Source of the DNA: Verrucomicrobiia bacterium
GTDB lineage: Bacteria; Verrucomicrobiota; Verrucomicrobiia; Opitutales; Opitutaceae
Assembly: GCA_011525695.1 (NCBI GenBank)
Contig: WYBX01000032.1
Coordinates: 1-64,000, forward strand
Direction of reading: 5' to 3'
Length of the DNA: 64,000 nt
The stretch's first letter is position 1, and each line of letters starts with the position of its first letter. Below, piece after piece: positions 1-64,000 of the stretch. The notes beneath the pieces were generated by a model. The model was not told where the DNA came from. It worked only from the letters and a program-made list of their open reading frames with translations, and did no database searches. Made by a program: the position numbers and the translations under genes.

Positions 1-102
1 ACCCCGTGTTGCCACGACGCAGTAGCCTTCGGTTGCAGGCGGGTGAACGTTCCGCCTGACGGGGACTTGCACCCCGCTGTGTGGACGCCCTCACAGGCGC
101 AC
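1..102 (-). mobile_element. 5' end of a group IIC intron (partial)
   Basis: Read on the minus strand, the segment starting at 102 begins GTGCGCC, matching the GUGYG 5' consensus of group II introns. It continues with a short hairpin, a GGGGTGCAAGTCCCC element and, near position 20, a GTCGTGGCAACACGG segment. These resemble domain I of class C bacterial introns in order and spacing. The 5' end lies 3 nt beyond a perfect 7-bp hairpin (106-125), the type of site (a terminator-like stem) that class C introns are known to use. The remaining intron, and any reverse transcriptase/maturase, would lie to the left of the window. The call comes from remembered consensus features, not a covariance search. 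Confidence 0.66.
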
Positions 103-247
103 GAGGGCCGTGCTCCGTCACGGCCACGTAGATCGATCCGCTGCGCAGAATGGTTTTCCCATCGGGTTTGTGGACGCCACGGAGGGCGTCCCTCCATGAA
201 GGCCATTCACACCGAGTAATGAGAATCCAGGAATCAAACTTGGATTC
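103..247 (-). repeat. Dispersed palindromic intergenic repeat, copy 1
   Basis: This stretch closely matches 7977-8123 in opposite orientation, including the shared block around GTGGACGCCACGGAG and a GATCGATCCGCTGC block. It contains a perfect stem, GGCCGTG (106-112) with CACGGCC (119-125). Copy 2 has GGCCGGG/CCCGGCC at the same place, a compensatory change that supports a real hairpin. The repeat is interrupted at position 102/103 by the intron-like sequence. No coding potential is evident, and its function is unknown. Confidence 0.8.
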
Positions 248-295
248 TTGGGGGGCGGAGCGCCCCTGCTTTACATCGGCTCATGCGGTTGCACG

Positions 296-919
296 ATGGC
301 GCCCGTGAAACGGATCCTGGTCATCGACGATGATGCACGACTTCGGCGCCAGGCAGCCGAGCTCCTGCGCGCCGAGGGCTATGAGGTGATCGAAGCCGCG
401 AATGGCAGCGCCGGAGTGGAGGCCGCACGACAGTCCCCGCCGGATCTCGTCCTGTGCGACATCACCATGCCCGAGATGAACGGGCACCGGGTCCTGCAGG
501 CGCTCCGCGAGGATTCCCGCACCGCCCATTTGCCCTTCATTTTTCTCACCGGCTGGAGCGAACCGCAGGATCTCCGGACGGGGATGAATCTCGGGGCGGA
601 TGACTATCTCGTAAAGCCGCTCGCACCGGAGGAACTCATCGCCGCCGTCCGTGCGCGGCTGCGCCGCGCCGAGGCCGCGCCCCTGCGTGCCGCCAGCCGT
701 CCCGAACCTGAACCTGCGCTGCTGATGGCGCTGGGGCTGACGCCGCGCGAAGCGGAGGTCCTTTTCTGGCTGGCCGGGGGAAAGACCAATGACGAGATCG
801 CCACCATTCTCGGGATCGGGCTCACCACGGTGAAAAAGCACCTCGAGAGCACCTATGCGAAGCTGGGCGTCGAAAACCGGACGTCAGCCGCCGCCATGGC
901 GCTCGAACGGATGCACTGA
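296..919 (+). CDS. Response regulator, REC plus LuxR-type HTH
   Basis: A 207-residue two-component response regulator of the NarL/FixJ architecture. The receiver domain (about residues 5-120) has the acidic pair in VIDDD, the phosphoacceptor Asp55 in LVLCDITMPE, Thr85 in FLTG and Lys107 in YLVKPL. A short linker leads to a GerE/LuxR helix-turn-helix (about 143-205) containing LTPREAEVLFWLAGG and TTVKKHLESTYAKL. It should bind DNA when phosphorylated; no cognate histidine kinase lies in the window, so it is an orphan here. The ATG at 296 is preferred because the REC domain begins directly after it; an upstream ATG at 248 would add 16 residues from inside the repeat-derived leader. Target genes are unknown. 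Confidence 0.88.
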   Translation: MAPVKRILVIDDDARLRRQAAELLRAEGYEVIEAANGSAGVEAARQSPPDLVLCDITMPEMNGHRVLQALREDSRTAHLPFIFLTGWSEPQDLRTGMNLGADDYLVKPLAPEELIAAVRARLRRAEAAPLRAASRPEPEPALLMALGLTPREAEVLFWLAGGKTNDEIATILGIGLTTVKKHLESTYAKLGVENRTSAAAMALERMH

Positions 920-933
920 CCGCCGGCCCCGGC

Positions 934-1251
934 TTATTGCTCGAACGACTCGATTTGCCGGGCGAGCTGCTTCTCGAGGCTCCCGCAAACCAGCTGGCAT
1001 AGCTGGCCGATCGAAGGATCGGCGATCGCGTACAGCACCTGAAGGCCGTCCTTCCGACGCTCCAGGATGTTTGCCTGGGTCAGCGTCTGGAGATGGCGCG
1101 AGACATTGGCCTGGGTTCCGCCGGTGGCCTTGACAAGTGCGCCGACGCTCTGCTCGCCGCCAAACAATGCCTGCACGAGCCGGAGTCGCATCGGCTCCGC
1201 GAGGGCGGCGAACCGGCGCGCCACCAGTTCGAGCGCTGGTTCGGAAAGCAC
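934..1251 (-). CDS. ArsR/SmtB-family transcriptional repressor
   Basis: A winged-helix regulator with the family core LAEPMRLRLVQALFGG, the recognition-helix region GTQANVSRHLQTL and the wing ILERRKDGLQVLYAI. It is divergent from the efflux operon starting at 1345 and almost certainly controls it. Two cysteines four residues apart near the C-terminus (QLCQLVC) could sense thiophilic metal or reactive sulfur; this is inference. The GTG at 1251 gives 105 residues, usual for the family. Upstream in-frame starts at 1299 (GTG) and 1326 (ATG) are less likely because they lie at or inside the inferred promoter (minus-strand -35 at 1336-1331, -10 at 1313-1308). The start remains uncertain. Confidence 0.85.
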   Translation of the reverse strand: MLSEPALELVARRFAALAEPMRLRLVQALFGGEQSVGALVKATGGTQANVSRHLQTLTQANILERRKDGLQVLYAIADPSIGQLCQLVCGSLEKQLARQIESFEQ

Positions 1252-1291
1252 CCGCGTTTCGCAGATTTTTGCAGATTTGGAGGGAGACAAG

Positions 1292-1337
1292 CTTGACACG
1301 CACCTACTGTATGCTTGTATGCGCATATATTGTCAAG
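1292..1337. promoter_or_regulatory. Divergent promoter/operator of arsR-like gene and efflux operon
   Basis: The inverted pair CTTGACA (1292-1298) and TGTCAAG (1331-1337) puts a consensus TTGACA -35 box on each strand. At 17-bp spacing lie weak -10 boxes: TGTATG (1316-1321) for the plus strand and CATACA (1313-1308) for the minus strand. Between them are two direct TGTATGC units 8 bp apart (1308, 1316) and the palindrome TATGCGCATA (1318-1327), plausible ArsR operator elements. The two promoters overlap face to face, so one bound repressor could shut both. Confidence 0.6.
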
Positions 1338-1344
1338 CGAACAT

Positions 1345-1602
1345 ATGAAAACCGAATCCTTCATCCGCGTCCTCGCGGGCACCGTCGTCCTCCTCGGCGT
1401 CGCCCTGACCTACTTTCACAGCGCCTGGTGGCTGCTGCTCCCGGCCTTCGTCGGCGCCAACCTGATCCAGTCCGCCTTCACCGGTTTCTGTCCGCCGACG
1501 CTCATCCTGACCAAACTCGGCTGGGTCGACAGCGACAGCGTGATCCACTGGGGTGGAAAACAACCGGCCAAGCCGGCCCCCACCGCGGGAGTGCATTCCT
1601 GA
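1345..1602 (+). CDS. DUF2892/YgaP-like inner-membrane protein
   Basis: An 85-residue protein with two closely spaced hydrophobic segments (about residues 8-25 and 27-45). It carries the features of the YgaP-type transmembrane domain: FIRVLAGTVVLLGVAL, then WWLLLPAFVGANLIQSAFTGFCPP. In many bacteria this domain is fused or adjacent to a rhodanese and linked to sulfur or thiol handling; here the rhodanese is the last gene of the same run (7545). Cys49, in the conserved GFCP, is present. It is the first gene of the run under the predicted ArsR-controlled promoter and overlaps the next gene at ATGA. The precise role is unknown. Confidence 0.8.
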   Translation: MKTESFIRVLAGTVVLLGVALTYFHSAWWLLLPAFVGANLIQSAFTGFCPPTLILTKLGWVDSDSVIHWGGKQPAKPAPTAGVHS

Positions 1603-1781
1603 TGAATCCAGCGTTGAAATTCATCCTCACGGTCCTCGCCGGCACCGCGATGGGCGCGGCCCTGGGTGCCTTCGGCCAGTGCACCTCGGGAACCTGTCCC
1701 CTCACCTCCACCTGGTGGCGTGGCGCGCTCTACGGAGCCGTTTTCGGAATCATCGCCGCCTTCTCCGGACGCTCAACGTGA
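1602..1781 (+). CDS. Small DUF6132-like membrane protein
   Basis: A 59-residue protein with two predicted membrane helices (about residues 5-24 and 40-55) joined by a loop holding a cysteine pair (QCTSGTCP). It resembles small YtfJ/DUF6132-type proteins often seen beside DUF2892 and rhodanese genes. The start ATG at 1602 overlaps the previous stop, and its own stop overlaps the next ATG at 1781, implying translational coupling in the efflux operon. The Cys pair could handle sulfane sulfur or bind metal; that is inference from context. No catalytic motif is visible. Confidence 0.6.
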   Translation: MNPALKFILTVLAGTAMGAALGAFGQCTSGTCPLTSTWWRGALYGAVFGIIAAFSGRST

Positions 1782-3115
1782 TGAACCGCACGTTGCCCTT
1801 TCGTCGCGCCATGCTGTTCGCGGCTGGTCTGTTCGCGGCCGGAACCGGGCGTTCTGAACCCTGGACTGTCCAGCGCGCGGTGGCGACCGCGCTGCAGCAA
1901 AGCCCGGATGCCCGGATCGCGCTGGCCCGCGCGGATGCGGCGCGCGCCCAGGCGGATCAGGCGGATGCGCCCTGGCGGCCACAGGTTTCCGTCCAGGGTG
2001 GCTACACCGCCACCAACAGTCCGATGCTGGCCTTCGGCTCGATCCTCAACCAACGCGGCTTTCACCCGGGCATTGATTTCAACCACCCGGGCACGATCGA
2101 CAACCTGAACGCGACCGCAACGGTCGCCTACAACCTCTACAATGGCGGCCGTGCCGATGCCGGTCGCGCCGCCGCCCGGGCCGGAGTGCTCGCCGCCAAT
2201 GAGGACCTCCGCGCCGCCCACCAGCAACTGGCCGTGGCCGTTGTCCGGTCGGTATTGCAGGTCAATCAGACCCGGCAGATGGTCGCCGCCATCGAGGCCG
2301 CTGTCCGCGCCCATGAAGCAGCGCGGGACGCCGCCAGGGCCCAGCTCGACGCCGGCCGGCTGCTCAAGGCCGACTGGCTGGCCGTCGAGGTGCAGCTGGC
2401 ACAGACGCGTGAATCGCTCACGAATGCCCGCCATGCCGCCGCCCTTGCCGAGCGCACGTTCCGCTTCGTGGTCGGACTCGATCCATCCGACGAGCCCCTT
2501 GACCTCGTTCCGGACGATCCGTCGCTCTCCGGCATCCAGACTCCCGCAATTGAGGCACCGGCAGGCCGGCCCGATCTGCTGGCATTGCAGGAGCGCGTCC
2601 GGGCAGCCGAGGCGGCAGTGACGGCCGCCCGTCGCAGCCGGCGACCGAACGTCAGCGGGTTCGCCAGCTATCATTACGACCATGGCTGGAAGCTCGATCG
2701 CGGCTCCGACAGCTGGCTGGCGGGAATCGCGCTCGATGTGAACGTGTTCGACGGCGGACTCGCCGCTGCGAGACAACGGCAGAGCGCGGCGGAACTCGAG
2801 CAGGCCCGCGAGGCGTTGCGCCAGGCTTCCCGCCGGGCCGCGCTCGAGGTCAGCCAGGCGCGGCTCGACCATGCCAGCGCGGTTGAACGACTCGCCGTCA
2901 GCACCCGGACGGTCGGCCAGGCAGAGGAGAGCGCCCTGCTCCACCGCGCGCGCTTTGCCAGCGAAGCCCTTCTTCCCGCCGACCTCCTTGCCGCCGAAAC
3001 GCGGCTGATCGATGCCCAGCTTCGGCGCGCCGTCGCCGCCGCCGATGAACGGCTCGCCCTGGTCGAGCTGCGGCGTGCGCTGGGACTCGATCCGATCGAC
3101 AACGTCCAGCCCTGA
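1781..3115 (+). CDS. TolC-family outer-membrane efflux protein
   Basis: A 444-residue outer-membrane channel subunit of the OEP/TolC family. An N-terminal signal segment (about 1-26) ends near AAGTGRSEPW. Then come two repeats rich in long Ala/Arg/Gln coiled-coil helices, as in TolC, CusC and OprM. Motifs include WTVQRAVATALQQSPDARIA near the mature N-terminus and LDVNVFDGG before the second coiled coil. It should form the trimeric exit duct for the adaptor and RND pump encoded next. The ATG overlaps the upstream stop by one base; the adaptor begins 9 nt after its stop. The substrate cannot be told from this protein. Confidence 0.9.
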   Translation: MNRTLPFRRAMLFAAGLFAAGTGRSEPWTVQRAVATALQQSPDARIALARADAARAQADQADAPWRPQVSVQGGYTATNSPMLAFGSILNQRGFHPGIDFNHPGTIDNLNATATVAYNLYNGGRADAGRAAARAGVLAANEDLRAAHQQLAVAVVRSVLQVNQTRQMVAAIEAAVRAHEAARDAARAQLDAGRLLKADWLAVEVQLAQTRESLTNARHAAALAERTFRFVVGLDPSDEPLDLVPDDPSLSGIQTPAIEAPAGRPDLLALQERVRAAEAAVTAARRSRRPNVSGFASYHYDHGWKLDRGSDSWLAGIALDVNVFDGGLAAARQRQSAAELEQAREALRQASRRAALEVSQARLDHASAVERLAVSTRTVGQAEESALLHRARFASEALLPADLLAAETRLIDAQLRRAVAAADERLALVELRRALGLDPIDNVQP

Positions 3116-3124
3116 TTTCCGCCC

Positions 3125-4218
3125 ATGATCCTTCCACTGCTTCAACCCGGCCTTTCTGCCCCGCCGCTTTCCGCCCGCCGGCCGCTTGCGCTGCGGCCGC
3201 TCGCCGCCCTTGGAATTCCCATGGTTCTGGCCGTGCTGCTGGCCGGCTGCGGCCGCGACCCAGCGCACGCCCAAGCGAAGGCCGACCTGCCTGCCGCCAA
3301 AGTGGCGGTGACCACCGTCCGCACGGAGAACCTTCCCGTGATCACGGAAGCCACAGGGACGGTCAGGCCCGTCCAACGCGCCCGGCTCGCGTCCAAGGTC
3401 ATGGGAACGATCGAGGAAATCCCGGTCGTGCTCGGCCAGCGGATCACTCGCGACGAGGTTCTTGCCCGGATCTCGGTCGGCGAAATCTCCGCCCGTGTCG
3501 CCGGCGCGCGCTCCGAGCTTCGGGCGGTCGTCCGCGATCTCGAGCGCGAACGCACGCTGTTGAGCAAGGGAGCCAGCACGTCCGACACCGTGAAATCACT
3601 CGAGGATCGCCAGGCCTCCGCCGAGGCGGCCCTGAAGGAGGCCGAGGTGATGCTCGGCTACGCGATCATCCGGGCTCCGTTCGACGGCGTGGTCGCCCGC
3701 AAGCTCGCCGACGCCGGCGATCTCGCTTCCCCCGGTGCGCCGCTGATCGAAATCGAAGAGCTCGGCAGCTTCGAGATCGAGGCCTCCCTTCCCGACTCCG
3801 CCGCGGCCCGGCTGAAGGCCGGCGCGTCGCTCGAGGTCGAGATTCCCGTCGCCGGCCTGCGACTCGAAGCGGCCATCACGGAGATTTCACCGGCAGCCGA
3901 TCCGCAGGCGCGGACCGTGCCGATCAAGCTCGCGGTGCCGGCCGGCACCGCCGTCCGCTCCGGGCAGTTTGCCCGCATCCACGTTCCCGGAACGCCGCTG
4001 CCGACCCGGCTGGTCCCCCGCTCCGCCGTGAGCACGTTCGGCCAGATGGAACGGGTCTTTGCCGTCACGGCGGACAACCGCGCCCGGCTGCGGCTGGTGA
4101 AAACCGGCCGGCAACGGGGTGACCGGGTCGAAATACTTTCCGGCTTGGAGGACGGCGAACGAATCGTCAACGCCCCGTCGCCGAGCCTGCGCGACGGCCA
4201 GCCGCTGGAGATCCTGCC

Positions 4219-4222
<4 letters not shown>
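3125..4222 (+). CDS. RND efflux periplasmic adaptor (membrane fusion lipoprotein)
   Basis: A 365-residue HlyD/AcrA-type adaptor. The N-terminus has a lipoprotein signal ending in LLAGC, so it is probably lipid-anchored and periplasmic. Family hallmarks are the lipoyl half-motifs around [19 protein letters not shown] and [18 protein letters not shown]-like sequence, a short alpha-hairpin between them, and a beta-barrel plus membrane-proximal domain (about 200-365). It links the TolC channel to the RND pump. The next gene's GTG overlaps its stop (GTGA). The first 30 residues are long for a lipoprotein signal, so translation may begin at Met33 ([12 protein letters not shown]) instead. Confidence 0.9.
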
Positions 4223-7544
<3,322 letters not shown>

Positions 7545-7548
<4 letters not shown>

Positions 7549-7913
7549 GGATCATTGCCCTCTTGAAATCGCTCTTCACTTCCCCACCGCGCGTGACGCC
7601 CGGCGAAGCCGCCGCGCGGGTTAGCACTGGAACCACCCTGCTGATTGATGTGCGCGAGCCAGGCGAATGGGCCCACGGCATCGCCCGGGATGCCGCCCTC
7701 CTGCCGTTGAGTGACCTCACCGGCCGCCGAACGACGTGGACGGCCTTCCTCGAGGAGGTCCGGGGCCGCGAGCTGCTGGTGTACTGCGCGGTCGGCAGCC
7801 GCGCGGCACTGGCCGCGAAGATCCTGACTGCGGAAGGCCATCGCGCGGCTGCGACCGGCGGACTCTCGGATTGGGCCCGTGCCGGCTGGCCGGTGGTGCA
7901 GCCGCCGAGGTGA
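7545..7913 (+). CDS. Rhodanese-like domain protein
   Basis: A 122-residue single-domain rhodanese. The fold is recognisable from [26 protein letters not shown] (DVRE motif) and the active-site loop VYCAVGSRA with a catalytic Cys at about residue 83. It ends with the CH2-like segment [13 protein letters not shown]. It should transfer sulfane sulfur or bind thiols in the cytoplasm; the first residues are mildly hydrophobic but no clear signal peptide is seen. Its ATG overlaps the RND stop, so it is the last translationally coupled gene of the efflux operon. The pairing resembles sulfur-responsive ArsR/YgaP operons known elsewhere. Confidence 0.9.
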
Positions 7914-7976
7914 AGTTCCGATTCACGCCCCCCCGTGGCGGCCATGAGTGCAATATGGCACGCATTCGGGATGTGT

Positions 7977-8123
7977 GGCCGGGACGGAGCCCGGCCCTCC
8001 ATGAATCCGGTTCCGATTCCTGGATTCGGACCTTCATTCCTGGACGGACGATCTCCGTGGCGTCCACAAATCCGATGGAAAATTCACTCTGCGGCAGCGG
8101 ATCGATCTTCGTGGCCGGGACGG
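7977..8123 (+). repeat. Dispersed palindromic intergenic repeat, copy 2
   Basis: Matches the reverse complement of 103-247 over nearly its whole length. It starts with a perfect 7-bp stem, GGCCGGG (7977-7983) and CCCGGCC (7990-7996), followed by CTCCATGAATCC. Near its end a second GTGGCCGGGACGG occurs (8111-8123). It occupies most of the 282-bp gap between the rhodanese and the glycosylase-like gene. The continuous sequence here shows what the intron-interrupted copy 1 should look like when empty. Confidence 0.8.
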
Positions 8124-8195
8124 CCTGCCATGGGCGAATCCAATTGTGATTCCTGATTCAGGCACTCATCGCCTGATGGGGATGCGGTGCCGCTG

Positions 8196-9122
8196 CTACC
8201 GGTGCTGATTCCCCACCATCGACAGCAATTCATCGCACAGTGCGATCAACCGGGCCCGGAGCGGTTCACTGCGGCTGGCGAAGGCTCGCTGGTGGCGTTC
8301 GTACTCGGCGCGGCCCTCCGGGGTCTCAATCGGGATTGGTTCGAAGCCGAGCCGGCGGAGATCATAGGGGCTGGCACGCATGTCGATCTCGCGGATGTCG
8401 CGCGCGAGTTCAAAGCAATCCGCAATCAGCCCGGCCGGCGCAAACGGGGCGAGCTTCGCGGCCCACTTGTAGAGATCCATGTTCGCATGCAGGCATCCAC
8501 GCTGCTCGAGCTGGGTGGCGTTTTCCCTTGCGGGCTGGAGCCGGTTGAGCGGCCGGGCTGGGACGGTGAAGAACCGGAACGCGTCGAAATGCGAACAGCA
8601 GATGGCGCTGCCCTCGACCATCCGGGCCAGCTCGGCGGGAGGAAGCCGCAGCGGATACTTATTGTGCCGCAACTCCGCCGGCTCCTGCCGGTAGACCATC
8701 GCCCACTCGTGCAGTCCGTAACAACCGAAGAAGGGCGGTCGCGACTGGACGGCGGTGAGCAGCCCCCGCAGCCAGCGCAGGAATTCGCGCCGGGACTCCG
8801 TCAATAAATCCGGATTCAGCACCACCACGCTGCTGCCATCGGCCAGGGTGATCTCGTGATAGCCGCGCCAGCGCAAAAACTCGCGGGCCGCTCCTCCCTG
8901 TAACGCCACCCCCGGTCCGGGATGCCAGCGCCGCAGCCAGGACGGACGAAAGGCGTAATAGGTGAAGAGGAAATCGTAGACCGGATGTTTCTCCCCCCGA
9001 GCTGCCCGGGCCTGATGGGGATCCGTCCAGACGCGGACCCGCTGTTCGTGGGCCTCCCGCCTCGCGCGCCAGTCAGCCTCCGCCAGGACTTGAAGGGGAT
9101 GTGCTGCCGCGGTGGTGCTCAT
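8196..9122 (-). CDS. 3-methyladenine-DNA-glycosylase-annotated family protein
   Basis: A 308-residue soluble protein. Its conserved features include HPVYDFLFTYYAFRPSWLRRWHPGPG near the N-terminus, GCYGLHEWAMVY in the middle, and ATQLEQRGCLHANMDLYKW followed by a C-terminal region rich in Asp/Arg. I recall this family from Actinobacteria and Verrucomicrobia annotated as 3-methyladenine DNA glycosylase, but experimental support for the activity is not known to me. The ATG at 9122 is chosen over an upstream in-frame start at 9224, which would run into the neighbouring kinase gene. It lies 49 bp downstream of the kinase on the same strand; no functional link is evident. Confidence 0.6.
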   Translation of the reverse strand: MSTTAAAHPLQVLAEADWRARREAHEQRVRVWTDPHQARAARGEKHPVYDFLFTYYAFRPSWLRRWHPGPGVALQGGAAREFLRWRGYHEITLADGSSVVVLNPDLLTESRREFLRWLRGLLTAVQSRPPFFGCYGLHEWAMVYRQEPAELRHNKYPLRLPPAELARMVEGSAICCSHFDAFRFFTVPARPLNRLQPARENATQLEQRGCLHANMDLYKWAAKLAPFAPAGLIADCFELARDIREIDMRASPYDLRRLGFEPIPIETPEGRAEYERHQRAFASRSEPLRARLIALCDELLSMVGNQHR

Positions 9123-9171
9123 GAACGAAAACTCTCTTTCGCGGGATTCCGGAAGCCGTTGCCGGTCGGCC

Positions 9172-10080
9172 TCAGCTCGCCCGCACCAGCAGCCGTCGGA
9201 CGCCTTCAATCGGCGGCCCTTCAACCGGGGTCAGCGCCAGCGGGGTAGTGGCGGCCAACGCCGGCACCGCCAGCGGATGGGTGAGCAGCGGCCCGCTGAC
9301 TCCGGCGGGAAGCGTGTCGAGCGCGGTGTCCGGAAAAAGCGCCGCCGCCATCCGCGTCGCAAGCGCCACCAGTTCGGTGACGGACTCCACGAGCAGCTGG
9401 TGGGCGGTCGCGTCGCCTTCGCTCGCAAGCCGCAGGATTACCGGGGCAAGGGCCGCGATCTGCCGGTTGGGCTCCGCATGCTGATAAAACCAGCGCGTGA
9501 TGTCACCGGCTTCGGCGGCGGCGCCAAGCTGGGTATGATCCCGGAGGGTCTGCGCCAGCCGCGAGGGCGGGAGCCAGCCCTGGAGCTCGAGCAGCCCGCG
9601 GGCAATCGCCCGCCGGCCCAGATCGTATCCGCTTCCTGGATCGCCAAACCGCCAGCCCAGCCCGCCGGCATAGTGGATGGAGCCGTCCGGGGCGCGTGCC
9701 GCCACGAATGAGCCGGTGCCGCCATGCAGCACCAGCCCGGGCCGGCCGCGGGTGGCAAGTTCCAGCACGGGCAGCGAGTCGTCGGCCGTGCGCACCTCCC
9801 CAAAACCGGTCAGCGTCGCCGCCGTTTCCCGCCAGAAGGCGCGATTCCCGGCGGCATAGATGTGCGTCGCGGCAATCCCCGGGCTGCCGCCGCCGAAGGC
9901 TGCGTCCACCACGCCGCAGAGCGCATCCGTGATTACCAGCCGGGCCTGCTCCGGACCGACCACATTGGGGTTGCAGCCCGGCGCCAGGTGCCGGGCGACC
10001 ACTCCGCCAGTTGCATCCACCAGGATGCACTCCGTCTTTGATCCTCCGCCATCGACGCCGATCTTGAACACAGCTGCCAC
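9172..10080 (-). CDS. BadF/BadG-family sugar kinase (N-acetylglucosamine kinase-like)
   Basis: A 302-residue ASKHA-fold ATPase. The N-terminal phosphate-1 loop is GVDGGGSKTECILVD; a second nucleotide-binding segment, LVLHGGTGSFVAARA, and GWRFGDPGSGYDLGRRAI follow, the arrangement typical of eukaryotic-type and bacterial N-acetylglucosamine kinases in the BadF/BadG/BcrA/BcrD family. It probably phosphorylates an amino sugar in the cytoplasm. A SIS-domain sugar-phosphate protein lies upstream on the same strand (10310-11038), consistent with cell-wall amino-sugar recycling. Translation starts at GTG 10080. An activating-ATPase role of the benzoyl-CoA-reductase type is less likely because no partner genes are present. 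Confidence 0.82.
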   Translation of the reverse strand: MAAVFKIGVDGGGSKTECILVDATGGVVARHLAPGCNPNVVGPEQARLVITDALCGVVDAAFGGGSPGIAATHIYAAGNRAFWRETAATLTGFGEVRTADDSLPVLELATRGRPGLVLHGGTGSFVAARAPDGSIHYAGGLGWRFGDPGSGYDLGRRAIARGLLELQGWLPPSRLAQTLRDHTQLGAAAEAGDITRWFYQHAEPNRQIAALAPVILRLASEGDATAHQLLVESVTELVALATRMAAALFPDTALDTLPAGVSGPLLTHPLAVPALAATTPLALTPVEGPPIEGVRRLLVRAS

Positions 10081-10309
10081 GGCTCACCCATTATGTGCCA
10101 CGTGTCCGCAAGGGAAGGAATTTACCCGGAAACTTCATCAGCCACGGACCCGCCCGGGAGCGATGAGCCACTTTCGTGTCGTGATCACGACACGGATCTG
10201 GCTCAGCTGAATCGGAGCCTGCAGAGGCCGGGGAGCGGGCCTGAAGATTGAAAGCGAACCCGGGCCGAATGGATTGGGAACCGCTCGATCCGATGCCGGC
10301 AGGCACACT

Positions 10310-11038
10310 TCAGGCGAGCTGGCGGCTCAGCCGATGCCGGTAGGCGGCCCCGACCGCGCGGTTATGCTCGATCGCGCCCGGCAGGTTCTGGCTGCGCAGC
10401 ACCGGCGGCTCATGGCCGTTCTCCTGCAGCCACTGCAGCGTGGAGAGCATCAGCCAGTTCAGGAGCGACGCGCCCACCAGCGTGCTCGTCGGCCCGCTGC
10501 TGACGCGCTCCGAAAGCGCGACAATCGTGTCACCCGGCACGCCCCCGTTATCGAGGACGTAATCACAGAGGGCATGGAGGTTTCGGCCACCCGGGTGGAC
10601 GGTCGCGGCCGTGGTCGACATCGCCAGCGACGTCAACCCGACGAGGATGCAGCCCTTCCGCTTGGCGTGGAGCGCGACCTCGATGGGCGCGGCATTCTTG
10701 CCGGAATTTGAAATCACGATCACCACCTCGCCAGCCCGGAGTTCGTACTGCCGATCATAGCGTTCGGCGAGCGTCGTGCCATAGCCCACCAGGTTCTCGA
10801 TGAACCCGCCGGTCGGATCGGCAATGATGCTGACGCAGACCAGCCCGCCGGCCCGGCCGACGATCTCCCGGGCCACTATCTCGCTATGGCCGGAGCCAAA
10901 GGTATGGATCATGTCACCCCGCGCGACGCTGGCACCCAGGATGGGGACGATGCGGTCGATGACGGGCCGGTTTTTCTCCCACGCGGTGGCGAGCATCTCG
11001 TTGGCTCGATTGAAATACGACTCGGCGAGCGAGGACAT
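10310..11038 (-). CDS. SIS-domain sugar-phosphate isomerase/etherase-like protein
   Basis: A 242-residue SIS (sugar isomerase) protein of the UPF0309 type. The phosphosugar-binding loops are TFGSGHSEIVAREIVGRAGG and VIVISNSGKNAAPIEVALHA. It may bind or isomerise amino-sugar phosphates produced by the adjacent kinase (229 bp downstream, same strand). The ATG at 11038, in MSSLAESYFNRAN, gives the usual family length. An upstream ATG at 11137 has a good AGGGGAG sequence before it and would add 33 residues, so the start is not certain. The lack of the longer etherase N-terminal lobe argues against MurQ itself. Confidence 0.75.
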   Translation of the reverse strand: MSSLAESYFNRANEMLATAWEKNRPVIDRIVPILGASVARGDMIHTFGSGHSEIVAREIVGRAGGLVCVSIIADPTGGFIENLVGYGTTLAERYDRQYELRAGEVVIVISNSGKNAAPIEVALHAKRKGCILVGLTSLAMSTTAATVHPGGRNLHALCDYVLDNGGVPGDTIVALSERVSSGPTSTLVGASLLNWLMLSTLQWLQENGHEPPVLRSQNLPGAIEHNRAVGAAYRHRLSRQLA

Positions 11039-11325
11039 GGCCAAGGGACTGAGCCAATGGGAGCCCGAGGGAAAGCGCGAAACGCGCCGGGACCGCGTGC
11101 CCAGCTGCGTGCCATAACTCCTGGCGTCTGATTCCATGTTCAGAATCTCCCCTTGGTTTGCCTTGGCGTCTTGAGATTCCCGAGCTTGGGATTCCAGTTT
11201 ACTGCCAAACACGGAGCTCAGCCGCGATTCGGACTGCGCGGCCGATCCCCAATCTCGAGATCGCAAGTCCGATCGGCTGCCAGTGCGCCCTTGCCCGCGC
11301 GGCGGCGGCTCCTACGGTCGCGGAC

Positions 11326-11784
11326 ATGATCCGTGCAATCGACCACATCAACATCGTCGTCGCCGATCTCGAGCGCTCCGTCCGGTTTTACACGGGCGTC
11401 CTTGGTTTTACCGAGCTTCGGCGTGCCGACCTTGCGGGCGAATGGATCGATCGGATTGTCGGGCTGTCCTCGGTCAGGGCCCGGGCGGTCTTCATCGTGG
11501 CACCGGCTGGCGAACCTCGGATCGAACTGCTCTGCTACGATGCCCCACCCGGCGTGTCGGTCGCCGACAATTCCCGCGCCAACACGGTGGGGCTCCGGCA
11601 CATCGCGCTGCGCGTCGACGATGTCGCGGCCATGGTCGCGCGGCTGCGCGCCGCCGGCGTCACGGTCTTCAGCGAACCCGTCCGGGTGCCGGCCGGCGTT
11701 GTGCATCATGACGCCGGCGAGAAGACGCTCGTCTATTTTCTCGATCCCGACGGGGTCATCCTGGAATTGGCGGAGTACCAATAG
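11326..11784 (+). CDS. VOC (glyoxalase/bleomycin-resistance fold) protein
   Basis: A 152-residue protein of the vicinal oxygen chelate superfamily, with two beta-alpha-beta-beta-beta modules. The first begins IRAIDHINIVVADLERSVRFY (His7 is a likely metal ligand); the second contains GLRHIALRVDDVAAMV and ends VYFLDPDGVILELAEY, whose final Glu matches the usual metal ligand. Members include glyoxalase I, methylmalonyl-CoA epimerase and extradiol dioxygenases. The spacing best fits a small lactoylglutathione-lyase-like protein, but the substrate cannot be assigned. It is a single gene, convergent with the methyltransferase on the other strand. Confidence 0.85.
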   Translation: MIRAIDHINIVVADLERSVRFYTGVLGFTELRRADLAGEWIDRIVGLSSVRARAVFIVAPAGEPRIELLCYDAPPGVSVADNSRANTVGLRHIALRVDDVAAMVARLRAAGVTVFSEPVRVPAGVVHHDAGEKTLVYFLDPDGVILELAEYQ

Positions 11785-11827
11785 TCCTCCGGCCGCAAGG
11801 CCGCGTGTGGGCGCCGCGCGCGACCGG

Positions 11828-12745
11828 TCACCCGGAGGCCTCCCAGCGGCCATAGATGCCGCACGGGAGGATCTTGCCATCGCGCGCGATGGGCAGCCCG
11901 ACCTCGCCCGCCGTGACCCGCCCGCCGCGATCGTGCAGCAGCTCCATGAGCAGATTGGCAACCACGGTGGGTGAGAGCCGCGCCGTGTAGGCATTGATCA
12001 GGAAGAACAGCGGATGTTCGCTCAACAGCGCGCGGCACTCGCGCAGGAGATCCCACAAATGTTCCTCGAGCCGCCACATTTCGCCCGTGCTGCCGCGGCC
12101 GAACGTCGGCGGATCCATGATAATCGCATCGTAGGTGCGACCGCGCTTCAATTCGCGCCGGGCGAATTTCAGGCAGTCATCGACAATCGTGCGGATCGGG
12201 GCGTCGGCGAGTCCGCTGAGCACCGCGTTTTCGCGGCACCATCGCACCATGCCTTCGGCGGCGTCGACATGGCAGACTGCGGCTCCGGCCTTGGCTGCGG
12301 CGATGGTGGCCGCGCCGGTGTAACCGAACAGGTTCAGGACATTCGGCGGCCGGCTGATCTGCGCCCGCGCCTGGGCAATCTTTGCGCTGAACCATTCCCA
12401 GTTAACCGCCTGCTCCGGAAACAGGCCCGTGTGCTTGAAGGACGTTGGCCGGATCTTGAAGGTCAGCCCCAGCGGCCCGTAGCCGATCGTCCAGTGCTCG
12501 GGCAGCTGCCGCTTGAACTCCCAGCGGCCGCCACCCTGGTCACTGCGATGGTAGAATCCGTCCCAACCAGACCAGGGAGTTCCTGGCGCGACCCCATGCC
12601 GGGGCCAGATGATTTGCGGATCCGGACGGATCAACGCGAACTCACCCCAGCGCTCGTGCTTCATGCCGTCGCCCGCATCGAGCAGCTGGTAGTCATGCCA
12701 GCGGTCGGCGACGAGCAGGGCGGGGCGTTCAAGGTCGGCAGGCAT
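11828..12745 (-). CDS. Class I SAM-dependent rRNA methyltransferase-like protein
   Basis: A 305-residue protein with a Rossmann methyltransferase domain in its C-terminal two thirds. Motif I is NLFGYTGAATIAAAKAGA, an acidic residue follows in CHVDAAEGMVRW, and the catalytic motif IV is IIMDPPTFGRG. This is the pattern of RlmI/RlmK-like 23S rRNA cytosine and guanine methyltransferases, though the PUA domain of RlmI is missing. The N-terminal half has a conserved beta-rich segment including IIWPRHG and YHRSDQGGGRWEF. The ATG at 12745 is preferred; a TTG at 12763 would add six residues. The actual RNA target is not known. Confidence 0.8.
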   Translation of the reverse strand: MPADLERPALLVADRWHDYQLLDAGDGMKHERWGEFALIRPDPQIIWPRHGVAPGTPWSGWDGFYHRSDQGGGRWEFKRQLPEHWTIGYGPLGLTFKIRPTSFKHTGLFPEQAVNWEWFSAKIAQARAQISRPPNVLNLFGYTGAATIAAAKAGAAVCHVDAAEGMVRWCRENAVLSGLADAPIRTIVDDCLKFARRELKRGRTYDAIIMDPPTFGRGSTGEMWRLEEHLWDLLRECRALLSEHPLFFLINAYTARLSPTVVANLLMELLHDRGGRVTAGEVGLPIARDGKILPCGIYGRWEASG

Positions 12746-12970
12746 GCGAACAGGGTCAGGCAATGCCGCGGCTCCTGCACTGTCGAGCCGGTGTTTCGAG
12801 TCGGGAAGGTTGGGACGGAACCCTCCGGAGGCGCCACGCTTCCGGGCTCAAGCCTGGAGCGGGGACCCACCAGATGACTGGGTGGTCACCCCACTGCCAG
12901 CGGTGGGCGGGTCAGGCATATTGGCCGAAGTGGCTGCCCGAAAATGGTCTCGGGCCACTGCCGACACTCC

Positions 12971-14002
12971 ATGAACCTCACCCGCACCTTGTGCGCTGCC
13001 CTGGCGGCGCTCCCACTCATCACCGCGCTCGAGCTCGCCGCCGACACGGTTGAAATCCGAAACGGCGCCCGAATCATCGGCAACATCACCGGGATCAGTG
13101 ACGGCTCGATTGTGGTCGAGACCGATTATGCCGGCACGCTCACGATCAAGCAGTCGGAGGTCGCCTCCTTCAGCACGGACGCGCCCGTGGCGGTGCGGCT
13201 CGCCACCGGAACGCGGTTCGACGGCCGGGTCACGAGCGGAACGAACGGGGCGCTGCAGATCGCCGGCTCGGATGGCACCATCACCACGTCCGTCGACCGG
13301 GTTGCGGCCAGCTGGGCTGCCGGCGGCACCGATCCCATGGTCGAGCGCCGGTGGAGTTATGAGGCCTCGGTGGATGTCGCCGGCAAGACGGGCAACAGCG
13401 ATCAGCTCGGCACCGCGGCCGACCTGCGCGCAACCCTCAGCACGCTGCAGGACACGCTCCAGTTCTATTCCACCTATAACCGCCAGGTGACGGACGGTTT
13501 GAAGGCGGCCGATCAGCTCAAGGTCGGCGTCGATTACCAGAACAACTTCTCCGGCCGCTATTCCTGGTACGTCCGGGACGAGGGTGGCTTCGATCGCGTG
13601 AAGGACATCGAGCTCTACAACATCGCCGCGGCCGGGCTGGGCCTGGACCTGATCAAGGAGCCGAAGCGGACGCTGACCGGCCGGGCCGGCCTTTCCTTCC
13701 GCTACGAAGGCTACCGCGATCCGGCCACGCCGGATGTGAAGAGCGCCGGCCTGGATTTCGGGCTGAACAACGACATGGAGTTTGGCATCTCGAAACTGGT
13801 CACGCGCCTGGCCTACGTGCCCTCGTTCGAGGACTTCGGCAACTACCGGGTGACGCACGAGACATTTTATCAAATTCCCCTGGCGCATCCCGCCTGGAAG
13901 CTGCGGCTTGGCGTCAGCAACGATTACAACAGCCAGCCACCCGCAGGGATTGAAAAGCTGGATACGGCCTACTTCACGCGCCTGGTGCTGAACTGGGATT
14001 GA
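12971..14002 (+). CDS. DUF481 outer-membrane beta-barrel protein
   Basis: A 343-residue exported protein. An N-terminal signal peptide (about 1-23, ending near ELAADT) is followed by a beta-rich segment, VEIRNGARIIGNITGI and two related repeats, similar to small RNA-binding-like barrels in bacterial exported proteins. From about residue 120 comes a DUF481 domain with alternating aromatic and polar strands, for example KTGNSDQ and FSGRYSWYVRDEGGFDRV, ending in Trp-Asp as expected for a barrel C-terminus. DUF481 proteins are salt- or stress-induced outer-membrane proteins of uncertain role. It is a single gene with no evident operon. Confidence 0.85.
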   Translation: MNLTRTLCAALAALPLITALELAADTVEIRNGARIIGNITGISDGSIVVETDYAGTLTIKQSEVASFSTDAPVAVRLATGTRFDGRVTSGTNGALQIAGSDGTITTSVDRVAASWAAGGTDPMVERRWSYEASVDVAGKTGNSDQLGTAADLRATLSTLQDTLQFYSTYNRQVTDGLKAADQLKVGVDYQNNFSGRYSWYVRDEGGFDRVKDIELYNIAAAGLGLDLIKEPKRTLTGRAGLSFRYEGYRDPATPDVKSAGLDFGLNNDMEFGISKLVTRLAYVPSFEDFGNYRVTHETFYQIPLAHPAWKLRLGVSNDYNSQPPAGIEKLDTAYFTRLVLNWD

Positions 14003-14093
14003 GCCGGCGTCACATCATTTCCCGTCGAGCCGGAAGCGGAGAGAAACTAACAACTGCGTTCCAATCGGGTTTTCACCTTCTGCCAGGAGGTAC

Positions 14094-14228
14094 TCACTCA
14101 AGTTGGCCGTCGCCCACTGCGATCTCCGCTTGAGATAGCCAGACGGTGCCATCTTCGATCCGCAGACGAATGTCAGGACGGCCATCCTTGGCCGGGTAGA
14201 TAATGATCTTCTCGGCGTCGTTGCTCAT
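14094..14228 (-). pseudogene. RhuM/virulence-protein N-terminal remnant
   Basis: From the ATG at 14228 the frame reads MSNDAEKIIIYPAKDGRPDI and continues through a VWLSQAEIA segment, matching the first ~37 residues of RhuM-type proteins. The full family is about 300 residues. Here the homology stops after AEIA and the frame ends seven codons later. Nothing recognisable of the missing part follows. It looks like a decayed fragment of an accessory gene, possibly once linked to a mobile region. Too short to be functional by itself. Confidence 0.6.
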
Positions 14229-14280
14229 AGCCCAAGCCTGGGGCTTGCCGCGGTGAGAGCGAGCGATTCCACTCGGCGCC

Positions 14281-14868
14281 ATGGATCCCCATGCCCGCGC
14301 CCGCGAACTGATCGACGCCGCCCATGCGGCGGATCCCCGGCGCACGGCGGACGGGCGGCCGGCGGAACTGGTCTATGCCGAGCGGATGGAAGCGTGGGTG
14401 TTACGGCTTGTGCCGGAGGCGACGCCCGCGTTGAGGCTTGCCGCCCGCGCCCAGCACCTCGAGCGCTGGACCGTTCCCCGCGCGAGCTTCCCGCTCGACC
14501 GGCCGGGGTACCATGCCTGGCGGCGATCACTCTACACCCGGCAGGCCGAACGGGCCCGGGAATTGTTCGCCCAAGCCGGCGTCGCCGCGGGCGAGGCGGC
14601 TGAGGTCGCAAAATGGATCGCGAAGGAGGGGCTCAAGACCAATCCGGGTACGCAGGCACTGGAGGATGCGGCGTGCCTCGTTTTCCTCGAAAGCGAGCTC
14701 GGCGCGTTCGCGGCGCAGCATGCATCGTATCCGAGGGAGAAATTCGTAGAGATTCTGCGAAAGACCTGGCGGAAGATGTCACCACGGGCGCGGGAGCTGG
14801 CGCTCGGGCTCGAACTGCCCGCTCCGATTGCCGGAATCGTCCGCGACGCGGCCCAGTCTGAATCATAG
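14281..14868 (+). CDS. DUF4202 domain-containing protein
   Basis: A 195-residue soluble protein that spans the whole DUF4202 family. Recognisable segments are ARELIDAAHAADPRR, LVYAERMEAWVLRL, LRLAARAQHLERWTVPR and the helical YHAWRRSLYTRQAERA. The fold is mostly helical with conserved His and Arg residues, and may be distantly HD-like. Its biochemical role is unknown. It begins 52 nt after the RhuM remnant on the other strand. The ATG is 36 nt into a region free of other genes; the start is supported by the domain beginning at residue 5. Confidence 0.85.
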   Translation: MDPHARARELIDAAHAADPRRTADGRPAELVYAERMEAWVLRLVPEATPALRLAARAQHLERWTVPRASFPLDRPGYHAWRRSLYTRQAERARELFAQAGVAAGEAAEVAKWIAKEGLKTNPGTQALEDAACLVFLESELGAFAAQHASYPREKFVEILRKTWRKMSPRARELALGLELPAPIAGIVRDAAQSES

Positions 14869-15052
14869 GCGAACCGTGATCCGAGGAGGCGCGGGATCGA
14901 CAGGATTGCATGTCCTGCGCCGGTCGGAGACGCGGCGCTACGGCAATCATCAACATCTGCCTTGCTCCGTGAACTCCGGTTCTTGCCTCTGTGCACTCTG
15001 TGTCCCAACAAATAACCTTTGGTGGCGGCTGCCGCGGTAGGATTCTTCCGGG

Positions 15053-16732
15053 CTATCCTCCGGCGGCACGGTACAGCAGGAACACCACCAGCTGGGCGGA
15101 GAACACGCGCAGCAGCATGACCAGCGGATAAACGGTGGCGTACGCGACCGCCGGCGCATCGCTGCCGGTCGTTTCCTGGGCAAAGGCCAGCGCCGGCGGA
15201 TCCGTCATGCTGCCGGCCAGGAGTCCGCAGAGTTCGGCGTAATTGAGCTTTTTCAAAATCCGGGCGCTGATGCCGACGACCAGCAGCGGCAGCGCCGTGA
15301 TGACGGCCCCATACGCCAGCCAGCGCAGCCCGTCCGCCCCCAGCAGCACCTCGACGAATTTCTCCCCGGAGCGCAGTCCCACGGCGGCTAGGAACAGCGT
15401 GATGCCGACCTCGCGGAGCATCAGGTTGGCGTTGGTCGGCATGTGCCACACAAGTGGCCCCGTGTTTGCGACCCGCGACAGCAGGATCGCCACCACGAGC
15501 GGACCGCCGGCGAGCCCGAGCTTAACCGCGGCGGGCAGGCCGGGGATCATCAGCGGAATGCTGCCCGCCAGCACGCCGAGTACAATGCCGGCAAAGAAGG
15601 GGATCGGCTGCGGCGAATTGAGCGCCTTGTTCGAGTTTCCCACCGCCGCGGCGACGTGATCGATCTGCGGCGACTCGCCGACCACCATCAGCACGTCGCC
15701 AAACTGCAGCCGGAAACCCGCGGTGGGCGAAAACTCGATCCCGCCGCGCGTCACCCGTGTGACGACCACATTGTGGTGCGCGAAGACATCGAGGTCGGCG
15801 AGCTGCCGACCATAGATATCGCTGCGCGTCACGATCAGCCGCCGGTTTGTCACCGCGCCGGGCAGCGACTTCAGATCCACGCCGGCATCCGAGCCGACCA
15901 CAATCCGCAAGCCCTCGAGCCCCTCCTCCGGGCCGACCGCATGGAGGATATCGCCGAGCCGGAGGAGCGTCTCGGGCCGGGCAACGTCGACCTTTCCCTC
16001 GCGGGAAAACCGGGACACGACCACCCCGGATCCCTCGAGTCCCGGAATCTTCCCCAATGGCCGGCCGATGAGGTTCGCGTTGCGCACCTCGAAATTGCGG
16101 GTCTTGGGCTGCGGCACGCGCGGCTGCTGGGATGACTCTGCTTCTGCCACCTCCGCCTTCACATCAATCCGGAAGGCAGAACGCACCAGCAGCATGGTGA
16201 GGATGATGCCGATGATGCCGAAGGGATAGGCCACGGCGTAGGCCAGGCCCTGGATGACTGCGGCGGACTCGCCCGCCTGCACCTGCTCCAATGCCTGTTG
16301 GCCGGCGGCAAGGCTGGGCGTGTTCGTGGTTGCCCCGGAGAGCAGGCCGATGCCCGCCGGCAGTTCGACAAAGCCGAAAGTGATCCAGATCACGGTCACG
16401 CCCGCGCCGAGCAGCACGACGGTGGCGGCGAAGGCGTTGAGCACGAGCCCGCGGGCCCGCAGCGAACCGAAGAAACCAGGCCCGATCTGCAACCCGAGCG
16501 TGTAGACAAAGAGGATCAACCCGAATTCGCGGACGAACTCGAGGACATGGGCGTTGATCGAAAGCTTGAAGTAACCAATCGCGAGTCCGGCGAACAGCAC
16601 GCCGGCGATTCCGAGGCTGACGCCAAGGACCCGGATCTTGCCCAGGGCGGTCCCGGCGGCGCCGGCCAGCCCGAGCAGCACCACGGTGCGGGCCACCGAA
16701 TCCTGTGCGAAGAGTTCCTGAATCCAGCCCAT
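15053..16732 (-). CDS. Aspartate:alanine-exchanger-family transporter with TrkA-C domains
   Basis: A 559-residue inner-membrane protein of the AAE family (YidE/YbjL type). The first half contains about six hydrophobic helices with the family repeat GLILFVYTLGLQIGPGFF. Two cytoplasmic TrkA-C (RCK-C) domains follow (about residues 200-370), then a second membrane block with GITLFLAAVGLRSGEKF, a pattern like the first repeat, and GLLAGSMTDPPALAFA. Family members exchange dicarboxylic amino acids, while YidE/YbjL proteins have unknown substrates. The ATG at 16732 is preferred over a TTG at 16753. The gene is unlinked to an aspartate decarboxylase. Confidence 0.87.
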   Translation of the reverse strand: MGWIQELFAQDSVARTVVLLGLAGAAGTALGKIRVLGVSLGIAGVLFAGLAIGYFKLSINAHVLEFVREFGLILFVYTLGLQIGPGFFGSLRARGLVLNAFAATVVLLGAGVTVIWITFGFVELPAGIGLLSGATTNTPSLAAGQQALEQVQAGESAAVIQGLAYAVAYPFGIIGIILTMLLVRSAFRIDVKAEVAEAESSQQPRVPQPKTRNFEVRNANLIGRPLGKIPGLEGSGVVVSRFSREGKVDVARPETLLRLGDILHAVGPEEGLEGLRIVVGSDAGVDLKSLPGAVTNRRLIVTRSDIYGRQLADLDVFAHHNVVVTRVTRGGIEFSPTAGFRLQFGDVLMVVGESPQIDHVAAAVGNSNKALNSPQPIPFFAGIVLGVLAGSIPLMIPGLPAAVKLGLAGGPLVVAILLSRVANTGPLVWHMPTNANLMLREVGITLFLAAVGLRSGEKFVEVLLGADGLRWLAYGAVITALPLLVVGISARILKKLNYAELCGLLAGSMTDPPALAFAQETTGSDAPAVAYATVYPLVMLLRVFSAQLVVFLLYRAAGG

Positions 16733-16966
16733 GTTGCCATTGAACCTACGCAAGGTTCAGCTCCGGGACCACTGAGTTTTTTCGAAATTTCCATCGCCTC
16801 ACCTGCGCCGAACGAAGCCGGATCGGTTGCGGTTTGTGGCCTGTCGCGCTTGCACATTGGGAGCCCCATGGCTTCCGTCTGGGGCGAACCGACTGGTCTC
16901 CGCGCTCCCGCTGCGACCAAGCCTGCGGTGAAGGTTCACCGCCCCAACCAGTCTCCCCAACCCCGA

Positions 16967-17443
16967 ATGCATCCTGCACGACGCAAGAATCTCCGCCGAG
17001 TCGCGCTCCTGGCGCTCGTGGCGCTGGCCCTGATCCAGTTCGTCCGACCCGCGCCCAATGCCGGGGAACCGGAGGGGGCCAATTCCATCGTTGCGAAGCA
17101 CACCGTACCGGACGACGTGCGCGCGATCCTCCGCCGATCCTGTTACGACTGCCACTCCGATCGGACGGACTATCCCTGGTACGCCCAGGTGCAGCCGGTC
17201 CGGTGGTGGCTCGATTCGCACATCGAGGAAGGCAAGGAGCACCTCAATTTTTCCGAATTTGGAAGTTACGACCGGCGGACCGCCACCCATGCACTCGACG
17301 AGCTGGTGAACACGCTCATAGCCGGATCGATGCCGCTGAAATCCTATACGCTCCTGCATCGGGACGCGGCGCTCACCAAGGCGGAGGCCGACCGGGTGAT
17401 GGACTGGGCCGAGGATCTGATCGACGACATCTCAGCCGACTGA
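16967..17443 (+). CDS. Haem-binding-domain (CxxCH) exported protein
   Basis: A 158-residue protein with an N-terminal membrane anchor or signal (about 10-26, LRRVALLALVALALIQF) and a single c-type haem motif, CYDCH, near residue 60. The motif sits in the conserved setting VRAILRRSCYDCHSDRTDYPWYAQVQPV. This matches the haem_bd domain found in Verrucomicrobia and Bacteroidetes, often with SxPWYa(x)V after the haem site. It should be periplasmic with one covalent haem; the electron partner is unknown. The ATG at 16967 fits the short leader; longer upstream reading frame lacks family similarity. Confidence 0.85.
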   Translation: MHPARRKNLRRVALLALVALALIQFVRPAPNAGEPEGANSIVAKHTVPDDVRAILRRSCYDCHSDRTDYPWYAQVQPVRWWLDSHIEEGKEHLNFSEFGSYDRRTATHALDELVNTLIAGSMPLKSYTLLHRDAALTKAEADRVMDWAEDLIDDISAD

Positions 17444-17549
17444 GCCGGAACATTCATCAGGGAACTGCGAACAACGCGAAGCAGCGCGAAGTCTCAGGAG
17501 TGGCAACGGGACGGCTCGCAATCTGACGGGGCCGGGCCAGTCTCGAGGG

Positions 17550-17774
17550 ATGGTCACCATCGCCCGCTGCTTCACGATCGATCAGGCGCTGTTCATGCGT
17601 TCGCTCCTGGAAGGTTGCGGGATCCAGGCCTTCGTGCCGGACGAGCTGACGGCGCAGACGGACCCGGTGATATTCATGGGTTCGATGAACAGCATCCGGG
17701 TTCAGGTGAACGATGCCGATGCTGTCGCCGCCCGGGCGATTCTCGATCAGAACCACCTGCCTCACGAGGAGTGA
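17550..17774 (+). CDS. DUF2007 putative signal-transducing protein
   Basis: A 74-residue protein of the DUF2007 family, recognisable from the opening MVTIARCFTIDQALFMRSLL and the central GIQAFVPDE. It ends in an alpha-beta unit, IRVQVNDADAVAARAIL. The family shares a PII-like ferredoxin fold and is often annotated as a putative signal-transducing protein; ligand and partner are unknown. It is a single small gene between the haem-binding protein and the convergent hydrolase. Downstream of its stop the next gene's stop is 42 nt away on the other strand. Confidence 0.82.
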   Translation: MVTIARCFTIDQALFMRSLLEGCGIQAFVPDELTAQTDPVIFMGSMNSIRVQVNDADAVAARAILDQNHLPHEE

Positions 17775-17816
17775 AACCCGCCGGCGATCGCGCCCGGGAA
17801 ACTCCCCGGGCCGGAG

Positions 17817-19022
17817 TCATCGGCGTGCCGGGGCCGGCTCGTCGGGTGGCGTGAGGGCGCCGAGGACGCGGCCGATGAATCCGTCGAGCGCCGCGTTGTC
17901 CTTGATCCACCGGACCACGATCACCAAATCGTGCTCCCAGTCCAGATACACGATGTTCTGACCGTTCCCCCGGAAGGTGATGCTGGAGGCGGGGGCGGCG
18001 GGGACCGACTTCCGATCCAGGTTGAGATACCAGTTGGCAAACCCGTAGCCGGGGTTGGCCTGGCCGGAAGTCCGCGCCAGCGCGATCCATTCCTCCGAAA
18101 TGATCCTTCGGCCGTCCCAGCTGCCGTGCCGGAGGAAGAGGTAGCCGAAGCGCGCCAGATCCCAGGCACTGATGAACAATCCGCCCCCGAAATGTCCGCC
18201 GCCGCTCACCGACTGCACCCGGCGTCCGTCCAGCAGCACCCAGGAATTGTCGTAACCATGCCACCGCCAGGTTGGCGACGCGCCGATCGGATCCATCACC
18301 TGCTCGCGCAGCACCTGGGGCAACGGCTCGCGCCAGACGTGGAGGGCGCAGAGCGCCAGCAGGTTCACCCGCACGTCATTGTACTTGAAATACGTTCCAG
18401 GCTCGTGCTTCGGGCGGTGGGGGTGGTCGGCCGGCGTAAGGCCCACCGGTCGATCGGCCCAATCCGGCATCTCCCAGAGCGTGCCCGACCAGTCGCTTGT
18501 CTGCCGCAGGAGGTGATCCCAGGTGATCGGGGCATTGTGCGGATCGCCAAACAAACGGTCGCGCTCCCCGCTCGGCAGGTAGCCGGCCACACGATCATGG
18601 ACGTCGCGGATGAGCCTGCGATCCCAGGCGAGCCCCACGACAGTGCTGAGGAAGGTCTTGGCCACGCTGAAGGTCATGTCCGTCCGCACGGTGTCGCCCC
18701 ACGAGGCGGCGACATAGCCCCGGCGAATCACGATTCCGTTGGCGGACGCGCGCGGCTGTGTGGGTCCGAGCAGCCGAAACTCCGGCTCCCGCTGGCCGAA
18801 CGTCGCCTGCAGATCCGCGGCGAGATCCTTGGTCGCGGGGTTTTCGTTCGCCACCGCGAAATCGACCGCCGCCTGCAGCCCGGTCGCGTCAAAGCCGAGC
18901 TCGGCCGGCGGTCTCTCCTCCCAGCCGCCCCGCGGTGGAAAGTAGGCGGCAGCGGCCAGCGTGGTGGCAGCCCAGACAAGGAAGGCTGGGCGGAGGAAAC
19001 GGACGATGAGATTGGCAATCAT
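17817..19022 (-). CDS. Serine hydrolase of the beta-lactamase (class C) superfamily
   Basis: A 401-residue protein with an N-terminal signal segment (about 5-27). The active-site SxxK is SVAK at residues 119-122 (TFSVAKTF), and a candidate YxN is the YND in TYFKYNDVRVN. The third KTG-like element is not clear; FRGNGQ near the C-terminus is a candidate. Family members include esterases, D-aminopeptidases and class C beta-lactamases; antibiotic resistance should not be assumed. It starts 22 nt after the stop of the threonine deaminase on the same strand, so the two may be cotranscribed, but no shared pathway is obvious. Confidence 0.8.
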   Translation of the reverse strand: MIANLIVRFLRPAFLVWAATTLAAAAYFPPRGGWEERPPAELGFDATGLQAAVDFAVANENPATKDLAADLQATFGQREPEFRLLGPTQPRASANGIVIRRGYVAASWGDTVRTDMTFSVAKTFLSTVVGLAWDRRLIRDVHDRVAGYLPSGERDRLFGDPHNAPITWDHLLRQTSDWSGTLWEMPDWADRPVGLTPADHPHRPKHEPGTYFKYNDVRVNLLALCALHVWREPLPQVLREQVMDPIGASPTWRWHGYDNSWVLLDGRRVQSVSGGGHFGGGLFISAWDLARFGYLFLRHGSWDGRRIISEEWIALARTSGQANPGYGFANWYLNLDRKSVPAAPASSITFRGNGQNIVYLDWEHDLVIVVRWIKDNAALDGFIGRVLGALTPPDEPAPARR

Positions 19023-19044
19023 GGGGGGAAAGCGGTCGGGCGGT

Positions 19045-20259
19045 TCACCTCGCCAGGGCGATGGGGAAGCCATGCTTCTTCAGGGTGCGATGGAGGGTGG
19101 CAATGTGCGCCCGATCGCGCGTCTCCACCGTGCACAGCACCTGCACCGCGCTCACATCGGGGCCGCTGAACGCGCGATCGTGGGCGATGTCCTTGATGCT
19201 CGCCCCGCACGACGCGATCACGCGGCACAACTCCGCAAGTCCGCCGGGCCGATCGCTGATCCGGGCGGTGAACCGCGACAGCCGCCCGTCGTGCACGAGA
19301 CCCATCTCGATCACACGGCTGAGGATCGCCGGATCGATGTTGCCACCGCCCACAATGAGCGCGACCCGCTTGCCCGCGAGCCGGGGCAGCTTGCCGGCCA
19401 TCATGGCGGCCAACGGCACCGCCGCCGCCCCCTCCACCACCGTCTTTTCCAGCTCCACCATCCGCAGGATGGCCAGTGCGACCCAGTTTTCGGATACGCT
19501 GACGACCTCATCCACCCGCGAACTCGCAAGGGCGTAGGCGTTGGTGCCGACAACCATGGTCGCCAGCCCGTCGGCGAGGGTCGCGCGCCGGGCCACGCGC
19601 ACCGGGCGGTGGGCGGCCAGGGCGGCAGCGAAGTTTCCGGTCGCTGTGCTTTCGACCGCAATCAACCGGATCCGCGGCCGCAGGGCCTTGACCACCACGG
19701 CGACGCCGGCGAGCAGCCCGCCGCCCCCCACCGGGCAGACAATCGCATCGACGTCGCCGACCTGCTGGAGCAGTTCCAGCGCCAGCGTCCCCTGTCCGGC
19801 GATGATGTCGGGATCGTCAAACCCGTGGATGTAGGTCAGTCCCTCCTCCGCCGCGAGCCGATCGGCCTCGGCACGGGCCTCGGCGAAATCGCGCCCATGC
19901 ACCAGTACCTTCGCGCCCAGCCGCTGGCAGGTGGTGATCTTGATCAGCGGCGCGTAGTCGGGCATGACCACCGTCACCGCGATGCCGAGGAGATGGCCGT
20001 GATAGGCAAGCCCGAGTGCATGATTGCCGGCACTGGCGGCGACGACTCCCTTGCGCTTTTTGTCGGCGGAGAGCCGGAGCAAGGCATTGCGGGCGCCGCG
20101 CTCCTTGAACGAACCGGTGCGCTGGAGGTTCTCCAGCTTGCAGACGATCCGAGCCCCCGTGATTTCAGAAAGCGGGATGGAGGTCGGGCACGGACTGACC
20201 ACAATGCCACTGGCGATGCGTCGCTGCGCAGCACGAATATCGGACAGCGTGACAGGCAT
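19045..20259 (-). CDS. ilvA: Threonine ammonia-lyase (threonine dehydratase)
   Basis: A 404-residue PLP enzyme converting threonine to 2-oxobutanoate and ammonia. The PLP lysine is Lys52 in TGSFKERGARN, the phosphate loop is VGGGGLLAG, and a serine-rich SAGNH motif is present. A C-terminal ACT domain (about 330-404, SRFTARISDRPGGLAELCRV) gives the short, single-ACT form common in bacteria, whether catabolic or biosynthetic. It would be the entry to isoleucine synthesis unless used for catabolism. The ATG at 20259 is placed directly before the PLP domain (MPVTLSDIRAAQ). The gene lies upstream of, and may be cotranscribed with, the serine hydrolase. Confidence 0.9.
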   Translation of the reverse strand: MPVTLSDIRAAQRRIASGIVVSPCPTSIPLSEITGARIVCKLENLQRTGSFKERGARNALLRLSADKKRKGVVAASAGNHALGLAYHGHLLGIAVTVVMPDYAPLIKITTCQRLGAKVLVHGRDFAEARAEADRLAAEEGLTYIHGFDDPDIIAGQGTLALELLQQVGDVDAIVCPVGGGGLLAGVAVVVKALRPRIRLIAVESTATGNFAAALAAHRPVRVARRATLADGLATMVVGTNAYALASSRVDEVVSVSENWVALAILRMVELEKTVVEGAAAVPLAAMMAGKLPRLAGKRVALIVGGGNIDPAILSRVIEMGLVHDGRLSRFTARISDRPGGLAELCRVIASCGASIKDIAHDRAFSGPDVSAVQVLCTVETRDRAHIATLHRTLKKHGFPIALAR

Positions 20260-20594
20260 GATTTCACGATCGCCGCTGGGCGTCGGCGAGGCGAACCTGA
20301 AACTTCGGTGGCGGCGCAACACTTTGCGTCATTTCGGTGAACCGATTCGACTGCGCGGCGGTCCATCGCCGGGATGCGCCTTTCCCGCAATGCAACCCCC
20401 GCCACTACCGAGGATTTGCGTTGCCGAGGGCAGGTGCCGGGTTACACCGGGCTGCGCATGCCGCCGGCCGTTTCCCATAGCTACGATGCTCCCGATTTTC
20501 CACCCCTTGCGTGCGCAGCAGCTCCCCGGGTGCGGGCGCGACAAGCGGAATGCCTATGCCCGGCCGGTGAGCGCCGGCCCGATTGAGTGCCGCC
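20260..20594. other. Intergenic region without a recognised feature
   Basis: A 335-bp gap between the divergent ilvA and the RelE-like gene. No convincing gene, tRNA, terminator or repeat was seen. The stretch GCCGGCCGTTTC and two GC-rich inverted patches (around 20400 and 20575) could form weak stems. It presumably carries the two outward promoters, but no clear -35/-10 pair stands out. Confidence 0.5.
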
Positions 20595-20945
20595 ATGTAC
20601 CAGGTTAACTTTTCCGAACAAGCAATGCGTGAGCTGAACAAGCTGGACAAGCTGGTGCAGCTGGACGCGCTCGAACCGATCAGCAACCTGAAGCCCGCGG
20701 ATCTGGCGCACCCCAGGGAGCCACTGGGCCAGTTCAAGCGCGGCCGAAAGAACCTGTACCGGCTGCGGGCCGGAGACTTTCGATTCTATTTCGACGTCCG
20801 CGGCGAGATGCTGCATGTCGACTACATCCTGCACCGAAACTCGCTCGAGGACTTCCTCCTGCGGAACAAGCTACCGGTGAGCGAACAGCAGCTGGTGGAG
20901 CAGCATTCGAAATTCTGGAAGTATCTCGAAAGCCTTACCAAATGA
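20595..20945 (+). CDS. RelE/ParE-fold protein, orphan toxin-like
   Basis: A 116-residue protein of the RelE/ParE-like fold. It has the fold's opening YQVNFSEQAMRELNKLDK, then RKNLYRLRAGDFRFYFDV and a C-terminal helical extension with KFWKYLESLTK. True toxins of this family are about 90-100 residues and are paired with an antitoxin; no antitoxin gene is seen here. Its TGA overlaps the ATG of phosphatidylserine synthase, so the two genes are translationally coupled. This may be a domesticated, regulatory relative rather than a toxin. The ATG at 20595 fits the fold; an upstream ATG adds only four residues. Confidence 0.65.
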   Translation: MYQVNFSEQAMRELNKLDKLVQLDALEPISNLKPADLAHPREPLGQFKRGRKNLYRLRAGDFRFYFDVRGEMLHVDYILHRNSLEDFLLRNKLPVSEQQLVEQHSKFWKYLESLTK

Positions 20946-21859
20946 GACGGCGGTCCCACAGGCCTGATGGATCACGCGAGGCAGCCGAACTCGCCGGGCG
21001 GGAGGATCCCTACAACGTCACGCAGGCGAGCCGGATTTTCTTCCTGCCGAACCTGATGACGGCCGGGAACCTGTTTTGCGGGTTCATGGCCATCGTTCAG
21101 TGCATCAAGGCACGACTGGTGGAGACTCTGCCCGGCGTTGATTTGCATGCGATCAGCAATGCCGAGCATTACCGGTACGCCGTCTGGTTCATCTTTGGGG
21201 CGGCGGCATTCGACGCGCTCGACGGCCGGCTGGCCCGGATGGGCGGACGGGAATCGTTGTTTGGTGCGGAGTTCGACTCGCTGGCGGATGTCATCTCCTT
21301 CGGGATGGCGCCGGCATTGTTGATGTTCTACCTCATCATTTCGCCGACCCAGGGAATCGAATGGTTCCGCAACATCGGGTGGTTCGTGGGTTTCGTTTAC
21401 TTGCTTTGCGCTGCCATGCGGCTCGCGCGTTTCAACGTGATCACGAATCCGCTGCTGCGACCGGGAAAGAAGGATTCGAGCAAGGACTTCGTTGGACTCC
21501 CCGTGCCCGCCGCGGCGGCAACCGTCGCCTCCCTGGTGCTGTTGCTCACCGAGCTGGCGGCCAACGACCGTGAACTGAAGAGTTGGGCGCTGACACTGCC
21601 ATTCCTGATGCTGCTGGTTGCCATGCTGATGGTCAGCACGATCCGCTATCCGAGCGGCAAGACCGTGGACATGCAGACCAAGACGCGCCCGCAAACGTTC
21701 ATCATCGTGCTGACCGTCATCGGGATGGTGGTCTTTTACCGTGAGGTTGCGGTCTTCGGTATCTGCGTGGCTTACATCTTCTTCGGACTGATTCGGCATG
21801 TCCGCCGCAGTCGCCGATCGTCCGCTTCGGGCACTGAAAACGCTTCAAACCCCGAATAG
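20942..21859 (+). CDS. pssA: CDP-diacylglycerol-serine O-phosphatidyltransferase
   Basis: A 305-residue integral membrane enzyme making phosphatidylserine from CDP-diacylglycerol and serine, the first step to phosphatidylethanolamine. The CDP-alcohol phosphotransferase motif is complete: Asp94, Gly95, Ala98, Arg99, Gly108, Asp112 and Asp116 (DALDGRLARMGGRESLF then GAEFDSLAD). About eight hydrophobic helices follow. The N-terminal 30 residues are polar and may be non-essential. It overlaps the upstream RelE-like gene (ATGA). The neighbour dnaN lies 225 bp downstream with its own promoter, so this operon probably ends here. Confidence 0.92.
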   Translation: MRRRSHRPDGSREAAELAGREDPYNVTQASRIFFLPNLMTAGNLFCGFMAIVQCIKARLVETLPGVDLHAISNAEHYRYAVWFIFGAAAFDALDGRLARMGGRESLFGAEFDSLADVISFGMAPALLMFYLIISPTQGIEWFRNIGWFVGFVYLLCAAMRLARFNVITNPLLRPGKKDSSKDFVGLPVPAAAATVASLVLLLTELAANDRELKSWALTLPFLMLLVAMLMVSTIRYPSGKTVDMQTKTRPQTFIIVLTVIGMVVFYREVAVFGICVAYIFFGLIRHVRRSRRSSASGTENASNPE

Positions 21860-21999
21860 GGTGTGAAAAAGCTGCGCGCGGTTTCCCAACAACTTTCCCG
21901 ATGGGAGCAACCGGCCATTTCCTCACGGATCGTCGGAAACTTCCTCACCGGACCTATCGGAGATTTCCCGCTATGAAAGCGGCGGGGTTACTGGAGTTG

Positions 22000-22028
22000 T
22001 TCGCAGCCCATATGAATACGGATATAAT
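22000..22028 (+). promoter_or_regulatory. Predicted sigma-70 promoter of dnaN
   Basis: A perfect -10 box TATAAT (22023-22028) lies 17 bp after TTCGCA (22000-22005; 4 of 6 matches to TTGACA). The surrounding AT-rich stretch is unlike the rest of the window. It would give a transcript starting near 22035, about 50 nt before the dnaN ATG at 22085. No DnaA boxes were recognised, so it is not called a replication origin. Confidence 0.65.
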
Positions 22029-22084
22029 TCCTTATTGAACCCCTATTCTTTTAGCCTTTGTTAACTTCTCCAGATCAGCCCCGC

Positions 22085-23209
22085 ATGAAATTCAAAATCA
22101 ACCGCGATCACTTCGCCAATGGCCTTGCCCAGGTCCTCAATGTGGTCGGGTCCAAAGCGACCATGCCGATCCTGAGCAACGTGCTGATTGAGGCGGAAAA
22201 GGATCAGATTTCACTCACCACGACGAATCTGGATCTTGGGATTCGCTGCCGCATCAAGGCCGAGGTGAAGGAAACCGGTGCGGTGACACTTCCCGTCAAA
22301 CGGCTCGCCGGAATTGTGCGCGAGCTGCCCAACATCGATGTGGTGTTCGATGGCGCGCCCAATCATCAGGTTAAGCTGACCTCGGGTGGCTCAACCTTCC
22401 GGATCATGGGCATCGGGAAGGAGGAGTTCCCGCCGCTGCCGGAATTCGGCGAGGAGAAGGTCTTTGCACTGGATCAGGCGGAATTGGCGACGATGCTTAA
22501 GAGTGTCGCGTACGCCCAGTCGACCGATGAAACGCGGTATATTCTCAACGGGGTGTATTTCAGCTTCAAGGACGGGAAGCTTTCGCTGGTGGCAACTGAT
22601 GGTCGGCGGCTGGCACTGTCGGGGAAGGAAATGGAAGTGCCGGCAGAGAGCACGGGTGCGATTATCCTTCCGGCCAAGACGGTCGGTGAGTTGCAGCGGC
22701 TGCTGGACAAGGGCGAAAAGGTGAAGATCAGCTTCAACGATCGCCGGGCGGCCTTTCAAATTGGGACGGACAAGGACAGCAGCGGGATGATCGACCACGT
22801 CTACCTCTACTCCAAGGTCGTGGAGGGGAATTATCCCAATTACCAGCAGGTGATTCCGAAAGAGACACACCAGCGGATCAAGCTCGAGCGCGAGCTCTTT
22901 CTGCAGTGTGTGCACCGGGCGGCGCTGGTCTGTTCAGACAAGGCAAATTCGGTCAAAATCAAGCTTTCCAGCAACCTGCTCGAGCTCACGGCGCAAAGTC
23001 CGGACTTCGGGGAGGCCCACGAGTCGATGGCGATTGGGTACAGCGGACCGGATCTGCAGGTGGCCTTCAACCCGGCGTTCCTGATGGACCCTCTGAAGGC
23101 CCTCGCGAAGGACGAGGTTTTCTTCGAGCTGAAGGATGAAGTCAGCCCGGGGGTGTTCAAGACATTGGAAAACTTCGTCTGCGTGATTATGCCTGTCCGG
23201 CTGAGCTGA
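22085..23209 (+). CDS. dnaN: DNA polymerase III beta subunit (sliding clamp)
   Basis: A 374-residue ring-forming clamp that tethers DNA polymerase III to DNA. All three domains are present: [20 protein letters not shown], then the middle domain near [20 protein letters not shown] with TDGRRLA, and the C-terminal [15 protein letters not shown] ending in the hydrophobic cleft residues IMPVRLS. The ATG at 22085 follows a pyrimidine-rich leader and an upstream TTG was rejected as a start. No dnaA, recF or gyrB adjoins it, so the canonical origin neighbourhood is absent. It is preceded by a strong promoter candidate. Confidence 0.95.
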
Positions 23210-23288
23210 ACGGATCTTTTTTCGAACGGTGCCCCCGGGGTGCCGAGTCCAAGGCATGGACCCATCCTCGGGCGAATGGCGTCTCCCC

Positions 23289-24167
23289 ATGGAGCCCTCC
23301 TATCTCATCCTGGCTGCGATTGTGACGTCGCTGCTGCTGATGCAAATCAACCAGCGGATCGCCTCGCCGCTGTTGTCAATTGCCGACCGGTGGCTGCGCT
23401 GGCTGGTCTTTGCCTTCGGCGCCGCCCACATCTGCTACGAATTCCAGCTGATCGACCGGCCCTACTGGGTGCTGGCACTCGTATTTTTCCTGATCTGGTT
23501 CCTGGGTGAAACGCTCTACAACTGGCTGTTGATCGCGGCGGAAAGTCTCAGCCCGATGCCCTTGTTTCCGCGCTACGTGGTGAACTCGAGCGGGGAGGAG
23601 TGGCCGGTCCAGCCACGGTTGCTGAAGGTGCGCGAATGGTTGCGCGCCCAGGGATTCCGGCAGACGCAGGCGCTGCGGGCCGAGATCGGCGGCGGCGTTC
23701 ATCTGCGCATCTCGGTCTATGAGGATCCTTCGGCGACCGTCCGGATCCAGGCGACGTTCCTGCCCCAGGCCAACGGAGCAATTGCGGTCTGCTACAGCGT
23801 GACATCGCTGACGGCCGACGGCAGCCGTTATCTGACTGACAACCTTTACATTCCATTTGGCGGCTTTTTCCCGGAAAACTGGTTCGTCGAACGGCGGCCC
23901 CGGTGTCGATCCCTTCCCCGGCTGCTCACCCGGCATCGGGCGCGGCTGGCGAAATCCGGATTGAGCGTGGCTCAATTCACATCCGATCCGCTGACCGACA
24001 TGAATGCGGCGCAACACGAGTTGGATCGGCTGAACACCGAGCTGGGTTTCCTGCATCCGCATGCCGAGCGGGAGGATCACGGAAAGTTCACCCAGGAAGG
24101 CCGCTATCGCGTCTGGAAGGAAATCTGGACGCTGAACTATCTCGGCCGGTCCGCGCGTTACGAATAG
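23289..24167 (+). CDS. Membrane protein of unknown function
   Basis: A 292-residue protein. Three hydrophobic helices lie in the first ~95 residues (SYLILAAIVTSLLLM, LVFAFGAAHICYEF, VLALVFFLIWFLGETLYNW). They are followed by a soluble domain with an alpha-beta character, including VYEDPSATVRIQATFLPQ and a conserved-looking YNLYIPFGGFFPENWF-like segment. No known family is recognised. It follows dnaN by 79 bp on the same strand and may be cotranscribed. The ATG at 23289 directly precedes the first membrane helix; upstream ATGs at 23229 and 23256 give a charged leader and are less likely. Confidence 0.6.
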   Translation: MEPSYLILAAIVTSLLLMQINQRIASPLLSIADRWLRWLVFAFGAAHICYEFQLIDRPYWVLALVFFLIWFLGETLYNWLLIAAESLSPMPLFPRYVVNSSGEEWPVQPRLLKVREWLRAQGFRQTQALRAEIGGGVHLRISVYEDPSATVRIQATFLPQANGAIAVCYSVTSLTADGSRYLTDNLYIPFGGFFPENWFVERRPRCRSLPRLLTRHRARLAKSGLSVAQFTSDPLTDMNAAQHELDRLNTELGFLHPHAEREDHGKFTQEGRYRVWKEIWTLNYLGRSARYE

Positions 24168-24191
24168 GTTTCCGCGGCGCGAGACTGCAGC

Positions 24192-25208
24192 TCAGCCGCC
24201 GATGTAGCTCATCTCGACCTTCGCGCGGGCCTCTCCCGCGGCGATCACCTCGGCTCGCTCATCGCTGTACCGATCCATCCGGCCGCGCCAGATCCGGCCG
24301 AGAAAGGCTGCAAGCTCGGGGTCGCTGGCGCCGGCGCGCAGTGCTCCGAGCACGTCCCAGCCTAGCGAGGCGAAGAGGCAGGTGTAGAGCTTGCCGTCCG
24401 CCGAGAGCCGCGCGCGGTGGCAGTCCCGACAGAAGGGCTCCGTCACGGAGCTGATCAGCCCGATTTCGCCGCGGCCATCGCGATAGCGGTAACGCGCGGC
24501 CACCTCGCCGCGGTAAGCCGGTCCGATCGGCTCGAGCGGCCAGCGGGCCGCGATCCGTTCGACAATTTCGCTGGCGGGCAGCACCCGGGCGGCTGTCCAG
24601 TGGTTGGTGTTGCCGACATCCATGAACTCGATGAACCGGAGCGGATGTCCCCGGTCGCGGAAATACTCGCAGAGTTCCAGCAACTCGTGATCGTTCACGC
24701 CGCGCTGGACGACGCAGTTGATTTTGATCGGCAGCCCGGCGGCCGCCGCGGCATCGATCCCGCGCAGGACCCGTCCGACCTTGAATCCGAGCCCGTTGAG
24801 CCGGCCGGCGGTCGCGTCGTTGAGCGAATCGACGGAGACATTAAGCCGGTCGAGGCCCGAGGCCCGCAGTGCCGGCGTCATCTTCTCCAGCATCCAGCCA
24901 TTGGTGGTCAGGGCGACGTCCGGAACGGCGCGCGATTGCTTCAGCGCGCGGATCAGGTCCGGCACGTCGGGCCGCAGCAGTGGCTCGCCGCCGGTCAGCC
25001 GGATCTTTTCGACGCCCAGCGACTGGAAGGCTGCGACGATTCGGATGATTTCCTCCAGCTTCATCAGCTGAGGATCCCGCAGGAAGGCATGGCCCGGCCC
25101 GAAGACTTCGGCCGGCATGCAGTAGGGGCAGCGGAAGTTGCAGCGATCCGTCACGGATATCCGGAGATCGCGCAATGCGCGGTTGAACTGGTCGATGGGG
25201 GCTCCCAT
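24192..25208 (-). CDS. moaA: GTP 3',8-cyclase MoaA
   Basis: A 338-residue radical SAM enzyme making the first intermediate of molybdenum cofactor synthesis from GTP. The N-terminal [4Fe-4S] motif is CNFRCPYC (Cys23, 27, 30), with the SAM-binding GGEPLL. A second cluster site near the C-terminus has CRDCHRARLSADGKLYTC, and the protein ends in the diglycine SYIGG, needed for activity in this family. The ATG at 25208 fits: the radical SAM domain begins at residue 15. It diverges from moeA, with 84 bp between the start codons, so the two transcripts share one control region. Confidence 0.95.
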   Translation of the reverse strand: MGAPIDQFNRALRDLRISVTDRCNFRCPYCMPAEVFGPGHAFLRDPQLMKLEEIIRIVAAFQSLGVEKIRLTGGEPLLRPDVPDLIRALKQSRAVPDVALTTNGWMLEKMTPALRASGLDRLNVSVDSLNDATAGRLNGLGFKVGRVLRGIDAAAAAGLPIKINCVVQRGVNDHELLELCEYFRDRGHPLRFIEFMDVGNTNHWTAARVLPASEIVERIAARWPLEPIGPAYRGEVAARYRYRDGRGEIGLISSVTEPFCRDCHRARLSADGKLYTCLFASLGWDVLGALRAGASDPELAAFLGRIWRGRMDRYSDERAEVIAAGEARAKVEMSYIGG

Positions 25209-25292
25209 GGTTGTCCGCCTGCGGTGGGGCGATTGGAGCTGCCCAGTAAGGCCGGTCTCGAATTGCCTGCAAGCAGGCTCCGCCGAATCCCC

Positions 25293-26501
25293 ATGCTCAA
25301 CCCCGCCGAAGCCGAGAAGCTGATCCTGGAAAACGTGGCTGCCCTGCAGCGCGAGGACTGCCCGATCATGGCTGCGTGCGGCCGGGTGCTGCGGATGGAT
25401 CTGCGGTCGGATCGCGACCTGCCGCCCTACGATCGGGTGACGATGGACGGCTACGCGTTGCGGACCTCTGCGCTGGCCGCGGGGACGCGTTCGTTTCGGA
25501 TTGAAGGCGTGCAGGCGGCCGGGATGCGGGCTTTCAAGCTCGGGCCGGACCCGGAAGCGTGCATCGAAATCATGACGGGAGCGGTGCTGCCGGAGGGGGC
25601 GGACTGCGTCGTGCCCTATGAAGACACGCGGCGCGACGGGACGATGATGATTCTCACGGGCGATGCGGCGCAGTTGGGGCCGGGGAATGCGTTGCACCGG
25701 CGGGGCAGCGATCACCGGGCGGGGGAATTGATCGTGCGTGCCGGGACGCGGCTGACCGGGCGCGAAATTGCGGTCGCGGCGGCGTGCGGCTATCCGGTGC
25801 TGACGGTGGCGCAATTGCCGAGAATCGCCGTGGTGGCGACGGGTGACGAGCTCGTCGAGGTGGACGTGCGGCCGGCCGCGCACCAGGTCCGGCGCAGCAA
25901 CGACCATGCGCTGCGCGCCGCGCTTGTGGGCGCGGGCTATACGAATGTCGCACGGTTTCACCTGCGGGACGTGCGCCACGAAATCGAGCACCTGTTGTGG
26001 CACATCATCGCGGAGATGGATCTGGTCGTGATCGCCGGCGGGATTTCCAAGGGCAAGTTCGACTACCTGCCGGCCGAACTGGATCGGCAGGGTGTGCGCA
26101 GGATTTTCCAGGGCGTGGCGCAGCGGCCGGGCAAGCCGCTCTGGTTCGGCGTGAGCGCCCGGAACACACCGGTGTTTGCGTTGCCGGGAAACCCGGTTTC
26201 CGCCTACACCTGCCTGCATCGTTACGTGTTGCCGGCGCTCGCGCACATGAGCGGGGAGGTTCGCCGGCCGCCCCGGACCGTCGCCCTCGCGCGGAAGCTC
26301 AGCCTGAAATCGTCGCTGACGTATTTCCCGCCCGTCCGGCTGAGCAATGGTCCGCGAGCGGAATGGCTGGCCAGCACGGATGAAACGAACACGTCGGGCG
26401 ATTTCAGCGGGCTCGTCGGCACCGACGGTTTCGTGGAACTCACGGCGGCGTCAGGCCATTTCCCGGCGGGAACGCCCGTTCCTTTCTGGTCCTGGGTTTG
26501 A
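25293..26501 (+). CDS. moeA: Molybdopterin molybdotransferase MoeA
   Basis: A 402-residue enzyme that inserts molybdate into adenylated molybdopterin. Domain order matches MoeA: an N-terminal segment, YDRVTMDGYAL (cofactor-binding MDGYA), CIEIMTGAVLPEGADCVVPYE, then the MoCF-biosynth domain IAVVATGDELVEVD with VVIAGGISKGKFDYLPAEL and PVFALPGNPVSAYTC. It ends in a beta-barrel domain IV. The ATG at 25293 is preferred. It heads the moeA-moaC-moaD-moaE run. The absence of mogA and mobA in this window means adenylation and dinucleotide attachment genes are elsewhere. Confidence 0.94.
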   Translation: MLNPAEAEKLILENVAALQREDCPIMAACGRVLRMDLRSDRDLPPYDRVTMDGYALRTSALAAGTRSFRIEGVQAAGMRAFKLGPDPEACIEIMTGAVLPEGADCVVPYEDTRRDGTMMILTGDAAQLGPGNALHRRGSDHRAGELIVRAGTRLTGREIAVAAACGYPVLTVAQLPRIAVVATGDELVEVDVRPAAHQVRRSNDHALRAALVGAGYTNVARFHLRDVRHEIEHLLWHIIAEMDLVVIAGGISKGKFDYLPAELDRQGVRRIFQGVAQRPGKPLWFGVSARNTPVFALPGNPVSAYTCLHRYVLPALAHMSGEVRRPPRTVALARKLSLKSSLTYFPPVRLSNGPRAEWLASTDETNTSGDFSGLVGTDGFVELTAASGHFPAGTPVPFWSWV

Positions 26502-26552
26502 CGCTTTTCCCAACCACAAGACCCTGATTGAACTCTCATCCGCCCATCCATC

Positions 26553-27044
26553 GTGCCCGAACCGACCAAATCCTTCTCCCATCTCGATGACCGGAACCGG
26601 CCGGCAATGGTCAACGTTGGGGCAAAGCCGGTGACGCGGCGGACGGCCCAGGCGGTGGCGGTGGTAACGGCGCCCCCGGAACTGGCGAGCCTGCTGCGCG
26701 ATGGCGAAATCGCGACGAAGAAGGGCCCGATCTTCCAGACCGCGATTCTCGCGGGTGTGATGGGGGCGAAGCGGACGAGTGAACTCATCCCGCTGTGCCA
26801 TCCGCTGCCGCTGGACGACTGCCAGGTTGAAATCACGCCGGATTGGGACGCCGGCGAGATCAGGATCCATTGTCGGGCGGAGACGCACGCGCGGACCGGC
26901 GTGGAGATGGAAGCGATGACCGGTGCAAGCATCGCGGCGCTGACGATCTACGACATGGCGAAGGCGATCTCGCACGGGATCGTGATCAAAGAGATCCGAC
27001 TGCTGGAAAAAACCGGGGGCAAGAGCGATTATCGGGCGCCATAA
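26553..27044 (+). CDS. moaC: Cyclic pyranopterin monophosphate synthase MoaC
   Basis: A 163-residue enzyme acting after MoaA to form cyclic pyranopterin monophosphate. Characteristic features are FSHLDDRNRPAMVNVGAK (family start DxxGxxxMVDV), KKGPIFQTAILAGVMGAKRT, LIPLCHPLPLDD and GVEMEAMTGASIAALTIYDM. It starts at GTG 26553 after a short C-rich leader, 51 nt after moeA. The family's catalytic lysine, residue near KEIRLLEKTGGKSDYR, is present. In this operon it precedes the MPT synthase pair moaD and moaE. Confidence 0.94.
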   Translation: MPEPTKSFSHLDDRNRPAMVNVGAKPVTRRTAQAVAVVTAPPELASLLRDGEIATKKGPIFQTAILAGVMGAKRTSELIPLCHPLPLDDCQVEITPDWDAGEIRIHCRAETHARTGVEMEAMTGASIAALTIYDMAKAISHGIVIKEIRLLEKTGGKSDYRAP

Positions 27045-27087
27045 TCCGGTCCGGGCTTTACCCGCCGCGGCCGCGCGGGCAAACCGG

Positions 27088-27345
27088 GTGCATCAGCCAG
27101 TGAACAAGACCATTTCAGTCCAGTATTTTGCCATCCTGCGCGAGCAACGCGGGCTGTCCGGTGAGACCATTCCGACTGCCGCGGCGACGGCGGCGGCGCT
27201 TTATGAAGAGCTGCGGGTGAGGCACGGGTTTACGCTGCCGGCGGAGCGGGTGCGTGCGGCGATCAACGAGGAATTTGTCGCGGCGGAGGCCCCGCTGCGT
27301 GAGGGCGATCGGATTGTTTTCATTCCGCCGGTGGCGGGAGGCTGA
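27088..27345 (+). CDS. moaD: Molybdopterin synthase sulfur carrier subunit MoaD
   Basis: An 85-residue ubiquitin-like sulfur carrier. It has the beta-grasp pattern ISVQYFAILREQRG and ends in the essential diglycine PPVAGG, where the thiocarboxylate forms. It is the small subunit of MPT synthase with MoaE, encoded 3 nt downstream. The GTG at 27088 is used; a GTG at 27100 would remove four residues and is equally possible. No separate adenylating MoeB is seen in the window. Confidence 0.9.
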   Translation: MHQPVNKTISVQYFAILREQRGLSGETIPTAAATAAALYEELRVRHGFTLPAERVRAAINEEFVAAEAPLREGDRIVFIPPVAGG

Positions 27346-27348
27346 ACC

Positions 27349-27798
27349 ATGTTCAGGATTTCCTCGACGGCCCTGGATCCGGCGGTGCTGCATGCCGCGC
27401 AGCGGAACGTCCAGGCGGGTGCGTGCGTGACGTTCGAAGGCTGGGTCCGCGATCGGAACGAGGGCCAGCCGGTGCGCTCGCTGGAGTATGAGGCTTACGA
27501 GCCGCTGGCACGGGCCGAAGGGGAACGGATCCTTGCGGAGGCGCGGGAGAGATTCGCGCTGGTGGGTGCCGAGTGCATCCACCGGGTCGGTCATCTTCAG
27601 CTCGGCGAGCTGGCGGTTTGGGTGGGAGTGACGGCGGAGCACCGGGCGGCTGCTTTCGATGCGTGCCGTTATATCATTGACGAGGCCAAGGCGCGGCTCC
27701 CGATCTGGAAGAAGGAATATTACGCAAGTGGCGCCACGGCATGGATTAATTGCGCTACCCGGGGTGAACATGCGGCACCGGCACGGCCGCCGGGATGA
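27349..27798 (+). CDS. moaE: Molybdopterin synthase catalytic subunit MoaE
   Basis: A 149-residue large subunit of MPT synthase, which adds two sulfur atoms to cyclic pyranopterin monophosphate. Family features: VTFEGWVRDRNEGQPVRSLEYEAYEPLA (FxGxVR), HRVGHLQLGELAVWVGVTAEHR, and KARLPIWKKEYYASGATAW with the catalytic lysines. It starts 3 nt after the moaD stop, so the two subunits are probably made at equal amounts. The moeA-moaC-moaD-moaE run ends here. The C-terminal residues after WINCA are a little longer than usual. Confidence 0.94.
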   Translation: MFRISSTALDPAVLHAAQRNVQAGACVTFEGWVRDRNEGQPVRSLEYEAYEPLARAEGERILAEARERFALVGAECIHRVGHLQLGELAVWVGVTAEHRAAAFDACRYIIDEAKARLPIWKKEYYASGATAWINCATRGEHAAPARPPG

Positions 27799-27919
27799 GG
27801 AACTTTCACGGCGCCTGTGGCCGCACGGGTTTCGGCCGAGGGCCGGCTAAAACCCTGCTAAACGACGGGCTTTGGGAGTTTTAGCTGGGGCTGAGGCGGT
27901 TGCCGGCTATGCAGGGGCC

Positions 27920-28198
27920 ATGTTCATAGCCCTCACCACCCTCGAGCGCCTGCGTGAGATTCCGACCAGTTTCTGGGTGGGGATGGGTGGTGCGATCGGT
28001 ATCCTGATCCTGGTCGTGCTGGCGATCCGGAAGCTGGCCGGGATGAACAAGGTGATGGTGGCAATGGTGGCCCTGATTGCATTTTCCGTGTTCGGGTTCA
28101 ACTGGATCTACGAACGCAACGAGCCGAGTTGGGCGACGCCGGCGGTGAGCTTCCTGGCTGGGTTCTTCCCCACCAAGGGAGCGCTCGACCGGGGCTAA
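27920..28198 (+). CDS. Small membrane protein of unknown function
   Basis: A 92-residue protein with two predicted helices (about residues 18-36 IPTSFWVGMGGAIGILILV-like and 43-60). It ends in a polar tail. No family is recognised. The ATG at 27920 follows a GCAGGGGCC sequence, one of the few purine-rich leaders in the window; an upstream ATG at 27872 would add 16 residues. It stands alone between moaE and gnd, and ends 99 nt before gnd. Coding by composition is likely but not certain. Confidence 0.55.
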   Translation: MFIALTTLERLREIPTSFWVGMGGAIGILILVVLAIRKLAGMNKVMVAMVALIAFSVFGFNWIYERNEPSWATPAVSFLAGFFPTKGALDRG

Positions 28199-28296
28199 TG
28201 ACGGCGGACAGCCGGGCGCGTTTTTATGACGCGCGGCCGGAATGAGGTTGGTTTTGCGGGGCCATCTGGTTGTGCTGGGCGTCCATATTTTTCGCC

Positions 28297-29799
28297 ATGG
28301 CTAAAACGCATTCCGACATTGGACTCATCGGCCTCGCCGTAATGGGCCAGAATCTCGCCCTCAACATCGCCGACCACGGCTTCCAAATCTCGGTTTACAA
28401 CCGGACCACGGAGAAGACCGAGAAATTCGTCGCGGAGAATCCCAACACGCCCGGCGGCGTGGTCGGCACGAAGACCCTGGAGGAGTTTGTCCAGTCGCTC
28501 GCCAAGCCGCGCAAGATGATCCTCCTCGTGCAGGCCGGCAAGGGCACGGACGCCGTGATCGACAGCCTCGTGCCGCTGCTCGATCAAAACGACATCGTGA
28601 TTGACGGCGGCAATTCGCTGTGGACGGACACGATCCGGCGCGAAAAGGCGCTGCGGGAAAAAGGGCTGCGGTTCATCGGCTCCGGCGTCTCCGGCGGCGA
28701 GGAGGGTGCCCGGTTCGGCCCGGCGCTGATGCCCGGCGGCGATCGCGCGGCGTACAAGGAGTTGGAGCCGGTCTGGAACGCGATCGCGGCGAAAGTGGAC
28801 GCGAAGACGGGCCGGCCGCTGACGGGCGCCGCGCCGGGCAAACCGGTCGAGGGCGGCGTGCCCTGCGCGACGTACATCGGCGAGAATGGCGCGGGCCATT
28901 ACGTCAAGATGATCCACAACGGGATCGAGTACGGCGACATGCAGATGATCTGTGAGGCCTACGCGCTCATGAAGGGGCTGCTGGGGATGAAGCCCGCCGA
29001 GATGGGTGCGATCTTCTCCGAATGGAACGAGGGGATGCTGGGCAGCTTCCTGATTGAAATCACCGCCGACATCCTGAAGCAGAAGGACCCGATGACGAAG
29101 AAGCCGTTCGTCGACATCGTCCTCGACACGGCGGGCCAGAAGGGGACGGGCAAGTGGACTTCGGTCAACGCGCTGGACATGGGCGTGCCGGCGCCGACGA
29201 TTGCGGAGTCGGTGTTCGCGCGGTGCATCAGCGCGATCAAGGAGGAGCGGGTGGCGGCCTCGAAGATCCTGAAGGGCCCGACCAAGAAGTATCGCGGCTC
29301 GAAGAAGGCGCTGGTCGCGGCGATTCACGACGCGCTCTACTGCTCGAAGATCTGCTCGTATGCGCAGGGCTTCCAGCTGATGCGGGAGGCGCAGAAGGAA
29401 TACAAGTGGACGCTGAACTTCGGCGAGATTGCCCAGATCTGGCGGGGCGGCTGCATCATCCGGGCGGTGTTCCTGCAGAAGATCACGGAGGCGTATCAGC
29501 GGAAGCCTGACCTGGCGAACCTGCTGCTCGATCCGTATTTCAACAAGACGGTGAAGAAGGCGCAGGAGAACTGGCGCCGGGTGGTCGCCATCGCGGCGGA
29601 GTGTGGCGTGCCGATCCCGACCTTCAGCTCCGCGCTCGCGTATTACGACAGCTATCGTTCGGCGCGGCTGCCGGCCAACCTGCTGCAGGGCCAGCGCGAC
29701 TTTTTCGGCGCGCACACCTATGAGCGGACGGACAAGCCGCGCGGGAAGTTCTTCCACATCGACTGGCCCGAGCCGAAGCGGCCGCAGATCGCGATGTAG
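28297..29799 (+). CDS. gnd: 6-phosphogluconate dehydrogenase (decarboxylating)
   Basis: A 500-residue enzyme of the oxidative pentose phosphate pathway, forming ribulose 5-phosphate and NADPH. The N-terminal Rossmann fold has [21 protein letters not shown] with Asn-Arg-Thr after the second strand (NADP type, [12 protein letters not shown]). Substrate residues are in [38 protein letters not shown] (catalytic Lys and Asn) and the C-terminal helix region HTYERTD. The ATG at 28297 is used. Compared with the E. coli enzyme (468 residues) it has an insertion around residues 165-180 ([20 protein letters not shown]). No zwf or pgl neighbour is in the window. Confidence 0.95.
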
Positions 29800-29861
29800 G
29801 TGACAGTCGCGATTGTCCGTCGACCATCCATAGGGCAGCTTCGACCACTGGGTCTTCGTAG

Positions 29862-29882
29862 GGGCGCAGACTCGCTGCGCCC
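29862..29882. repeat. GC hairpin at the end of a broken sigma gene
   Basis: Perfect 8-bp stem GGGCGCAG (29862-29869) and CTGCGCCC (29875-29882) with a 5-nt loop. It lies between gnd and the sigma-factor remnant on the other strand and abuts the point where the remnant loses homology. There is no T-tract, so it is probably a REP-like hairpin rather than a simple terminator. This stretch is part of the 357-bp gap between gnd and the MFS gene. Confidence 0.6.
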
Positions 29883-30013
29883 TGCGCATCGCCGTCGAGA
29901 CGCCGCCATGCCGCACCGTACACGAGATCAACGTGCCGCCGCACGAGCTCCGTGAAAGCCGCTTCCGACTTTTCCTCGGCATAGCGGCGCAGGAGTTCGG
30001 CGTCGGTGCTCAT
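29883..30013 (-). pseudogene. Truncated ECF sigma-factor gene (N-terminal fragment)
   Basis: From the ATG at 30013 the frame reads MSTDAELLRRYAEEKSEAAF and on through VRRHVDLVYGAAWRRLDGDA. This is the first ~43 residues of region 2 of ECF-type sigma factors of the Opitutus group. Then the homology ends abruptly at a hairpin repeat. A full protein would be about 180 residues or more, some families with long extensions. It lies opposite to gnd and is not expected to be functional. Confidence 0.68.
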
Positions 30014-30156
30014 TGGATTGCAAACACGTTATCGGCGGTCGGGCCGAAACCGAACAAAGAAAACGAACTTGGGGCGAGCATGGGCACTGAATTCGAGTTC
30101 AGAGAGCACCGTGGAATCGACTCCGACGCGCGATATGGCGACGCTGTGGGCCGGAA

Positions 30157-31566
30157 ATGGCCGCCGATTCCGCGAAAACACTGCAGCGTTCGGCCCTCGT
30201 CGTGGCGACGACGGCTTCGTTCCTGACGCCCTTCCTCGGTTCCGCGGTGATCGTGGCCCTGCCGATCATCGGCGTGGAACTGGCAATGTCCCCGGTCCAG
30301 CTCAGCTGGGTGACGACTGCGTTCGTGCTCGCCTCGGCGGTGTGCCTCGTGCCGTTTGGGCGGGCGGCGGATCTCGTCGGGCGGAAGCGGGTCTTCCTGG
30401 CGGGCATGCTGCTCTTCAGTGCGGCATCGCTGGCGTGCGGGCTGGCTTGGAATGGCGCGGCGCTGATTGCCTTTCGTGCGGTGCAGGGAGCCGGAGGGGC
30501 GATGATTTTTGGCACCGGGCTCGCGATCCTCACGACGGTGTATCCGCCGGCGGCACGCGGCCGTGCAATCGGGCTCAATTCCGCCGCGGTGTACCTGGGG
30601 CTTTCGGTGGGCCCATTTGTGGGCGGAATCCTCACCCGGCTTTGGGGCTGGCAGAGCGTTTTCTTCGTCAGCGTGCCGCTCGGGTTGGTGGCTGCGGCGG
30701 TCGCGGCCCGCGGATTGCAGGGTGAATGGAAAGGATCTGCGGGCGGACGGTTCGATGCGGTGGGCAGCGCCATCTACGCGGGCGCGCTGCTCGCAACGAT
30801 GCTCGGGCTCTCCAGCTTGCCGCAAGCGCGCGGATTCGGGTTGGTGGCGGCTGGCGGGCTGGCGTTGGTGGTCTTCATCGGTTGGGAGCGGCGCGTGGCA
30901 AGCCCCGTGCTCGACGTGGCGCTCCTGGCGGGCAATGCCGTGTTCGCCCGCTCGAACCTGGCGGCCTTGATCAATTACAGCGCAACCTATGCCGTGACGT
31001 TCCTGCTGAGCCTTTACCTGCAGTACGTTCGCGGACTGGATCCCAGCCGCGCCGGCGTGGTCCTGGTCACGCAATCGGTCGTGATGGCGACGGTTAGTCC
31101 GTTTGCGGGACGGCTCTCCGATCGGGTCGAGCCGCGGATTGTGGCCTCGATTGGAATGATGCTCACGGTGGCCGGGCTGGCCTGGCTCGTATTTCTCCAG
31201 GCAGCCACGCCGCTGGGGGCCATCGTCGCGGCGCTTGTCGTGCTTGGGGCGGGCTTCGGGCTGTTCTCCTCGCCGAACACCAATGCCGTGATGAGCGCGG
31301 TGGCGCGGAACCAGTTTGGCATTGCGTCCGCGACGCTGGGGACGATGAGGCTGCTCGGCCAGATGGTGAGCATGGGCCTCGCGGCGGCAGTGATCGCATG
31401 GTATGTCGGCGATGCGGCGATCACGCCCGGGTTGCACGGTCGGTTCATCGCCTCCTTGCGGATGGCGTTCCTGATTTCGGCCGTGGGGTGTGTCGTTGGC
31501 GTGTTCGTGTCGCTCACGCGGGGCGATGTGCGGCCGGGGACGGCCGGCGGGCGGCGGGAACCATGA
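30157..31566 (+). CDS. MFS exporter, DHA2 type
   Basis: A 469-residue inner-membrane transporter of the major facilitator superfamily, drug:H+ antiporter-2 type (14-helix). Features: the TM1 motif ATTASFLTPFLGSAVIVALP, motif A GRAADLVGRKRVF in the loop after TM2, ALIAFRAVQGAGGAMIFGTG (motif B-like) and GLNSAAVYLGLSVGPFVGG (motif C-like antiporter signature). It likely exports hydrophobic or cationic compounds using the proton gradient; the substrate is unknown. The ATG at 30157 directly precedes the first helix. The sigma remnant lies upstream on the opposite strand; no regulator is adjacent. Confidence 0.88.
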   Translation: MAADSAKTLQRSALVVATTASFLTPFLGSAVIVALPIIGVELAMSPVQLSWVTTAFVLASAVCLVPFGRAADLVGRKRVFLAGMLLFSAASLACGLAWNGAALIAFRAVQGAGGAMIFGTGLAILTTVYPPAARGRAIGLNSAAVYLGLSVGPFVGGILTRLWGWQSVFFVSVPLGLVAAAVAARGLQGEWKGSAGGRFDAVGSAIYAGALLATMLGLSSLPQARGFGLVAAGGLALVVFIGWERRVASPVLDVALLAGNAVFARSNLAALINYSATYAVTFLLSLYLQYVRGLDPSRAGVVLVTQSVVMATVSPFAGRLSDRVEPRIVASIGMMLTVAGLAWLVFLQAATPLGAIVAALVVLGAGFGLFSSPNTNAVMSAVARNQFGIASATLGTMRLLGQMVSMGLAAAVIAWYVGDAAITPGLHGRFIASLRMAFLISAVGCVVGVFVSLTRGDVRPGTAGGRREP

Positions 31567-31631
31567 GGTGGCATGGGTGCTGACACGGGAATTCCTCGTG
31601 TTCTGGCGCGGCATTCTGGCAGCCTTGGCGC

Positions 31632-32873
31632 GTGACCCCAGCCGAGTACATCGATCGTCATCCGGAGGAACTCCTGCAGCGGCTGCAGCAGCTGGTCGGA
31701 ATCCCGACGGTGAATCCTCCCGGTGAGCGTTATGGGGCGGTGACCACCTGGCTCACCCGGGAGCTGGTGGCGGCCGGCGTGCCGACGCGGCGGCATCCGA
31801 TCCCGAACGCGGTGCTCGAACGGAGCCTGCCGCAGGAGCAACATGCGTTTCCGCGCTACAACGTCCTGGGCAAGCTGCCCGGGAGGGGGGCCCGGAAGAC
31901 CGTGCACTTCAATGCCCACTACGACGTCGTGCCGGTATCCGGAAAATGGCGGCATGTGAGCCCCTTCAGCGGGGTGGTCGACGGCGGCTGGGTCTACGGA
32001 CGCGGGACCGCCGACATGAAGGGATCGATCGCGAGCCTCTTGATGGCGCTGCGTGCAATCCGGGCGACGCGTACGTCGCCGGCGGTCAATGTCGAGGTGT
32101 CGTTCACGGCGGACGAGGAGACGGACTCCGTGTTGGGCGCGGGCTGGCTCGTTGCCCACGCGCCGATCGAGCCGGACTACGCCATCGTGATGGAGGGAGG
32201 CGAGGGCCGGACGGTTTGCTGCGGGCACAACGGCACCGTGTGGCTCGAGGTCGAGGTGCTCGGCTGTCCCGCGCACGGCTCACTCCCGGAGAAGGGGATC
32301 AATGCGCTGGAGAAAATGGCGGCGCTGGTGCTCGAGCTGGAGAATTACAAGCGGGAGCTGGCGCGGCGAACGTGGCGCACGCCGGAGGGGCGGACGATGC
32401 GGCCCACGCTGAACGTTGGCGGCGTGTTTCACTGTGGCGCCGGCGCGAAGATCAACACGGTGCCGGCGCATGCGAGTTTCAGCATTGATCGCCGCGTACT
32501 GGCGATTGAACGGCACAACGGGGCGGAGCGTGAGTTGCGGGCGTTCCTGGCGGCGGCCGCACGGCGAATCCCGCAATGCCGGATTCGGGTGCGGCGGATC
32601 TCGGAAAACTATGCGTGTTTCTCGGAGCCGACGCATCCGTTTTTTGCCGCAATGGCGGAGTGTGTCACGCGGGTGCGCAGGGAGCCGACGACGTTCAATG
32701 TTTCGACCGGTTTCAACGACATGCACTTCTTCTCGCACCACCTGGGGATTCCGACCCTCGGCTATGGGCCCGGAGGGGAGCGATTCCACGCGGTGGATGA
32801 GCGGGCGAAGGTGAAGGAGCTGCTGGCGAGTGCGAAGATTTACGCGGAGCTGATCACGACGTTCCGGGGCTGA
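31632..32873 (+). CDS. M20-family metallopeptidase/deacylase
   Basis: A 413-residue di-zinc hydrolase of the ArgE/DapE/ACY1/CPG2 family. Metal and catalytic motifs are all seen: HYDVVP (Asp), GRGTADMKG (metal Asp, catalytic Asp), FTADEETDS (catalytic and metal Glu), CPAHGSLPEKG in the dimerisation region and SHHLGIPTLGYGPGG near the C-terminal metal His. A leading VGIPTVNPPG is typical. The natural substrate could be an N-acyl amino acid or dipeptide. It starts with GTG 31632, 65 nt after the MFS stop, and may be cotranscribed with it. Confidence 0.88.
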   Translation: MTPAEYIDRHPEELLQRLQQLVGIPTVNPPGERYGAVTTWLTRELVAAGVPTRRHPIPNAVLERSLPQEQHAFPRYNVLGKLPGRGARKTVHFNAHYDVVPVSGKWRHVSPFSGVVDGGWVYGRGTADMKGSIASLLMALRAIRATRTSPAVNVEVSFTADEETDSVLGAGWLVAHAPIEPDYAIVMEGGEGRTVCCGHNGTVWLEVEVLGCPAHGSLPEKGINALEKMAALVLELENYKRELARRTWRTPEGRTMRPTLNVGGVFHCGAGAKINTVPAHASFSIDRRVLAIERHNGAERELRAFLAAAARRIPQCRIRVRRISENYACFSEPTHPFFAAMAECVTRVRREPTTFNVSTGFNDMHFFSHHLGIPTLGYGPGGERFHAVDERAKVKELLASAKIYAELITTFRG

Positions 32874-33066
32874 AGCTGGGAGTACGGTCGGTCGCTCCTG
32901 CGCACTGTGTTGGCGGGATTCCGGATTGATGAAGCGGGGCAGGCTGGCCCCCATCCTGGATTCTCCGCGCGCAGCGCGGCATGAGCAGCCCGTCAGGTTG
33001 GTACGTGAATCGCGGAAGTATTGTTGCCGACGAAGCGCGTCTTTTGGTTGCAAGTTCGACGGGCTG

Positions 33067-33645
33067 CTAGGCCTTCAGTCCATGGCGAATCATGTTTACC
33101 GCGATGGCGGCGAGCAGCATGGAGATGATCTTGGAGATGGCGCGCAGCCCGGTGGGCCCGACCCGGCGGGCCAGCCATTCGCTGTAGGCGAAGGCGAGCA
33201 TCACGAGGGCGAGGTTCACGATGAGCGCGGCGAGCGTGATCATGAGGCCGAGGGTCTGGGCGAGCAGGAGCAGGGTGGCAATGAGGGCGGGGCCCGCGAT
33301 CAATGGCATGCCGAGCGGAACCACGCCGAAATCCGGTGGCAGCAGCTCGGGTTCCGCGGCGGAATGCAGCAGGTCGCGGGCGGCGAGGATGAACAGGATC
33401 ACGCCGCCTGCGATTTGGAAGTCGCTCGCCGCGATGCCGAGGGCCTTGAAGATGGTGGTGCCGAGAAACAGGAAGAGGAGCGCAACGGCGCCGCCGGTGA
33501 GTGTGGCCTGCCGGGCGATCCGCTGGCGTTGAGCCGGGACGACGCCCTGGCCCAGCCCGAGGAAGATCGCGGCGAGCCCGACCGGATCGATCGCAACAAA
33601 AAGCGGGATGAAAGCCTGGATGAACTTTTCGAGGAGCGGCGACAT
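33067..33645 (-). CDS. MarC-family integral membrane protein
   Basis: A 192-residue protein with six predicted helices and the family opening FIPLFVAIDPVGLAAIFLGL. It also has the second half LPLGMPLIAGPALI-like sequence (VVPLGMPLIAGPALIATLLLL). MarC proteins were once called multiple-antibiotic-resistance proteins, but that role was not supported; the function is unknown. The ATG at 33645 matches the family start; an upstream TTG-type extension is not conserved. It is a single gene on the minus strand, divergent from the GH88-like hydrolase. Confidence 0.88.
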   Translation of the reverse strand: MSPLLEKFIQAFIPLFVAIDPVGLAAIFLGLGQGVVPAQRQRIARQATLTGGAVALLFLFLGTTIFKALGIAASDFQIAGGVILFILAARDLLHSAAEPELLPPDFGVVPLGMPLIAGPALIATLLLLAQTLGLMITLAALIVNLALVMLAFAYSEWLARRVGPTGLRAISKIISMLLAAIAVNMIRHGLKA

Positions 33646-33798
33646 GGCGAAGACCGGAGGACCAGCGAAGCTGGAGGTTGAGGATGGCAGACTGAATGGC
33701 TCCCGCGAGTGCTTTCTGGCCGATAAATCCACTCGTCGATTTGTCCTTTAGGCTTTTAGTCCCCTGTCCCCTTGGTTCACGGTTCCTGATATCGCTGC

Positions 33799-35211
33799 AT
33801 GAAACTCAACGCCTCACTGACGCCGCAGAAGCTGCAAAAGAAAATTACCCGCGTGTTCGAGCTTGCCGGGCAAAAGATCCGTGCCCTGGATGCCGCCTGG
33901 GATCCCGCCAAGGGCACGCCGGTGTTCACCTGGAAGGGCAAGTACACCTCGCGGGGGTGGACGGAATGGACACAGGGGTTCCAGTTCGGGCTCGCATTCC
34001 TGCATTTCGACGGCACGGGCGATGAGGAGATGCTGGCGCGCGGCCGCGCGAAGACGGTGCGGCACATGGCCTCGCATGTTTCGCACGTGGGCGTGCACGA
34101 TCACGGCTTCAACAACATCTCCACCTATGGGAACCTCCGCCGGCTGATCCTGGAGGGCCGGATCGACCGTGACCAGCGTGAGCTCGATTACGCGGAGTTG
34201 GCCTTGAAGGCGTCGGGCGCGGTGCAGGCGGCCCGCTTCGTCCCGACGGCTGCCTCGCAGCCTTGGTCACCGGACGGCCGCGGAGGGGGTGTACCGCCTT
34301 CCGGATACATCTATTCGTTCAACGGCCCGCAGTCACTCTTTTCAGACACCATCCGCTCGCTGCGTTCACTGATGGTTGCGCACCAGCTGGGGCACGTGCT
34401 GATGGCGGAGGGGGACAAGCCGGTCAACCTGTTGCACCGGGCGATAATCCACGCCGCGACGACGGCGCGCTACAACGTGTTCTTTGGCGCCGGTCGCGAC
34501 GTCTATGACGTGCGCGGCCGGGTGGCGCATGAGAGCATCTTCAACCGGAACGACGGGCAATTCCGCTGCACCAGCTCGCAGCAGGGCTATTCGCCCTTCA
34601 CGACGTGGACGCGCGGAGCGGCCTGGATCATCTGCGGCTATGCGGAGCAGCTGGAATTTCTGGATACGGTGGCGGGCACTGATCTTGATCCCGTCGGCGG
34701 CCGGCGGGCGGTGACGGACCTTTTCCTGGCGACGGCACGTGCCGCGAGCGACTATTACATCGACGGCTACTCGGCGCGGGATGGCATCCCCTATTGGGAC
34801 TCGATGGCGCTGAATTCCCACCGGCTTGGGGATGTGACAAAGAAGGATGCCGACCCGTTCAACCCGTGGGAACCGGTGGACAGTTCGGCGGCGGCGATCG
34901 CGGCCCAGGGATTCATCCGGCTCGGCAATTACCTGGCGGCCAAGGGGGAAAAGGCTGCCGGTACGAGGTATTTGCAGGCGGGGTTGACGATAGCCGACAC
35001 GCTTTTCGACGAGCCATATTTGTCGATGGATCGGAAGCATCAGGGAATTCTGCTGCACAGCGTGTACCACCGCCCGAATGGCTGGGACTACGTTCCGCGG
35101 GGCCGAAAAGTGCCGTGCGGAGAGGCCTGCATGTGGGGGGACTATCACGCGGTCGAGCTCGCGCTGTTAATCCAGCGGATGGCCGCGGGACAATACTACA
35201 CATTTTTCTAA
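33799..35211 (+). CDS. GH88-like unsaturated glucuronyl hydrolase
   Basis: A 470-residue protein of the alpha/alpha toroid glycoside hydrolase group, most like GH88 unsaturated beta-glucuronyl hydrolases. Features include GWTEWTQGFQFGLAFLHFDGTG near the N-terminus, HDHGFNNISTYGNLRRL, TTWTRGAAWIICGYAEQL (conserved WARGQAW-like), DSSAAAIAAQGFIRLG (catalytic Asp candidate) and the C-terminal GCCHR-type region KVPCGEACMWGDYHAVELAL. It would split off unsaturated uronic residues left by polysaccharide lyases. No signal peptide is obvious, so it may be cytoplasmic. A RAYT element follows downstream; an MFS carrier and oxidoreductase lie beyond. Confidence 0.75.
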   Translation: MKLNASLTPQKLQKKITRVFELAGQKIRALDAAWDPAKGTPVFTWKGKYTSRGWTEWTQGFQFGLAFLHFDGTGDEEMLARGRAKTVRHMASHVSHVGVHDHGFNNISTYGNLRRLILEGRIDRDQRELDYAELALKASGAVQAARFVPTAASQPWSPDGRGGGVPPSGYIYSFNGPQSLFSDTIRSLRSLMVAHQLGHVLMAEGDKPVNLLHRAIIHAATTARYNVFFGAGRDVYDVRGRVAHESIFNRNDGQFRCTSSQQGYSPFTTWTRGAAWIICGYAEQLEFLDTVAGTDLDPVGGRRAVTDLFLATARAASDYYIDGYSARDGIPYWDSMALNSHRLGDVTKKDADPFNPWEPVDSSAAAIAAQGFIRLGNYLAAKGEKAAGTRYLQAGLTIADTLFDEPYLSMDRKHQGILLHSVYHRPNGWDYVPRGRKVPCGEACMWGDYHAVELALLIQRMAAGQYYTFF

Positions 35212-35220
35212 GCCCTCGCC

Positions 35221-35270
35221 AAGGGACAGGTCAATTAGTCGCAGGCCTCAGGCTAAGGGACAGGTCAATT
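35221..35270 (+). repeat. REP-like repeats, left flank of transposase
   Basis: Two direct copies of AAGGGACAGGTCAATT (35221-35236 and 35255-35270), 34 bp apart. A third, degenerate copy (AAGGGACATAGAGTCAGG) begins at 35291. The same 16-mer occurs in inverted form on the far side of the transposase gene (36522-36537). This marks the segment as a RAYT-associated REP array. Confidence 0.85.
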
Positions 35271-35448
35271 GCGGTCGTGCTGCTGCGTCGAAGGGACATA
35301 GAGTCAGGTTTTAACCAGTTGAGGCGATCAACGGCTGGGCAGTCTCGGTCTATGGGAAACTCAAGACCCGTCTAGGCGACCGCGCGCGACCTCGCCGCGA
35401 GTTTTCGGACGACAGTGACGACCGCAGACTTTGGATTCGTCGAGCCGG

Positions 35449-36429
35449 CTATCCAATTGCGCGTTGCCGCAGTCCTCGGAGCGTCGCCAGGTCGCCCCAG
35501 TCGGTGCATGCCGGCAGGGGGTGCGGCCCCAAACGTTCGCGCCGGCCGGTACGTCTTCGGTATGCGGCCAGTTGCGCCTCCACAAAGGTGCTACTGCCAA
35601 GCACGGCGCCATCGGTGAAGTAGCGAATCCGACATCGCAAGACAGTCGCGAGCGGCAGTCGACCTCCTTGCGTGAGCACCCGTTGCACTTCCTGCAAAGG
35701 AATGCTGGCAGCATCGCTTCGCGGCTTTCCGCCGGTCCCAAAGAGGATTTCGCGATAGGCAGCCTGCGCATCGTCCCAGGGAACGCCACCGATCGCCAAA
35801 CGGAGGCCGTCCCGCGCAGCGGCGTTGCCGGCAACGGCTTCAGCGTACCCGCAGAAGCGGTAATCCTTTGGATCCGAGACCAGGCCAGCACGGACGCAGT
35901 TCAAATCGATGTAAGCAGCAAGCGGCTGCAACGCCCCCGGCCCCAGCAAGGTGCTCTTGAATCGTTCCGCCCATAGAGTCCCGATGCGGTCGTGGGTCTT
36001 GTTGAACCAGATCGAAAAGCGCTGCTTCACCAGCTTCATGAACTGCGAGACGTCTCCCATCAGTCGCAGTTGACGCTGACGCCACAACACGCCCTCCGGT
36101 CCGTTTTCAGCGAGCTGTTTTTGTATCACCTCCAACCGCGCCGATTGATAGGGCGTGGGCTTTGGGTAAAGAACATGGTAACGACGGAGCAATTCATCAT
36201 CCGACAATGGTTGTTCCCGCGGCGCGCGAACGAGCACATGAAAGTGATTCGCCATGACCGCATAGGTCAGCAGCTGGACACCGCAATAGTCGGCTACCTG
36301 CCAGAGCTGTCGGCGCAGGATCTCCTTCGCGACGTCATCAAACAGGCGTTCCTTGTTAACCGTACGGGTGAAACAGTGGTAAGTTGCCTCGCCCTCTGCT
36401 GCAGGAACCTTGATCCGCGCCTGTCTCAT
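35449..36429 (-). CDS. REP-associated tyrosine transposase (RAYT, Y1/HUH type)
   Basis: A 326-residue HUH single-strand transposase of the IS200-like RAYT group. The His-hydrophobic-His motif is HFH (His62, His64) in YAVMANHFHVLVRAP. The likely nucleophile is Tyr173 in PLAAYIDLNCVRAGL, the segment matching YIxxNPVRAG of the family; QRFSIWFNKTHDRIGTLW and ERFKSTLL also fit. It is flanked by inverted REP-like repeats, as expected for a domesticated RAYT that acts on REP sequences. A charged insertion (about 78-125) and a C-terminal extension make it longer than minimal members. The ATG at 36429 is supported by the domain start. No frame disruption is seen. Confidence 0.88.
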   Translation of the reverse strand: MRQARIKVPAAEGEATYHCFTRTVNKERLFDDVAKEILRRQLWQVADYCGVQLLTYAVMANHFHVLVRAPREQPLSDDELLRRYHVLYPKPTPYQSARLEVIQKQLAENGPEGVLWRQRQLRLMGDVSQFMKLVKQRFSIWFNKTHDRIGTLWAERFKSTLLGPGALQPLAAYIDLNCVRAGLVSDPKDYRFCGYAEAVAGNAAARDGLRLAIGGVPWDDAQAAYREILFGTGGKPRSDAASIPLQEVQRVLTQGGRLPLATVLRCRIRYFTDGAVLGSSTFVEAQLAAYRRRTGRRERLGPHPLPACTDWGDLATLRGLRQRAIG

Positions 36430-36496
36430 TGTCGTCCATCATTGCAGCTGACCCTTGAGACGCGACCTCGCCGTATACCCGATATTGGGTACGGAT

Positions 36497-36537
36497 GACC
36501 TGTCCCTTTGGGCGACGATCCAATTGACCTGTCCCTT
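36497..36537 (-). repeat. REP-like repeats, right flank of transposase
   Basis: AATTGACCTGTCCCTT (36522-36537) is the exact reverse complement of the left-flank 16-mer. A second partial copy, GACCTGTCCCTT (36497-36508), lies just before. So the RAYT gene has two inverted copies at each side. A small stem (TACCC...GGGTA around 36474-36490) sits between the gene and these repeats. Confidence 0.85.
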
Positions 36538-36642
36538 ATGGTTTGGCCTGCGGGCCGTAGGTGTTGACCGATACTACGGCTCGTTGAACGCCAGAGGAAC
36601 GAGAACGATTCGATTGCGGCTCCCCGTCGCGAAATCTCCCAG

Positions 36643-37983
36643 CTAATGGGCGGGTGCTGCGCCCGACACGTCCGCCACCGGCTTGCGGGGCGGGTGGAAG
36701 AAGAGCGCCAGTGCCACCGCCGCAGCCGAGGCCGAAATGAGCGGCACCATGAAAAGGCCGCGGAAGTCCGTAACGCCTCCGACAGTATAGACCGACTGGA
36801 TCAGCCATGGACCAATCGAATTCGCCAGCATCGCGCCGAAACCCAGAATCTGCAGGTTGAACAGCCCCTGGGCGCTCGATCGAATATCCTTCGGGAAGTA
36901 CGCGTCCACGAAGATGTACACCGTAGCGAAGAAGAAGGCGTAGCAAATGCCGTGCAGCACCTGGATCAGGATGATCGCCCCGGGGCTCTGCGGGAAGAAG
37001 GCATAAACCGCGAAACGGGCCGCATGGCCGAGGATGCCGACGATCATTGTCGCCCGCCAGCCGAGGGCCTTCAGGGTGGCGCCCAGGATGAACATGGTCA
37101 GAATTTCCGTGACCTGCCCGATGCTCATCACCGGCGTGATCCAGTTGGACGCGATCCCCACTCCGCCGGCCTCGCGCGCCGTGCCCAGGAAGATGCCGGT
37201 CCAGTTGAAATAGAGGTTGTGCACGAACGAGTCCACGAGGGTCACAACCCAGAGCACCAGCACGAACGGGTGCCGCAACAACTTCACCGCCTCGAGCCAG
37301 GCGAGCTTCTCGACCGCTCCCTCGGTGGCCTTCTTGGGCGGCGTGTGGGGCAGCACCAGGCTATAGGCAGCCAGCGTCAACGAAGCGATTCCGGCCACGA
37401 TAAACGTCCAGCGGGTCGCCACCTTGGCCGCGTCGCCTGAAAGTGGATGCGCCAGCGCCTGGCCAACCCACTCGACGAGCCCGGCCGGAGCGGCCGCATT
37501 CACCGCCGCCCAATCGACAAAGATGAACGTGAATGGCCAGGCGGCGAGAACCCAGCCGATGGTGCCGCCCATCCGCACGAGGCCGAACTCCTTCTCCGGA
37601 TCCTTCATGTTGGCGAAAGCGATCGAGTTCGTGATCGAAATCGTCGGCACATATAGCAGGCAGTGCACGAGCATGAGCAGGAAGAACGGCCAGAACGATC
37701 GGGCGAACCCGCACCCCAGGATCGCGAGTCCGCCGATCAGATGGGAAAAGGCGAGGAACTTCTCGGCATCGAACCGGCGATCCGCCCACTGGTTGCTGAA
37801 GAACATCCCGACGATCGATGCGAGGGGAAACGCATTGAGGATCAGCGACTGCTGACCGGGCGAAAACCCCAGGCTCGGCAGATAGCCGAAGATGAGGGGG
37901 AGCCATGCGCCCCAGATGAAGAACTCGAGCGTCATCATGATGAAGAGACGCCCGCGATAGGATCGAGCCGGCTGGATGGTCAT
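36643..37983 (-). CDS. MFS transporter, nucleoside:H+ symporter-like
   Basis: A 446-residue membrane transporter, about 12 helices. It opens LFIMMTLEFFIWGAWLPLIFGYL and has the family-like loop SNQWADRRFDAEKF after helix 2. FGLVRMGGTIGWVLAAWPF fits the NupG/XapB nucleoside-symporter family. The C-terminal half has ILIQVLHGICYAFFFATVYIFVD. It probably brings in a nucleoside or sugar-like solute with protons; the neighbouring Gfo/Idh/MocA oxidoreductase (64 bp upstream in the same direction) hints at a sugar or inositol-like substrate. ATG 37983 follows a CCTCTCC leader. Substrate assignment is inference. Confidence 0.82.
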   Translation of the reverse strand: MTIQPARSYRGRLFIMMTLEFFIWGAWLPLIFGYLPSLGFSPGQQSLILNAFPLASIVGMFFSNQWADRRFDAEKFLAFSHLIGGLAILGCGFARSFWPFFLLMLVHCLLYVPTISITNSIAFANMKDPEKEFGLVRMGGTIGWVLAAWPFTFIFVDWAAVNAAAPAGLVEWVGQALAHPLSGDAAKVATRWTFIVAGIASLTLAAYSLVLPHTPPKKATEGAVEKLAWLEAVKLLRHPFVLVLWVVTLVDSFVHNLYFNWTGIFLGTAREAGGVGIASNWITPVMSIGQVTEILTMFILGATLKALGWRATMIVGILGHAARFAVYAFFPQSPGAIILIQVLHGICYAFFFATVYIFVDAYFPKDIRSSAQGLFNLQILGFGAMLANSIGPWLIQSVYTVGGVTDFRGLFMVPLISASAAAVALALFFHPPRKPVADVSGAAPAH

Positions 37984-38046
37984 GGAGAGGTCCGCTATTC
38001 GTTACCTGCTGTGCAAAGGAGGGGAATTGGGGCCGGTTTCGGCAGC

Positions 38047-39291
38047 TCACGGTTTCCAGGTGCCCTGGGCGACCGCCGGGACGAAGCTTTCGAGTCCAGC
38101 CGGCCGCCAGGCGATTGCGCGGCCCTGCTCGGCGCTCATGTACGCGGCCATCAGCAACTCGACCACTTCGAGGCCATCCTGGAAATTCAGTTCCGGCTGC
38201 CGGCCCGCGAGGAAGCACTGCACGAAATGGCGGTTCTCGTTTTCGTAGCCGTATTCCGCAGCCTCGTTGCCTACGATGGGCATCAGGCCCTGTTCCGCGT
38301 TCTGCTTTTCAACCAGATCCTCGCCCGCCCCACCCTGCAGCCGGCGGCTCAGGAAGATCTGGGCGCCGGACTGGAGCGAATTATAAGCCAGCGAGTATTC
38401 GGGCCCGAGCAATTCGGTGCTCAAACGCAGCCCGGCCCCCACGTAGCTCCACGAGGTCGTCATCTCCGCGATCAAAGGCCGGCCCGCCTCGTCAACATAC
38501 TCAATCGTGGCCCGCGCGAAATCCTCGGAGGGTCGCTTTTCATAGTCCACCTGCGATCCCATCGTTTCCCGCAGGACGCGAGTGTACTCCGGTCGCGACC
38601 ACTTCAGGCTGTGGATTTGGGCCGAAATCTTCACGGGGCGGATGCTGTCGCGGGGCTTGCCCGGTTCCGTGAGCAGCTGACGTGAAACCGCCACGCTATG
38701 GCACATCATGTCGTTGAGGACCCCGCCGCCCTGCAGGTCGCCCTGCCAGAACCAGGGCATGTGCGGACCACTGTGCTCCTCGGCGGCACGCGCGAGATAG
38801 GGCCGACCGCTGAGCGACGCACCGCGGCTCCAGGCAATCGTCCGCCCGCGAATCAGCGGCGGGAGGAACAACTGGTCTTCGAGATAGGCGTGCAGCACGC
38901 CGGACTGCCGGATGAGCTCCACACAACGAGTCGCCTCGGCGACGTTGCGGGCCAGCGGCTTCTCGCACGCGATTCCGACCAGCGTTCCTCTGCCCGACTG
39001 CAGGGCGGCGACGATCTCCTCGAGGTTCTCGACCCGACGATGGTTTGGCCCGCAAATCCAGAGCGCATCGATGGCAGGATCGGCAATCATCTCGGTGATC
39101 GAGGCATAGGGCCGCGCTTCGCCCACGCCGAGCGTACGGGCCAGCGCGGCAGTCTCGCCGGCCCGGCTGCGATTCGGACTCCAGATGCCGAGGACATCGG
39201 CATCACGCACGCCCAGCCAGGACTGGAGATGAAACCTGGTGATGAACCCGCTGCCGATAAATCCGACGCCGAGGCGCTGCTTGCTGGTCAT
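38047..39291 (-). CDS. Gfo/Idh/MocA-family oxidoreductase
   Basis: A 414-residue NAD(P)-dependent oxidoreductase. The Rossmann nucleotide-binding motif is VGFIGSGFITRFHLQSW (GxGxxx), with the family signature CEKPLARNVAEA (EKP), whose Lys is catalytic. DLQGGGVLNDMMCHSVAV is the C-terminal beta-sheet domain, as in inositol and glucose-fructose oxidoreductase families. It probably oxidises a sugar or polyol in the cytoplasm. It lies upstream of the MFS transporter, same strand, so import and oxidation of one compound could be coupled. The ATG at 39291 is chosen; the upstream frame is not conserved. Confidence 0.85.
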   Translation of the reverse strand: MTSKQRLGVGFIGSGFITRFHLQSWLGVRDADVLGIWSPNRSRAGETAALARTLGVGEARPYASITEMIADPAIDALWICGPNHRRVENLEEIVAALQSGRGTLVGIACEKPLARNVAEATRCVELIRQSGVLHAYLEDQLFLPPLIRGRTIAWSRGASLSGRPYLARAAEEHSGPHMPWFWQGDLQGGGVLNDMMCHSVAVSRQLLTEPGKPRDSIRPVKISAQIHSLKWSRPEYTRVLRETMGSQVDYEKRPSEDFARATIEYVDEAGRPLIAEMTTSWSYVGAGLRLSTELLGPEYSLAYNSLQSGAQIFLSRRLQGGAGEDLVEKQNAEQGLMPIVGNEAAEYGYENENRHFVQCFLAGRQPELNFQDGLEVVELLMAAYMSAEQGRAIAWRPAGLESFVPAVAQGTWKP

Positions 39292-39458
39292 ATGGCCGTG
39301 GGCGAGTTGATAGGTGCCGGGCGCGTCCAGAACAAGCTTCGCGTGTGAATCATTTCGACGGATCCCCGCTGGCCGATGAGCACGGAGGCCAAGGGGCAGC
39401 ACCTCTCCGCAACCGCAGGCACCGCCGCCAGCCCGGCCAAACAGGACGTCACTCACAA

Positions 39459-39531
39459 TTGCGCATCTCCTGGAGGGACGAGGTCCGCGTTGTCCGCGGC
39501 CAGGCGGAGCCCGGCCCTCCAACATGCGCAA
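39459..39531. repeat. Extended palindromic intergenic repeat, copy 3 (short form)
   Basis: A nested palindrome: outer stem TTGCGCAT (39459-39466) with ATGCGCAA (39524-39531), inner TGGAGGG (39471-39477) with CCCTCCA (39515-39521). In the core, GGCC..GGAGCCCGGCC (39498-39516) matches copies 1 and 2. The overall layout looks like the long repeat with its middle removed. It lies in the 262-bp gap before the VTT-domain gene. Confidence 0.75.
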
Positions 39532-39553
39532 AGATCAATGACGCTTTGTTTAG

Positions 39554-40189
39554 CTAGCGCCGCGGCTCCGCCAGCCGCCAGATTCCGTAGGAAACAATCA
39601 GGATTGCCAGGAAGGTCACGATCGCCGTGAGGATCGAGTCGTCCGCCGCGAACGAATAAATCGATGAGATCAGAAGGTTGGGAATCAGCGTGACGCGGAA
39701 AATTCTTCCGGTGGGCACGCCGGCGGCCGCGGCGAGGATGATCGAGGTCTCGGCCAGGATCGGCACGCTGCGCAGGCACGCCAAGGTCAACACCAGCCGC
39801 CGTTGGAGGGTCGCCTGGAGGCGTTGGAGTTCAGCCAACGGGAAGAACCGCGGTGCCACGCGCCCCACCGCCTGCCGGCCGAGCCATGCGGCCGCGAGCA
39901 CGCCGAGCGACATGCCGACTGTCCCGCCCACGATGCCGGCGATGACGCCGGCCTTGGCCGCCAGGAACATGATGACAATGGTCGAGGGCACGGGCGCGAC
40001 CGCATCGGAGGCCAGGAGGGCAATCACCAGCCCCGTGAGCCAGCCCGCCTGCGCACTGCGCGCTTCCAGCATCGGCAGGACAAAACCCTCGCCAAAGAGG
40101 ACAAACGGCAGCGACACCACCGCCATCACGAACAGCGCCAGCAGCGCCGCCTTTACGGTGGTGGGGTTCGGAGGCCGCATTCGCTTCAT
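39554..40189 (-). CDS. VTT-domain (DedA/TVP38-like) membrane protein
   Basis: A 211-residue protein with five or six hydrophobic helices. It has the VTT-type re-entrant features: LLASDAVAPVPSTIVIMFLAAKAG, then GGTVGMSLGVLAAAWLGRQAVGR and CLRSVPILAETSIILAAAAG, where the Arg-x-x-Pro is typical. DedA-family proteins help lipid flipping and membrane homeostasis. Its ATG overlaps the stop of the ABC-2 permease on the same strand by 4 nt, so it is the last gene of a three-gene operon. The link between an exporter and a scramblase-like protein is suggestive only. Confidence 0.8.
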   Translation of the reverse strand: MKRMRPPNPTTVKAALLALFVMAVVSLPFVLFGEGFVLPMLEARSAQAGWLTGLVIALLASDAVAPVPSTIVIMFLAAKAGVIAGIVGGTVGMSLGVLAAAWLGRQAVGRVAPRFFPLAELQRLQATLQRRLVLTLACLRSVPILAETSIILAAAAGVPTGRIFRVTLIPNLLISSIYSFAADDSILTAIVTFLAILIVSYGIWRLAEPRR

Positions 40190-41610
40190 TCGGCAATCCG
40201 TCCGTCCAGCCGCGCGACCATCTTGATCGCATAGAAGTAGACGCGCTCGCGCACCGTCATGGGATCGCCCGCCTGCCCCTCGATTCCGAGGTCCTCGACG
40301 TGCTCGAGGACGTAGCCGCCCTCCGGGTGCTGCGCAATGTAGGTGAGAATCTTCAAGAGTTCATCCTTTGGATACGAAGCAGTGAGGTACTCGAGCACAA
40401 CGCGCGGCAAGTAGCGCTCGACCGGCAGCTGAATCGCATCCGGCACCGCGGCCACGCACAGGAGGTTGCGGACCGCCTGGATCTCGTCCTCCTCATTGGC
40501 TGGACCCCAGAGGGGCAGCTGATCCCGGACCGACGCCACTTGATCGATCAGGAAATCGTAGGGCTCCTCATCGGGTGGTGCGAACGGAGCCACGATGCCG
40601 TGGTCGGGTGGCAGGTTGTAATCCAGCGAGGCGATGTCGGCCGCGGTGATCCCCGCCCAGCGCGGCGGGGGCTTGGGTGGTGGCAGCTGGGGGGCGGGCG
40701 CGGCATCCATCGTTGCCGCCGGCATCGGAGTTTCGGCGGGGGATGCGGAGGTCGCGTCGGCCGCCGGAGACACGGCCGCGGGTGGCACGAGTACTTTCCC
40801 GCGTTGCTCCGCCAGGATTCCCACTGCAAGCCAGGCGGCAAACACGGGCACCAGCCAGACCTTGCCTGCCCGCGCGCCGAAGCGCTGGCCGGAATCCCAG
40901 CGGAACAGTTTTGCGCCCGCGACACAACTGGCACCGCCGATGATGGCGAGCGCCAGGAGGCTGAAGCGGGCACCGGGGAGCCCGACCCCGTTCACCGCTT
41001 CCTGCAACGATTGAACCGCATACCGGCCGGGGAAAAAGGCCGACACGTGCTGGGCCCATATCGGCAGGCTGATCAGAGGGACGGCCACGCCGCCAATGAT
41101 CAGCATCGGAAGAAAGATGCACTGCCCCAATGCCTGGACCGCCGGGACGTTGTCGGCCAGGGTGGCGATCACGAGCCCGAGCCCGATGAACGCAAATGCC
41201 ACCAGCGTGAAGCTCACGAGCAGGCCGAGCGGATGCAACGGGAGGGTCATGCCGAGCGCCAGCGCCAGCCCGAGTTGCAGCAATCCGGCGCTGAGAACGA
41301 GCAGGTAGCGTACGACCACGGTGCTGGTGACAATGGCCCAGGTCGGCACGGGCGTGAGCCGATAACGGCGCCAGACGCCGCGCTCGCGTTCACTCACCAG
41401 CGTCGTGGGCAGCCCGAAGCAGGCGCCGCCGAGAACGCTGACGGTGAGCAATTCGCCCATGTGGCGGAGCAGCGGAATTTTCTCGTGCCGGTAGAGGACC
41501 CAGAAAGCCACGAGGAAGATGAGCGGGAAGAGGTAACCATACAGCAGCGCCATCCGGTTGCGGGCATGGAGACGAAGCGACAGCCGCAAGTGCTCGATGA
41601 GTGCCTTCAT
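40186..41610 (-). CDS. ABC-2 type permease with C-terminal soluble extension
   Basis: A 474-residue protein. Residues about 1-240 form an ABC-2 permease with six helices, including LVSERERGVWRRYRLTPVPTW and LPMLIIGGVAVPLISLP (family-like). A further helix is around 253-268. Then comes a proline-alanine-rich linker (about 280-320) and a soluble region of about 150 residues with YDFLIDQVASVRDQLP, which I do not recognise. This tail is unusual for an ABC-2 exporter. It overlaps both neighbours by 4 nt (ATPase upstream, VTT gene downstream), so all three are probably translated together. Substrate unknown. Confidence 0.78.
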   Translation of the reverse strand: MKALIEHLRLSLRLHARNRMALLYGYLFPLIFLVAFWVLYRHEKIPLLRHMGELLTVSVLGGACFGLPTTLVSERERGVWRRYRLTPVPTWAIVTSTVVVRYLLVLSAGLLQLGLALALGMTLPLHPLGLLVSFTLVAFAFIGLGLVIATLADNVPAVQALGQCIFLPMLIIGGVAVPLISLPIWAQHVSAFFPGRYAVQSLQEAVNGVGLPGARFSLLALAIIGGASCVAGAKLFRWDSGQRFGARAGKVWLVPVFAAWLAVGILAEQRGKVLVPPAAVSPAADATSASPAETPMPAATMDAAPAPQLPPPKPPPRWAGITAADIASLDYNLPPDHGIVAPFAPPDEEPYDFLIDQVASVRDQLPLWGPANEEDEIQAVRNLLCVAAVPDAIQLPVERYLPRVVLEYLTASYPKDELLKILTYIAQHPEGGYVLEHVEDLGIEGQAGDPMTVRERVYFYAIKMVARLDGRIAE

Positions 41611-42512
41611 CCGTTCGTCAGCTGCAGGAACACATCCTCGAGCGAAGCCTTGTGCACTCGCAGATCGATCAGGTCCACGCCCTGGGCGGCGATGAGCTGT
41701 GCCAGCGCGGTCAGGGCTTCGGCCGGCTGGTTCGTCGTGAAGGTCAGCACGCCGGCGATTTCGCGGACATCGGCCACGCCTGGGATCCGGGCGAGCTGCG
41801 GCACGGGAAGCACCGGCCGGGTGATGAGCGTGACGGATTGGCTAGTGGTCGATCCTGCGATGAGTTCGCGGGGCGCTCCGGTGGTCACGATTTGACCCTG
41901 GTGGAGAATCGCGACCCGGTCACAAAGCTGCTCGGCCTCCGTGAGGTAATGGGTGGTGAGGAGGACGGTGCAGCCGTCCTGTTTCATCTGCAGGATGTCC
42001 CCATGGAGTTCCCGCCGTGCCTGGGGATCGAGTCCGGTGGTCGGTTCGTCCAGCAGCACGACGCCGGGCTGGTTGACGAATGCGAGCGCCAAGGCGAGCC
42101 GCTGCCGCTGTCCGCCGGAGAGCGTGTCGAACCGGGCCGTGGCCTTGTCCGCCAAGCCGAAGCGCTCGAGTAGCAGCTGCGGTGCCGTGCGGCGGCGATA
42201 GAAGGCGCCGAAGAGCTGCAACGCCTCGTGGGGAGTGATCGCATCCTGCAAGGCGGTCCCCTGAAGGGCGGCCCCGATGAGTTGCTTCACGTCACGGCGT
42301 CGACGCCGCGCGTCGAGGCCGGAAATCTCGATCGTGCCGGCGTCGGGTTCACGCAATCCGACCAGGCATTCGACCGTGGTGGTCTTGCCGGCGCCATTGG
42401 GACCGAGCAGTCCAAAGATCTCGCCGGCCGCGACCTCGAAGCTGATGCCATGCACGCCCTCCGCGCCGGCGTAGCGCTTGGAGAGATCGCGGACGATGAC
42501 TTTCGCGGGCAT
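41607..42512 (-). CDS. ABC transporter ATP-binding protein
   Basis: A 301-residue ATPase of an ABC exporter. Walker A is GLLGPNGAGKTTTVECL (about 39-46), Q-loop follows in ALQGTALQD, the signature is LSGGQRQRLALALAF, Walker B is VVLLDEPTTGLDP and the switch His is in TTHYLTEAEQL. The C-terminal ~80 residues form a regulatory extension typical of NatA/CcmA-like exporter ATPases. The ATG at 42512 sits after a pyrimidine-rich leader. It heads the operon with the ABC-2 permease and VTT protein. The substrate could be a lipid, drug or antibiotic-like molecule; not determinable here. Confidence 0.9.
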   Translation of the reverse strand: MPAKVIVRDLSKRYAGAEGVHGISFEVAAGEIFGLLGPNGAGKTTTVECLVGLREPDAGTIEISGLDARRRRRDVKQLIGAALQGTALQDAITPHEALQLFGAFYRRRTAPQLLLERFGLADKATARFDTLSGGQRQRLALALAFVNQPGVVLLDEPTTGLDPQARRELHGDILQMKQDGCTVLLTTHYLTEAEQLCDRVAILHQGQIVTTGAPRELIAGSTTSQSVTLITRPVLPVPQLARIPGVADVREIAGVLTFTTNQPAEALTALAQLIAAQGVDLIDLRVHKASLEDVFLQLTNG

Positions 42513-42687
42513 GCGTGGGAGGGGAAGGGCCGTGGATAAGAGCTGCGCGCGCCGGGAACAAGTCGGTTTTCCGTTCGCGGCGCGGAAGCGCAGTGCGTAG
42601 CTCGCGCGCACGACGCGAACACCCGGGAGATTCGGTAGTGTGGCAAGGATTGAAGCGGTGCGAATCCCCTGATTTCCTCGAGATTGC

Positions 42688-43875
42688 ATGAAGCCTTCAT
42701 CCGGTTCGACCCGTTGCCGACTCCTGCGGCGAGCCTCCCTGGCCGCTGGCTTCGGCTTGGTGGCTGCCACCCTGATTGCGGCGACGGCACCCAGTCCCGA
42801 GGTGTTTGGCCGGTTGCCGGACGGCCGGGAAGTCCACCGCTACACGCTCGAGGACGAAACGGGGTTCCGCGCGGATATCATCACGTACGGCGGGATCATC
42901 GTGCGGCTGCTGGCGCCCGACCGGCAAGGCCGGCTCGCTGACGTCACCCTTGGGTATGACGATTTGGAAAGCTACCTTTCGCGCGGCCGCAATTTCGGCG
43001 CGCTGGTCGGGCGGGTCGCCAACCGGATTGCGGAGGGAAAGTTCACGCTCGATGGCCAGGTTTACTCGCTGCCATTGAACACGCAGAGCGGCGGGCTTTC
43101 ATCCTCGATTCATGGCGGGGTGGTAGGCTTCGCGAAGGTGCTCTGGGCGGCGGAGCCGACGTTCCATGAAGGCCGTCCAGCGGTCCGGCTCCGCTACACG
43201 GCGGCGGACGGGGAGGAAGGGTTTCCGGGGCGGCTCGAGGTTGCTGTCCTCTACTCGCTCACGGCACGGCAGGGACTGCGGATCGACTACGTCGCGACCA
43301 CCACCAAGCCCACGCCGATCAATCTCACCAACCATGCGTATTTCAACCTCAAGGGTGAGGGCGAGGGCGACATCCTCGGGCACGAGCTGACGCTGCACGC
43401 GCGTCGCTACACGCCGAATACGCCCGGGCTCTACCCGACGGGCGAGATCGCAGCCGTGGAGGGTACGCCTTTCGACTTTCGGGCGCCCCGGCGGATCGGC
43501 GCGCGGATCAACGAGCCGCATGAGCAGCTCAAGCTCGGTCGTGGCTACGATCACAACTTCGTCCTTGATTCGGGCGGTGGGATGCTGGCGCTCGCGGCGG
43601 TCGTGCATGAGCCGGAGTCGGGGCGGGTGATGGAGACGTTCACGACCGAGCCCGGCGTCCAGCTTTTCACGGCCAACAGCCTCGACGATTCACGGGGTGG
43701 AAAATCCGGGAGGCCGTATGTCCGCCATGGCGGGTTCTGTCTCGAAACGCAGCACTTTCCGAACTCCGTCAACGTTCCGGCATTTCCGTCGACGATCCTG
43801 CGGCCGGGCGCGGAGTTTCGCAGCACGACGATCTACCAGTTTTCCGTCCGTGGAGCGGCCGTGGCCGAAAGGTGA
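42688..43875 (+). CDS. galM: Aldose 1-epimerase (galactose mutarotase)
   Basis: A 395-residue enzyme interconverting alpha and beta anomers of hexoses. It has an N-terminal signal-like region (about 13-33) and the beta-sandwich domain: ITYGGIIVRLLAPDR, NRIAEGKFTL, SIHGGVVGFAKVLWAA, with the catalytic His in PINLTNHAYFNLKGEG and the catalytic Glu in GFCLETQHFPNSVNVP. A periplasmic location is likely. It is followed 33 nt later by a mannose-6-phosphate isomerase, so both may belong to one carbohydrate operon. The ATG at 42688 is used. Confidence 0.92.
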   Translation: MKPSSGSTRCRLLRRASLAAGFGLVAATLIAATAPSPEVFGRLPDGREVHRYTLEDETGFRADIITYGGIIVRLLAPDRQGRLADVTLGYDDLESYLSRGRNFGALVGRVANRIAEGKFTLDGQVYSLPLNTQSGGLSSSIHGGVVGFAKVLWAAEPTFHEGRPAVRLRYTAADGEEGFPGRLEVAVLYSLTARQGLRIDYVATTTKPTPINLTNHAYFNLKGEGEGDILGHELTLHARRYTPNTPGLYPTGEIAAVEGTPFDFRAPRRIGARINEPHEQLKLGRGYDHNFVLDSGGGMLALAAVVHEPESGRVMETFTTEPGVQLFTANSLDDSRGGKSGRPYVRHGGFCLETQHFPNSVNVPAFPSTILRPGAEFRSTTIYQFSVRGAAVAER

Positions 43876-43908
43876 GACAATCGCCGCACCAGGGTACCCC
43901 CTCTTCGC

Positions 43909-45003
43909 ATGGCCTCGCACCGCAACAAGCTGATCCTCCTTCCGCCCAACCGGGTCTGGCGGACGTATCCAGGGGGACGTACACTCGAAGCGCTGGCGGG
44001 AGTGCCGGCGCCCGCCGATTCACACCTGGCCGAGGATTGGATCGCGTCCGCGACCCGGGCGACGAATCCCGGTCGGGAATCGATCCAGGAAGGGGTTTCG
44101 CAGGTGCGGGTGGGCCGCGATCCCACGCTGCGGGACTTCGCCGCGCTGCTGGCGAGTGATCCCGCGTACTTCCTCGGCGCCGCACATGTCGCGAAGTACG
44201 GCGCCCAGCCGCAGCTGCTGGTGAAGTTCCTCGACAGCGGGACCCGGCTGCACTTTCAGGTTCATCCGACGCGCGAGTTTGCCCGCCGGGTGCTCGGTGC
44301 GGCGAGCGGGAAGACCGAGGCCTACCATGTCCTAGCGGTGCGCGAGGATGAGCCGGCGGGGCTGATTTATGTCGGTTTCCAGCGGCCGCCGTCGATGGCG
44401 CAGCTGAAGGGAATGATCGAGCGGCAGGATCTCGCCGCAATTGAGGGCTGCTTCGATCCGATTCCGGTGCGGCCGGGCGACACCTTTGTCATTCCCGGGG
44501 GAACGCCGCATGCCCTCGGTGCCGGTGTCTTCATGGTTGAGATACAGGAACCGAGCGACCTCGTCGTGCGGTTCGAATTCGAACGGGCGGGATACGTCCT
44601 GCCGGAGTCGGCGCGGTTCATGCAGCGGGATCTCGATTTCGCGCTTTCCGTTTTCAACCTGGCGCCGCTCCCGCCGGCCGACATCGAGGCGCGGATTCGC
44701 TGCCGGCCGCGGCGGTGGCGCGAGCTCGGGCCCGATTCCTGGCAGGACGTGCTCATCGGCCCGGAGCAGACCGACTGCTTCAGCGTCCGGAAGACCCGGC
44801 TGGGCGGAGCGGTCACCCGTTCCGGCGATGGTGCGTTCGTCGCGATTGTCACCGCCGGTGCAGTGAGTGCCGAGGTGGGGGGCGAGGTCCACGAACTGCG
44901 CACCTATGACAAGTTTTTCGTTCCTGCCGGTATGGGTCCGGTGCGGTATCGTCCCGGGCCGGGTGGGGTCGCGGAAATGCTCGAGTGCGTCCCGCCGGTC
45001 TGA
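43909..45003 (+). CDS. manA: Class I mannose-6-phosphate isomerase (cupin)
   Basis: A 364-residue zinc enzyme converting mannose 6-phosphate to fructose 6-phosphate. It shows the type I PMI architecture: LPPNRVWRTYPGG at the start, LVKFLDSGTRLHFQVHPT with two metal ligands (the HxH-like segment HFQVHP), GKTEAYHVLAV, and PGDTFVIPGGTPHALGAGVFMVEIQEPSDL (metal His/Glu). A C-terminal beta-sandwich finishes it. It lies directly downstream of galM. The family also includes YvyI-like phosphosugar isomerases; the substrate could be another sugar phosphate. Confidence 0.85.
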   Translation: MASHRNKLILLPPNRVWRTYPGGRTLEALAGVPAPADSHLAEDWIASATRATNPGRESIQEGVSQVRVGRDPTLRDFAALLASDPAYFLGAAHVAKYGAQPQLLVKFLDSGTRLHFQVHPTREFARRVLGAASGKTEAYHVLAVREDEPAGLIYVGFQRPPSMAQLKGMIERQDLAAIEGCFDPIPVRPGDTFVIPGGTPHALGAGVFMVEIQEPSDLVVRFEFERAGYVLPESARFMQRDLDFALSVFNLAPLPPADIEARIRCRPRRWRELGPDSWQDVLIGPEQTDCFSVRKTRLGGAVTRSGDGAFVAIVTAGAVSAEVGGEVHELRTYDKFFVPAGMGPVRYRPGPGGVAEMLECVPPV

Positions 45004-45068
45004 ACCGCCAGCGACGCCACGGGCTGCGGTTTCCGAGAGGGGGACGCCGGAAGAGCCCTGCGCTGGGG

Positions 45069-45536
45069 TTACCGACCGACCGGTTCGACCACGACATCCT
45101 GCCGGTAGGGCGAGGAGCCGAGGGTGAGGACGTGCGCCCGGAGATTACGGAAGCGGAGTTTTCCTTCGTGGGAGACTCGCACCTCGATATTCAATCCCCG
45201 GCGGAGGGTGGCATCGTCCGCCCGGTATTCGAGACGAAAGGGCACCGGTTCGGCACTGCCGGCGGAAAGGGTCTGCACGTGTTCCGCGATGATTCGGTCG
45301 ATCGGCGGGGGTTGGGCCAACCCGGCAACCGGCAGGTCTGACATGGGTGATGGTGCCGTGGCGGCCGCTTGATCGATGAGCCGCACATGCACTTCCGCGC
45401 CTGCCGGCAATGCGTAGGGTGCGCTGACGGTGCCGTTCAGGACGCGATTGGGATCGCCTTCCGGTGTCACGTCGAGATGGCCGCAGCCGGCGAAGATCAG
45501 CAGGGCGATAGCAATCAGAAGAGCGGGAAGTTTCAT
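45069..45536 (-). CDS. YscW/YbaY-type lipoprotein
   Basis: A 155-residue lipoprotein. The signal ends in LLIFAGC with the lipid Cys about residue 18. The mature part is a small beta-sandwich: NGTVSAPYALPAGAEVHVRLIDQA, then VPFRLEYRADDATLRRG and NIEVRVSHEGKLRFRN. This matches the type III secretion lipoprotein chaperone YscW/YbaY domain, which in non-pathogens is not tied to secretion. It probably faces the periplasm. Its ATG overlaps the stop of the agarase-like gene by 4 nt, so they are translationally coupled. Confidence 0.82.
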   Translation of the reverse strand: MKLPALLIAIALLIFAGCGHLDVTPEGDPNRVLNGTVSAPYALPAGAEVHVRLIDQAAATAPSPMSDLPVAGLAQPPPIDRIIAEHVQTLSAGSAEPVPFRLEYRADDATLRRGLNIEVRVSHEGKLRFRNLRAHVLTLGSSPYRQDVVVEPVGR

Positions 45537-46750
45537 TTGAAAGGAGCGACGTTCGTGGCGATGCGACGCAGGCTCTCTGCGTGCGCATTGAACCTCGTGA
45601 GCGCCTCCGTATGCTCGAGCGCCTCGGTGCCGCCGACATGCACCAAGCCGCGGGCGAACGGCGGCTGCTCGCCAGGGTCGTCCTGCCACTGGGCCCAGAG
45701 ATAGCCGACCGTTGCCGGGTGTCGAGCCACCCGATTCAGGGCGGCGCGTCCGCGGCGGAGCATCCGCTCGACGGAAGTGAGGGCGCGTTCGCGGGCGGTT
45801 GCCGCCTGGGTGAACTCGGGTGCGGCCCACGTGACGCTGGCGGCAAGCACGGGGGCGGCCGTGGACTCCGGCAGGTTGCGCCAATGACGCAAGGCGACAT
45901 CGACGGCAGGATACACGGACTCCGCCAAGACATGGGCACCAGGGGGAGTGGGCGAATGGCATCCCAGGGTCAGATGGTTCGGATCGGCTTCACGGATTGC
46001 CGCGGCCGTGATGGTGAAGTAACGCCGGGCAAATTCGCGCGTCCAGCGGGCCTGATCGCGCCAGTAACCGGGTGTCCCGAGCCCCAGCTCGGCGCGGGTC
46101 ATCTCCCGCACGACTTCCCGGTTGCGCAGGGCGACCCCCCAGGCTTGCGCCAGCGCCTCCAACCGGCCGCCGTGTGGCGCGAGCACGAATTCCCACGCTG
46201 CGTGATAGGCGGCGAACCGCGGCTCGAGGCTGAGACAATATTGCAGCAGGGTTGGCGCCCGGATGCCGGCCGGCTGCGCCCATTCCGCCTGATCATCAGC
46301 CGCCCAGCCGATCAGCTGACGCGAGGATGTCAGTGAGCGGCACGCCGCCAGGGCGCGGAGCACGGCCGAGTGGCGCCAGTCGGGGCTGAAGACATCGGGG
46401 AGCCGGAGCCCTGGGGCGACCAGTGCGGGCGCGGTGGAGATGAAGTCAACCGTGCCGATGAAGGGAAGGCCATCGGCCCGGAGCGATTCATCCGCGCCGG
46501 GCCCGAGGGCATTGAACCCCCAGCGTCTCAGCTGGCTGGCCGCGTCGGCTGGCGGCGCGGCATCGTGATTCGAACCGGTGGGGCGGACGGCATTGACGGC
46601 GCGGCAGAAGAAGTCCCGGCCGTCGGGATCGAACAGGCTCCAGCGGCCGGTGCGGTCCTGGGCGGCGCGGAAGAAGCCCTCGGTGCCGCGCCAGGTGGCG
46701 GGGAGGATGGGATCGCGTTCCGACAGCGGGGAATCAGCGGCTGCCGGCAT
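45533..46750 (-). CDS. Agarase/GH50-like TIM-barrel protein
   Basis: A 405-residue protein resembling the catalytic part of beta-agarase-like enzymes. Recognisable are GFFRAAQDRTGRWSLFDPDGRDFFCRAVN near the N-terminus (domain start), GFNALGPGADES and ARRYFTITAAAIREADPNHLTLGCH, which looks like strand 7 of a beta/alpha barrel. The catalytic acids cannot be assigned with certainty. No signal peptide is present, unlike secreted agarases, so the natural substrate is uncertain. It begins 5 nt after the LapA-like gene and overlaps the YscW-type lipoprotein by 4 nt. Confidence 0.6.
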   Translation of the reverse strand: MPAAADSPLSERDPILPATWRGTEGFFRAAQDRTGRWSLFDPDGRDFFCRAVNAVRPTGSNHDAAPPADAASQLRRWGFNALGPGADESLRADGLPFIGTVDFISTAPALVAPGLRLPDVFSPDWRHSAVLRALAACRSLTSSRQLIGWAADDQAEWAQPAGIRAPTLLQYCLSLEPRFAAYHAAWEFVLAPHGGRLEALAQAWGVALRNREVVREMTRAELGLGTPGYWRDQARWTREFARRYFTITAAAIREADPNHLTLGCHSPTPPGAHVLAESVYPAVDVALRHWRNLPESTAAPVLAASVTWAAPEFTQAATARERALTSVERMLRRGRAALNRVARHPATVGYLWAQWQDDPGEQPPFARGLVHVGGTEALEHTEALTRFNAHAESLRRIATNVAPFK

Positions 46751-46755
46751 GGGCC

Positions 46756-47007
46756 TCAGCGGTCCTTAGCGGCGGCGCGTTTCCCGCCCTGGGTCCGGCC
46801 GCCCACCCAGAAGATGGTTCCGGCGAGCACGCCCACGGCAAAGACGCCGAAATAGATCAGGGCGGCCGAGGCGTGAATCGGCGTCTTGGCCGTGGTTCCC
46901 GCCAAGGGGAAATGGAAATCAACGGCGTGGGTGTTGTTCATGCCCACGTAGAGCATCACGAAAAGAATCGCGAGGAGCGCGATGGTTTTGACGACAGCTT
47001 TGAACAT
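46756..47007 (-). CDS. LapA-like (DUF1049) membrane protein
   Basis: An 83-residue protein with two hydrophobic helices (about residues 5-23 VVKTIALLAILFVMLYVG and 48-68) and a basic C-terminal tail GGRTQGGKRAAAKDR. The motif VGMNNTHAVDFHFP between helices is typical of the lipopolysaccharide-assembly LapA family (VxNxxxVxFxL). In E. coli LapA works with LapB on LPS synthesis control; no LapB partner is seen here. It is the first gene of a three-gene run on the minus strand. Confidence 0.75.
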   Translation of the reverse strand: MFKAVVKTIALLAILFVMLYVGMNNTHAVDFHFPLAGTTAKTPIHASAALIYFGVFAVGVLAGTIFWVGGRTQGGKRAAAKDR

Positions 47008-47157
47008 GGCGCGAAGGGGCTGGTGCTGTCGGACGACTAGAGCGGCGTTCCCGGCGGAGCAATTGGAATCCCGCAGGTTCCAGCGTGGGGAGGCGGCCGC
47101 ATTCTGGCGTGACGGGGCGGGCTTTCCCGTGCTGGATCCTGAGGTTTGGAATCATTT

Positions 47158-47171
47158 TTGACCTGTCCCTT
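47158..47171 (-). repeat. Solitary REP-like 14-mer upstream of cyclase gene
   Basis: TTGACCTGTCCCTT matches 14 of the 16 bases of the RAYT-associated repeat found at 35221-36537, in the orientation of the right-flank copies. It lies 16 bp before the ATG of the cyclase gene at 47188, thus within its leader or ribosome-binding region. Confidence 0.7.
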
Positions 47172-47187
47172 GGGCAGCGTGCCAGCC

Positions 47188-47814
47188 ATGCAGATCATCG
47201 ACATCTCCCGACCGCTATCCAACGGCGCCCCGCACTGGCCGGGCGACGTGCCAACCGCTTACCGGCTGACCACGGAGATGGCGCAGGGGGCGTCCTGCAA
47301 TGCGGGGCAGATCACGCTCAGTGTGCACGCCGGTTCGCATGCGGATGCACCCTACCATTACAACCCCCGGGGTCTGGCGATCGATCAGGTCGAACTGGAG
47401 CGGTTCATTGGCCCGGCTCGCGTCATCGATGCGCGTAGGCAGCCGGAAATCACGGTGCGCCTTTTCCACGGGCTCAGCGGGGCGGAGATTGCGGCCACGC
47501 CGCGAATCCTGTTTCGAACCGACAGCTGGGGTGATCCCAACGCATTTCCCACCACGTGGCCACTGCCGGATCGCACCCTGCCGGGCTGGCTGGCAGAGCG
47601 GGGAGTAAAGCTCATCGGGCTCGACATACCGTCGGTGGACGAACTCACCAGCAAGGAACTGCCGATCCATCACCTGCTCGATTCGGTGGAAATCCTGATT
47701 CTCGAGTGCCTGGATCTTCGCGGGGTGGAACCGGGCGTGTACGAGCTGATTGCGCTCCCGCTGAAATTGCGCGGCGGTGATGGATCGCCGGTGCGCGCCG
47801 TGCTGCGGCGCTAG
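47188..47814 (+). CDS. kynB: Cyclase-family protein, kynurenine-formamidase-like
   Basis: A 208-residue metal-dependent hydrolase. The signature is HAGSHADAPYHYNPRG, matching HxGTHxDAPxH, with the metal-binding His/Asp. Other features are MQIIDISRPLSNGAPHWPGD at the start and ERGVKLIGLDIPSVDELTSKELPIHHLL, as in bacterial arylformamidase KynB, which turns N-formylkynurenine into kynurenine. No other tryptophan-catabolism gene is nearby, so a related role is possible. The ATG at 47188 is supported by the fixed N-terminal motif; an upstream frame would add a non-conserved leader that crosses the REP-like repeat. Confidence 0.85.
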   Translation: MQIIDISRPLSNGAPHWPGDVPTAYRLTTEMAQGASCNAGQITLSVHAGSHADAPYHYNPRGLAIDQVELERFIGPARVIDARRQPEITVRLFHGLSGAEIAATPRILFRTDSWGDPNAFPTTWPLPDRTLPGWLAERGVKLIGLDIPSVDELTSKELPIHHLLDSVEILILECLDLRGVEPGVYELIALPLKLRGGDGSPVRAVLRR

Positions 47815-47847
47815 CCAGCGGCAGGGCTGTTCCGGAGCGGCGTCGCC

Positions 47848-47872
47848 TTTCCGCACTCGCAGAGTGCGGAAA
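47848..47872. repeat. Perfect hairpin repeat, copy 1
   Basis: TTTCCGCACTC (47848-47858) and GAGTGCGGAAA (47862-47872) form an 11-bp perfect stem with loop GCA. The same hairpin recurs at 52013-52037, with the preceding GTCGC also shared. It lies in the gap before the ECF sigma gene. A, T-rich ends would allow it to work as a bidirectional terminator for the cyclase gene. Confidence 0.75.
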
Positions 47873-48072
47873 TCCGGTAACCAATCGGCGCCGGGCCGGT
47901 TCTCAGGGCTGCCAACGCATGACCCGCTCCTCCTGTGATTGCCGCCATCGACGATTCGCCCCTGCACCCCGGCCTGGCCGCCCGCGCCCCGCTGCTGGTC
48001 CGGAAGCCAGCATCAGGCGTACCTGAGCCATGGGATTCGGAACGGAAACCACTCGCGCCACCGGGCTCCGGC

Positions 48073-48690
48073 ATGGTTAATCCCCGCTGCGCCCCCACCG
48101 TGGATACCGACTCCCGCTCCGACCATGCCCTCATGCTCGCCGTGCGCGACGGCGAGCTGGATGCGCTGGGTGAGCTCTTCGAGCGGCACCACGGATCCCT
48201 CTACGGCTTCCTGTTCAAGCTGACCGGGCAGCGGGCGACGGCGGAGGATGTCGTGCAGACGGTTTTCCAGCGGATGCTCAAGTACCGACACACTTATCGG
48301 GACGACGGCAGCTTCACGGCATGGATGTATCATCTGGCGCGGAGGTGCGCGGCCGACCAGTTCCGCCGCGCCAATGCGGCACCGCAGGCGACGGATCCGG
48401 TGGACCTGCAGGCGCACCCGGATGATGCGCCGCATGCGGGGCTCCGGGCTGCGACCCACGACGATCACGCACTCCTGCACACGGCGCTGGCGCGGCTGGA
48501 TCGCGCTGATCGCGAGGTGCTGCTGCTGGCCCGTTTCCAGGAGCTTTCCTTTGCCGAAATCGCCACGATCCTCGAGTGCTCCGCGGGAGCGGCAAAAGTC
48601 CGCGCGCACCGCGCCCTCCGCGAGCTGCGGGGGATCTATTTCCAACTCTTGAATCCCCAGCCGGGCCTTTCGGGCCACAAGTTGCCATGA
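48073..48690 (+). CDS. ECF-type RNA polymerase sigma factor
   Basis: A 205-residue sigma-70-family protein with region 2 (GELFERHHGSLYGFLFKLTG, AEDVVQTVFQRMLKYRHTYR) and region 4 (REVLLLARFQELSFAEIATILECSAGAAKVRAHRAL). It has no region 3, as is usual for extracytoplasmic-function sigma factors. The first 20 residues are a poorly conserved leader. It should direct transcription of an envelope-related regulon, controlled by the anti-sigma factor encoded 64 bp downstream. The ATG at 48073 is chosen; a frame open further upstream would begin at ATT-type codons within the hairpin region. The target promoters were not identified. Confidence 0.88.
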   Translation: MVNPRCAPTVDTDSRSDHALMLAVRDGELDALGELFERHHGSLYGFLFKLTGQRATAEDVVQTVFQRMLKYRHTYRDDGSFTAWMYHLARRCAADQFRRANAAPQATDPVDLQAHPDDAPHAGLRAATHDDHALLHTALARLDRADREVLLLARFQELSFAEIATILECSAGAAKVRAHRALRELRGIYFQLLNPQPGLSGHKLP

Positions 48691-48754
48691 TGCCCCTTTC
48701 GATTCGCGCCCTGCCCAAGGCCTCCCCCTTTGCCCCGCCATCCTCCCGCCGCCC

Positions 48755-49609
48755 ATGAACTGCCAACGCGCCAGCCAGGACTTTGCTGAATTGCTGGATT
48801 CCCGGACTCCCGCCACCGCGCACCTTGAAACCCGCGCCCACCTGGCCAGCTGCCCGGATTGCCAGCGGGAATTTGCGGCCCTCAGCCGGACACTCGAGGC
48901 GCTCGACACGCTCCCGAACAACCCTCCCTCGGGCCGGATGCGCCAGAATTTCTACGCGATGCTCGAGGAGGAGAAGCACTCGGCCATGAGCGCCGTCGCC
49001 GCGAGCCGGCGCAAGGCGGACGCCGCGCGCTTCGGCGGCTGGCGCTGGCTGCTGGCTCCGCTGGCCGGGTGTGCGCTGCTGGCCGTGGGTTTCGTGGCGG
49101 GGCAGAAGGCCGCGCCCACCCAGCAGGCGCCGGATTCCCTGGCCGTGAATGGTGGTTCGAAGGAGAACGCAATGATGCGCCAGGAGCTCCAGGAATTGCG
49201 CGAACAGGTTTCGAAGATGGGCACGCTGGTCGGTTATTCGCTCCTGCAGCAGCAACAGCAACCGGCCAATGAACGGCTCCGCGGAGTCCTGACATCCTCC
49301 GCACTGGAGGATCCCAACGAGGCGGTGATCAACGAACTGATCAGCGCCCTGGCCTTTGACACGAGCCCGAACGTGCGGCTGCGGGCGCTGGAAGGACTCT
49401 ATCCGCATGCGGACAAGGAACTGGTTCGTGCCGGGGTCCTCGCCTCGCTGCCGCGCGAGCAGAACCCGCTCGTCCAGGTGTCGATGATCGATTTCCTGGC
49501 CGCGGCCCGCGACGCGGAGGCCCGGCCGACGCTCGAGAAAATCTCCGCCACCGAGGCGGTCGACCAGAACGTGCGCGATGCCGCCCGGCGGGCGCTGACG
49601 CACCTCTGA
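48755..49609 (+). CDS. Anti-sigma factor with zf-HC2 domain and HEAT-like repeats
   Basis: A 284-residue single-pass membrane protein. The N-terminal domain has the zinc-type anti-sigma core, ETRAHLASCPDCQREF (HxxxCxxC). One transmembrane segment lies at about 98-116 (WLLAPLAGCALLAVGFVAG). The region after it has a coiled-coil (about 138-158) and two or three HEAT-like helical repeats (about 190-284, NVRLRALEGLYP and QVSMIDFLAAARD). The cytoplasmic N-terminus should hold the ECF sigma factor; the periplasmic HEAT part could sense a signal. Starts ATG 48755 after a C-rich leader CATCCTCCCGCCGCCC. Confidence 0.82.
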   Translation: MNCQRASQDFAELLDSRTPATAHLETRAHLASCPDCQREFAALSRTLEALDTLPNNPPSGRMRQNFYAMLEEEKHSAMSAVAASRRKADAARFGGWRWLLAPLAGCALLAVGFVAGQKAAPTQQAPDSLAVNGGSKENAMMRQELQELREQVSKMGTLVGYSLLQQQQQPANERLRGVLTSSALEDPNEAVINELISALAFDTSPNVRLRALEGLYPHADKELVRAGVLASLPREQNPLVQVSMIDFLAAARDAEARPTLEKISATEAVDQNVRDAARRALTHL

Positions 49610-49735
49610 GGCATCCGGCCGCGCCGGAATCTTTTCACACGAATCACCACGAACATCCCAACGCCATCTCTTGCAGGTATCTGAATGCCGGAGACTGGCA
49701 CGCTTAATCCCGAATCGCATTCGACGACTGCTCTC

Positions 49736-50764
49736 ATGAAAACTCCTTCCTTCTCCCAGTCCACGTGCATCGCCACGGGACTGGCGTTCATCCTGGCGGC
49801 GGCGGCCCACGGGGCTGACGCCACGACCAGCACAATCCGGTTCTCCGATCCCGCCAAGCCCGGCACGCTGAAGGTGCAGGTGGCGCGGGGAGACCTGCGC
49901 ATCACCGGTGCCGATCGGCCGGAAATTTCCGTGCGTTCCGAAACCCAGGAGGTCAGGCAGACCCCGCGCAAGGACGGGTTGCGCGTGCTTTCCGCGGCAG
50001 CCGGCTTCTCGCTCAGCGAGAAGGATAATGTCGTGACCCTGGACAGCGTGAGCGACGGCTGGTTTGGCAACAGCGCGGATTTCGACGTGACGGTTCCGCG
50101 CAACACGCACGTGATCGTGCAGAACTCGTGGGGCGGTGACATCACCTGTTCCGATCTCGCCGGTGACATCGAGATCAATTCGATGCATGGGGAGGTGCAA
50201 CTCGAGGGGCATGCGGGCGGCGCGATTGTGGCGACGATGAACGGCGAGATTCACGCCGCGATCAAGGAACTGCAGGAGAGCCGGCCGCTCTCGTTCACCT
50301 CGATGAACGGCGAGGTGCTGGTCCGGTTGCCGGCTGACGCCAAGGCCAATGTACGGCTTCGCACGCACAACGGATCCATCCTGACCGACTTCGAGGAAGA
50401 CGTGCTGTCGACCAAGACCGAGTCCACCGGCACGAGTGTGTCGCGGCACGTGATGTCGCATTCAGGTTCCATCCCGCCTGAGGCGCGGGAGGCGATTCGG
50501 GAGGCCGTTCGCGCCGGGGCGGAAATCGCGCGGGAAGTCGCCGCGGTGGCCAAGGAAGCCGCGCAGGCGGCGCGGGAGGGGGCGGAGACCGGTCGTGATG
50601 GGGTAGCCGTCGCGCCGCCGGCGCCACGGGCGCCGCGGGCCCCCACCCCGCCGATTCCACCGATGACAGGCGGAAAGCTCGTCACGGGCGTGCTGAATGG
50701 CGGCGGCCCGGAGGTCAATGTGGCCACGATGAACGGCGACGTGACGCTCCGGCGGCTGGAGTAG
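49736..50764 (+). CDS. DUF4097-family exported beta-helix protein
   Basis: A 342-residue exported protein with a signal peptide (about 1-26, ending ILAAAAHGADA). A DUF4097 (putative adhesin) beta-helix follows, with ITGADRPEISVRSE, SWGGDITCSDLAGDIEINSMHGEVQLEG and the repeated TMNGEI and SMNGEV motifs. An Ala/Arg/Glu-rich helix (about 248-285) interrupts the domain before a proline-rich stretch and the final NVATMNGDVTLRRL. The family is often controlled by ECF systems in Gram-positive and Gram-negative bacteria. It is the third gene of the sigma cluster, with a terminator behind. Confidence 0.78.
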   Translation: MKTPSFSQSTCIATGLAFILAAAAHGADATTSTIRFSDPAKPGTLKVQVARGDLRITGADRPEISVRSETQEVRQTPRKDGLRVLSAAAGFSLSEKDNVVTLDSVSDGWFGNSADFDVTVPRNTHVIVQNSWGGDITCSDLAGDIEINSMHGEVQLEGHAGGAIVATMNGEIHAAIKELQESRPLSFTSMNGEVLVRLPADAKANVRLRTHNGSILTDFEEDVLSTKTESTGTSVSRHVMSHSGSIPPEAREAIREAVRAGAEIAREVAAVAKEAAQAAREGAETGRDGVAVAPPAPRAPRAPTPPIPPMTGGKLVTGVLNGGGPEVNVATMNGDVTLRRLE

Positions 50765-50805
50765 ACCAGGCCAGTTGCGGCGGCATGCGGCGCGACGGTG
50801 CAGGC

Positions 50806-50836
50806 AGCCCGCTGGTTCTCAGCGGGCTTTTCATTT
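50806..50836 (+). terminator. Rho-independent terminator after DUF4097 gene
   Basis: Perfect 8-bp stem AGCCCGCT (50806-50813) with AGCGGGCT (50821-50828), loop GGTTCTC, followed by TTTCATTT. It begins 42 nt after the stop codon of the DUF4097 gene. It falls inside the longest open frame of the next gene, which argues for a start downstream of it. Confidence 0.8.
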
Positions 50837-50854
50837 ATCGGCCGACGTGCTCTC

Positions 50855-51931
50855 GTGCAGCCGTTGTCATCCTCCCCGGACATCGGCTACGACGATCCCG
50901 CCAGCCCGCCGCGGCTTTGCCAGAACTGTCATGCGCCGCTGCGCGGACCCTACTGTGCGCGGTGCGGGCAGCACGATGTGGATTACCACCGCTCGTTTCA
51001 TCACCTCATCCACGATCTGCTGGAGAACCTGCTCCATTTTGAGGGGAAGCTTTTTGCGAGTGTTGCCTGGCTGTTGGCCAGCCCCGGACGGCTGACACAG
51101 GAATTCAACGCCGGGCGCCGCGCCAGCCAGTTGAACCCAGTCAGGTTCTACCTGTTTGTCAGCGTCCTCTTCTTTCTCGGCGTGCATTGGCTGAACCACG
51201 GCCACCTGCTGCCTTACGAGGCGGTGACGATCGATCCGATTGGGGCGGAGTTGGCCAGGAATCCGGCTGCGCTGCAGCAGATCCGCGACGGGCTGGCACC
51301 GAAGCAACTCGAGCGGCTCGCTGAACTGGTCCGGGAGGAGTCCGAGCGGAGCGGAGGAGGGCTCGATGAACGTGCGGTCCGGGAGTTGATCGCCCGGGTA
51401 AGGGCGGAGCTGCCTTTGTCGGCCCTTTCCGATGCGCCGCCGCCGAATCGGATGCAGATTAGCGTGGACCCTGCCGGTGGGGGGATTGATCGGAAGTTTC
51501 AGTCCGGCGAGGTGACGATTTCGGAGTTTCTCGGCGAGCTGGAAAGCCGGGTGCCGACCCTGCTCTTTCTCGGGATGCCGGTGTTTGCGCTCCTGCTGAA
51601 AGTCGTCTTCCGGCGGAGTGGCCGATTTTACATCGAGCATCTCATCTTCTCGGTCCATCTCCACACCTGGGTGTTCCTCGTCTTCATGGTGAGCACCGGG
51701 TACCTGAATCTGCTGGGCTTCGGGCCCGGATGGCTGGTGGCAGCCTTTAAATGGGCGCTGGCGGGTTGGATGGGGTGGTATCTGCTTTCGGCTTTTCGGG
51801 TGGTTTACGGCCAGACTTGGCCAAAGGCAGCATTGAAACTGGGCCTGACGGGAGCCGGATACTCGGCCGCGCTGCTTTTGATGACGGGAGCCACGGTTTT
51901 TTGGACGTTGATGAAACTCACGTCGGAATAG
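50855..51931 (+). CDS. DUF3667 membrane protein with N-terminal zinc ribbon
   Basis: A 358-residue protein. The N-terminal CQNCHAPLRGPYCARCGQ is the four-cysteine zinc ribbon of DUF3667, and HHLIHDLLENLLHFEGKL follows as in that family. Helices lie near residues 60-75 and 100-115 (RFYLFVSVLFFLGVHW), with four more near the C-terminus (VFLVFMVSTGYLNLLGFG and further). A charged loop of about 140 residues separates them. The function is unknown. GTG 50855 is proposed because upstream codons in the frame (GTG 50798) overlap the terminator hairpin; TTG 50864 is the other option. It probably has its own promoter. Confidence 0.72.
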   Translation: MQPLSSSPDIGYDDPASPPRLCQNCHAPLRGPYCARCGQHDVDYHRSFHHLIHDLLENLLHFEGKLFASVAWLLASPGRLTQEFNAGRRASQLNPVRFYLFVSVLFFLGVHWLNHGHLLPYEAVTIDPIGAELARNPAALQQIRDGLAPKQLERLAELVREESERSGGGLDERAVRELIARVRAELPLSALSDAPPPNRMQISVDPAGGGIDRKFQSGEVTISEFLGELESRVPTLLFLGMPVFALLLKVVFRRSGRFYIEHLIFSVHLHTWVFLVFMVSTGYLNLLGFGPGWLVAAFKWALAGWMGWYLLSAFRVVYGQTWPKAALKLGLTGAGYSAALLLMTGATVFWTLMKLTSE

Positions 51932-51933
51932 CC

Positions 51934-51967
51934 TGCATCCATCACACCCAGAGGTGTGACGGATGCA
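51934..51967. repeat. Long near-perfect hairpin after DUF3667 gene
   Basis: Stem TGCATCC-TCACACC (51934-51948) with GGTGTGA-GGATGCA (51953-51967), one A/C mismatch and a 4-nt loop. It begins three bases after the DUF3667 stop codon. Part of it (GTGTGATGCATCC) recurs at about 52060. There is no T-run, so it may be a repeat or RNA-stability element rather than a classic terminator. Confidence 0.7.
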
Positions 51968-52012
51968 CCCTGTCGGGCCGACGTGGTCGGGGCTAACCAT
52001 GACGAAGTCGCA

Positions 52013-52037
52013 TTTTCGCACTCGCAGAGTGCGGAAA
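52013..52037. repeat. Hairpin repeat, copy 2
   Basis: TTTTCGCACTC-GCA-GAGTGCGGAAA shares the same 19-nt core as the hairpin at 47848-47872, in the same orientation, and is preceded by GTCGC in both. One base in the stem (T/G) differs. It stands in the gap before the desaturase gene, so the two copies bracket the sigma-to-DUF3667 gene series. Confidence 0.75.
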
Positions 52038-52180
52038 GCGGATGAGCAACTTTGAAAAAGTGTGATGCATCCGGGCTCGTTCATCATTGCCAGGGAGGGC
52101 TCATTTGGGAGCCTGATGCGGCAGATAAGTGAAACCGCGGCTTGCACGAGGGCGGCCGGATGGTTCGCTCCCTCTTGCCC

Positions 52181-53386
52181 ATGACCTCTGTGCCCACCCA
52201 CCCACCTGCCCGCAGGCTTCGCCGTTTGCTTACGGCGATTGGCCAATGGTTTGATTCGGATTACACGCCAGACGGTGCGGACAGGATGCGCGCCGAGGAG
52301 GATCGGGTGGATTGGATGCGGTGTATCCCATTCATAATACTTCACCTCGGTTGTTTTGCTGTGATTTGGGTGGGAGCGAGTGCCTTTGCCGTTTGGGCCG
52401 CGGTTTTCCTGTATGTCGTCCGGATGTTTGCGGTGACGGGGATTTACCACCGTTACTTTTCGCACAAGACCTACAGCACCTCGCGTTTGGGGCAGTTTTT
52501 TCTCGCGCTCTGGGGGGCCACGACCGTGCAGCGTGGGGCACTCTGGTGGGCGTATCATCACCGGCATCATCATCAGCACAGCGATGAGCCTGAGGATGCC
52601 CATTCGCCCCACGTCCACGGGTTTTGGTGGTCGCACATCGGCTGGATCACCAGCCGGCGGAATTTTCCGACGGATTATTCCAAGGTGAAGGACCTGGCGA
52701 AGTTCCCTGAGCTGGTGTGGTTGAACCGGTTCGACACGGTGGTCCCCTTCGTGTTTGCGGTGGGCATGTGGTGTTTTGGCTGGGCTTTGGAAGTCCATGC
52801 GCCGGGCTTGGGCACCAATGGGTGGCAGATGCTGGTCTGGGGATTCTTTATCAGCACGACAGCGCTCTTCCACGGGACTTCTTGCATTAATTCGATGGCG
52901 CATCTGATGGGGAAGCGCCGTTTCAACACGTCGGACGATTCCCGCAACAGCTTCATCCTGGCGATCATCTGCCTGGGAGAGGGCTGGCACAACAACCACC
53001 ATCGCTACATGTCGTCGACCCGGAACGGCTTCTATTGGTGGGAGATCGATCCGACCTATTACGGTTTGAAGCTCCTCTCGTGGACCGGGCTGATCTGGGG
53101 GCTCAAGCCGGTGCCGCAGTCGATCATGGAGGAGGCGGAACGGGCTGACCATCACGCGAGCATAGCCGCAGCCCAAAAGGCTGCACTGGTGCACCCGGAG
53201 GTTTCTTCTTTGAAGAAGGTCGTCCCGGCGGCTGCGGCCATTGCGGTGGCTACCGCATCAGCCGCCCAGACGACGGTCCCGCGGAAGGCGGAGGGCCCGG
53301 CGATTCACAGGGACGTCACGGAGCTTTCCCACGACAACCAAGGGCGGACTGCCGCGCAAGGCGGGGCCGTCGCGGACCAGGGTTGA
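52181..53386 (+). CDS. Acyl-CoA/fatty acid desaturase
   Basis: A 401-residue membrane di-iron desaturase. The three histidine boxes are HRYFSH, HRHHHQHSD and EGWHNNHHRYM, and an extra His in LFHGTSCINSMAHL fits acyl-CoA Delta-9 desaturases. Four hydrophobic stretches separate them. It should put a double bond into membrane fatty acids using O2. A long Ala/Thr-rich, poorly conserved tail follows the catalytic domain (about residues 325-401). The start ATG 52181 has a CCCTCTTGCCC leader; ATG 52160 (GAGGG upstream) is also possible. It stands alone, convergent with the feo operon. Confidence 0.88.
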   Translation: MTSVPTHPPARRLRRLLTAIGQWFDSDYTPDGADRMRAEEDRVDWMRCIPFIILHLGCFAVIWVGASAFAVWAAVFLYVVRMFAVTGIYHRYFSHKTYSTSRLGQFFLALWGATTVQRGALWWAYHHRHHHQHSDEPEDAHSPHVHGFWWSHIGWITSRRNFPTDYSKVKDLAKFPELVWLNRFDTVVPFVFAVGMWCFGWALEVHAPGLGTNGWQMLVWGFFISTTALFHGTSCINSMAHLMGKRRFNTSDDSRNSFILAIICLGEGWHNNHHRYMSSTRNGFYWWEIDPTYYGLKLLSWTGLIWGLKPVPQSIMEEAERADHHASIAAAQKAALVHPEVSSLKKVVPAAAAIAVATASAAQTTVPRKAEGPAIHRDVTELSHDNQGRTAAQGGAVADQG

Positions 53387-53435
53387 GAGTGCGCGGGGCG
53401 GAATGCGCGCTGTCGCCGGCAGGCAGGATTCCGGG

Positions 53436-53606
53436 TTAATCGCGCTGCTTCAAGCGGGCCTGCAGCTTCCGGATTTCCGGGCTGATTGCCCCGCAGTCGG
53501 AACCGCAGCCGGGGTTCCTGCGCTTCCGAAGCGCGCGCACGATCAGGTACGACGCGGCGAGCGCGACGACGATGAGGGCGGCAATCGTTTGGAACTCCGG
53601 AGTCAT
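53436..53606 (-). CDS. FeoB-associated small Cys-containing membrane protein
   Basis: A 56-residue protein with one N-terminal helix (about 7-25, TIAALIVVALAASYLIVRAL) and a short Cys motif NPGCGSDCGA. Small Cys-rich membrane proteins of this kind, for instance FeoC-like or FeoB-associated proteins, follow feoB in many genomes. It starts just 2 nt after the feoB stop, so it is almost certainly cotranscribed. The Cys pair may bind iron or serve redox sensing, which is inference. Confidence 0.8.
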   Translation of the reverse strand: MTPEFQTIAALIVVALAASYLIVRALRKRRNPGCGSDCGAISPEIRKLQARLKQRD

Positions 53607-53608
53607 GC

Positions 53609-55744
53609 TCAATAGCCCAGCGCACGGCCGGTCTGGTAGACAATGAAGCTGAGAATCCAGGCAGTGCCAGTCATGTAGGCCAGTTGGAACATCGGCCAGC
53701 GCCAGGAATTCGTCTCCCGTTTCACGACCGCGATGGTGCTGATGCACTGCATCGCGAAGACATAAAAGACCATGAGCGTGAAGCAGACCAGCGGCGTGAA
53801 AAGTGGGGCGCCATCCGGCCACCGGGCTTCCAAGAGGGCTTGTCGGAGTGGCGTGGTGTCCTCGCCGTCCCCTTCAACGTTGAAGACCACCCCCATGGTT
53901 GAGACGAATACTTCGCGGGCGGCGAAGGAGCTGATGAGCCCGATGCCGATTTGCCAGTCGAACCCGAGCGGCTTGATGGCGGGTTCGAGCGCATGGCCGG
54001 CCATGCCGGCGAAACTCTGGGCGAGTTGCTGCTGTTCATTCATGCCGTCCGGCGCCTTCGGATAAGCTGAAAGGAACCAGAGGACGATGCTGATGCCGAG
54101 GATGACGGTACCGGCGCGGCGGAGAAAGATCCAGGCGCGTTCCAGCATATGAAGCACGACATCCTTGATGCCCGGCAGCCGGTAGGGCGGCAGCTCCATG
54201 ATCATCACGGGTGGCGCGCCTTTCAGCAGCGTGCGTTTGAAGAGCCAGGCAAACCCGAACGCGCCTAACGTGCCGAGTGCATACATCAGCAGCATGATTC
54301 CGACCTTCGTCATGATCGGAACACGATCACCGGGAACCAGCGCGGCGATCATCAGGAGATAGACCGGCAGCCGCGCGGAGCAGCTCATCAACGGCGCGAC
54401 CAGGATGGTCACGAGCCGGTCCTTGTGATCCTCGATGGTGCGGGTTGCCATGATTCCGGGGATGGCGCAAGCGTACGAGCTGAGCAGCGGGATGAAGGAT
54501 TTCCCATTGAGTCCCACGCGGCTCATGAGCCGGTCCATGATGAATGCCGCTCGGGCCATGTAGCCGGTGCTTTCCAGCAGGCCGATGAAGAAGAACAGGA
54601 TGAGAATCTGCGGCAGAAAGATGATCACGCCGCCCACGCCTGCGATGGCTCCATCGGTAATCAGGTCGCGGAGATCGCCCGCAGCCATCCGCGCCTTCAC
54701 CCAGTCCGCGAGCGCGGCCATCTGCCCATCGATGAAATTCATCGGATACTCCGCTAGGGTGAAGATGCTGAAGAAGAGCAACGTCATGATCGCCCCCAGG
54801 GTCAGCCAGCCCCAGACGGGATGGGTGGCGTAGGCGTCGATTTTGTCCGACGTGCTCGGCCCGACCGTTCCGCGCCGAAGGGCCACATCATGGGCAATCC
54901 GGCCAATCACGTCGTAGCGCGAGTTCACCAGCGTGCCGGCCCAGTCGGTGCCATCGGCTTCCCAGCGCTCCTGCCAGCCGCGGAGGATTTCATGCGTCTG
55001 GTTGCTCAGGGGCGTGGAGCCCGCGACGCGCAGGGAATCCTGATCGGTGAGGAGCAGCAGGGCCTCCGCCCGCGCAATCAGCGGCGGTTTGCGATCGTTC
55101 GCAATCAGCGATGCCTGCAGCTCCGCCACGGCTGGAGCGATCGGCGCCGGGATATCCCAAGCATGCCGGGAGAGCGGCAAATCGGTCCGGCTCATCGCCA
55201 CCTTCAACTCGATCACGCCGCGACCGTTGACGGCCTCGCAGGCGATGACGGGGATGCCGAGCTCATGCTCGAGTCGCGCAACCCGGATATCGAGCCCGGC
55301 CGCGGCGGCGAGGTCCATCATGTTGAGCACGACGATGACGGGCCGGCCGAGGTCGAGGATCTGGTGAAGAAGGTAGAGATTTCGCTCGAGATTGGTGGCA
55401 TCGACAATGCACAGGATCCGATCGGGCATCTGCGTGTCGGCGCGGCGACCCAGGAGCACATCTCGGGTTACGGCCTCATCGGGTGAACGGGCCGCCAGCG
55501 AATAGGCGCCCGGGAGGTCAATCACCGTCATTTGCTGCCCGTGCTGGGAGTACGCGGTGCCGACGCGTTTCTCGACGGTGACGCCGGGATAATTGCCCAC
55601 CTTCTGCTTCATGCCGGTGAGCGCGTTGAACAACGTGCTCTTGCCGCAGTTTGGGTTGCCGACGAGAGCGTAAATCGGCTGGCGGGTATTGCCGGGGGAC
55701 GCGGGAATCGCGGTGCGGCTGATGTGAGGGGCGACGGAACTCAT
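53609..55744 (-). CDS. feoB: Ferrous iron transport protein B
   Basis: A 711-residue Fe(II) transporter with an N-terminal GTPase. The G1 loop is GNPNCGKSTLFN (29-40), G3 is DLPGAYSL, G4-like NMMD in VIVVLNMMDLAA, and a helical regulatory domain follows. The membrane part (about 290-710) has the Cys-containing gate motifs LSSYACAIPGIMATR and the APLMSCSARLPVYLLM segment typical of FeoB. Start ATG 55744 is in line with a C-rich leader. It is the third gene of the feo operon, with the two FeoA proteins upstream and the small Cys-rich protein downstream. Confidence 0.96.
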   Translation of the reverse strand: MSSVAPHISRTAIPASPGNTRQPIYALVGNPNCGKSTLFNALTGMKQKVGNYPGVTVEKRVGTAYSQHGQQMTVIDLPGAYSLAARSPDEAVTRDVLLGRRADTQMPDRILCIVDATNLERNLYLLHQILDLGRPVIVVLNMMDLAAAAGLDIRVARLEHELGIPVIACEAVNGRGVIELKVAMSRTDLPLSRHAWDIPAPIAPAVAELQASLIANDRKPPLIARAEALLLLTDQDSLRVAGSTPLSNQTHEILRGWQERWEADGTDWAGTLVNSRYDVIGRIAHDVALRRGTVGPSTSDKIDAYATHPVWGWLTLGAIMTLLFFSIFTLAEYPMNFIDGQMAALADWVKARMAAGDLRDLITDGAIAGVGGVIIFLPQILILFFFIGLLESTGYMARAAFIMDRLMSRVGLNGKSFIPLLSSYACAIPGIMATRTIEDHKDRLVTILVAPLMSCSARLPVYLLMIAALVPGDRVPIMTKVGIMLLMYALGTLGAFGFAWLFKRTLLKGAPPVMIMELPPYRLPGIKDVVLHMLERAWIFLRRAGTVILGISIVLWFLSAYPKAPDGMNEQQQLAQSFAGMAGHALEPAIKPLGFDWQIGIGLISSFAAREVFVSTMGVVFNVEGDGEDTTPLRQALLEARWPDGAPLFTPLVCFTLMVFYVFAMQCISTIAVVKRETNSWRWPMFQLAYMTGTAWILSFIVYQTGRALGY

Positions 55745-55806
55745 GGGAACGATTGGGAGCGAGGCGGCAGGCCGTTGGCGTCGGCCTTCCCCTGCCCTGC
55801 CAGTCG

Positions 55807-56037
55807 CTACGTTGCCAGTCTTTCCACCACCACATGCTCCGCCTCGGATTTGCGAAGCGTAAGGTGGTACCCGCGCAGCTTGATCTCGAGAGGATCGCCG
55901 AGCGGTGCGGTGCGAATGAGGGTCACCTGGGTGCCTGCGATCAGGCCCATTTCGCGGAGGCGAAGGAAGGCGGAACCGGATTTGGGAAATTCCCGGATGA
56001 TGGCCGATGCGCCGGCGGGCAGTTCAGACAACTTCAT
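55807..56037 (-). CDS. feoA: Ferrous iron transport protein A (proximal to feoB)
   Basis: A 76-residue SH3-like FeoA protein. Features: LSELPAGASAIIREF at the start, FLRLREMGLIAGTQVTLIRTAPLGDPLEIKLRGYHLTLRKSEA, including the LRxMGLIPGxxV pattern. FeoA is thought to modulate FeoB. It lies 62 bp before feoB and 17 bp after the second FeoA gene, on the same strand, so the three form one operon. Confidence 0.93.
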   Translation of the reverse strand: MKLSELPAGASAIIREFPKSGSAFLRLREMGLIAGTQVTLIRTAPLGDPLEIKLRGYHLTLRKSEAEHVVVERLAT

Positions 56038-56054
56038 GATCGGTGCCTCGGGTG

Positions 56055-56306
56055 CTAGGGCCGCCCGAGTTGCTCGACGATGATGTGCATCGCCGCGCCG
56101 TGGCTCAGGGCCATCCGGGTCCCATTGACCTGGCAGATGAACGGCCCCGAACCGCCGATTTTGGTGACGAATGCGGACTCGCCGAACCCCATTTCGCGGA
56201 CGCGTTGGCAGAAGTCGGTGTCACCGGTGAGCTCGCGCACGCGGCCGGCCGAGCCAGCGGGGAGCTGGCACAGTGGCAGCGTGGGATTGAGCGGTGGGCG
56301 GCTCAT
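56055..56306 (-). CDS. Second FeoA-like protein, first gene of feo operon
   Basis: An 83-residue SH3-like protein of the FeoA family. It is more divergent: LCQLPAGSAGRVRELTGDTDFCQRVREMGFGESAFVTKIGG, then GPFICQVNGTRMALSHGAAMHIIV. Two Cys are present (CQLPAG, DFCQRV), unlike the proximal FeoA. ATG 56306 gives the family length. The gap 56307-56583 up to atpC has no recognised gene; it probably carries the iron-controlled promoter, but no clear Fur box was identified. Confidence 0.85.
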   Translation of the reverse strand: MSRPPLNPTLPLCQLPAGSAGRVRELTGDTDFCQRVREMGFGESAFVTKIGGSGPFICQVNGTRMALSHGAAMHIIVEQLGRP

Positions 56307-56583
56307 GGAATCGTCTATACTGAGACTCGGTTTCACTTCGTCGGCAAGTAAAAGGGCCATGGGTTGTGGGTTGTTGGCCCTGAAATTACCGGAGTTTGCC
56401 GCGGGCCGCGTCGCGCTAATTGGCAAAACCTGCGCAATCGCGGCCATCGAAGATGAGACAGGCCGGCAAGACTTCTGCCGCTTCATGTTGAGCAGCAGAG
56501 ACAAGTCGGGCGAATCGAGGGCCTGAGCCATCCTTGCAGGAGGCCAGGGCGGCTCTCGGAAACCGGGATTCCCAGAAACCCGG

Positions 56584-56991
56584 CTACCGCCGCCGGCGTT
56601 TCACAGCCAGCTGGACGCCGGAGTACCGAACCATGCTCTGGAGGTGTTCGTACTGCTGCGGATCGATGTCGCGAGCCTCGCGGAGCTGCTGCTCCGCCCG
56701 CTTCAATGCTTCCTCGACCGCGCTTTCGTCGATCCCAGCCTCCGTGATCGCGTGTTCGGCCAGGACATGGACTCGATCACCCTCGATCTCAGCGAAGCCG
56801 CCACTGACAGCGAGAAGCTCCGTCTGGCCATTCTTGGTAACCCTGAGTTCCCCGTGCTCCACCTGGGTGAGCAACGGAATATGTCCAGGCAGGACGCCGA
56901 TCTCGCCGCCGACCGTCGGAATCACGACCGAGTCGATCGTGTCGTGGTAGACGCGAGCTTCCGGGGTGACGATTTCGAGTGTGAGTGGCAT
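56584..56991 (-). CDS. atpC: F1Fo ATP synthase epsilon subunit
   Basis: A 135-residue subunit of the F1 central stalk. The N-terminal beta-barrel is typical: LTLEIVTPEARVYHDTIDSVVIPTVGGEIGVLPGHIPLLT, and the C-terminal helices (about 88-128) form the inhibitory hairpin. It is the last gene of the atp operon, 55 bp after atpD. The start has a CTCTCCCGCTTCTCCC leader. No promoter is expected in front; a weak stem follows the stop. Confidence 0.95.
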   Translation of the reverse strand: MPLTLEIVTPEARVYHDTIDSVVIPTVGGEIGVLPGHIPLLTQVEHGELRVTKNGQTELLAVSGGFAEIEGDRVHVLAEHAITEAGIDESAVEEALKRAEQQLREARDIDPQQYEHLQSMVRYSGVQLAVKRRRR

Positions 56992-57046
56992 GGGAGAAGC
57001 GGGAGAGCTGGCCGGCGTTTGGGTGCAGTGCTGCAGGGTCCGCCGC

Positions 57047-58510
<1,464 letters not shown>

Positions 58511-59398
58511 CTAGGCGGCGGCGAACTGGGCAGCGGCGATTTCGAGGATTTCCTGCGTGATGGCTGCCTGGCGCGCCTTGTTGTATTCGAGGGTGAGATC
58601 GCCGAGCAGCTTGGTGGCGTTGTCCTTGGCGGTCTTCATGGCGACCATCCGGGCGCTATGTTCCGAGGCCTTGGCGTCGAGCACCTGCTGGTGGATTTCG
58701 CGGTTCACATACAGCGGCAGCAGCGCATTGAGCACCGTGGCCGCATCCGGTTCGAAGAGCAGTTGCTGGTCGAGTTCAGCCGGCCGTGTGCCGGCAGCGC
58801 TGCCGCCGGTGGCGGCCTGCAAATCGGCGATCGCGGCCTTGACGCTGGTGAGCGGCAGGAGTGGGAGCAGCGTCGGCACCTGCACGAGCGTGTTGCGGAA
58901 TCGGGGCCAGAGGACCTCGACGGTGTCGATGGCGCCGTCGATGAACTGCTTCACCATGAATTCCGCGACGACCTTCACCTCGGCAAAGCTGGCGCGATCG
59001 CTCACGGTGAAGTCAGCGAGCAGATTCCGCTGGGTTCGGGCGATGAACTGGGCGCCCTTGCGGCCGATCACGGCGTACTTGGCCGGCGTCTTGATTTCGG
59101 TGACGAGCTTGAAGAGGTTCGCGTTGAGCGGACCGGCGAGCCCCTTGTCGGTCGTGATCAGGATGATGCCGCGGGTCCGGACTTCGCGATGGACAAGGAA
59201 TGGGTGCTGGGCCTCCTCGACGCGGTCGGCGAGGACGGCCAGCATGCGCGCCATCAGCTCGGCATACGGCCGGCCCGCGAGCGCGGCCTGCTGCGCCTTC
59301 TTCATCTTCGAGGCGGCCACCAGCTCCATCGCCTTGGTAATCTGGCGGGTGTTCTTGACCGACTTGATTCGTCGGCGGATGTCGCGGGTGGAAGCCAT
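58511..59398 (-). CDS. atpG: F1Fo ATP synthase gamma subunit
   Basis: A 295-residue rotor shaft. It starts with ASTRDIRRRIKSVKNTRQITKAMELVAASKMKKAQ (conserved N-terminal coiled coil) and ends with SARMVAMKTAKDNATKLLGDLTLEYNKARQAAITQEILEI, the matching C-terminal helix. The middle Rossmann-like part contains ILITTDKGLAGPLNANL. The start has the leader CTCCCACTCATTCCGCGCC. Translated after atpA with an 80-bp gap. Confidence 0.96.
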   Translation of the reverse strand: MASTRDIRRRIKSVKNTRQITKAMELVAASKMKKAQQAALAGRPYAELMARMLAVLADRVEEAQHPFLVHREVRTRGIILITTDKGLAGPLNANLFKLVTEIKTPAKYAVIGRKGAQFIARTQRNLLADFTVSDRASFAEVKVVAEFMVKQFIDGAIDTVEVLWPRFRNTLVQVPTLLPLLPLTSVKAAIADLQAATGGSAAGTRPAELDQQLLFEPDAATVLNALLPLYVNREIHQQVLDAKASEHSARMVAMKTAKDNATKLLGDLTLEYNKARQAAITQEILEIAAAQFAAA

Positions 59399-59478
59399 GG
59401 CGCGGAATGAGTGGGAGCGGAGGCGGGTGGAGGGCGGCGGGTGGTAGCGTCAGTCGCGGTGCCCGGCGCGGAATGGGA

Positions 59479-61005
59479 TCAGGCTGTGTATCCAGCTTTC
59501 CATTCGTCCACTGCGGCCTGGAGCTTCGTCTCGAGGTCCTTGTCGAGGGCGGCTTTTTGCCGGACTTCGGTGAGCAGGGCGTCCTTGCGGGTGGCAAAGA
59601 ACTCCTTCAGCGACTGGGCGGCGTGGACCACCTTCTTCACCTCCACCGGATCGAAGACGCCTCGCTGCATTGCGAAGAGGACGGCGACCTGCAGTTCAAT
59701 GGGAATCGGATTGAAGGCGGGCTGCTTGAAGAGCTCGACGATTCGGGCGCCGCGTTCGAGCTGGGCCTTCGTCTTGGCATCGAGGTCGGAGCCGAACTGG
59801 GCAAAAGCCGCCAGCTCACGGAACTGGGCGAGTTCGCCCTTCAGCTTTCCTCCGACCTGCTTGGTGGCCTTGATCTGCGCGGCGGAACCGACGCGGGAGA
59901 CGGAAAGTCCGACCGAGACGGCCGGCCGGATGCCCTGGTTGAAAAGATCGGTTTCGAGGAAGATCTGGCCGTCGGTAATCGAGATGACGTTGGTCGGGAT
60001 GTAGGCCGAGACGTCGCCCGCCTGGGTCTCGATGATCGGCAATCCGGTGAGGGAGCCCTTGTCGCGCAGTCGCGCGGAACGCTCGAGCAACCGGGAGTGG
60101 AGGTAAAACACGTCGCCGGGATAGGCTTCGCGGCCGGACGGACGCTTGAGGATCAGGGAGATCTGCCGATAGGCGACGGCATGCTTCGAGAGATCGTCGT
60201 ACACGATCAGGGCATCCATGCCATTTTCCATGAACCACTCGCCCATGGCGGCGCCGGAGAACGGGGCGAGGTACTGATTGGCCGGATTGTCGGCCGAAGG
60301 CGCGGCCACGATGATGGTGTACTCCAGGGCGCCGGCGGCCTCGAGCGCGCTGATGGTGCGGACGATGTTGGAGTTCTTCTGTCCGACCGCGACGTAGATG
60401 GAGTACACCGGGCGGAAGTCCTTGCTGCCTGAAGCGAGGCCGACCTTGTTGATCTTGGCTTGGTTGATGATCGTATCGACGGCGATCGTGGTTTTGCCCG
60501 TGCCGCGGTCGCCGATGATCAGTTCGCGCTGGCCGCGTCCAATCGGAATCATCGAGTCGATGGCCATGATGCCGGTCAGCAGCGGCTGCGAGACCGACTG
60601 GCGGACGATGATGCCCGGAGCGATTTTCTCGACGGGGTTGGTTTCGGTTGCGGCGATCGGCCCCTTGCCATCGACCGGATTGCCCAGCGCATCGACTGTC
60701 CGGCCGAGGAGCGCCTTGCCGACGGGAACGGATAGGAGCCTGCCGGTCGTCTGGACCTCGTCGCCCTCCTTGAGCTGGGAGATGTCGCCCAGCACCACGC
60801 AGCCGACCTCGTCCTCCTCGAGGTTGAGCGCGATCCCGATGGCGCCACCGGGGAACTGCACCATCTCGTTGTACATGACATCCGAGAGGCCCTCGATTTT
60901 TGCGACGCCATCGGCGACGGTGCGGATCGTGCCGGTGTTCTTCTTCACCGCCCGGGTCGAAAGCTGGGCGATCTGTTGTTCAATTTGTTCGAGGACGGTG
61001 CTCAT
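59479..61005 (-). CDS. atpA: F1Fo ATP synthase alpha subunit
   Basis: A 508-residue subunit with non-catalytic nucleotide sites. The P-loop is GDRGTGKT (165-172), Walker B-like [15 protein letters not shown], and [22 protein letters not shown] at the start of the C-terminal domain. The start codon at 61005 follows CCCCTCCCATACCTTTCCGCG. It lies between atpH and atpG, 48 bp after the delta gene. Confidence 0.97.
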
Positions 61006-61053
61006 CGCGGAAAGGTATGGGAGGGGTGTGGAGAACGAAGGGAACTCGGGGCG

Positions 61054-61449
61054 TCAGAGGGTGCCGGCTAGGGTGGCAAGCTGGTGGGCGACGGAGGCCT
61101 CGTACACGTCGTCGCCGACGCGAATGCGGAGACCGGCGAGGAGGGCGTCGTTGCGCCGGGGTGCGGCGGTGATCCGGCGGCCGTACTTCCTCGCCATGGC
61201 GGCGGCGATCTGCTCGACGAGCGCCGGCTGAATCTCTCCGGCGTGCTCGATGTCGGCCCGGCCGCGCGCCACTTCCGTGGCCACGAGCCGCTGGTACGCC
61301 TTGAGCACGGCGATCGTGTGCGGCGGACGATGTTTCTCCACGTATTGCAGCACGCCGGCGACCCGTTCGGGTGATAGCACGCCGTCAACGAGACTCAGTC
61401 GGAAGAGCTGGCGGGAGAGCTGTTGAACCTGCTTCTTGCCGGAGGCCAT
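61054..61449 (-). CDS. atpH: F1Fo ATP synthase delta subunit, short form
   Basis: A 131-residue subunit, compared with about 177-180 in most bacteria. The C-terminal half fits the family: YQRLVATEVARGRADIEHAGEI in the middle and LAGLRIRVGDDVYEASVAHQL at the end (compare the conserved G-xx-I-x-V-G-D-xx-x-D-x-S). The N-terminal helical bundle that grips alpha in E. coli is reduced to about 60 residues. It belongs to the operon between atpF (33 bp upstream) and atpA. The gene looks intact, so this is probably a genuinely compact form. Confidence 0.88.
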   Translation of the reverse strand: MASGKKQVQQLSRQLFRLSLVDGVLSPERVAGVLQYVEKHRPPHTIAVLKAYQRLVATEVARGRADIEHAGEIQPALVEQIAAAMARKYGRRITAAPRRNDALLAGLRIRVGDDVYEASVAHQLATLAGTL

Positions 61450-61482
61450 GCGGTGAAGGGACGAAAGTGGCGGTGGCGGGCG

Positions 61483-62037
61483 TCAGTTCTGGTTGCTCAC
61501 GAGTTCGCGCGTGGCGGCCTCGTTGTACGCGGCCCGGTCGGCCTCGGTGAGTTTCCTGGCGAGGACGCGCTCGGTGGTGATCACGACCAGCCTGGCGATC
61601 TCGCTGCGGGCATCGGCGAGCATCTTCCGATGCTCGAGTTCGATGGCCTCCTTGGACTTCGCGAACAGATCGCTGGCCTTGGCCGTGGCCTCCTGGGTCT
61701 GGCGTTCGAGAAACTCCTTCGCGGTCTTGCGGGCATCGTCGACAATCCGGGCCGCATTGACGTTGGCCTGTTTAACGATGGCGGCACTTTCCTGCTGGGC
61801 GGCCGCCAGCTTGGCCTGCATTTCCTCCGCATGGCGGATGCCGGCCTCGATCTTCCGGTTCCGCTCCTCCATCGTGGCGGTAACCGGCTTGATGCCGAAC
61901 TTGTAGAGCACGGCCAGGACGATCAGGAAGCTGATCACCTGCATGACGATGTATTTCGGCTCGAGACCGAAGCGTTCCGGGATTCCCGGTTGGGCCGCGT
62001 GCTCCGCGGCGGCGGCGAGGAAAAGTGGCAGCGTCAT
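61483..62037 (-). CDS. atpF: F1Fo ATP synthase b subunit
   Basis: A 184-residue peripheral stalk subunit. One N-terminal membrane helix lies at about 27-46 ([20 protein letters not shown]), followed by a long, highly charged helical region (coiled-coil from about 52 to 165) rich in Glu/Ala/Lys, as expected for b. ATG 62037 gives the usual short leader; the earlier frame is not conserved. It lies 55 bp after atpE, 33 bp before atpH. Confidence 0.94.
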
Positions 62038-62092
62038 GGTGCGAAAGATACGCCCGGCGCCGCGCGGAGCGACCGCGCGGCCGGGCCGTGGG

Positions 62093-62317
62093 TTAACCCA
62101 GGAACAGCGCGAGGATGCCGAGACCTTCGGCGAGCGCCATTCCGATGATGGCCTGGACGAGCACCTTGCCGGAGGCACCCGGGTTGCGGCCGACGGCCTC
62201 GGCGGCCTTGAAGCCGATCAGGCCGACGCCGAGGGCGGCGCCGAGGAGCCCGAAGGCGCTGGTGAGATTGCCGGTGACGCCCGCGGGAGCGGCGGCTTGG
62301 GCGATGAGTTCGATCAT
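62093..62317 (-). CDS. atpE: F1Fo ATP synthase c subunit
   Basis: A 74-residue proteolipid with two helices. The first has [24 protein letters not shown] with the polar loop RNP; the second, [20 protein letters not shown], contains the ion-binding Glu in LAEG. The sequence lacks the Gln/Ser-Thr signature of sodium c-rings, so a proton type is favoured. It follows atpB after 73 bp. Confidence 0.95.
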
Positions 62318-62390
62318 GGTGGAGTTTCTGGCAGTGTTGTGGTTTCCGCCGTGCGCGCTCGGGGCACGCTCCCGGCGGGAGAAGGGAGAA

Positions 62391-63290
62391 TCAGTGCGGC
62401 GCCCCGGCGGCAGGGGCCTTTTCCTCGTGGTCATGCTCGGCATGCCCGTGGTCACCGCCTTCGTGATTGCAGAGCAGCCCGATGTACACGGCGGTCAGCA
62501 GGGTGAAGACCAGCGCCTGGATTACGCCGACCAGCAGCTCCATGAAGTAGAAGATGAAGATGAACCCGGTCCCATGGAGCAGGTTTTCGCCGCCGAAGAT
62601 GTTGCCGAACAACCGGACCGAGAGCGTGAAGGGGCGTATCGCGATGGAGAATACCTCGATCAGGCCGACGATGATGAAGACCAGCGACAGGATGGGATAA
62701 AGCCAGGCCGGGGTCTCGTTCTTCTCGGCCTTGTTGCCAAAGAGATCGAGCATGATGGTCTTCGGCCCGGCGAACTTCAGGACGATGATCGCCCAGGCGC
62801 CGAAGGAAATCAGGGCGAGGGCGATGGTCCCGTTGAAGTCCGCGTTATGCGGCCGGATCAGCGCCCGGCTCATATGGTCGAGATGCCACCAGTTCTCGCC
62901 CGTCCCCCACCCAATCGTCCCGACACCGGGGATGAGGCCCATCCAGTTGTGAAACAGGATGAAGACGAAGAAGGTGACGAGAATCGGAAACGCCGTCGGA
63001 AAGGCTGCCTTGCCCACGATGGGTTCGAAGATTCCGCGCAGACCCTCGAGAAGGGATTCAAAAACGGCCTGGCCGCGGGTCGGGATCACGGTCGGCCGGC
63101 CGACGAGCCAGCGGATCAGAATTACCAGCAGGATCGAAACGACCCAGCCGGTGATCATGCTGTTTGTAATTGGCCAGCCCGGGACGACTTCCGCCGCCTT
63201 TGCCGGTAGGCCTTGGGCCGCCTGCAGCGGCGGGGCAAGGCTGGTGCCGAAAGCGACCAGGAAGGCGATGAGTTTATTGGCTCCGGACAT
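62391..63290 (-). CDS. atpB: F1Fo ATP synthase a subunit
   Basis: A 299-residue membrane subunit forming the proton half-channels. Conserved features: FHNWMGLIPG near residues 110-120, IRPFTLSVRLFGNIFGG with the essential Arg, and the C-terminal helix VGVIQALVFTLLTAVYIGLLCNH. An added C-terminal tail of about 24 residues is rich in His and acidic residues (GGDHGHAEHDHEEKAP). ATG 63290 begins a signal-like N-terminus. It heads the operon; a promoter should lie in 63291-63425, but no clear consensus was seen. No atpI precedes it here. Confidence 0.94.
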   Translation of the reverse strand: MSGANKLIAFLVAFGTSLAPPLQAAQGLPAKAAEVVPGWPITNSMITGWVVSILLVILIRWLVGRPTVIPTRGQAVFESLLEGLRGIFEPIVGKAAFPTAFPILVTFFVFILFHNWMGLIPGVGTIGWGTGENWWHLDHMSRALIRPHNADFNGTIALALISFGAWAIIVLKFAGPKTIMLDLFGNKAEKNETPAWLYPILSLVFIIVGLIEVFSIAIRPFTLSVRLFGNIFGGENLLHGTGFIFIFYFMELLVGVIQALVFTLLTAVYIGLLCNHEGGDHGHAEHDHEEKAPAAGAPH

Positions 63291-63425
63291 GCGATGGCGC
63301 GACGGATGGGACGTGAAGGAGCGGAGAACAAAGTCCACGCGTACCATCTCCGTCAACCCCTGAAATGCCGGTGCCTGACCTTGTTAGTCACTCATAAGCG
63401 AGCGCCGCAAATTTTCCGGGCGATC

Positions 63426-64000
63426 TTATGAACGGAGTTCGGCGGTCAATGAGTGATAGCTCTCTGCGCGCTGCTGAAAAACGGTTTCGAATTCGAAGGG
63501 CCAGTCGGCGCGAATCAACCGCCATCGGGGGTGCTCCTCGAAGGTGAGAACGGCGCTCTCGTAATACGGCTGGTAGTCGGTTCGAAAGTGGAGGTGGCAT
63601 CCGTTCCGGGCGCGCGCGGCAGCGGCATTGAGGAAATCGGGCTGGATCAGCCGGTGTTTGTGATGGCGCAACTTCGGCCAGGGATCGGGATACAGGACGA
63701 AAATTTCCGCCAGGGACGCCGAACTCGGGAACTCTTCGAGAAACAATCGGGCGTCGGCCTGGAGAAAGTGCAGGTTGCCGAGACGGGCGCGGTCGCGCTT
63801 GCGCACCGCCCGCTCGATTCGCTCGCCAATGATGTCGATGCCCACACAAAGCCTGTCCGGATGGGCTTGGGCGTACGCCGCGAGGAAATGACCGTGGCCG
63901 CAACCTACTTCCCAGGTCAGCATGGTGCCCGGGGGCAGGATGCGAGTGAGATCCTTGCGGAGCGCCCGACGGCGTTCCTCGATCAAAGCGTGATAGGCGG
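63426..64000 (-). CDS. trmB: tRNA (guanine-N7)-methyltransferase TrmB (5' end outside window)
   Basis: The frame is open to the window edge, so the true start lies beyond 64000. The visible 191 residues cover the SAM domain: EVGCGHGHFLAAYAQAHPD (motif I), GIDIIGERIERA, and the catalytic YPDPWPKLRHHKHRLIQPDFL (PDPWxKxRHxKRR). It methylates G46 of tRNA. It lies 135 bp upstream of atpB on the same strand and may share the region of the atp promoter. No other gene of tRNA modification is in view. Confidence 0.93.
   Translation of the reverse strand, partial: AYHALIEERRRALRKDLTRILPPGTMLTWEVGCGHGHFLAAYAQAHPDRLCVGIDIIGERIERAVRKRDRARLGNLHFLQADARLFLEEFPSSASLAEIFVLYPDPWPKLRHHKHRLIQPDFLNAAAARARNGCHLHFRTDYQPYYESAVLTFEEHPRWRLIRADWPFEFETVFQQRAESYHSLTAELRS

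Follow-up and report, generated by a model that had tools for sequence, protein, structure and literature searches.

A probable REP-like hairpin target for a group IIC intron recently spread in an Opitutaceae genome

The window, the whole stretch of 64,000 nucleotides analysed here, begins with a sequence that stops short against a small perfect hairpin. Is this edge the start of a mobile intron, and if so, what placed the intron there? Position 1 of the window is base 1 of contig C14 in a draft genome of 6.54 Mb and 157 contigs. On the minus strand the hairpin runs from 125 to 106, followed by CTC (105-103) and GTGCG (102-98), the first bases of a sequence that reads GTGCGCCTGTGAGGGCG... from 102 down to position 1. 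An earlier note had described this arrangement of a perfect 7-bp stem-loop, CTC and GTGCG, and reading of the sequence confirms it. The note had also proposed a group IIC intron inserted behind the hairpin of a repeat. We consider it very likely that a mobile group IIC (bacterial class C) intron has recently spread in this genome, with an abundant REP-like hairpin repeat as its target.

The contig edge and its hairpins

The features of the window that bear on this question are as follows.

1..102, minus strand: 5' end of the group IIC intron, start of domain I, GTGCGCCTGTGAGGGCGTCC..., truncated by the contig end at position 1
103..107, minus strand: IBS1 CCCTC, the final five bases of the 5' exon, overlapping the hairpin foot; present at 23/23 junctions and matching EBS1 GAGGG of a relative
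106..125, minus strand: REP-like target hairpin GGCCGTG-ACGGAG-CACGGCC, with a 7-bp stem and a 6-nt loop, from the genome-wide pattern count and DNA folding
172..194, plus strand: second, outward-facing hairpin of the same bipartite repeat, GGACGCC-ACGGAG-GGCGTCC and CTC, empty, then CATGAAGG
7977..7999, plus strand: empty copy of the target hairpin and CTC, with CATGAATCC next at 8000-8008
8043..8065, minus strand: partner of the 7977 hairpin, stem decayed, GGACGCC-ACGGAG-ATCGTCC and GTC

Folded as DNA, the hairpin at 106-125 reaches -8.2 kcal/mol (z -3.1). The bipartite repeat at the window edge has one half (103-125) occupied by the intron and the other (172-194) empty. The copy at 7977-7999, GGCCGGGACGGAGCCCGGCC plus CTC, had been taken as an empty site with the same stem; its family, its CTC and its uninterrupted continuation hold, while "same stem" is slightly loose, as the two stems differ by a compensated pair (GGCCGGG/CCCGGCC vs GGCCGTG/CACGGCC). 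With the contig cut off at position 1, the reverse transcriptase (RT) and the 3' end of the window's own copy lie beyond readable sequence. Only the first 102 nt of the intron are inside the window and domain V lies on other contig ends, which accounts for the lack of any match at gathering score in an Rfam scan of the window; a permissive Rfam scan of positions 1-400 gave chance matches only.

The exact hairpin pattern GGNNNNNACGGAGNNNNNCCCTC occurs 413 times in the genome and its reversed control not once, so the hairpin family is not a product of chance. Fully paired 7-bp stems were found in 108 of 114 sampled copies. The stems fall into the types GGCCGTG/CACGGCC, GGACGCC/GGCGTCC, GGACGAC/GTCGTCC and GGCCGGG/CCCGGCC with a constant loop and tail, which indicates that pairing has been retained while loop and tail stayed fixed. 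The hairpins often form outward-facing pairs with a spacing of about 70 bases, as at 103/172 and 7977/8043 of the window, a likeness to REP dimers (BIMEs). The family thus combines the marks of a REP, namely a short palindrome, high copy number and outward-facing dimers, and its copies in the window are intergenic. No GTAG or CGTC tag was seen in it. Across the taxonomic family, at least one match was found in 57 of 150 genomes, with a maximum of 327 in another genome (G140); the hairpin was absent from five of six sampled congeners.

A RAYT gene was considered as the mover of the repeat and rejected, since none of the five Y1_Tnp genes of the genome has a hairpin in its flanks (to about 1.5 kb). 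A Y1/RAYT-type transposase gene in the window (35449-36429, minus strand, 326 aa) is hairpin-free within about 1.5 kb. The loop GGAG is complementary to the tail CTCC at 106-125 and 172-191 of the window and throughout the repeat family. Y1 transposases use pairing between a guide and the cleavage site. By analogy, the GGAG/CTCC complementarity might hint at how the repeat itself spread.

Intron copies across the genome

A genome search with positions 1-230 of the window found the intron 5' end at 23 places, nearly all of them contig ends, and every one lies directly behind a 7-bp hairpin of this one family plus CTC. The first 89 bases are identical at 21 junctions and differ by one base at the other two; the intron begins with GTGCG in 22 copies and with GTGTG in one, both of which fit the group II consensus GTGYG. 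An identical 76-nt domain V/VI (RF00029, 55 bits, above gathering score) stands at 21 contig ends, supplying the domain V for which the earlier note had asked, and the intron ends after domain VI with CTACCCCTAT. The predicted 3' continuation is also found at the genome level: CATGAATCC or close variants follow the intron end. All 18 distinct 3' exons begin with C, followed mostly by A, T and G, and their first eight bases have much the same base frequencies as those after CTC at 94 empty hairpins. Repeat copies do serve as empty sites, with other hairpins continuing CTC|CATGAA uninterrupted; a strain with this exact locus empty was not found. These junction sequences indicate at least 21 to 23 recent copying events of the intron in this genome, each of them behind a hairpin. 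The earlier reading was right, and the case for it is stronger than the window alone could reveal.

Class C introns insert after intrinsic terminators (Robart et al., 2007, as cited in PMC4424553 and PMC8919778), and the hairpins could therefore be ordinary terminators, the intron a usual terminator-targeting class C element and the repeat family incidental. This is very improbable. The empty sites have CATGAA after CTC in place of a T-tract, and we reject the terminator reading of the target hairpin because the T-tract is lacking; positions 1-400 of the window hold no terminator-like site. All 23 insertions fall within a single repeat family, and introns are found behind each of the two hairpins that face outward, regardless of how the repeat is oriented. 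The GGACGCC-type stem that is empty at 172..194, for example, carries the intron elsewhere in the genome (L009-L015, L021-L023). GGAC stems are found at 15 of 23 introns vs 36 of 94 empty sites (p = 0.03), a post hoc and weak preference. The repeat as the target of the intron remains the reading that we follow.

The assembly itself could also mislead. In a draft of this kind, with almost all junctions at contig ends, shared 5' and domain V ends could be an assembly or binning artefact from contaminating contigs. We regard this as extremely unlikely, as the repeat family seen in the rest of the genome is also present on the host side of the junction contigs, contamination is 1.28%, and a relative has the same element inside contigs of 0.4-1.0 Mb.

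The draft assembly of this genome lacks the intron interior with its RT, EBS1 and EBS3. A near-identical element in some 21-23 copies that short-read assembly does not span is the picture expected, and it is consistent with an unassembled interior that the two RVT_1 genes found in the genome belong to other elements. Alternatively, the multicopy element could be a group IIC derivative that is broken or has no ORF and is moved in trans by an RT encoded elsewhere, for example in a single intact copy. The assembly contains no intact class C RT, its sole class C-like one being a broken fragment on contig C115, and the intron on contig C42 is of a different type. Against this alternative, most 3' ends retain the last codons and the stop of an ORF homologous to the protein of the relative (..GSCAYG* here, ..GSCTYGQSR* there), and an interior of about 1.8 kb in some 23 near-identical copies is exactly what a short-read draft loses. 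We therefore hold the derivative to be unlikely and retain a full-length intron with an unassembled interior.

Two loci were rejected as sources of the intron's protein. C42 carries a different group II intron (D1D4-7, with its own domain V at 44 bits). This intron (L053, G000:C42 2400-4592, minus strand) scores 113 bits with D1D4-7, encodes a 548-aa RT with RVT_N and maturase domains, and lies near a REP-associated-type tyrosine transposase gene at 507-1547 of the contig. On C115 (L054, G000:C115 1-2123) the RT is broken: class C-like remains, 51% identical to the protein of the relative over residues 126-270, are split by an integrase-type transposase gene. At the right end of contig C87 (L042 / L261), the end of another repeat directly adjoins the 28 nt that precede domain V, at the stop codon of the protein. 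The same repeat end is seen at five places, always then followed by G[CT]TA. A second intron type on C87 was rejected, since the upstream sequence is the end of this other repeat; it is probably an insertion sequence inside one intron copy.

A complete relative and the pairing of EBS1 with its target

A complete copy with a group IIC RT is present in a relative of the same family (G007), where a 1953-nt intron on contig C5 encodes an intact 448-aa protein. This intron is 94-96% identical to the multicopy intron over the first 178 nt and 91% identical at the 3' end, and its domain V (RF00029) scores 52.5 bits. The protein contains RVT_1 and GIIM (maturase) domains only, without an endonuclease domain, and scores 381 bits with TIGR04416, above the cut-off. 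Its closest PDB matches are the 7uim/7uin maturase and the GsI-IIC RT (7uim, 6ar1), both of group IIC. Both copies of the element in this relative lie behind ACGGAG hairpins plus CTC, the hairpin having one mismatch and a less stable fold (-3.5 kcal/mol). EBS1 GAGGG in the intron is complementary to IBS1 CCCTC. The second copy (L089, G007:C1:498144-500416) carries numerous small indels in its ORF. In front of it stand a duplicated 5' flank and about the first 219 nt of the intron, the result of either a tandem duplication or an assembly fault.

A wider survey of related introns supports the mechanism set out below. Three related proteins were aligned and the alignment was used to scan GTDB genomes, which gave 80 loci. 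An iterated profile of the first 120 intron bases had 73 matches among these 80 loci and four family loci together, and 70 of the 73 match from the opening positions of the model, so that the start of the intron is located. Of 61 distinct clade sites, 80% have a strong hairpin that ends no more than 8 nt from the 5' junction; among control positions the share is 7%. The five bases aligned to GAGGG of the complete intron were then compared with each intron's own last five 5' exon bases. In 52 related introns, covering 42 distinct combinations, these form on average 4.45 of 5 Watson-Crick pairs, vs a shuffled mean of 1.73, and none of 10,000 shuffles paired as well. EBS1 is identified by this covariation, which also shows it to follow the target. 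The assignment is in accord with a group IIC intron seen by cryo-EM on its DNA stem-loop (PMC10190682).

The insertion model builds on direct observations: both junctions, the target family, the empty sites, the near-identity of the copies, the complete homologue and the covariation of EBS1 with IBS1. By analogy with the intron family, insertion would proceed by reverse splicing into a folded DNA hairpin and target-primed reverse transcription. The spliced intron RNA and its RT/maturase would recognize the shape of an extruded or single-stranded DNA hairpin. At the foot of the hairpin, EBS1 (GAGGG) would pair with IBS1 (CCCTC), and EBS3 would pair with C, the first base of the 3' exon. The RNA would then reverse-splice between CTC and CATGAA, and target-primed reverse transcription would copy the inserted RNA. 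We infer an intact RT somewhere in this genome, probable activity in splicing and retrohoming, and which strand is used for insertion and when. With hundreds of repeat copies, all of those checked being intergenic, insertion should be cheap for the host and the sites should not be exhausted.

REP-type targets in other genomes and known systems

The same habit is seen elsewhere. In Singulisphaera sp. GP187, all 10 mapped copies lie behind CGACGCGGAGCGTCG, which occurs 75 times in the genome and never in reversed form. In Desulfosarcina alkanivorans, 7 of 7 mapped copies lie behind hairpins of the GCGGC...GCCGC plus TCC type, one exact form of which occurs 31 times, often in close outward pairs. 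At several proteobacterial loci (L190, L207 and L196) the intron is inserted behind CGTCATTCC-type palindromes, and by sequence these appear to fit the CGTC-tagged REP superfamily that includes neisserial dRS3 (PMC3733652). Another member of the family has a less similar class C intron (L243, G123:C574, and L244) behind GGCCTCACCGAGGCC plus ACCTC, and in that genome the GGCCTCACCGAGGCC palindrome also stands a short way downstream of a 3' end. We read this as a putative further repeat/intron pair.

A broader proposal, for and against which we see the case as evenly balanced, is that in several phyla class C introns have, in addition to terminators and attC, a distinct standing target in REP-type repeats. 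In this view EBS1 would be tuned to the foot of the host's REP family, and intron and REP would form a commensal pair, with the repeat's copy number setting the carrying capacity for the intron. According to reviews, bacterial group II introns target homing sites, terminators and attC sites (PMC4424553). With every detected copy in one abundant REP-like repeat, and with the Singulisphaera and Desulfosarcina parallels, REP-like repeats would be a fourth kind of safe landing site. Such a repeat offers the intron a ready supply of intergenic landing sites and may help explain high intron copy number without gene disruption. It also supplies many natural EBS1/hairpin pairs for retargeting compact IIC introns. 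In the openly readable literature we found no account in which a class C intron has REP repeats as its principal target.

Insertion behind hairpins is already known for class C introns; the mechanism is of a known kind, and the choice of target is a variation on it. One would less expect an abundant REP-like repeat, lacking the T-tract of a terminator, to be used almost exclusively, and the unrelated Singulisphaera and Desulfosarcina to do likewise. The intron resembles terminator-targeting group IIC introns in its GTGCG 5' end, its domain V/VI and its class C RT without an endonuclease domain. Like them, and like the intron of the E.r. IIC intron-DNA structure (PMC10190682), it is inserted a few bases 3' of a DNA hairpin with an EBS1-IBS1 pairing of about 4-5 bp. 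It differs from the terminator-targeting introns in using a single REP-like repeat of more than 400 copies, without a T-tract, at 23/23 sites. The group IIC-attC introns of integrons (PMC4424553, PMC7923331) similarly target a folded, imperfectly palindromic repeat that is not a terminator, whereas the target here is a dispersed repeat without an integron or attC array.

REPs are targeted by mobile elements, and 2 of the 9 group II introns of Pseudomonas putida KT2440 are listed in REPs (Tobes and Pareja, 2006, PMC1525189). This is a group II intron precedent for REP-type palindromes as targets, although it concerns a minority (22%) of the copies there and all found copies here. The repeat described here differs in its ACGGAG loop and CTC tail and belongs to another phylum. 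The GTAG- and CGTC-tagged REP superfamilies (PMC3733652) are alike in their short hairpins, high copy number and outward-facing heterodimers of two stem types, and CGTC REPs share with the present family that a dedicated transposase was not found adjacent to them. In contrast to both superfamilies, the repeat of this genome has a conserved ACGGAG loop, a CTCCA tail and paired stems that vary freely.
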